DNA from: a virus
Length of the DNA: 24,609 nt
Virus record (IMG/VR): IMGVR_UViG_3300046370_000013
Span: 1 to 24,609 of that record
Direction: 5' to 3' (one strand)
In this document: positions 1 through 24,609 of the stretch, piece after piece
Position numbering within the stretch: position 1 is the stretch's first letter
How the letters are laid out: the number at the start of each line of letters is the position of its first letter
The notes under the pieces: model-generated
The model's input: only the letters and a program-made list of their open reading frames with translations
What the model was told of the DNA's origin: nothing
Databases searched by the model: none
Made by a program: the position numbers and the translations under genes

Positions 1-43
1 GTCGCGAATAACCCACGATGAATGTCCTAGAAGAACCTATCAT
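1..43 (-). CDS. 5' end of a further gene, cut by the window edge
   Basis: An ATG at base 43 overlaps the TGA of the gpZ-like gene in an ATGA junction. It opens a frame that stays open for 14 codons to the window edge (MIGSSRTFIVGYSR). The coupling matches the other junctions in this operon, which is the main reason to believe it. The product cannot be identified from 14 residues. Its position, after a tail completion gene and before the head genes on a circular or permuted map, would suit a DNA-packaging gene, but that is a guess. Confidence 0.45.
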   Translation of the reverse strand, partial: MIGSSRTFIVGYSR

Positions 44-657
44 TTGGCGTTCCTTAGTGCTTTAGTAAATTCTTCAGCAAAGTTCTTATCAAACCTAGCC
101 TTGCTATACTTCTCAGCTATCTTATAGAAGGGAAACATAGCGGTATAAGTTACACTGTTTTTAAATGCTACCATCAGCTTTGCTGACCTATCCTTTTGTC
201 TTTCCCAAACACCATCAATCCCTTTTATGTTTCCAATAAATTGCGTTTGTTTCTTAATCAAACCATTCTTTCTTCCAGCGATGTTACCAAATTTATTTAA
301 CTTAGCATTAGGAATATAAGGCACACCAACCTTAGATGATTCGCCTGACCTAACACCACCATGCACTAGATACTGCATGAACTTGTTTGCCCATTCAGTA
401 AAACCTAGAGTACCAGTAAGATTAGTTTTCCTTGCACCTATTCTATAAAATGCCTTAGTTGTTCTAGCCATTGGTCTATCAAGTTTCTTTATCATTTGTT
501 TCTGCATCTCTCTATCTAAACCTTTCATGCGATTACCTTTACCAATACCCAAAGTCTTATTGATAGCCATAGCAGTTGCAAATGGTACTTGTTTCTTCTG
601 CACATTAGTTGTCCACTTGGTTACATCTTTTATATTATCTTTAACAGATAGCTTCAT
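40..657 (-). CDS. gpZ-like tail completion / minor tail protein
   Basis: This 205-residue basic protein has the features of the lambda gpZ group (prophage minor tail protein Z). These are an N-terminal helix with a VPFATAMAINKT motif, a central basic stretch with GIDGVW, and a C-terminal FPFYKIAEKYSKARFDKNF helix leading to an Ala/Lys end. In lambda, gpZ helps make tails competent to join heads. The ATG at 657 is chosen because GGAG lies 7 bases upstream and it forms an ATGA overlap with the HTH gene; a TTG at 669 would add four residues. In lambda this gene lies between the head-tail joining gene and the tail terminator. Here it lies beyond the replication genes, far from the tail block in this window. 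The family call is from motif resemblance only. Confidence 0.6.
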   Translation of the reverse strand: MKLSVKDNIKDVTKWTTNVQKKQVPFATAMAINKTLGIGKGNRMKGLDREMQKQMIKKLDRPMARTTKAFYRIGARKTNLTGTLGFTEWANKFMQYLVHGGVRSGESSKVGVPYIPNAKLNKFGNIAGRKNGLIKKQTQFIGNIKGIDGVWERQKDRSAKLMVAFKNSVTYTAMFPFYKIAEKYSKARFDKNFAEEFTKALRNAK

Positions 658-812
658 CCCTTTCTCCAATGTGATTGTGTTTGGAACTTTAGACCTAATG
701 CTTTAGCTTTCCTTCTGATAGTAGATGGATGCACATCATAAGTCATAGCAATATCATGAGATGATTTGCCTTCCTTGATCTTCTGTTCTAATTTTTGTTT
801 ATCTATCTTCAT
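654..812 (-). CDS. small helix-turn-helix protein
   Basis: This 52-residue protein reads MKIDKQKLEQKIKEGKSSHD at the start, followed by IAMTYDVHPSTIRRKAKALG. This is a compact HTH: a first helix, a turn after a SSHDIA segment, and a recognition helix STIRRKAKALGL. Such domains bind DNA as small regulators, or occur in recombinase and small-terminase N-termini. It is joined by 4-base ATGA overlaps to the DUF3310 gene upstream and the gpZ-like gene downstream, so it is translated as part of the operon. A small regulator is the simplest reading. A stand-alone packaging-related HTH is also possible given the structural gene next to it. Confidence 0.7.
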   Translation of the reverse strand: MKIDKQKLEQKIKEGKSSHDIAMTYDVHPSTIRRKAKALGLKFQTQSHWRKG

Positions 813-1033
813 AAGTTCTCGTAATGTTCTATTAACTTATTAATATACCAAACAGACTTCTGTAAGTCTTGTATATTGGCATCTTTGTATTTATGGCGGT
901 GCAAGTATTTAATTGCATTACCCTCAAGATAAGCAGGGAACTCTTTGCCTAATTGTTGTTTGATGTAGTCAATACATTCTATGCCACCTTTAGCGTTGTT
1001 GTAATGTATTGGGTGGTTCACTGGATCATTCAT
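809..1033 (-). CDS. DUF3310 family protein
   Basis: This 74-residue protein matches the DUF3310 pattern known from many phages: DPVNHPIHY near the N-terminus (residues 3-11), then GIECIDYI, a GNAIKYLHRHKYKD segment (about 38-51), and a DLQKSVWYINKL helix. The conserved His and Lys residues suggest ligand or nucleotide binding, but the family has no settled function; some members are labelled nucleotide kinases without strong proof. The start has a strong AAGGAG site. It overlaps the preceding gene by 4 bases (ATGA) and the HTH gene by 4 bases. Confidence 0.85.
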   Translation of the reverse strand: MNDPVNHPIHYNNAKGGIECIDYIKQQLGKEFPAYLEGNAIKYLHRHKYKDANIQDLQKSVWYINKLIEHYENL

Positions 1034-1212
1034 TTCTCTCTCCTTATTATTTCATTCTTACATTTTCGTATGACCTTTTTCTTTGCACTAGATGATTCTA
1101 TGTAATCATTAAGCTCCTGAAGTGTCATACACTTTAGATAGTAATGCTCAGTAGTTGTCTTACCTGTAGCTCTATCTCTAATCTTTGCACTTGGTTTTAG
1201 TTTTATTGGCAT
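1030..1212 (-). CDS. small conserved phage protein of unknown function
   Basis: This 60-residue protein starts MPIKLKPSAK and ends KCKNEIIRREK. The pattern of KLKPS, an ARG-TGK-TTEHYY strand, a QELNDYI helix and a final K-C-K-N-E-x-x-R-R resembles a small protein found in many lytic phages, of unknown role. The start at 1212 is preferred over an in-frame ATG at 1251 because AAGGAG lies just upstream and the upstream stretch is already coded in another frame by the 44-residue gene. It overlaps that gene by 35 bases. Confidence 0.75.
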   Translation of the reverse strand: MPIKLKPSAKIRDRATGKTTTEHYYLKCMTLQELNDYIESSSAKKKVIRKCKNEIIRREK

Positions 1213-1312
1213 CTTTCTTCTCCTTCTTAAATATATTATCCCAGTTATCATCTATCTTTTTTTTATCTTCAGGTCTTCGTTTTGAACCTTTACCACCATG
1301 CCAGTTAGACAT
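1178..1312 (-). CDS. small GGKGS-type phage protein
   Basis: This 44-residue, highly charged protein begins MSNWHGGKGSKRRPEDKKK and continues with DDNWDNIFKKEKK. The HGGKGS-x-R-P start followed by a D-N-W-D-x-I-F helix is a recurring pattern in small phage proteins of unknown function. Its start overlaps the end of the nuclease-like gene upstream by 8 bases. Its end overlaps the next gene by 35 bases in a different frame, and its body supplies that gene's ribosome binding site. A run of eight A in the minus strand lies in the GAT-AAA-AAA-AAG codons. Confidence 0.75.
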   Translation of the reverse strand: MSNWHGGKGSKRRPEDKKKIDDNWDNIFKKEKKDANKTKTKCKD

Positions 1313-1739
1313 GCTTATCAATCCTTGTACAATCTTTTGGTTCAATTCTAAAAACAGGCTCTATATCCATAAAGTCTCTAGTAGTCATTGTTCTACCACC
1401 AAATTCAAACTTATATTTCTTTTCAAAATCCCAAACATGATAACAAATACAATCATTACAATTAAAAATAATTATAAATTTACAACCTGATGTTTCACTT
1501 AAAATTTTTGCAGCTTCTATTTTTTTATATGAAATCATAAAAACATATTTCCCAAAGTTGTGATTGAATTTCTTAACCTCACACCAGCTATATTTGTTAT
1601 CTTTCTGTATTAAAAAATCTACAATCCATTTTGTAGGATTTAGCTTTATAAACTTACAATCCCAAAGTTTCTCAAAAATATTTGCTATATATTTTTCATT
1701 CTCTAAATCTTTTGTTGATTCGTATTTAGGTCTGCTCAT
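1305..1739 (-). CDS. PD-(D/E)XK nuclease-like protein
   Basis: This 144-residue protein has the layout of a small PD-(D/E)XK nuclease: an N-terminal helix with acidic residues (E13/E15), then PTKWIVDFLI with Asp41, a hairpin, and WCEVKKF with Glu54 and Lys56. These would be the metal-binding D and ExK pair. A hydrophobic strand (CKFIIIFNC) follows, as in the fold. The C-terminal third is not recognised. It is coupled to the upstream hypothetical gene by a 4-base ATGA overlap. The substrate is unknown; a resolvase, a host-DNA nuclease or a mobile endonuclease are all possible. The call rests on motif spacing alone. Confidence 0.6.
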   Translation of the reverse strand: MSRPKYESTKDLENEKYIANIFEKLWDCKFIKLNPTKWIVDFLIQKDNKYSWCEVKKFNHNFGKYVFMISYKKIEAAKILSETSGCKFIIIFNCNDCICYHVWDFEKKYKFEFGGRTMTTRDFMDIEPVFRIEPKDCTRIDKHV

Positions 1740-2230
1740 TTGTAATCAACTCTCTTGATGTTTACTGATTTATCTAATTTACTTAGCAGTTCTTTTGCCC
1801 TTATAAAATCTTTAGGAATACATCTAAATAATTCCTCAATACTAAATATCATTATGTCTTTCTCATCTTTGTGTATTTTCTCCAATACAGGTTTCTCAGA
1901 ATCAGTATCACAAACCAGTGCTGTTTTATTATCAAAATTAAAACACTTAGCATTAGGTTGTATTTGAATATAACCACTTTCCTCACATTTAATATTTAAT
2001 TGCTCATAAGCTCTTAACATCATTTCAACCATTTGTAGTTGTTTTTTAGGTGCATCATTATGTATAGAATCTTTCAACATCTGCTCTGCTCTACAAAACT
2101 TGATCTCAAACTGAACACCAACCATCTTAAAGATGCGTTTTCGATTACCCCATTTAATACAAGTATCAACCTCATAAAGTCTTAATTCTTTTAATTTATC
2201 TTTTAAAGATTCATTTAAGTATGTATTCAT
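1736..2230 (-). CDS. hypothetical protein
   Basis: This 164-residue protein is not recognised. The N-terminal half is basic and predicted helical (LKDKLKELRLYEVD, then KMVEM/LRAYEQL-type helices), followed by a strand-rich stretch around YIQIQPNAKCFNF and an acidic region, with a KVNIKR-type basic end. It is the first gene after the repeat block downstream of the primase-helicase. Its start has an AGGAAGGA ribosome binding site that is itself part of the GGAAG-rich region. It overlaps the nuclease-like gene by 4 bases. A replication-linked role is only suggested by location. Confidence 0.7.
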   Translation of the reverse strand: MNTYLNESLKDKLKELRLYEVDTCIKWGNRKRIFKMVGVQFEIKFCRAEQMLKDSIHNDAPKKQLQMVEMMLRAYEQLNIKCEESGYIQIQPNAKCFNFDNKTALVCDTDSEKPVLEKIHKDEKDIMIFSIEELFRCIPKDFIRAKELLSKLDKSVNIKRVDYK

Positions 2231-2260
2231 TTCCTTCCTGATGATTTAGTAGGAAGTAAG

Positions 2261-2279
2261 GGAAGTATTACATACTTCC
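2261..2279 (-). repeat. 8-bp hairpin with 3-base loop made of the repeat motif
   Basis: GGAAGTAT (2261-2268) and ATACTTCC (2272-2279) form a perfect inverted repeat around three bases. The arms extend imperfectly outward through further GGAA/TTCC segments. No T-run follows on either strand, so it does not look like an intrinsic terminator. Its right arm includes a copy of the ACTTCCT unit. Confidence 0.7.
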
Positions 2280-2318
2280 TTCCCTTCCTTCCGACCTAAT
2301 TGTTCATATTTAGCTAAA

Positions 2319-2360
2319 ACTTCCTTCAAAACTTCCTACCAAACTTCCTACTAACTTCCT
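2319..2360. repeat. four direct ACTTCCT repeats, 11-12 base spacing
   Basis: Exact ACTTCCT copies begin at 2319, 2331, 2343 and 2354, so the spacings are 12, 12 and 11 bases, about one helical turn. The palindrome TTTAGCTAAA abuts the first copy. The array ends three bases before the primase-helicase stop codon. An outlying copy is at 2274-2280 and an inverted copy at 2251-2257. Same-face spacing fits cooperative protein binding to DNA. Confidence 0.8.
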
Positions 2361-2362
2361 TC

Positions 2363-4306
2363 TTAATCAAACTTTTCTTCCAAATTAGGCTGCACATTCT
2401 TAAATTTAATATGTTGCCATCCAAACTTTTCATGCTTATATACCTGTCCTTTTTCTTTTAAAGCTTTTAAAATTTTGCCAATATTATTAGCATCTATATT
2501 ATCTCCAGCTTTGTTTTTAACAAATCCCTCTAAATCATTTGGCATCAAGAATTGGTCTTGGGGATTCTGATTATCTTTAATATAAGCTACAGTTTCTAAT
2601 GCATTTAATGTTCTATCTTGCATCATAGGTAATTTATCTGATCTCTTAGTTTTAAAATCAATATTAGTCTCTTCTAAGAATCCTGATGTAAGATTTAATC
2701 CCTCACCAATAATCTCAACCTCTTTAAACACAAATGACTTCTCAGACATGCCCTGACCATCTTTATTTAATGTCTGCTCAAAAGATACAAACATTTGTTC
2801 TTCTAGGTTATCGCCTACAGCTTTATCTTCTCTATCTACTTTAAATTCATAATCTAAAGAAGCACCCATAACACTAGAACCTCTACCTCTATCTGAATTG
2901 CCATGACCAGTATGATGAACCAAACATACACAACACTTATAATGTGATATAAGTCCATCTAATTTATTAATAAAATTACCTACATCTTCTGCACTGTTTT
3001 CATTACCAACAAAGTTTCTCTGAAAAGTATCAATGACTATCATGCCTATCTCACCTACTTGTTGAGTCAATGCTTCTATCTCTAACTCTAACATCTTAAA
3101 ATCATCAGGATCATTAACCCTAACTGCTCTATCTGATAGATATAAAGGTACACCAGTTAAATCAAACATACCCTGTTGCCAAGCTGCTAATCTTCTTTTA
3201 ACACCTCTCTGACCCTCTCCACATACATACATGACTGGTTTGCTAAATGATTCATTACCATAAAAACTCTCACCTTTAGCAATAGCAGCAGCCATAGCTA
3301 TAGCAATGAATGACTTACCACTTTTAGGTTTACCAAAGATACACATTAGCGATTCTTTCTCTACAACATCTTTTATCAGCCAATCAGGATTATCTACCTG
3401 TCTTAATACTTCATCAGCTCTTGTAAAAGTAACCATGCCTTTAGGTTTCTTTTCTACACAACCAATAATGTAATCTTCTAAATCTTTAGACTCCTTAAAA
3501 TCACCCCTTATGAAAGCATCATATAAATCATCTTTATCTTTAAATTCTGCTGGTGGTTGAGCTACCTTAACCTTACAACCATTTTTTCTTAACATAGTTC
3601 CTATTTCATTAGCACATTTAATTCCTGCTTCATCATTATCAGGGAATACCCAAACCTCTCTACCAAATATAGGACTCCAATCTGCCTTTTCCCAACTATT
3701 AACCCCACCATGCCAAGTACAAGAATCACCATCATAAATCTCTTCACAACCTCTTAAAGCCTTCTCACCTTCATTTATAATAATAGGTTTATCCTTTGCC
3801 CTATCAGTGTAATAGATAGGAAGAGAGCCTTCAGGTCGCTTCATAGACCAAGAGCCATCATCATTTAAGCTAAAAGGTGCATATTTTTGTTTAATAAAAT
3901 GACCATCAGGAAACCTCATCACCCAAAAGTTTTTTGCATATTGCACTTTAACTATTGCTTGAGAATGAAGCTCCCTCATTTGTACTTTAGAGAATGACCT
4001 AGCATTACTTGTAGCTTTGCTTTTAGGGGGAGCAAAGCCACTGATTAAGGAGTCATTTGAATGTAATGCTAAGTCATAACCAAACTGTTTTAAAACTGTA
4101 TTAACATCTTGATTTAGATGTTTAATTAAATCTATTATACCACCACCAGTATCATCTTCGAAGTTATACCAAGTTCCAGTATCTAGTGATAGAACTAAAG
4201 AACCCTTGCTACCCCATCTAAATTCCTTAGATGAGGTGCTAGTAGGTTCACCTAATAATTGCTTTGCAACTTCAGGTGCAATTCTTTGCCAATCTACTGA
4301 TTGCAT
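2363..4306 (-). CDS. Toprim primase-helicase (RepA/DnaB-type ATPase)
   Basis: This 647-residue replication protein has three parts. Residues 1-80 resemble the N-terminal zinc-binding module of primases (RWGSKGSLVLSL, then FEDDTGGGIIDLI) but have no cysteine. A Toprim domain follows, with NEGEKA (Glu179-Glu181) and the acidic DNDEAG (223-228). The C-terminal half is a RecA-type ATPase of the RepA/AAA_25 kind, with Walker A GKPKSGKS (325-332), Walker B MIVID (422-426) and a HHTGH segment (464-468). By family it should unwind DNA and may make primers. It overlaps the SSB-like gene by one base (TGATG), which supports a shared replication role. The missing cysteines could mean an altered or lost priming function. 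Confidence 0.9.
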   Translation of the reverse strand: MQSVDWQRIAPEVAKQLLGEPTSTSSKEFRWGSKGSLVLSLDTGTWYNFEDDTGGGIIDLIKHLNQDVNTVLKQFGYDLALHSNDSLISGFAPPKSKATSNARSFSKVQMRELHSQAIVKVQYAKNFWVMRFPDGHFIKQKYAPFSLNDDGSWSMKRPEGSLPIYYTDRAKDKPIIINEGEKALRGCEEIYDGDSCTWHGGVNSWEKADWSPIFGREVWVFPDNDEAGIKCANEIGTMLRKNGCKVKVAQPPAEFKDKDDLYDAFIRGDFKESKDLEDYIIGCVEKKPKGMVTFTRADEVLRQVDNPDWLIKDVVEKESLMCIFGKPKSGKSFIAIAMAAAIAKGESFYGNESFSKPVMYVCGEGQRGVKRRLAAWQQGMFDLTGVPLYLSDRAVRVNDPDDFKMLELEIEALTQQVGEIGMIVIDTFQRNFVGNENSAEDVGNFINKLDGLISHYKCCVCLVHHTGHGNSDRGRGSSVMGASLDYEFKVDREDKAVGDNLEEQMFVSFEQTLNKDGQGMSEKSFVFKEVEIIGEGLNLTSGFLEETNIDFKTKRSDKLPMMQDRTLNALETVAYIKDNQNPQDQFLMPNDLEGFVKNKAGDNIDANNIGKILKALKEKGQVYKHEKFGWQHIKFKNVQPNLEEKFD

Positions 4307-4929
4307 CAGAAAGGTATATCATCATCTGACAGTTCATTCTTATCAACCATCTCCTGAACTTTGTCAGCAAGACCAGCATTAGGATCTTTGAATGTGTCCT
4401 CTACTGGTGCTTCTTGATCTGTATACCAACTAGGAATAACAAACTCAGCAGTTCTAGGTGCAAACTTAGCAAAGCTAAATGTAAGCTCAGAAGAATTTCC
4501 CATACCTACTTGAATAGGTTTTGATCCTTCATACTTAACAACAGGTAAGGAATCAGAATTAGAATCCATTTGATTCCAAAAACTACCCAGTATGCTGTTA
4601 AATGCACTTGATTCAGCAAATGTAAATCTCTGCCATAAATAAGCATGTTGAGCTCCTTGCGGAAATACCCAAGCACTAAATGCTCTTTTATAGTCATCTG
4701 CTGGTTTAGGTGCTACTACACCAAATTTATCATCCCAGCTATATTCAAACCCATCAGCTTTAGTATATCTTCCCCATCCTGATTTGAATGTTGAAGGGTC
4801 AAGCTGTAGATATTGAAAATCTACTGGCGTTTCACCATTAGCAAAAAACTGCTGGTGAGATGTTTTGAAAGCAAGATAAACTTGCTGACTCTCATTGGAA
4901 CTACTCATTCCACCTAATATGTCTACCAT
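4306..4929 (-). CDS. SSB-like protein with bacterial SSB C-terminal tip
   Basis: This 207-residue protein ends in an acidic tail whose last six residues are DDDIPF (202-207), the same tip that closes E. coli SSB and recruits partner proteins. The body is rich in aromatic residues and strands (for example YLQLDPSTFKSGWGRY and SAWVFPQGAQHAYLWQRF), as expected of a ssDNA-binding fold. I cannot assign an OB fold by eye. It lies directly upstream of the primase-helicase, overlapping by one base, and close to a resolvase-like nuclease. The start has GGAG 8 bases upstream. The role as phage ssDNA-binding protein is inferred from the tail and the neighbours. Confidence 0.75.
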   Translation of the reverse strand: MVDILGGMSSSNESQQVYLAFKTSHQQFFANGETPVDFQYLQLDPSTFKSGWGRYTKADGFEYSWDDKFGVVAPKPADDYKRAFSAWVFPQGAQHAYLWQRFTFAESSAFNSILGSFWNQMDSNSDSLPVVKYEGSKPIQVGMGNSSELTFSFAKFAPRTAEFVIPSWYTDQEAPVEDTFKDPNAGLADKVQEMVDKNELSDDDIPF

Positions 4930-4941
4930 ATTTTTTCTCCA

Positions 4942-5151
4942 TTAATGTATTGTTCTATCAATACTGTTTAAGTAATCAGTTTCAAGTTTGGCATAATTGC
5001 GTTCCTTAAAACCTTCATAATCCTCATCATTAACTATGCCTAAAATTTCGCAAGCTAATGTGATTCTTTCATAGGATTCCCTACAAAACTCTTCAAAACC
5101 TTCCTGAAGCAGATAACTATTTAAATCCATCAGCTTTTTGTAAGATTTCAT
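4942..5151 (-). CDS. hypothetical small acidic protein
   Basis: This 69-residue helical protein is not recognised. It has a central EEFCRESYERITLACEILG helix and an acidic NDEDYEGFKE stretch. The ATG at 5151 has AAAGG just upstream and overlaps the resolvase-like gene by 35 bases; an in-frame ATG at 5130 would shorten it by seven residues and the overlap to 14 bases. It lies between the nuclease and the SSB-like gene, so it may be a replication accessory protein, but nothing in the sequence shows this. Confidence 0.65.
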   Translation of the reverse strand: MKSYKKLMDLNSYLLQEGFEEFCRESYERITLACEILGIVNDEDYEGFKERNYAKLETDYLNSIDRTIH

Positions 5152-5539
5152 CTAACCTTTCACATACTTCTGATAGCGGACATAGATATGTGCATTGCCA
5201 ATTAGCAGCTTCAACACTTGTAACTAAGTACAAGGGTAGAACACACATAGGGTCTCTTCTATCATATTTAAAAATTAAGATTGGTATTAGGCTATTACCA
5301 GCACTCTCTACTGCTTGATGCCACCACTCATTCTTATACATGGTTTTTTTACCACCAGCTTTATATCTTTTACATTCAATAGCAAACTTATCCCAGTAAA
5401 TATCAGCCATGCCTTTTGTTTGGTATTGATCCAAGTTTCTTTTTACTCTTGTATCTATATCTTTAGATTCAAGAATAGTATTAATCTTATTGACTATAAC
5501 CCTCTCAAACGCTGCACCTTTATTTCTGCTGTTTACCAT
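5117..5539 (-). CDS. Holliday-junction-resolvase-like PD-(D/E)XK nuclease
   Basis: This 140-residue protein starts VNSRNKGAAFER, with Glu12 in the first helix. GMADIYWDKFAIECKRYK follows, with Asp46 and the Glu55-x-Lys57 pair, and then WWHQAVESA with Gln75. This E / D / ExK / Q order is that of Hjc-type resolvases and related VRR-NUC-like enzymes, which cut branched DNA using a divalent metal. It lies in the operon with the SSB-like and primase-helicase genes, fitting the processing of replication or recombination intermediates. Its ATG overlaps the stop of the 35-residue membrane protein in a TAATG junction. Restriction-like nuclease activity on other substrates cannot be excluded. Confidence 0.75.
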   Translation of the reverse strand: MVNSRNKGAAFERVIVNKINTILESKDIDTRVKRNLDQYQTKGMADIYWDKFAIECKRYKAGGKKTMYKNEWWHQAVESAGNSLIPILIFKYDRRDPMCVLPLYLVTSVEAANWQCTYLCPLSEVCERLDEILQKADGFK

Positions 5540-5646
5540 TAATCTAACTCTTTTAAAATATATATAGCTGCTAATACACTAATAACACCGCCAATAGCAA
5601 CCAAACCAAATATCCCTGCAATAATATATAGAATCCACTCAAGCAT
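5539..5646 (-). CDS. 35-residue single-helix membrane protein
   Basis: The protein is MLEWILYIIAGIFGLVAIGG followed by VISVLAAIYILKELD, almost entirely one hydrophobic helix with an acidic-basic end. It overlaps the gene upstream by 8 bases and shares one base (TAATG) with the resolvase-like gene. These junctions and the clean hydrophobic pattern argue for a real small gene. It should insert in the inner membrane. The function is unknown; small phage membrane proteins can affect host processes or lysis timing, but its position is in the replication operon. Confidence 0.65.
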   Translation of the reverse strand: MLEWILYIIAGIFGLVAIGGVISVLAAIYILKELD

Positions 5647-5803
5647 CGAAATCAGTCCTTACCACTTTGCCACTCATATAAGTGATTTCTCTATAGTGCT
5701 GACCAGCACCTTTTTGGAAATAATATGTTTTGATCTGCTTATCTAACTTCTCAGCCTTTAGTTCTTCTCTACGCCTTGCGACTGCTTTGCTATTTTGACC
5801 CAT
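5639..5803 (-). CDS. 54-residue hypothetical protein
   Basis: It starts MGQNSKAVARRREELKAEKL and continues KQIKTYYFQKGAGQHYREI. The N-terminal part is a basic, Glu/Lys/Arg-rich helix; the second half is strand-like with aromatics. It overlaps the ribbon-helix-helix gene upstream by 14 bases and the small membrane gene downstream by 8 bases. No family is recognised. The coupling at both ends is the main support. Confidence 0.6.
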   Translation of the reverse strand: MGQNSKAVARRREELKAEKLDKQIKTYYFQKGAGQHYREITYMSGKVVRTDFDA

Positions 5804-5951
5804 GATTATTCTCTTTATAAGAAACCATACCTAGCTTCAGCAATAGCTGAGTAGCTGATTCAATATTCATGTTATTTGTAATTGCAAACACCTTGATATC
5901 CTTATGTAATTCTTCAGGAATCCAAAGTGCCTTTTTTGTTTTATCATCCAT
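5790..5951 (-). CDS. ribbon-helix-helix-like small protein
   Basis: This 53-residue protein reads KKALWIPEELHKDIKVFAIT and then NNMNIESATQLLLKLG: a short strand (ALWIP) followed by two helices, the Arc/MetJ ribbon-helix-helix layout. Such proteins dimerise and bind DNA operators with the strand. It is the first gene after a 150-base stretch with few or no genes, has a GGAG site 9 bases before the ATG, and heads the resolvase/SSB/helicase operon. It may therefore regulate this operon. The fold call is from pattern only. Confidence 0.65.
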   Translation of the reverse strand: MDDKTKKALWIPEELHKDIKVFAITNNMNIESATQLLLKLGMVSYKENNHGSK

Positions 5952-5978
5952 AATGACTCTCCGTTTTTTATATTATAT

Positions 5979-6083
5979 TTAATTTGATAATAAAGCTAGA
6001 ACTTTATTACCTACTTCTCCAAAAACCCTTATACTAGGTTCAAGGGCAAAAGATAAACTCTCCATAAATCTAAATACTCTCAT
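5979..6083 (-). CDS. possible 34-residue leader peptide
   Basis: An ATG at 6083 opens a frame of 34 codons starting MRVFRFMESLSFALEPSIRV and ending GNKVLALLSN. It would be a short hydrophobic, amphipathic peptide. There is only a weak AAGGG upstream and no family is recognised. It occupies most of the gap between the exonuclease and the ribbon-helix-helix gene and spans one arm of the inverted repeat at 6042-6099. It could be a chance frame. Confidence 0.3.
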   Translation of the reverse strand: MRVFRFMESLSFALEPSIRVFGEVGNKVLALLSN

Positions 6084-6099
6084 ATATCTATTTGCCCTT
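6042..6099. repeat. 9-bp inverted repeat flanking a 40-base spacer
   Basis: AAGGGCAAA (6042-6050) and TTTGCCCTT (6091-6099) are perfect inverted copies, separated by 40 AT-rich bases. They lie in the gap after the exonuclease stop and before the ribbon-helix-helix gene. They could be two operator half-sites or a long-loop RNA stem. The rest of the gap holds a TATAAT at about 5973-5978 (minus strand) with no good -35, so a promoter is not claimed. Confidence 0.6.
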
Positions 6100-6101
6100 A
6101 C

Positions 6102-6932
6102 TTACAAAACCAAATCAACAACATTAGGACTATTGTAAATCGTGAGAGGTTTACCTTTTTGATATTCCTTATACTCTTGCAAATAGTTCTCCATCATTGT
6201 CCAGCCATAATCCATTTGTTCTTTTGTGATCCTAAATACCTTAGATGCATAAGGCTGAACCTTCTCTTGAGCTATAAATAAGAAATCAGTAACTTCATAT
6301 CCTGCCATTTCAACCCCTCTTCGATAATAAGCAGCTTGCATATCATAGCCATACTTCTTAACCGAATAATTAAAAGCATGAGGTTCGCAAGATATAGTAG
6401 TTTTATAATCTATAACAACTATCTTATTATCTGAATTAGGTTCATCTAAAGGCGGACACATAACATCAGGTCTACATTTACATAGCACATCATCTTCATA
6501 CCAATAGATACTTGCTTCAGGTATCTTACCTTTTGCATTTAGATAAGCATTACCTTCATAGATCATATTCTCTTTCATGCCAGTAATAATCTCAGCTTCA
6601 TCTTCTTTTAACACTATGAATCCTTGTTCTTCATATTCAGCCTTCTCTTCTTTATATGCTTTTGTGTATGGAGAACCTGTAAGCACCCTGACTTCTTTAT
6701 CAAATGCTTCTTGTCCTTCTACTAATAAAGAATGTGCTGCTGTGCCAAACTTTAGTGCTGGAGTAGATTCAGAAGTATGATTGACTGCATGAAGTTGGGA
6801 TTGACCAAATCTTCTAACATAACTACTGCTGATCCCTACGCTTGCATGATAGTCCTCATTAGGTAAGTCTTTATAAATAAGAGCCTGACCCTTTTGTTTA
6901 GATTCAAAGTTCTTAAGTGATTCTATTTTCAT
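6102..6932 (-). CDS. RecE/YqaJ-like PD-(D/E)XK exonuclease (DUF3799 type)
   Basis: This 276-residue protein matches the phage exonuclease group related to RecE. YKDLPNEDYHA (20-30) is followed by a LKFGTAAHSLL helix with His67, then Glu139 (EASIYW), CKCRPD with Asp156, VIDYKTT with Asp175 and Lys177, and YGYDMQAAYYRRG with Gln199. This is the full H / E / D / DxK / QxxxY set of the lambda-exonuclease-like superfamily. Such enzymes degrade one strand from DNA ends to feed annealing or recombination. No annealing protein (Redbeta, RecT or ERF) is recognised next to it. It overlaps the upstream Zn-ribbon gene by 4 bases (ATGA). Confidence 0.85.
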   Translation of the reverse strand: MKIESLKNFESKQKGQALIYKDLPNEDYHASVGISSSYVRRFGQSQLHAVNHTSESTPALKFGTAAHSLLVEGQEAFDKEVRVLTGSPYTKAYKEEKAEYEEQGFIVLKEDEAEIITGMKENMIYEGNAYLNAKGKIPEASIYWYEDDVLCKCRPDVMCPPLDEPNSDNKIVVIDYKTTISCEPHAFNYSVKKYGYDMQAAYYRRGVEMAGYEVTDFLFIAQEKVQPYASKVFRITKEQMDYGWTMMENYLQEYKEYQKGKPLTIYNSPNVVDLVL

Positions 6933-7444
6933 AATTTACTCTTTTTATTTTTTCTATGTTTTTTTAACCTGCAAAGACTACTACAAGTTCTGCTATCAAC
7001 TCTTCCTGCATAAAGCTCTTCACAAAAATGACAAATCTTAAAATCATCTTTTCTTAATTCAAAAGCATTATATTTTTTATACTTTTTTAAATTTTGTTTT
7101 GTAAAAAATTCAGAGCAAAATAAATCCATATCATATTTCATAAAATCTTTGCCATAATAAAAATTAAATTCTAAAAACCAATCAACATAATCTTTATTCT
7201 TAGAAGAAGGAATATTATTTGGATTTATATTTATAAAATCATATTCTTCCATAACATCACCACCTTCTGAGCTGATAATATTATTATTTGAATCCCATGT
7301 AATACTAAAATTATTGTATTGTGATGGATAGTAATAACAATCAAATGGACATCCAAGTGCTGAATCTGTTTGCCAAAAAAGTTCAGACATGGTTTCTGCA
7401 TATATAACAGCATCATAATTTTTATTTTTTACTATAAAAAACAT
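6929..7444 (-). CDS. hypothetical protein with C-terminal Zn-ribbon-like tail
   Basis: This 171-residue protein has an unrecognised aromatic-rich, acidic N-terminal part with several Asn/Asp runs. The basic C-terminus reads ICHFCEEL, then TCSSLCRLKKHRKNKK. Cys138, Cys141, Cys154 and Cys158 give a Cx2C-x12-Cx3C zinc-binding pattern ending in a basic helix, as in small zinc ribbons of the yCS-x-x-C-r-x-x-x-R kind. The tail probably binds zinc and nucleic acid. It abuts the upstream gene (stop at 7445) and overlaps the exonuclease by 4 bases, so a link to DNA processing is plausible. The function of the first 130 residues is unknown. This gene is more AT-rich than its neighbours. Confidence 0.7.
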   Translation of the reverse strand: MFFIVKNKNYDAVIYAETMSELFWQTDSALGCPFDCYYYPSQYNNFSITWDSNNNIISSEGGDVMEEYDFININPNNIPSSKNKDYVDWFLEFNFYYGKDFMKYDMDLFCSEFFTKQNLKKYKKYNAFELRKDDFKICHFCEELYAGRVDSRTCSSLCRLKKHRKNKKSKL

Positions 7445-7627
7445 TTATCTATTTACTCCCATCAAATAACCAATCTCGTATAAAGAATCTCTAACTACAT
7501 ATTCTCTATTCTCAGTTTGCACTTTAGTTTCGCCAGTAATGTAATCTCTGTAATAACCTTTGATTTGTCTTACTGATAAAACCAATGGTCTCTCTTGACC
7601 TACTTCGTTTAATGTTATCTCTCTCAT
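7445..7627 (-). CDS. 60-residue hypothetical protein
   Basis: It starts MREITLNEVGQERPLVLSVR and continues with strand-rich QIKGYYRDYITGETKVQ. The pattern suggests a small beta-rich protein with a short C-terminal helix. Its ATG overlaps the TGA of the 30-residue membrane gene by 4 bases and its stop abuts the next ATG. It is unrecognised, but the tight packing and good codon pattern support it. Confidence 0.65.
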   Translation of the reverse strand: MREITLNEVGQERPLVLSVRQIKGYYRDYITGETKVQTENREYVVRDSLYEIGYLMGVNR

Positions 7628-7716
7628 TTTCTATTGTTCCTGTCGTTAATTAAAAGTGCAGCACCATAAGATAGGTAAGCTACAGCAGCTACTAATATTA
7701 ATAATTGAAAGTCCAT
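7624..7716 (-). CDS. 30-residue single-helix membrane protein
   Basis: The product is MDFQLLILVAAVAYLSYGAA followed by LLINDRNNRK: one hydrophobic helix of about 20 residues and a short basic tail that should stay in the cytoplasm. It shares one base with the preceding gene (TAATG) and four with the following gene (ATGA). These junctions match the rest of the operon and are the main evidence. The function is unknown. Confidence 0.6.
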   Translation of the reverse strand: MDFQLLILVAAVAYLSYGAALLINDRNNRK

Positions 7717-7973
7717 TATTTCTTCTCCTTTTTATTTAATTTATGAATCTTATAAATGCTTTTCTGATACTCAAAATCAGATTGCATATCTTCCCAAATC
7801 TCATCTTTGATTTCTTGCCTGATAGAAGCATCAACTTTAGTTACTAATTCAAACTCAGACTTCTTAGGAATCCACCACTGATGATTCAATGATTTGTATT
7901 CAGGAGATGGTTGACCTGAGTCTTTCCATCTCCATTGAATAGCACCATTTTTGGTATTGCACATTAGGTTCAT
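7716..7973 (-). CDS. 85-residue hypothetical protein
   Basis: It begins MNLMCNTKNGAIQWRWKDSG, with a QWWIPKKSEFELV segment and a charged C-terminal helix ending in KLNKKEKK. The ATG at 7973 is chosen because it forms a TAATG junction with the preceding stop, as at neighbouring genes; an in-frame ATG at 7988 would add five residues. The tryptophan-rich front and charged helix give no family that I recognise. Confidence 0.65.
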   Translation of the reverse strand: MNLMCNTKNGAIQWRWKDSGQPSPEYKSLNHQWWIPKKSEFELVTKVDASIRQEIKDEIWEDMQSDFEYQKSIYKIHKLNKKEKK

Positions 7974-8206
7974 TATTTGATACCCCATTTAGCAATATAT
8001 TCATGGTCAGGTATGCTCTTGTCGTTGTAGTCTTTTTGTTTTTGCAATTTCTTAATCCTCATTTCTATGTATTCAAGTAAAACAGGCTTGTCATCTTTAT
8101 GAATATTTTTATTGGAAATACAGGTTTCAAACAAAACATACAAGTCATCAAGATTTAATGCTCTAATTTCTTTTTGAACACTTGGATGCATTTTTACTTT
8201 AGCCAT
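7973..8206 (-). CDS. 77-residue hypothetical protein
   Basis: A mostly helical, basic protein starting MAKVKMHPSVQKEIRALNLD, with a LYVLFETCISNKNI helix and a long EYIEMRIKKLQKQ helix. It shares one base with both neighbours (TAATG at each end), and the upstream GGGAGAAG provides a ribosome binding site. No family is recognised; it belongs to the run of small early-type genes between 8609 and 7445. Confidence 0.65.
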   Translation of the reverse strand: MAKVKMHPSVQKEIRALNLDDLYVLFETCISNKNIHKDDKPVLLEYIEMRIKKLQKQKDYNDKSIPDHEYIAKWGIK

Positions 8207-8358
8207 TACTTCTTCTCCCTAGTTAATTTAACCTTATGCCCTTCTTTAATTAATCTAGCTCTCTTGCTAGCCATGTAGAATAAGTCGCTAGTCTTGATAG
8301 CAACCACCCAGCCTAAGCTAGGTAGTTGAACTTGTAGTGTGTATCTAGTTGCTGACAT
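8206..8358 (-). CDS. 50-residue hypothetical protein
   Basis: The product starts MSATRYTLQVQLPSLGWVVA and ends with a basic GHKVKLTREKK. The middle, SDLFYMASKRARLIKEG, looks like a single helix, so the whole could be a two-strand plus helix mini-domain. It is joined at both ends by one-base TAATG overlaps. It resembles the small 'convert observation to action' proteins common in phage early regions only in size; no function is assigned. Confidence 0.65.
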   Translation of the reverse strand: MSATRYTLQVQLPSLGWVVAIKTSDLFYMASKRARLIKEGHKVKLTREKK

Positions 8359-8609
8359 TATGCACACTCCATTTTTTTAAGGTAATCTTCTTTGCTGTTG
8401 TAGATAAAACCACCATCAGAAACAAACTTACCATCTCTTTCAGCCAATGCTAATTCTTTAGCTCTAGCTCTATTTTCATCACAATAGTTATCAAGAGGTA
8501 AAACATAATTTAAACCTCTCTCTCTAGGGTATTTTTTATTATTAATGAATACCTGAAAATGGTCACCCATAAAATCTGAACCTACCCATTTTGTTGTTAC
8601 TTTATCCAT
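8358..8609 (-). CDS. 83-residue hypothetical protein, first gene of the early-type run
   Basis: It starts MDKVTTKWVGSDFMGDHFQV and has a central YVLPLDNYCDENRARAKELA helix. The ATG at 8609 is preferred over one at 8639 because AGGAG lies 9 bases upstream of it. It is the first gene after the promoter at 8646-8673, and the upstream ATG would fall at the predicted transcription start. It ends in a TAATG junction with the 50-residue gene. The function is unknown. Confidence 0.7.
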   Translation of the reverse strand: MDKVTTKWVGSDFMGDHFQVFINNKKYPRERGLNYVLPLDNYCDENRARAKELALAERDGKFVSDGGFIYNSKEDYLKKMECA

Positions 8610-8645
8610 GTTATTTAACTCCTTATTTTTATTTAACATACCCTA

Positions 8646-8673
8646 AGTATATATAAATATATATTAATGTAAA
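8646..8673 (-). promoter_or_regulatory. sigma70-like promoter for the early/replication operon
   Basis: On the minus strand TTTACA (8673-8668) and TATACT (8651-8646) are separated by 16 bases of AT-rich DNA, close to the bacterial sigma70 consensus. Transcription would begin near base 8639, about 30 bases before the first ATG with a strong ribosome binding site. The site lies in the short gap between the late-side nuclease gene and the run of small genes, a sensible place for a separate promoter. AT-rich DNA gives such matches by chance. Confidence 0.5.
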
Positions 8674-8687
8674 CAATTATATGAAAA

Positions 8688-9134
8688 TTAAATTATAGGA
8701 TTTAGAACAGGAACTGCACTTAGGGTATCAAGAGATTCTTGAAGTGAATCTAATTCCATAGTGTCAGTGATAACTTTCTTATCAAAAGTAAAATAGTTTT
8801 GTGATGATGTATTAGATTTAAACATGATTCTTTTTTGGTCATCATAGAAAAATACAAATGCCAGTATATCGCAAGTATAGTTTCTATAAGTATCAGACAT
8901 TGATCTTGAATTTTCAGATGCAAAGACAAACTTCTTTTCTTTAGTGGCTCTTCTGCTTTTTACTTGCACTGTATATTTAGCGTTGCCAAATTCAACCATT
9001 AAATCTGCTGGATGCTTCTCTTGAGTGGGAAAACAAAAGTCTGCATATTCAAGCAGAAAGGTTTGTACTAGGGATTCGCCTAAAGCTCCAAGTCTTGAAT
9101 TAGCTTGATGTTGATCTGATGTTTTTCTTGGCAT
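8688..9134 (-). CDS. PD-(D/E)XK endonuclease, QxK variant
   Basis: This 148-residue protein has the pattern of the group I intron-associated / PDDEXK_5-like nucleases: an N-terminal helix GALGESLVQTFL with Glu20, HPADLMVEFG with Asp44, and YTVQVKSRR, where Gln57-Val58-Lys59 replaces the usual ExK. A Q-x-K centre is known in this group. The ATG lies 35 bases inside the lysozyme gene and has no clear ribosome binding site, so it may depend on translation of the lysozyme. A selfish (homing-type) or host-DNA-degrading role is possible; no intron is visible nearby. Confidence 0.7.
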   Translation of the reverse strand: MPRKTSDQHQANSRLGALGESLVQTFLLEYADFCFPTQEKHPADLMVEFGNAKYTVQVKSRRATKEKKFVFASENSRSMSDTYRNYTCDILAFVFFYDDQKRIMFKSNTSSQNYFTFDKKVITDTMELDSLQESLDTLSAVPVLNPII

Positions 9135-9543
9135 TTTGACATAAGGCTAATTGCCTTGAGTTATAAGCTGCTCTATTGGGCGTTTGAGTTGCGTACTTGC
9201 TTCTTAATACCTCTTCACTTGCTTCTAACCAACAACCCATTTCCATTAATGCTCTTGTTTGTCTAAAATTCATAAAACCTGTTATACCCATTTGATAGGT
9301 CATATCTACACATACAAGTTGTGCTTTCTCAGGAAACTGTCTCCATACATTCCACATCTTATCTAAGTTATCTGTAACTCTTTTGATGTCGTTATCAAGA
9401 AGATATAGTGCTTCTTCTTCTGATATACCATTAGCATCTAAGTTTCTGCCAATACCAATAGTAAGTTTATCTTCACTGCATTTGTAAGGAAATGTTCTCA
9501 TGCCTTCATGCTTGAGTAACATTTGTTTTACATTGTCTAACAT
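9100..9543 (-). CDS. endolysin, T4-type lysozyme (GH24)
   Basis: This 147-residue muramidase starts MLDNVKQMLLKHEGMRTFPY. Glu13 in HEG is the general acid. T4 lysozyme has the triad Glu-8-Asp-5-Thr; here the spacing is kept as Glu13, Cys22 and Thr28 (LTIGIGRNLD), so the Asp is replaced by Cys. The later part, including TYQMGITGFMNFRQTRALM, matches the C-terminal lobe. There is no signal peptide or SAR segment, so export needs a holin. The start at 9543 begins the known domain and follows the holin stop by one base; a longer upstream frame overlaps the holin and is not used. It overlaps the nuclease gene by 35 bases. Confidence 0.9.
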   Translation of the reverse strand: MLDNVKQMLLKHEGMRTFPYKCSEDKLTIGIGRNLDANGISEEEALYLLDNDIKRVTDNLDKMWNVWRQFPEKAQLVCVDMTYQMGITGFMNFRQTRALMEMGCWLEASEEVLRSKYATQTPNRAAYNSRQLALCQNAKKNIRSTSS

Positions 9544-9544
9544 A

Positions 9545-9916
9545 TTATTTTTTGGTTTTTTCGTATGTTCTAAGCGAGGATAGACCAAGCATAGCCATAA
9601 CGATTGTAGATAATTGACTAAAATCAAATTCAGGCGTTTCAAATTGAATTGCATTGACGATAAGAATGTATTGAATGATAGGTTCTAAAATAAAATGATA
9701 AGCGAGTGATAGACCGCAACACCAACCAATGAAAGGACGCCACCCTGCAACGAATATATTATTATGTCCTGCTTCAACTTTGTTTACTTCCAATTGTGCT
9801 CTATTAAGAGAAATAATTTCTTTCTCCAGTTCATGAGATAGTTTTGTTTTTAAATCTTTGTCAGCAACAAATTTATCCAAAATGTTACTAACTGGTTCGA
9901 TAAGTTTGTCTATCAT
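9545..9916 (-). CDS. holin of the three-helix (GTA holin 3TM) type
   Basis: This 123-residue protein has a charged N-terminal half with an ELEKEIISLNRAQLEVNKVE amphipathic helix, then the family hallmark NIFVAGWRPFIGW (WRP at 59-61). Hydrophobic helices follow at about 62-77, 79-91 and 101-116, and the end is basic (TYEKTKK). These proteins form the inner-membrane holes that release the lysozyme. The gene sits immediately upstream of the lysozyme gene with one base between stop and start, the usual holin-endolysin pair. Confidence is high for the family; the topology of the second and third segments is inferred. Confidence 0.85.
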   Translation of the reverse strand: MIDKLIEPVSNILDKFVADKDLKTKLSHELEKEIISLNRAQLEVNKVEAGHNNIFVAGWRPFIGWCCGLSLAYHFILEPIIQYILIVNAIQFETPEFDFSQLSTIVMAMLGLSSLRTYEKTKK

Positions 9917-9929
9917 ATATTAATTTAGA

Positions 9930-10130
9930 TTAAATTAAACCTCTGAGGACTAGAGTAAACATACTAATTAGTATTGTTGTAAGACCAGCTAATAACCAAC
10001 CCTTCATACTATTGACTGATGCTTGTAGATCATCAGTTTTTCTATAAATAGTTTTCCATCGTTCCTGACATACTGCATCATGTTTTGCTAGATCAGCAGC
10101 GACATCATTAGCGGTCTTACGAGCAGCCAT
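9930..10130 (-). CDS. one-helix membrane protein, possible holin partner
   Basis: This 66-residue protein has a soluble front, KHDAVCQERWKTIYRKTDDL, and one C-terminal hydrophobic helix (about 44-65, WLLAGLTTILISMFTLVLRG). The layout recalls XhlA-type hemolysin/holin accessory proteins, in which an N-terminal amphipathic part precedes a single membrane helix. It lies just upstream of the holin and lysozyme and is coupled to the gene before it by TAATG with GAGGAAG as ribosome binding site. It may be a second holin, an antiholin or a lysis helper. No lipobox for a spanin is visible. Confidence 0.65.
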   Translation of the reverse strand: MAARKTANDVAADLAKHDAVCQERWKTIYRKTDDLQASVNSMKGWLLAGLTTILISMFTLVLRGLI

Positions 10131-10390
10131 TATTCTTCCTCAACTACCTCAGCTACATCTTCAGCATTAATAGCTCTATCAAATGATTGAATACAAAGAT
10201 TCTTGTATTCATCAGTAATGACATAATCATCATAGTATTCTTGAAGTCTAGCTAGTTTTTTACCAGCAATATTTAACTTAGCAGCTAGTGCCATTTGCTC
10301 TTCATTTAAATCAGCAGCTCTATATTCAGTGCCATTAAATGTAATTATTACTGGTTCTTGGTTTTCCATCTTATTTTCTTCTTTACTCAT
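10130..10390 (-). CDS. small acidic phage protein (possibly DUF6447-like)
   Basis: This 86-residue acidic protein contains IITFNGTEYRAADLNEEQMA, then a helix AAKLNIAGKKLARLQEYY. The strand-turn-strand start, an 'L-N-E-E-Q' helix cap and a following long helix resemble short proteins found near structural genes of marine phages (DUF6447-like), of unknown role. The ATG at 10390 has AGGAG 7 bases upstream. It is followed directly by the one-helix membrane gene. The family link is tentative. Confidence 0.7.
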   Translation of the reverse strand: MSKEENKMENQEPVIITFNGTEYRAADLNEEQMALAAKLNIAGKKLARLQEYYDDYVITDEYKNLCIQSFDRAINAEDVAEVVEEE

Positions 10391-10436
10391 TTAACTCTCC
10401 TATAAGTTATTTAAAATTAAATTATATACTAAGAAA

Positions 10437-10730
10437 TTATAATGATGCAGTTTCATTAGCAAGTTTTTTAGCTTCTTTAACTTCATCAGTCCATACTGCT
10501 GAAGCTATGCCCTGAACCTCTGTAGACTCTCCTGATACATCTGTATCTGTATGAGTCCAAGTATCATCATCGTTCTTTACAGAGCTTACACATTCTAATG
10601 CGTGTCTATGAAAAGACCTACTAAGCTCTACACCATCTTCTTTGATGACTGTAGCTGTTCTTACTTGTATAGTTTTGTAGTCTCCTACAACTTCTATTTT
10701 ATCTTCTATTATTTCTTTTGTTATTGCCAT
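10437..10730 (-). CDS. hypothetical phage protein
   Basis: This 97-residue protein is strand-rich at the front (KIEVVGDYKTIQVRTATVIK), followed by DGVELSRSFHRHALECV and a DTDVSGE stretch, with a C-terminal helix DEVKEAKKLANETA. Similar short proteins are common between the tail fibre and lysis genes of marine phages, with no known function. AGGAG lies 8 bases before the ATG. It is separated from the fibre by 52 bases containing a 7-bp hairpin, so it may be translated independently of the long fibre message. Confidence 0.7.
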   Translation of the reverse strand: MAITKEIIEDKIEVVGDYKTIQVRTATVIKEDGVELSRSFHRHALECVSSVKNDDDTWTHTDTDVSGESTEVQGIASAVWTDEVKEAKKLANETASL

Positions 10731-10750
10731 TCTATTTTCTCCTATGTCCG

Positions 10751-10770
10751 TACCTAGAATCCACTAGGTA
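10751..10770. repeat. 7-bp hairpin between fibre and next gene
   Basis: TACCTAG (10751-10757) and CTAGGTA (10764-10770) form a perfect stem with a six-base loop. It lies just after the fibre stop in the direction of transcription. No T-run follows on the minus strand, so it is not a convincing intrinsic terminator; it might be a processing or stability element. Confidence 0.5.
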
Positions 10771-10782
10771 TATTAGTTATTG

Positions 10783-13700
10783 TTAAGCGTGATATGTTCC
10801 TGATATTCTAACTCTAAAAGAACTAGAATTGACTTCTCCATAATTTAAACCATTATAGTTATAACCTGTGGTACTAAATTGTTCCCAAATTTCCATTGCA
10901 GCATTTCCAGCCTGTCCTAAAGCAGCATATCCTTGAGTAGCAGAACCACCATTAACTCCTCTTTCTATAAATAAATTAAACATTACATAATTTAAATTAC
11001 CTTTACTGCTTATGTTAAAAGGCAATCCACCAATCTGTACTTGTGATGTCCCACTTATACCTGATGTCACATCTATAAATAAATTAAAATGGACTATATC
11101 TCCAATTTTTGTATACCAACCACTTCTATATGCAAAAACAGGAGAACCTGCATTATCTAAGGTAGGAGTAAAAGTACCTTCTTCATAATCGTCAAGTTTG
11201 TTTGCTGAACCTGTACCGCCTATATAAGCACCACCACCAAGGTAGATATCTTTCCATGTATAAGAAGAAGAACCAAGGTCAGTACCATTATTAGTAGCAT
11301 CTCCTGAATTATCTGTTGCGTATACTATGCCTGTACCAAAAGACAAGCCTGAATGACCTGAAGATGTACTGTGTATTTTTAAGTTATTACTACTAACAAC
11401 ACCAATACTTCCAACTGTTGAGCCATCTTTTCTGAAGTCTAAAATAGTGCCATCTGAGGTTGTTCTATTAAGAAATAATGTAGTAGCACTATTTGCCGAC
11501 ATCATACTTTCACCAGTTGGCACAAAGGCTATACCAGTACCAGTTCCGAAAGCAGGTGTTGTCGAAGTTGTACCCACCAACAATCTGCCTGAAGAATCAA
11601 GAGTCATGCGAGGCGTTACTGTTGGAGTCCCTGTTGTTTGGTTTGAATTTGAAAAAATTACTTGACCTTCAACAAACTGCATTGCAACACCACGAGCATC
11701 TCCTCTGTGTTGAAAATTTCCACTTGCGTCATAATAAAGATTATCTAATAGTGCTGTTTGACCTGTAGATGAAACAGTATCGTTTCCTAAGAATGTTGCT
11801 CTTCCACCGACTTGTAAAATATCATGTCCTGAAAATCTTGCTGTTTCAGGAACTTGTCCTATGCCAACGGCACCCGTATTATCAATGCGGACTCTCTCCC
11901 CACCATTGGTACTAAACCTCATGCTGTTATCGCTATGAAAATAATCAAGAGTACCTGAATTCATATCATCAGTATCACCAAAGTGAATAAATGAAGCAGC
12001 GGCATTTCCTGCCAATAAACCTAGACCTGCATAACTACCAGCAGAAGCTGAATTAGAAATTAATGAAAAAATATTTGAATCAATCCCTCCTGTTGGTGCT
12101 AAATATCCTGATGAAATATGGTTTAAAACCTGTGGATTAGCAGTGCCAATTCCAACATTGCCTGAATTATGGTCAATAACTAAATTATTAGATGTATTAC
12201 CTGCGAAAGTTAAAGCACCACTTGTACCAAGACTTCTATCGTTTTGTATGGTAAATGTACCATTAGTTGTTTTAATTTCTAATCTTGCATCATCACCTGA
12301 TTCTGAGCCTATAGATTCAATACGAACAACTGCATCATCTGCGTTTTTAATATTTAGTTGTGTATCAGGACTACTCGTTCCAATCCCAACATTAGTGCCA
12401 TCAAATACAAAATTGGCTTCACCATTTAATGTATTTGCAGTACCACTACCTGTAATAACTCTATTATCAGCATTGTTGTTAATAGTAGTTCCTGAGACTG
12501 ATGAAAAAGATAAATTACCAGCACCATCAGTTGTAAGAACTTGACCGCTAGTACCATCTGAGACATTAATTTCTGATATGCCAACTGTATTTGCATCAAT
12601 AGAAGCTGATAAAGCTACATTACCAGTTCCATCAAAAGAAACTCCTGAAGCTGTTATATCTCCTGCAATACTAAAATCTCTTGATGTAGCTAAAGCTGTT
12701 GCTGTTCCTGCATTACCTGTAGCTGAAGCTGCAACTACATTTAAAGCATCTACAAATGATTTAGTTACTCTTGCATCAATAGCACTATTAGCTCTTGCAT
12801 CGGTATAATAAAGGTTTGTAGTTCCTTCGCTGACTGTATCAGTATCGCCTTGAGTATAAGATAAAACACCTGTTGTTGAGTTATAAGATAATTGTGCTGA
12901 ATCTTCGCTTATAGAAGCTCTTGATCTAGCATCTGTATAATAAAGGTTAGAGCCTTCAGATAAGTCTGAAGTAGATTTAGAACTTAAATCTAAATTAGCT
13001 CCTGTTTGTAAATTGATTCTAGTATCTGCTCTTGCATTAGTGAAGTAAATATTAGTTGAACCCTCACCAACATCATCAGTATCTAATACAACAGCACCAG
13101 TTTGTGTATTTACACTTGTTACTGGAGATGCAGATTGAGTAAAGCTAATAACACCAGTTGAACTATTATAAGAAATATCACCAGTTGCAGATATGGCACT
13201 TCTTGACCTTGCATCTGTATAATACAAACTTGACCCTTCTGCCAAATCATCAGTATCATGATTGGATAAGCTAGATACGGTTCCTGTAACTGCTCCTTCT
13301 ATATTAGCAACTAAAGTACCAAGTGAATTAAGAGTAATATTACCTGTAGCACTACCATCTGCTGTTGTTAATCCTAGTGTGAACTTATCAACTGATTCAT
13401 CCCACATAAAGATACCATTATCAGCAGTACCTCTATTGATCAACATACCTGAGTCATTTACAGGACTACCTGTTAATCCTGCATTAAGCTGAAATAAGTT
13501 ATCTTCTATATCAAGATTCGTTGTATCAAGAGATGTAAGAGTTCCATTAACAGTTAGATTACCTGCTACTGTTAAATCAGATGCAATTTGCACATCATCA
13601 GGTAGCGATAGTGTTATGTTTGCAGACTCACTACCACTTCCTGACACTGTAATCTTATTAGCAGTTCCTGTTATTGTTGAAACATAATTACCTGTAGTAT

Positions 13701-15252
13701 CAGTTCCTAATGCAACTGAATCAGCAGCAACACTAGTAGCTTGTATTCCAAGAGCATCAACAAATGCTTTAGTTACTCTAGCATCAATAGCTGAATTTGC
13801 TCTTGTATCTGTATAGTATAAATTTGTGTTTTCAGTTAGATCAGCAGTTGTCTTATTACCAAATGCAGAATTAAATCTTGACTGTGTGTAATATAAATTA
13901 GTAGTTCCTTCGCTTAAATCATCTGTATCTTTAGATGTAAAAGCAGAATCAAATCTAGCTGTTGTGTAATATAGGTTAGTGCCTTCTGCTAAATTAGTTG
14001 TAGACTTAGTTGCAAGTCTAGTATCAAAATCTGAATTAACCCTAGCTGTTGTGTAATATAAGTTGCTACCTTCTGTTAAATCACCTGTATCTTTTGTAGC
14101 TAATCTTGAATCGAAATCTGTATTTGCTCTTGCGGTTGTATAGTAAAGATTAGTATTTTCAACAACTATAGAAGTATCTAAAGTTGCAGTAGATGATTGA
14201 TTAGAACCATTGCCTATAAATATTTTGCCATTATCTAAGTTAGGAGTTGCGTTACTTCTTCCAGCACCACCTACTTTAATAGAACCAGCACTTGCATGAC
14301 TTCTAATTACTTTACCTATGTTTTGTATTTGACTGGATTCGCCTGTTGGAGCTGTAGTTGTATAAGCACCTGCTGTTGTAGATACATAAAGTATTTGACC
14401 TTCTGATACTCCTGAAGTATCTAATTCTTCAATAGTACCAAAAGTAACTACTTGTAATGCAGCATTATCATTGGCATCAGATAAAGCTAATCCAAATGCA
14501 GGCATTTTAGAAGCATCATCAGCTTTAGCTTGACCAACTGTTGGTACATCACCTGATACGCCTGATATATAAACTACATCACCTTTGCTTAAAACACCAT
14601 CTGCTTTAGCATTAAACCTTATACCACCCTCTAAATCACCAATAAATTCTTCTGTAGCTGTAATGATATTAAAAGTAACATCATCAGTAGTAGCTACAGC
14701 TTGTCCTATAGCAATACTAGGAGTAGAACCTTCACCAGTTCCGCCTGTTACTGTTACACCAGTTCCACCTGACATAGATTCAACATAATCACCAGTTGTA
14801 TCAGTTCCTAATGTTATTGAATTGATTTGCACAACTGTATCTATATCAACATTAGCACTACCATCAAAAGATACTGATCCAACCACATCACCTGATAAAG
14901 ATATAGTTCTTGCTGTGCTTAGAGTATCAGCAGAATCTGCATTACCTGTTAAGTCTCCAGTAACATTACCTGTAACATTACCTGTTAAGTTACCAGTAAC
15001 ATCCCCTGTTAAATTGCCAGTAAATGTATTAGATGCAGTAATACTAACACCTGTAGTAATCCAAGCATTATCAGCAGCGTTTCTTATCTTCAATACACTG
15101 CTAGATGTATCTACCCATAATTGATGAGCAAATGTAGTTGATGGTTCTGTTGAGCCACTATTGACAGTTGCAATAGCTAAAAGAGCATTGTTTAAATCTG
15201 CTCTAAAGTCTGCACCTGATTGGTTTGCTATGTTGTAATCGTGTTGTGCCAT
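10783..15252 (-). CDS. large repetitive tail fibre / receptor-binding protein
   Basis: This 1489-residue protein is the likely host-contacting fibre. The N-terminus (MAQHDYNIANQSGADFRADL, then LWVDTSSSVLKIRNAADNAW) matches an anchor domain seen in marine phage fibres. Next are TGNVTG/TGDLTG repeats (about residues 75-104), a compact domain with VLSKGDVVYISGVSGDVPTV (about 215-285), and nine NLYYT-x-x-R repeats (about 363-830). Several VGIGT-x-x-P motifs typical of fibre beta-structures follow. The C-terminal domain opens with DDYEEGTFTPTLDN (about 1350 on). No S74 chaperone-type peptidase end is recognised. It is followed by the lysis block and preceded by an assembly-like protein. Repeats suggest a long trimeric shaft. 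Confidence 0.85.
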   Translation of the reverse strand: MAQHDYNIANQSGADFRADLNNALLAIATVNSGSTEPSTTFAHQLWVDTSSSVLKIRNAADNAWITTGVSITASNTFTGNLTGDVTGNLTGNVTGNVTGDLTGNADSADTLSTARTISLSGDVVGSVSFDGSANVDIDTVVQINSITLGTDTTGDYVESMSGGTGVTVTGGTGEGSTPSIAIGQAVATTDDVTFNIITATEEFIGDLEGGIRFNAKADGVLSKGDVVYISGVSGDVPTVGQAKADDASKMPAFGLALSDANDNAALQVVTFGTIEELDTSGVSEGQILYVSTTAGAYTTTAPTGESSQIQNIGKVIRSHASAGSIKVGGAGRSNATPNLDNGKIFIGNGSNQSSTATLDTSIVVENTNLYYTTARANTDFDSRLATKDTGDLTEGSNLYYTTARVNSDFDTRLATKSTTNLAEGTNLYYTTARFDSAFTSKDTDDLSEGTTNLYYTQSRFNSAFGNKTTADLTENTNLYYTDTRANSAIDARVTKAFVDALGIQATSVAADSVALGTDTTGNYVSTITGTANKITVSGSGSESANITLSLPDDVQIASDLTVAGNLTVNGTLTSLDTTNLDIEDNLFQLNAGLTGSPVNDSGMLINRGTADNGIFMWDESVDKFTLGLTTADGSATGNITLNSLGTLVANIEGAVTGTVSSLSNHDTDDLAEGSSLYYTDARSRSAISATGDISYNSSTGVISFTQSASPVTSVNTQTGAVVLDTDDVGEGSTNIYFTNARADTRINLQTGANLDLSSKSTSDLSEGSNLYYTDARSRASISEDSAQLSYNSTTGVLSYTQGDTDTVSEGTTNLYYTDARANSAIDARVTKSFVDALNVVAASATGNAGTATALATSRDFSIAGDITASGVSFDGTGNVALSASIDANTVGISEINVSDGTSGQVLTTDGAGNLSFSSVSGTTINNNADNRVITGSGTANTLNGEANFVFDGTNVGIGTSSPDTQLNIKNADDAVVRIESIGSESGDDARLEIKTTNGTFTIQNDRSLGTSGALTFAGNTSNNLVIDHNSGNVGIGTANPQVLNHISSGYLAPTGGIDSNIFSLISNSASAGSYAGLGLLAGNAAASFIHFGDTDDMNSGTLDYFHSDNSMRFSTNGGERVRIDNTGAVGIGQVPETARFSGHDILQVGGRATFLGNDTVSSTGQTALLDNLYYDASGNFQHRGDARGVAMQFVEGQVIFSNSNQTTGTPTVTPRMTLDSSGRLLVGTTSTTPAFGTGTGIAFVPTGESMMSANSATTLFLNRTTSDGTILDFRKDGSTVGSIGVVSSNNLKIHSTSSGHSGLSFGTGIVYATDNSGDATNNGTDLGSSSYTWKDIYLGGGAYIGGTGSANKLDDYEEGTFTPTLDNAGSPVFAYRSGWYTKIGDIVHFNLFIDVTSGISGTSQVQIGGLPFNISSKGNLNYVMFNLFIERGVNGGSATQGYAALGQAGNAAMEIWEQFSTTGYNYNGLNYGEVNSSSFRVRISGTYHA
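12765..14163 (-). repeat. nine NLYYT-x-x-R protein repeats in the fibre
   Basis: The fibre contains nine diverged copies of a unit with the core EGxNLYYTxARxxSxF. Five lie in near-tandem between 13780 and 14163 and four are more widely spaced between 12765 and 13250. The DNA copies share the TATAATAAAGATT-like core but differ in many bases, so they are old repeats kept at the protein level. The likely role is to build a regular trimeric shaft. Confidence 0.85.
14941..15030 (-). repeat. 12-base-type tandem repeats coding for TGNxTGDx
   Basis: Near-identical 12-base units, each encoding T-G-N/D-V/L, follow one another about seven times (NLTGDVTGNLTGNVTGNV at the protein level). The similarity at DNA level is high, unlike the NLYYT repeats, so recent slippage or expansion is likely. 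Changes in copy number would keep the frame and alter fibre length. Confidence 0.8.
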
Positions 15253-15280
15253 AATAAAATCCTATTTTATATATCTTAAA

Positions 15281-15649
15281 TCATTCAGGGATACTTGGAA
15301 ATATCACATTAGCAATATTATTAGCTGACTGATGTAAAGATGGTAAGTCTCTTAATTCCTGTCTATATGTTGCCCATTCTTGTTTTTTAGAATCAGATAA
15401 AGGACAGTCATTTACTTGAGTCCAGTCTGATTCTTTTAGTAATTCGTTTCTCTGTAATCTAATAGTTTTCCAAAAATCTATAGTTTGTTCTACAGGTGAA
15501 TCATCAATAATCTTATGTTCATCAACCTCATAGATACCTTCTATAATTGATTGACCATCTTCTAAAAGAATATCTGTAATCTCAGCATTAGTTGAACCAT
15601 TAGATATGATGTCTCCTGTATCTGTTTTGTATATTGTAAAATCTGCCAT
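15281..15649 (-). CDS. tail fibre assembly-like protein
   Basis: This 122-residue protein has a small strand-rich front (MADFTIYKTDTGDIISNGST) and a C-terminal half with RLQRNELLKESDWTQVNDCP followed by KKQEWATYRQELRDLP. The R-N-x-L-L-x-x-S-D-W-T-Q / W-x-x-Y-R-x-x-L-R-D-L-P pattern is the signature of the phage tail-fibre assembly (Caudo_TAP-like) C-terminal region. Such proteins help fold or join fibres, or may be part of the fibre base. It lies between the tip protein and the large fibre, the expected place. A structural rather than chaperone role is also possible. Confidence 0.75.
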   Translation of the reverse strand: MADFTIYKTDTGDIISNGSTNAEITDILLEDGQSIIEGIYEVDEHKIIDDSPVEQTIDFWKTIRLQRNELLKESDWTQVNDCPLSDSKKQEWATYRQELRDLPSLHQSANNIANVIFPSIPE

Positions 15650-15650
15650 A

Positions 15651-18600
15651 TTATTGTGTGTTATCTATAAATACATAAAGAGATTGATAGGTAGAGTTTA
15701 GTTTAGTCACCCATCTTAATCTCCAATAAACTGTACTTTGTGTGCTTGAAAGTCCACTGATATCTCCTGAATAAGCAAATACATAGGTTCTAAATGTACC
15801 TGCTGCAAATGTTATGTTTTGTACTCCACCTGCTGCTTGAGTCCAAGTAGTACCATTTAAGCTGTATTCTAAATATCCAGCAGTACAGTCTCCATAAACC
15901 CCTGTTAATATTGCTCTATACTTTGCACCATCTCTTATTTGATTCATGGTTAAAGATAGATAAGTTCCTGTTGAGTTTGTATTAACAGTAAAGTTAGTAC
16001 TTCCTCTTTGAATCACACTACCAAATACCTCTAGGGGTACAAAAGTTTCAGTAGCTAAATGACTTTTTATATCAGCAGAAACATCACCAAAATGCTCTAC
16101 ATTTAAAGTGCCAACATTAATAAGACCTGAATCTAATGTTCCTGTTGTAATACTATTAGCACTTAAATTAGAAACTTTTGCATCGGTAACAGCATTGTTT
16201 GCTATCTGAGTTGTATTTACTCCACCTGATTTAATGATTAAATTACCACTTCCATCAGTGTCAATAGTTACATCATCTATTTGTAATAAATCTGCATTTA
16301 AACTACCAGTTGTTATATTGTCTGCATTTATATTAGTAACATTAACAACTGAACCATTAATAGTTCCAGTAGTTATTACACCACCTGATATAGAAGTAAC
16401 ATTAGTATTAACTTGACCACCATTAATAAAAGCAGAATCATTTGTTAGGTCAGAAACATTATCGCCACTAACTATAATGCTTCCTGTTGATATGATGTCA
16501 TTAACATTTAATCTAGCTGTAGCTAAAGTACCTGAAGTAATATTAGTTGCGTTTAAGTTAGTAACTGTTATCTGACTTGCATCTATAGTTCCTGCTGTAA
16601 TTTTATTAGCAGATAATGAATTAATCTTTGCATCAGTAACAGCATCATTTAATATTTTAGGGGTGGTTATAGCATCATTTATTATTTTATCTGTTATAAC
16701 TGCATCATCTTTAATATCAGCACTTCCTGTAGGAGCATCTCCAATAGTAAAAGATAAAGTAGCTGGAGAAGACTCTGATCCTAATGTATTTAATGAGCTA
16801 ACACTTGCAACATAATTAGCATCAACTGGTAAAAAGTTTAAATCACAATTTTCTACATCAACAATAGTGTTTTTAACTTGATTACTAGAACTATCTACAA
16901 CATTAACTCTATATTGATAATCAGGAAAATCTGTTGGCTCATTCCAAGATAAAAATGGTCTACCTGTAGAACTAGAATCAGTATCAGTAAATGATAATCC
17001 TGTTGGAGCTTTTACTGCATAAGCAGAAGGTAAGTTAGCTAGTTCTTCTACTGGTTCTTGAGGTGGTACTTCCCATGTATAAACATCAAAGTATTCTATT
17101 AAGCTAACTGCAACTAATCCATTTGGTTGCAATTCTAATGCTTCTACTCTACAAATCTTACCTGAGAATCCTAAACCTGCATAAGTTAAATCTACTATGT
17201 CTCCTACATTAAGTTTATACATCTCAGGAGTTCCTAAGAACTGCATGGTGGTCTGATTTCTACTTCTAGTTAAGATTGCCTTACCCATGTTATAAGCTAT
17301 GTAAGGGTCGCTTATATAAGGGAACTCAGCCTTTATTTCTAATATTTCATCACCATCATCTGAATAATATTCAGGATTTGCATTATGTAAAACTGTAGCT
17401 GTATCTAATTCATATTTTTTATTAGCGTTAAAAAATTCAACTATAACTTTATTTGCTTTTTTATCTTTGTTTCCATAATCAACTGATATGCCAGCATCAG
17501 CAATAATATGATTGTCATTGATACTAAATGTAGAAGAACCTGTATCTTCTATTGATAATTCATACTGACCATTAATATAAAGAAAGATACCTCTCATATT
17601 AGCAAGAAGCTCTTTTGCATTTTCCATTACATTTTTATTTGTATCTAAATAACCATTGCAGTGAAATCTTTTAACTTTTAATAATGAAGAGCCAGTTTGC
17701 GAAGAATAGGTGCTACTAAAAGTATTATTTATAAATACAATGTATTCTTCATTTGAATCAAAGAATTCACTTCTTTGCACATCAATAATTTCATCACCAT
17801 CTATAACACCATTACCATTAGCATCAAATAAATCTAAAAGCTCACCTATTTTGTTTTGCCACCAATCCTCATTGGCATTTGCTCCTGCAATAGTAAAGAA
17901 GTTATCACCACTATTTGCACTCCAAGTAAGTGATTGTGCTGTTCCATTAAAATGTGGCTGATCAACCTCTGTATCACAAACATTAGCAGCAGAGCTAAAT
18001 GTAGTCATATTAATTTGTGATGCTGTTAAACCCTTACCATATTCATTGTTAGTTATATAATCTAAAAAAGTTAAAGCTGGATTATCTGAAAATTCATAAG
18101 TAGATGGAGTTCCAAATGTTTGACCTGAATCTCTTGGATCATAAACTTTTTTACCTCTTACTTGAACTGTTAGTTGTGGCACTCCTGACCAAATACCTTC
18201 TTTATCATAGCCATAATGAGCAGCTATATAACAAATACCATCTAATCTATGTGCTGAAGTCCAATTAGGCATAGATGCAACAAGCATAGGATCAGCAGTT
18301 TGTGATGCAGCACCATGATGTAGATTCATAACATATCTATATTTTAATGTAGGACTTGTACCAAATTGACCAGCACCAGCATCAATACCAGTACCATTTT
18401 GTGAAACTGTATTTAATGAACCTGAACCTGAAGATATTTTATCTGAACCTATATAACCACCATCTCTAAATCTTGCTGAATCAGTTAAAGGATTACCATC
18501 AAGCTCAATAGTCCTACCTAGTATTTCATCACATTCACCAACTGATAAAGCATAGACAACATATAAATCTCTTGAATCATTCCCTGATACATCCATATAG

Positions 18601-18854
18601 ATAATCTGAGCACCAACCCTTCTAGTTCCATAGATAACAGGTATTTTACCTCCAGCAGAGGTTTTGTTTAATAGGATGTCCTGACCTTTAGCCATCATTT
18701 GTCTAGCCTGCATAAATCCTCTAACACCAACCGCTAGAGTTGCAATATTAATAAAACCAGTTATTCCAGCTATAATATTTCCTAATGTTCCAGTAGCACC
18801 AAGAGTAAAACCTTTACTTACAAAAAACTTAGCTATGCTTGACCAAAATGCCAT
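15651..18854 (-). CDS. gpJ-like tail tip / host-specificity protein
   Basis: This 1067-residue protein begins with hydrophobic segments (GNIIAGITGFINIATLAVGV) and KIPVIYGTRRVGAQIIY, then LYVVYALSVGECDEI, the N-terminal pattern of J-type tail tip proteins. Residues 344-355 (DANGNGVIDGDE) form a canonical EF-hand loop. A central hub-like region (about 400-600) is followed by a fibronectin III-like domain (about 608-700), repeat segments with SANKITAGTIDASQIT and related units (about 730-930), and a C-terminal beta-rich domain. It should form the tail tip that contacts the host and triggers DNA release. It shares one base with the upstream gene (TAATG). Confidence 0.85.
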   Translation of the reverse strand: MAFWSSIAKFFVSKGFTLGATGTLGNIIAGITGFINIATLAVGVRGFMQARQMMAKGQDILLNKTSAGGKIPVIYGTRRVGAQIIYMDVSGNDSRDLYVVYALSVGECDEILGRTIELDGNPLTDSARFRDGGYIGSDKISSGSGSLNTVSQNGTGIDAGAGQFGTSPTLKYRYVMNLHHGAASQTADPMLVASMPNWTSAHRLDGICYIAAHYGYDKEGIWSGVPQLTVQVRGKKVYDPRDSGQTFGTPSTYEFSDNPALTFLDYITNNEYGKGLTASQINMTTFSSAANVCDTEVDQPHFNGTAQSLTWSANSGDNFFTIAGANANEDWWQNKIGELLDLFDANGNGVIDGDEIIDVQRSEFFDSNEEYIVFINNTFSSTYSSQTGSSLLKVKRFHCNGYLDTNKNVMENAKELLANMRGIFLYINGQYELSIEDTGSSTFSINDNHIIADAGISVDYGNKDKKANKVIVEFFNANKKYELDTATVLHNANPEYYSDDGDEILEIKAEFPYISDPYIAYNMGKAILTRSRNQTTMQFLGTPEMYKLNVGDIVDLTYAGLGFSGKICRVEALELQPNGLVAVSLIEYFDVYTWEVPPQEPVEELANLPSAYAVKAPTGLSFTDTDSSSTGRPFLSWNEPTDFPDYQYRVNVVDSSSNQVKNTIVDVENCDLNFLPVDANYVASVSSLNTLGSESSPATLSFTIGDAPTGSADIKDDAVITDKIINDAITTPKILNDAVTDAKINSLSANKITAGTIDASQITVTNLNATNITSGTLATARLNVNDIISTGSIIVSGDNVSDLTNDSAFINGGQVNTNVTSISGGVITTGTINGSVVNVTNINADNITTGSLNADLLQIDDVTIDTDGSGNLIIKSGGVNTTQIANNAVTDAKVSNLSANSITTGTLDSGLINVGTLNVEHFGDVSADIKSHLATETFVPLEVFGSVIQRGSTNFTVNTNSTGTYLSLTMNQIRDGAKYRAILTGVYGDCTAGYLEYSLNGTTWTQAAGGVQNITFAAGTFRTYVFAYSGDISGLSSTQSTVYWRLRWVTKLNSTYQSLYVFIDNTQ

Positions 18855-19402
18855 TATCTACCCCACCTTACATCTTCTTTAACTTGAGTAGCAAATTCCA
18901 TACCTTTGTCACCTGTACTAAACGATTGTTGTGATTCATCAGAATAGTGCCTACCTTTTGTTAAATTCCAATTTGCCCAATGTGATGCAACAGTTAAAGT
19001 CAAAGCAGTATTATCTATGTTTTCTGAAATAGATACATTTCTAATCTGACCTGTAAAATAATTAATCGCACCAACGATAGTTTCATCTGAATTAAAATAT
19101 GCTAAATAAATATCTACTATCTTGTCTGTAAAAGAGCCATCTTCTACTAAAGACCTTACTTCATTAGTAACATTAGAAAAAACAATATTTAATTCATTAA
19201 CCTCTAACTGACCTGTTTCAGAAGTCATATCAACTTGTAAAAAAGAACCACCAGCTTCATAGCTATTAGAATCATAAGTAACATCAGAATACCAATCAGT
19301 CAGCCTGATAGTAGATGATAAATTAAGCTCAACTAGAAAAGCTGTCTTAGTTGCTGTTGATGATACTTGAGTTTGTAGATCAGTAGATAAACTTCTAGGC
19401 AT
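18854..19402 (-). CDS. distal tail protein, gpL-like position
   Basis: This 182-residue protein starts MPRSLSTDLQTQVSSTATKT and contains FLVELNLSSTIRLTDWYSDV, an EVNELNIVFSNV strand and a C-terminal HWANWNLTKGRHYSDESQQ segment ending in RWGR. The arrangement is like tail hub proteins of the DUF2163/DUF1833 group or lambda gpL, which link the tape-measure end of the tail to the tip. It sits between the gpM-position protein and the J-like protein and is coupled to both by one-base TAATG overlaps. It lacks an obvious iron-sulfur Cys set. The family is assigned from motifs and order, so only the role is reasonably firm. Confidence 0.7.
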   Translation of the reverse strand: MPRSLSTDLQTQVSSTATKTAFLVELNLSSTIRLTDWYSDVTYDSNSYEAGGSFLQVDMTSETGQLEVNELNIVFSNVTNEVRSLVEDGSFTDKIVDIYLAYFNSDETIVGAINYFTGQIRNVSISENIDNTALTLTVASHWANWNLTKGRHYSDESQQSFSTGDKGMEFATQVKEDVRWGR

Positions 19403-20007
19403 TAAGTTATAACCTCTCTAACATCAAATGAAATACTATAAAAACCACTAGCATCTGTTGAATACATAATCTCATTATTTTCAAGATAAACAGTGAAACT
19501 AGGTTTATTTACAGTAACAGCTTCATTATCTGCTAGAGATGCTACTAGGTTAGGTGATATAAGAACAGTTAATGAGCCATCACCCAAAGAATCAATATTT
19601 GATTGAACCATATAAACTTTACTATGATTTGCAAACTTAATTAAATCACCAGCCTTTAAAGCACCTGATGTGCTTGCTGCAAAACCATCTAATTGAATAG
19701 AAGCATCTCCTGATGAATGTGAGCCATTGACTAATATATCTGTTTCAAATCTGCTTGCACCTACATTATCTAGTGGTGCTTGAATAGTAAAGTCCTCAAA
19801 AGAACCTTTTTGTTTTTGTAAAAATGCAAATACTTCTTGAGCTTTTTCTTGTTGTAAGGGTGGCATTTGCACTGTAAAAGAAAAATATTGAGCACCTATT
19901 TGTCTGACTTGTTTTCTACCTGATAAAGTCTGATTAATTAATGTAGGTCTATTATCTTTAAAATTTATGCTTCTAAAATTAGGAGATGTTGGAAATTGTC
20001 CTGACAT
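19402..20007 (-). CDS. minor/distal tail protein, gpM-like position
   Basis: This 201-residue protein starts MSGQFPTSPNFRSINFKDNR and continues with SGRKQVRQIGAQYFSFTVQM, an EVFAFLQKQKGSFEDFTIQ segment, and a C-terminal strand pair ending SFDVREVIT. The strand-rich pattern suits a distal tail ring protein. It follows the tape measure directly, where lambda has gpM. The central part (GDLIKFANHSKVYMVQS) looks like an inserted small beta domain. No named family is recognised with confidence. It is coupled by TAATG to both neighbours. Confidence 0.7.
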   Translation of the reverse strand: MSGQFPTSPNFRSINFKDNRPTLINQTLSGRKQVRQIGAQYFSFTVQMPPLQQEKAQEVFAFLQKQKGSFEDFTIQAPLDNVGASRFETDILVNGSHSSGDASIQLDGFAASTSGALKAGDLIKFANHSKVYMVQSNIDSLGDGSLTVLISPNLVASLADNEAVTVNKPSFTVYLENNEIMYSTDASGFYSISFDVREVIT

Positions 20008-21539
20008 TATACAACTCCCATTTTGCCTTGATTATTCATGGCATTGTTTATGATTGATGTTATCAATCCTTTTCTTGATGCTAGTAACTGGTCAAATCCA
20101 GCAGCATCTACTGTTGATATATTGAAGTTAACTGTAGCACCACCAACTGCTTGACCTTTTGTATGATCAATAACAGTTTCATTAGGATGTAATATAGCAG
20201 GGAATCCACCCTTGCCATCTACACCACCTGCTCTTGCACCCATACCTGTAAAACCACCACCAGCAAAACTTAAACCCTCAAAGAATGATTCAAACTTACC
20301 AGTAATAGGTGCAATAATCATTTTTTGTATTGCTATTCTTAACAATTGCTCAACAACATAATCTGCAAATTGTTTAAATTCTAACTTACCAGCCTTTAAT
20401 GAATTTATTATTGCATCTTCAAATTTTTTCATTGTATTTACAGTTAATTTTTCCATTGATTTTTCAACATCTTGCAATTGACTAACAAATGCCTGTACTG
20501 GCTGAGATAATTTTTTAGTGTTATTAACTGTAGTATCTATTTCTTCATTAACTTCTTTTAATGGTTCTTTAACTTCTGTTATTGCTGTTCTTATATTTTC
20601 AAATTTTTGTTTTAATTTATCAACATCAACAATTGCACCATCAAACCAACCAAATGCATTAAATAATTCAAATGCAGAGTTTGAAAAATTAGCCATAGCA
20701 ACTACAGCTTTTTCTAAGCCATTAACCATACTGACAGCAATATCTTTGCCTAGCTGTTTAAATCCACCTGCTAGTTTTGCTGTATGCTTCATCATGTCAA
20801 CAAATCGTTCTGCAAGAGTTTGTAATACTGGTAAAAATGCAGCGATTATGTATTGAACAAAAGTCTTAATTTGTTTAAATGCCATACTAGTTGTATCACT
20901 AAACTTCTCAAATGCTGCTGTTGTTTCTGAATCAATAATAATTCCTAAATCTTCAGCTTCTTGGAAAAAGTCTTGCAAACCCTCAGAACCACCTTTTAAT
21001 GTGTTTACTAATGCAGCACCCTCTGAATCAAAGAATTTAAAAGCTAGTCTTAACCTTGTTGAAGCATCTTCTGTATTTTTTATGCCATCAGCAACATCAA
21101 ATAAAACTTCTTCTGTACTTCTTAATGTACCATCATTATTTTTAAGCTGAATACCTAATTCTTCTAAAGCAGCCTTAGCTTCACCTGTACCATTCTGAGC
21201 TTCGCCAACCCTTCTTATGAATCTTTGCAAAGCCATATCTAAGGTATTTTGAGCAATACCTGTTTGATCTGCTGCAAATCTCATTTGTTGTAACAAATCT
21301 ACATTAATTCCAAGTTTGCTTGCAGTTTTACCTAATCTATCTATGGCATCAGTATTAACTTTTACAAAAGCACCTAATGCTGTTGCAGCACCTGTTGCAG
21401 CCAAACCAACCTTTCCTACACCCATGGCAGTATTTTTACCAAGTTTTCCAACCTTGGTTAAACTTTTTGTTACTGCATCAAAAGCTGCTTTAGTCTTATT
21501 TACTGCTGTTAATGTAAATGCTACTTTTTTATTTGCCAT
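20007..21539 (-). CDS. tail tape measure protein
   Basis: This 510-residue protein has a basic, hydrophobic Ala/Gly/Val-rich front (VGKVGLAATGAATALGAFV) and a helical core with GINVDLLQQMRFAADQTGI, as in lambda-type tape measures. Further helices include a hydrophobic YIIAAFLPVLQTLAERFVD. The C-terminal hallmark is FAGGGFTGMGARAGGVDGKG, followed by FPAILHPNETVIDHTKG. The length sets the tail length; 510 residues is short and suggests a short tail by the usual scaling. It begins 11 bases inside the T part of the frameshift product and ends in a TAATG overlap. No peptidase domain is seen. Confidence 0.9.
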   Translation of the reverse strand: MANKKVAFTLTAVNKTKAAFDAVTKSLTKVGKLGKNTAMGVGKVGLAATGAATALGAFVKVNTDAIDRLGKTASKLGINVDLLQQMRFAADQTGIAQNTLDMALQRFIRRVGEAQNGTGEAKAALEELGIQLKNNDGTLRSTEEVLFDVADGIKNTEDASTRLRLAFKFFDSEGAALVNTLKGGSEGLQDFFQEAEDLGIIIDSETTAAFEKFSDTTSMAFKQIKTFVQYIIAAFLPVLQTLAERFVDMMKHTAKLAGGFKQLGKDIAVSMVNGLEKAVVAMANFSNSAFELFNAFGWFDGAIVDVDKLKQKFENIRTAITEVKEPLKEVNEEIDTTVNNTKKLSQPVQAFVSQLQDVEKSMEKLTVNTMKKFEDAIINSLKAGKLEFKQFADYVVEQLLRIAIQKMIIAPITGKFESFFEGLSFAGGGFTGMGARAGGVDGKGGFPAILHPNETVIDHTKGQAVGGATVNFNISTVDAAGFDQLLASRKGLITSIINNAMNNQGKMGVV

Positions 21540-22013
21540 TATTTCTTTTCTCTTGTGCTAACTCTAGGTAAGCTATCCATCCTTGATATTCTTGGATAGT
21601 AATTTCCTGTAATTCTTCTAAGGTCTTATGCAATTTTTCTGCTAATGCATATTGCATATATAAATTACTATCCTCTATTAGTTTTTTTTTGTCTCCTCAA
21701 TAGGTTTCTGACCCATAATTTGAGTTGCAACATCTACTAAAATTTGTTGGTCTACATCATTTAGTAATGCCCTTTTATCTGATAAATCAAACAGTTTATC
21801 TCCATTTTCATCTAGTGCTTTGTAAATAAGAACATAAGCCATCATCGTTAAATCATCATCTTTACTCATTTTATAAAGTTTAGATGTTTCGCTTAGCGTT
21901 AATGGCTTACTATATATTTTAAGGGATTCATCTTCATTTCCCCATTCAGGCACTTCAATTACTTTTACATCTTGCTGTGCAAAATGCTCCTTAGCTCTCT
22001 CAATTGCTTTCAT
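21529..22013 (-). CDS. tail assembly chaperone GT fusion by -1 frameshift
   Basis: The G frame (from 22013) reads ACA-AAA-AAA-AAC-TAA at its end. A -1 slip on A-AAA-AAA lets translation continue from base 21684 for 51 more codons to a TAA at 21531-21529. The extension reads KLIEDSNLYMQYALAEKLHK, then TLEELQEITIQEYQGWIAYL and ELAQEKRNNGK. The QEYQGWIAYLELAQE part is a typical T-like segment, giving a product of about 161 residues. In lambda and many siphoviruses, G and GT both help load the tape measure for tube assembly. The spliced coordinates are 22013-21684 then 21684-21529. The slip is predicted, not shown. Confidence 0.8.
21678..22013 (-). CDS. tail assembly chaperone G
   Basis: This 111-residue acidic, helical protein reads MKAIERAKEHFAQQDVKVIE, then KPLTLSETSKLYKMSKDDDL and ends IMGQKPIEETKKN. 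The 'KIYSKPLTLSETSKL' strand-to-helix segment and the following helices resemble gpG-type chaperones. It sits between the tail tube gene and the tape measure, the conserved place. It is the normal-termination product of the frame that also yields the GT fusion. AGGA lies close to the ATG. It is short for the family, but the position and slip site make the call firm. Confidence 0.85.
   Translation of the reverse strand: MKAIERAKEHFAQQDVKVIEVPEWGNEDESLKIYSKPLTLSETSKLYKMSKDDDLTMMAYVLIYKALDENGDKLFDLSDKRALLNDVDQQILVDVATQIMGQKPIEETKKN
21682..21690 (-). promoter_or_regulatory. slippery site for -1 programmed frameshift
   Basis: Nine A in a row on the minus strand (21690-21682) contain the in-frame heptamer A-AAA-AAA, followed by C-TAA, so the zero-frame stop is two codons after the slip. 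The GGAG at 21697-21694 upstream could act as a stimulatory Shine-Dalgarno-like element. The -1 frame is open for 51 codons with T-like content. Confidence 0.8.
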
Positions 22014-22017
22014 AGTC

Positions 22018-22407
22018 CTATACTGTTGTTGATGTTAAAGCACCATTGCCCTGCACTGAAATACTAGCTTCAACCAATCCATCAAATGATGCACTTCTTG
22101 AAACACCAGTAACAATAGCTGATCCAGTATAATAAGTATCACCTGATGTATCTCCTTCAGGATAAACATTTAGTGTTACTTCTGAGCCAATAGTTAAAGC
22201 ACCTTGACCACTAGTATCAGTCTCATCCCAAAATACATCTAAACTTCCTGAGAAAGAAGTCAATGATGATTTATATGTTCTAGCAGAATCACCCATTGAA
22301 GTATCTTCTAAAGTATCAGCAGATTCCTCGATTGAGTAAGACCTAATTTCAGCTACAGCATTAGAACCGACTTTTACAGTTCCTTCACTTCCTTTATGTG
22401 TTGCCAT
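22018..22407 (-). CDS. major tail tube protein
   Basis: This 129-residue protein starts MATHKGSEGTVKVGSNAVAE and continues IRSYSIEESADTLEDTSMGD, a typical tail tube opening: a strand carrying the gene-specific 'EIRSYSIEE' and a 'DTSMGDSARTY' loop. The rest is beta-rich, with LTSFSGSLDVFWDETDTSGQ and a final SVQGNGAL strand. It forms the stacked rings of the tail. It lies between the tail terminator and the chaperone, as in lambda-type gene order. There is no C-terminal Ig-like domain. GAGG lies about 8 bases upstream of the ATG and the 55-residue gene overlaps it by 14 bases. Confidence 0.9.
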   Translation of the reverse strand: MATHKGSEGTVKVGSNAVAEIRSYSIEESADTLEDTSMGDSARTYKSSLTSFSGSLDVFWDETDTSGQGALTIGSEVTLNVYPEGDTSGDTYYTGSAIVTGVSRSASFDGLVEASISVQGNGALTSTTV

Positions 22408-22561
22408 TTTCTACCTCGTCTTTCGACTTTTTCTTAGAAGAAGATTTAATTTTATCTTGCGAATGGACTGCTTCCTCTTTCCAACCCATATTCAATAAAG
22501 ACTCAACCTTAGAAGGATGAGCTTTTATAGAAACTTTACCATCAGGACTAATCATTTTCAT
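22394..22561 (-). CDS. 55-residue small protein between tail terminator and tube genes
   Basis: The product begins MKMISPDGKVSIKAHPSKVE, then SLLNMGWKEEAVHSQDKIKS, followed by a Ser/Lys-rich basic tail. AGGAG sits 7 bases before the ATG, a strong site for this window. The front (GKVSIKAHPSKVESLLNMGW) resembles the short motif with an 'x-x-HPSK ... LL-x-x-GW' signature found in small proteins of phage structural blocks; the C-terminus is unstructured and basic. It overlaps the tail tube gene by 14 bases. The role is unknown; a structural or tail-tube-assembly helper is a guess. Confidence 0.75.
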   Translation of the reverse strand: MKMISPDGKVSIKAHPSKVESLLNMGWKEEAVHSQDKIKSSSKKKSKDEVENGNT

Positions 22562-22571
22562 AATTTGTCTC

Positions 22572-23012
22572 CTATACTGCTACATCAGGATTTGTTTCCT
22601 GAACATAGTAATTAGTTAAAAAGGTTAAACTCACATATCCTAGTGGTTTCTCACCTTCACCATTAAACTCTATTTCAGTTGATTCTAAATAACAGTCTTT
22701 AGCTAATCCATCTAAAGTTCTATCTGCTGCAATTGCTTCTTCAACTTCTTTGCTTATTGTATCAATAGTATCATCAAAGTTACTAGTAGCTTTTGCATAT
22801 CCTTCTACTACTACTGACAATTCTCTGCTCATAACTCTATCAGTACCTATCACTATAGGTTCAGATGTTTCTGACTTAGTGTAGATAACTAATGCTGGTA
22901 CTGTTTCTAATGGATAAACCCTAGACTCATAAACTCTTGATCCAGTTGTTGTTAATCCAGTTAAAGTAGTACCAAACTTTTCTCTTATTTGCTGTCTTAT
23001 ATGATTTGCCAT
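22572..23012 (-). CDS. tail terminator protein (gpU-like)
   Basis: This 146-residue protein starts MANHIRQQIREKFGTTLTGL and continues TTTGSRVYESRVYPLETVPA, then LVIYTKSETSE. The opening HIRQQIRE helix and 'RVYESRVYPL-x-x-x-PALVIYT' strands match the lambda gpU / minor tail terminator group, which caps the tail tube and sets its end. The C-terminal part ends in an antiparallel strand pair (GYVSLTFLTNYYV). It is coupled by TAATG to the second connector gene, and the order connector, terminator, tube is lambda-like. Confidence 0.85.
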   Translation of the reverse strand: MANHIRQQIREKFGTTLTGLTTTGSRVYESRVYPLETVPALVIYTKSETSEPIVIGTDRVMSRELSVVVEGYAKATSNFDDTIDTISKEVEEAIAADRTLDGLAKDCYLESTEIEFNGEGEKPLGYVSLTFLTNYYVQETNPDVAV

Positions 23013-23362
23013 TACACTTCCTCTAACATTAATGCACTAAAACCTGTTCTATCTGATTGTATATTAACAACAGTATAATTTTGTGCTGCTTTGAGTATAT
23101 TACCATTTGTATCTTTTATTGCAGATACATCTAAAGTATTGCCAAATGCAATATTAGGAACATCTATAGTTCTGCAATAGGCTATTGGTTTTAATGCTTC
23201 TACACCAATGCCTTCTTCTTGTTCTACATATTCATTATTTAGGATTACATTAATTGTTGTAGAAGTTCCACTATTTGTATAAACAGCAGAAACACCATGA
23301 CCAAAATTAATATCTAAATATCCAGCCATATCTAATTCAGTTTCTAATCTAAATTGAGACAT
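23012..23362 (-). CDS. head-tail connector-like protein, copy 2
   Basis: This 116-residue protein starts MSQFRLETELDMAGYLDINF, then GHGVSAVYTNSGTSTTINVI, a strand-turn region with VPNIAFGNTLDVSAI, and ends DRTGFSALMLEEV. It resembles its neighbour at 23362-23766 at both ends: 'GHGVxAxx', 'VPxIxxxxxL-V-AI-x-x-x-GNILK', and 'TGxxxxxLEE'. This pattern is that of gpFII-like head-tail joining proteins. It lacks the insertion seen in copy 1 (FFEVQSSLWDLRQGLIDTWF). It is coupled by one-base TAATG overlaps on both sides. Confidence 0.75.
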   Translation of the reverse strand: MSQFRLETELDMAGYLDINFGHGVSAVYTNSGTSTTINVILNNEYVEQEEGIGVEALKPIAYCRTIDVPNIAFGNTLDVSAIKDTNGNILKAAQNYTVVNIQSDRTGFSALMLEEV

Positions 23363-23766
23363 TATTGCTCCTCTAATACCACTGAAACTAAACCTGTATT
23401 ATCAGGTTCTACTGTTTTAACTAAAAAGGTGGTTTCAGGTTTTAGGATATTACCTTTATCAGTTGTTATTGCATCAACAACTAATCTATCTTCTTGAGAT
23501 ATATAAGGAACATCAGATGATTTTAAAATTGCTCTTGGTTGATAACCAGCAACAGGAACAGTGCCACCTTCTATATTAAAATATTCTTGATCAATAATGA
23601 TATTAACACTATAGGCATCACCTGAATCAATATCAAACCAAGTATCAATTAATCCCTGTCTTAAATCCCATAATGAAGATTGGACTTCAAAGAAAGTAGC
23701 AGTAACACCATGACCTGTTGTTGTATCAACATAGGCGTTAAAATCTAATGCACTCTCTAAAGGCAT
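23362..23766 (-). CDS. head-tail connector-like protein, copy 1
   Basis: This 134-residue protein starts MPLESALDFNAYVDTTTGHG and contains VTATFFEVQSSLWDLRQGLI, then INVI/NIIIDQEYF-type strands, and ends NTGLVSVVLEEQ. It is the larger of two tandem relatives; compared with copy 2 it has about 18 extra residues after the 'GHGVTATF' strand. gpFII-like proteins close the head and join the tail, so two related genes could encode two ring components or a recent duplication. The ATG is 3 bases after the preceding stop. Confidence 0.75.
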   Translation of the reverse strand: MPLESALDFNAYVDTTTGHGVTATFFEVQSSLWDLRQGLIDTWFDIDSGDAYSVNIIIDQEYFNIEGGTVPVAGYQPRAILKSSDVPYISQEDRLVVDAITTDKGNILKPETTFLVKTVEPDNTGLVSVVLEEQ

Positions 23767-23769
23767 GAT

Positions 23770-23985
23770 TTATTTTTTAGCTCTTGTTTTTGGAGCTTTT
23801 GTTTTTGAAGTCTTTAAACCTACGCTTCTATCTTCTTTTTCAGCTTTAGGCTTGCCTACATGAACTTCAGCTTTACCATAACCACATAAAGCATGACCTT
23901 CATGTTCAGGTAATTCAACTATATCGCCAGCATGAACTTTAGAACCGCCAGCCATTGTATCTGTTAAGATTTTGTATTTTTTCAT
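23770..23985 (-). CDS. 71-residue small basic-tailed protein
   Basis: The product starts MKKYKILTDTMAGGSKVHAG and has a DIVELPEHEGHALCGYGKAE core, then a Lys/Ser/Thr-rich tail ending APKTRAKK. The core looks like a small beta-barrel (SH3-like) domain. The ATG at 23985 is chosen: the upstream ATG at 24027 would code through the GC-rich hairpin with codons unlike its neighbours and has no ribosome binding site. The start at 23985 also lacks a clear site, and both remain possible. Small genes between the capsid and connectors are common in such phages and may encode capsid-associated proteins. Confidence 0.65.
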   Translation of the reverse strand: MKKYKILTDTMAGGSKVHAGDIVELPEHEGHALCGYGKAEVHVGKPKAEKEDRSVGLKTSKTKAPKTRAKK

Positions 23986-23993
23986 ATTTAAGT

Positions 23994-24013
23994 TGGGGGT
24001 ATTACTACCCCCA
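23994..24013 (-). repeat. GC-rich hairpin with GNRA loop after the capsid gene
   Basis: TGGGGGTA (24013-24006 on the minus strand) pairs perfectly with TACCCCCA (24001-23994), with loop GTAA, a GNRA-type tetraloop. It is the most GC-rich stem in this AT-rich window and lies 21 bases after the capsid stop and 8 bases before the ATG of the next gene. No U-run follows, so it is not an intrinsic terminator by the usual rule. It may stabilise or separate the capsid message or control the downstream start. Confidence 0.75.
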
Positions 24014-24034
24014 TTCCATTTAAGCATCAGTTAA

Positions 24035-24609
24035 TTAGTCGCTTGATTTACAGAAAGAAACTGCATGTCTTACAGCAACATCAACAGTTTGCAGAGCAAC
24101 AATTCTTACTCCACCTGAAGTTGATAATGCATAAGGATCAACAGTAATATCTAAACCACCATACATACCAATTAATAAGTCTGCAAAGTTTCCAAAGTAG
24201 AAGTCACCACTTGTTACTTGATTACTTCTGACAACATTATAGCCATTCATGCTATTGTCAGGAGAAACAACAAATTGAGCAGTATTAGTTGCTTTTTCAG
24301 TTGTTTTCAAAGTACCAAAGTCAGCAGGTCTACAGATATATGCTAAAGAACCTGTTAAAGCATTATCGTTTGCAACTGCGGACTCCATCGCCACGATCTC
24401 AGCCCATGTTGGGTTAGCAGCAGCAAATGTAGTTGTGTTAATACCTGAAGTATTAGCAATACCTGTTGGTTGACCACTTGAGCCTGAACCAGCTAAAGCA
24501 CCTAAGTCAATTGCAGTAGCGATTGATTTTGTTAGGTCATCTCTGATTAAGTTCTCAACATCTAATGAAGACTGTTGTAAAAGTAATCTAGTAGCATCTG
24601 TATGCGCTC
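24035..24609 (-). CDS. HK97-fold major capsid protein, C-terminal part
   Basis: The frame is open across the right edge, so 190 full codons are present and the N-terminus is missing. Visible text includes ATRLLLQQSSLDVENLIRDD, then LTKSIATAIDLGALAGSGSS and GQPTGIANTSGI, then NPTWAEIVAMESAVANDNAL. The spine-helix segment followed by G-S-G-x-x-x-Q-P-x-G-I is the classic signature of HK97-type phage capsid proteins, and the end (IVALQTVDVAVRHAVSFCKS) matches the C-terminal strand. It forms the icosahedral shell. Any protease or scaffold would lie upstream, beyond the window. A GTG at 24394 is an internal codon, not the start. Confidence 0.9.
   Translation of the reverse strand, partial: AHTDATRLLLQQSSLDVENLIRDDLTKSIATAIDLGALAGSGSSGQPTGIANTSGINTTTFAAANPTWAEIVAMESAVANDNALTGSLAYICRPADFGTLKTTEKATNTAQFVVSPDNSMNGYNVVRSNQVTSGDFYFGNFADLLIGMYGGLDITVDPYALSTSGGVRIVALQTVDVAVRHAVSFCKSSD

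Follow-up and report, generated by a model that had tools for sequence, protein, structure and literature searches.

A candidate iteron origin behind a phage primase-helicase gene, and covariation of its repeat motif with the helicase's C-terminal winged-helix domain

Known initiator-origin systems and the phage locus

The C-terminal domains of SaPI Rep and SCCmec Cch2 have been found by experiment to bind iterons directly downstream of their own genes (PMC7581432), and P4 alpha binds repeats at the P4 origin (as cited in PMC4234260). In the ICP1 satellite PLE, the DNA-binding domain of RepA covaries with the ori, and domain swaps give cognate specificity (PMC8263062). For uncultured marine phages, replication origins are nearly all unknown. 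We analysed a 24,609-base record of a marine phage (IMGVR_UViG_3300046370_000013; this whole stretch is called the window hereafter), whose substantive genes lie on the minus strand. It carries a repeat array in a 132-bp gap that separates the stop of a primase-helicase gene (2363) from the point where a 164-aa ORF starts (2230). An origin logic as in SaPI/SCCmec Rep-ori, P4 alpha and ICP1-PLE RepA-ori, built on a different helicase family, appears by analogy to be the best explanation of this locus.

As in SaPI Rep-ori and SCCmec Cch2, the iterons lie directly downstream of the gene for the putative initiator helicase (here except where another gene is inserted), and the Cch2 site likewise has inverted repeats able to form hairpins; the SaPI and SCCmec helicases are DUF927 or D5/Primase_Cterm, whereas the one here is RepA/T7-gp4-like with a fused TOPRIM. 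P4 alpha with its ori/crr unites priming, unwinding and origin binding in one protein and pairs a winged-helix origin-binding domain with repeats, as is proposed here, but we see a single repeat cluster and the P4 alpha helicase part belongs to another family than the RepA-like helicases. If our reading is true, origin binding can be built into a RepA/T7-gp4-like primase-helicase as a domain of its own, a layout that to our knowledge has so far been described mainly for SF3/AAA+ initiators. RSF1010 RepA is the nearest solved helicase, and the RSF1010 origin also has iterons and ssi hairpins (PMC4234260); its RepA, RepB' and RepC are separate, unlike the single chain that here holds primase, helicase and putative iteron binder. 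Among the neighbours scanned in the window, itself a partial genome, there is no separate initiator of the RepC type (20-bp iterons in RSF1010), and none of the 10 replication-region proteins scanned belongs to the HUH Rep family of rolling-circle origins.

In PLE, as here, the DNA-binding domain covaries with an iteron origin while the rest is conserved, and specificity has been swapped repeatedly, but the PLE initiator is a RepA_N protein without a helicase, its iterons are ~30 bp long and its origin is not given as directly behind repA (PMC8263062). pRN1 ORF904 is another primase-helicase with a C-terminal winged helix and has a required stem-loop directly downstream whose structure is kept while its sequence drifts (PMC4234260); it differs in having no iterons and in joining an archaeo-eukaryotic primase to an SF3 helicase. 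Our literature search, which had most subscription journals outside its scope, found no paper on such origins in RepA/TOPRIM phages.

Table 1 Features of the proposed origin and its flanking genes (window positions)
Feature	Position	Strand	Remarks
Non-coding gap, the whole proposed origin	2231-2362	-	132 bp; direct repeats, spacer, hairpin
Iteron 1	2354-2360	-	coding strand AGGAAGT
Iteron 2	2343-2349	-	
Iteron 3	2331-2337	-	
Iteron 4	2319-2325	-	
A+T-rich spacer	2297-2318	-	candidate unwinding element (role inferred); includes non-conserved palindrome TTTAGCTAAA, 2309-2318
Imperfect hairpin	2251-2292	-	motif copies in both orientations; 5' arm 2272-2292, loop 2269-2271, 3' arm 2251-2268
164-aa ORF	1736-2230	-	no Pfam or PHROG match; directly behind array; divergence does not track motif
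Primase-helicase	2363-4306	-	647 aa; TOPRIM-like ~217-261, RepA-like AAA_25 core 294-470, C-terminal winged helix
C-terminal domain	2366-2656	-	residues 551-647; predicted winged helix, proposed iteron binder
Recognition helix (predicted)	2453-2491	-	residues 606-618

The repeat array and its hairpin

Along the minus (coding) strand, the helicase stop is followed by four AGGAAGT copies 11-12 bases apart, by an A+T-rich spacer that ends in TATGAACAATTA and holds a 20-mer with 80% A+T, and by GGAAGGAAGGGAAGGAAGT-ATGTAAT-ACTTCCCTTACTTCC, a hairpin in which the motif recurs both ways round; after it the 164-aa gene starts. Direct reading of the sequence bore out the four ACTTCCT copies that the first-pass annotation had reported (2319, 2331, 2343 and 2354; spacing 12, 12 and 11), together with a fifth (2274) inside a perfect 8-bp hairpin and an inverted copy (2251-2257). 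We confirmed that the array is real. The window holds 12 copies of ACTTCCT where 3.9 would be expected, a number reached in 0 of 100 shuffles. In the gap itself the commonest 6-mer is present 8 times; shuffles average 2.3, and again 0 of 100 came as high. Clustering of GGAAGT within the window is confined to the gap.

Two early points needed correction. The palindrome TTTAGCTAAA noted beside the array is present, but relatives do not conserve it, and we ruled it out as a functional palindrome. A gap does follow the helicase gene, but the operon is not otherwise strictly gapless, as two further stretches of ~100 and ~150 bp in the replication region (5540-5638 and 5952-6101) hold no ORF of at least 40 aa. 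A GC-skew inflection had been put forward as a sign of the origin, and within the window the skew makes no turn at the array.

The hairpin exceeds the 8 bp first described, and the repeat is present in it several times in both orientations. Its perfect apical stem (2261-2279) consists of GGAAGTAT (2261-2268), the loop and ATACTTCC (2272-2279). Across relatives, perfect stems of 7-8 pairs closed by short loops appear again and again in many different sequences; in an alignment of ten loci both sides had changed in 10 of 17 pairs, a degree of covariation matched by 0 of 500 shuffles. Because the stem is kept while its sequence changes, these comparisons suggest that extrusion or single-stranded folding of the hairpin matters, or that the hairpin is a symmetric binding site.

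Motif turnover and the helicase C-terminal domain

Relatives of the helicase, which has 293 viral ones, were collected from viral contigs, by way of the downstream gene, and from bacterial genome contigs. In 91 loci a 105-150 bp gap with repeats and a hairpin separates the helicase gene from the 164-aa gene. The comparison of arrays with protein segments uses the 84 loci that are distinct in gap and C-terminal domain. Near relatives keep GGAAGT almost unchanged, and others carry CAGGGA, GAGGGAAGT, CAAGGAA, CACGGAA, GAGTTAG, GGTTTGG, GGATTGG, TTGGGTG, TGGGGTA, GTGTGTG or GTGTGTAA. Within each of the 84 loci the direct repeats and the hairpin arms share one motif, and both change together. Despite their differing motifs, 10 of 11 array clusters have 10-12 nt as the best self-match lag of their first 62 nt, as had been predicted in the expectation that spacing would be conserved over bases; the exception is the GTGTG-type cluster, with dinucleotide repeats peaking at 8. 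Persistence of the spacing while motif bases change supports the first-pass reading of the array as iterons for a protein that binds one DNA face, in an origin or operator. Each cluster also has an A+T-rich 20-mer (70-95% A+T), and in several the richest 20-mer lies inside the hairpin. Genuine arrays whose motif is shorter or degenerate can escape our tally by a 7-mer test, as did L053, L055 and L172.

The primase-helicase matches AAA_25 (5.6e-35) and Toprim_2 (3.1e-5) and no other family in Pfam, and RSF1010 RepA (1g8y) in a PDB profile search (2.3e-10). An AlphaFold2 model of the whole protein has a TOPRIM plus RecA-like layout near those of Twinkle, T7 gp4 and RSF1010 RepA by Foldseek, and the target-normalised TM of 0.68-0.72 to 1nlf, 1olo and 1g8y indicates that a RepA-type RecA-like helicase core is present. 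The C-terminal domain, predicted alone, forms three helices followed by a two-strand wing with a core pLDDT of ~95. Its structure matches are mostly winged-helix proteins (Z up to 9.7, which for so common a fold speaks for the fold and not for function), the P4 alpha winged-helix domain is not among the matches listed, and Pfam gives only weak winged-helix matches below cut-off.

Motif identity follows a single protein segment, the last ~97 residues of the neighbouring primase-helicase, which make up its C-terminal domain; covariation with this domain is strong. Between the GGAAGT and CAGGGA classes, helicase residues 1-550 are as similar as they are within a class, and residues 551-647 are only 29-40% identical. 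Over the 84 loci, array distance correlates with winged-helix distance at rho 0.76, with a regression weight of 0.60 and 0 of 500 permutations as extreme, a count that is optimistic because the loci share phylogeny. In the joint regression about zero weight falls on the N-terminal part, on the core and on either half of the 164-aa protein, and the linker 226-290 is the only other segment to add any (0.24). The covariation holds for the direct repeats alone, for the hairpin alone and for 6-mers. Where cores are at least 85% identical, a winged helix below 45% identity usually comes with a different array (median array distance ~0.8), and one above 45% with the same motif (0.23 or less); some GTGTG- and GGTTT-type pairs depart from this, having similar arrays despite a winged-helix identity of 22-41%. 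Reciprocal pairs, with different cores and the same winged helix, do not occur in the sample.

Binders named earlier were the HTH or ribbon-helix-helix proteins; the evidence indicates the winged-helix domain of the primase-helicase instead. The 164-aa protein was considered as a specificity factor and ruled out, as it does not covary with the motif (rho 0.27 and 0.05); where it is at least 90% identical, arrays still differ if the winged helix differs. Its ORF is strongly conserved in all relatives. The protein has no Pfam or PHROG match, and we found no relatives of it among named phages.

Class-to-class differences sit in the predicted recognition helix. In five loci, residue 607 is Asn with CAAGGAA and Asp with CACGGAA, that is, with A or C before GGAA, and preferences of Asn for adenine and of Asp for cytosine are known contacts. 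No fully clean code links residue 607 to the base: G replaces A in one Asn locus, A and C both occur in class A2, and the other motif classes obey no one simple rule for this residue. We take the pairing as a lead; some of the recognition code may be legible one residue at a time.

Candidate mechanism, rival explanations and further loci

In our assessment the gap is probably an iteron replication origin, with repeats bound by the winged helix that ends the primase-helicase, the product of the gene just upstream. From sequence features (the repeats, their spacing, compensatory changes in the hairpin, concerted motif change and motif-domain covariation) we infer origin activity, physical binding, a priming site and an order of events in which the C-terminal winged helix would bind the 7-bp iterons; since these are spaced by roughly a helical turn, several helicase subunits would assemble on one face of the DNA. 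Strand opening would follow as the helicase opens the A+T-rich spacer and hairpin and loads there, with the TOPRIM part priming synthesis.

The first-pass annotation had left open an origin or an operator. Iterons frequently double as operators (RepE, pi), and repeats spaced by about a helical turn would suit any cooperative binder, so that a regulator, or the helicase as autoregulator, might act on the repeats to control downstream transcription. We consider this improbable and the origin better supported: a promoter and terminator scan of the gap found none inside, the motif tracks the helicase winged helix and not the other genes tested, compensatory changes conserve the hairpin, and arrays accompany the helicase gene in unrelated gene orders, such as those of Alteromonas phage PB15 and Idiomarinaceae phage 1N2-2. 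Still less probable is that the gap acts once transcribed, as leader or translational control element for the 164-aa gene, with AGGAAGT copies serving as Shine-Dalgarno decoys or a protein binding the hairpin. The gap RNA does fold better than shuffles (z -2.45), the hairpin covaries, and all copies lie in the direction of transcription of the genes. However, the DNA strand folds about equally well relative to shuffles (z -2.28), an Rfam scan of the window gave no match, and turn-length periodicity has no rationale in RNA. The Shine-Dalgarno role raised earlier is unlikely because the TTGGGTG, GGTTTGG and GTGTGTG classes are not Shine-Dalgarno-like.

Because the winged-helix segment adjoins the array, joint inheritance could add to the correlation, and in a mosaic helicase gene such as this one, motif and domain could vary together as neighbours in one recombination block, without recognition. 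No covariation is seen for the 164-aa gene, which flanks the array equally closely at its other end, and hitchhiking of this kind leaves the concerted change of all copies in array and hairpin unexplained; we give it very little weight as the whole account. Under the preferred reading, recognition of the iterons by the winged helix, a more tentative possibility is a modular replication-specificity system in which a ~100-aa winged-helix cassette and a ~130-bp origin are exchanged or retuned together, with at least 12 mutually exclusive "addresses". By analogy with ICP1-PLE, the drive for switching addresses may come from competition, incompatibility or origin-directed nucleases.

Similar arrays occur outside the family. 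The helicase of Roseobacter phage CRP-406 is 32% identical over half the protein, and its gene is directly followed by GGCTGGAAA repeats with one inverted copy, and by a hairpin. In the region L295:161-487 this array (about 380-480) lies under the annotated ORF CRP406_2, which may be mis-annotated in its first part. PB15 (GGTTCA; array at about 19,740-19,990), 1N2-2 (CGGTACA) and Salicola phage CGphi29 (GGGGACA) have the same arrangement after the helicase gene, and all four isolate proteins contain AAA_25 and Toprim domains. A GC-skew minimum of PB15 near the helicase gene (22,457) was rejected as an origin marker, as it coincides with a switch of gene direction. Many bacterial genome contigs carry similar arrays, among them Lysobacter (GTCCGGT), Thioalkalivibrio (ACCGGAC) and Salipiger (CGGGACA). 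RepA-like helicases do not all share the pattern: two Manatee Spring phage records (L293 and L294) have inverted repeats only, with no direct-repeat array, and in about half of the distant bacterial-genome loci the repeats are not above background.

If the reading holds, sequence alone would suffice to call the origin in hundreds of genomes and to name a putative binder, and the four isolated phages that share the pattern would be usable test systems. Natural pairs of winged-helix domain and target site on matching backbones would make a DNA-recognition code and initiator-origin evolution directly testable.

In four loci (L270, L245, L277 and L241) a phage DNA methyltransferase-like gene lies between the helicase stop and the array, and repeats and hairpin are intact with the class motif retained. 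A 929-bp stretch with an HNH-endonuclease-like reading frame (L069:2247-3176) adjoins the array between the helicase and the 164-aa gene in another locus. Because repeats and hairpin stay intact despite inserted genes, the array is a separate unit and not the tail of the helicase gene. The inserted methyltransferase may modify or protect the origin; by N-terminal sequence these genes are of two different kinds. The HNH-like frame resembles origin-directed or homing nucleases. One 65.7-kb contig (IMGVR_UViG_3300050343_000089) has two helicase-array-164-aa loci ~34 kb apart (L115 and L116), as would result from a concatemer of two related phages or from faulty assembly. The relative L172 lies in a contig from the single-cell genome AG-390-L11 of a SAR86 bacterium, which hints at SAR86 as possible hosts for the phage group.
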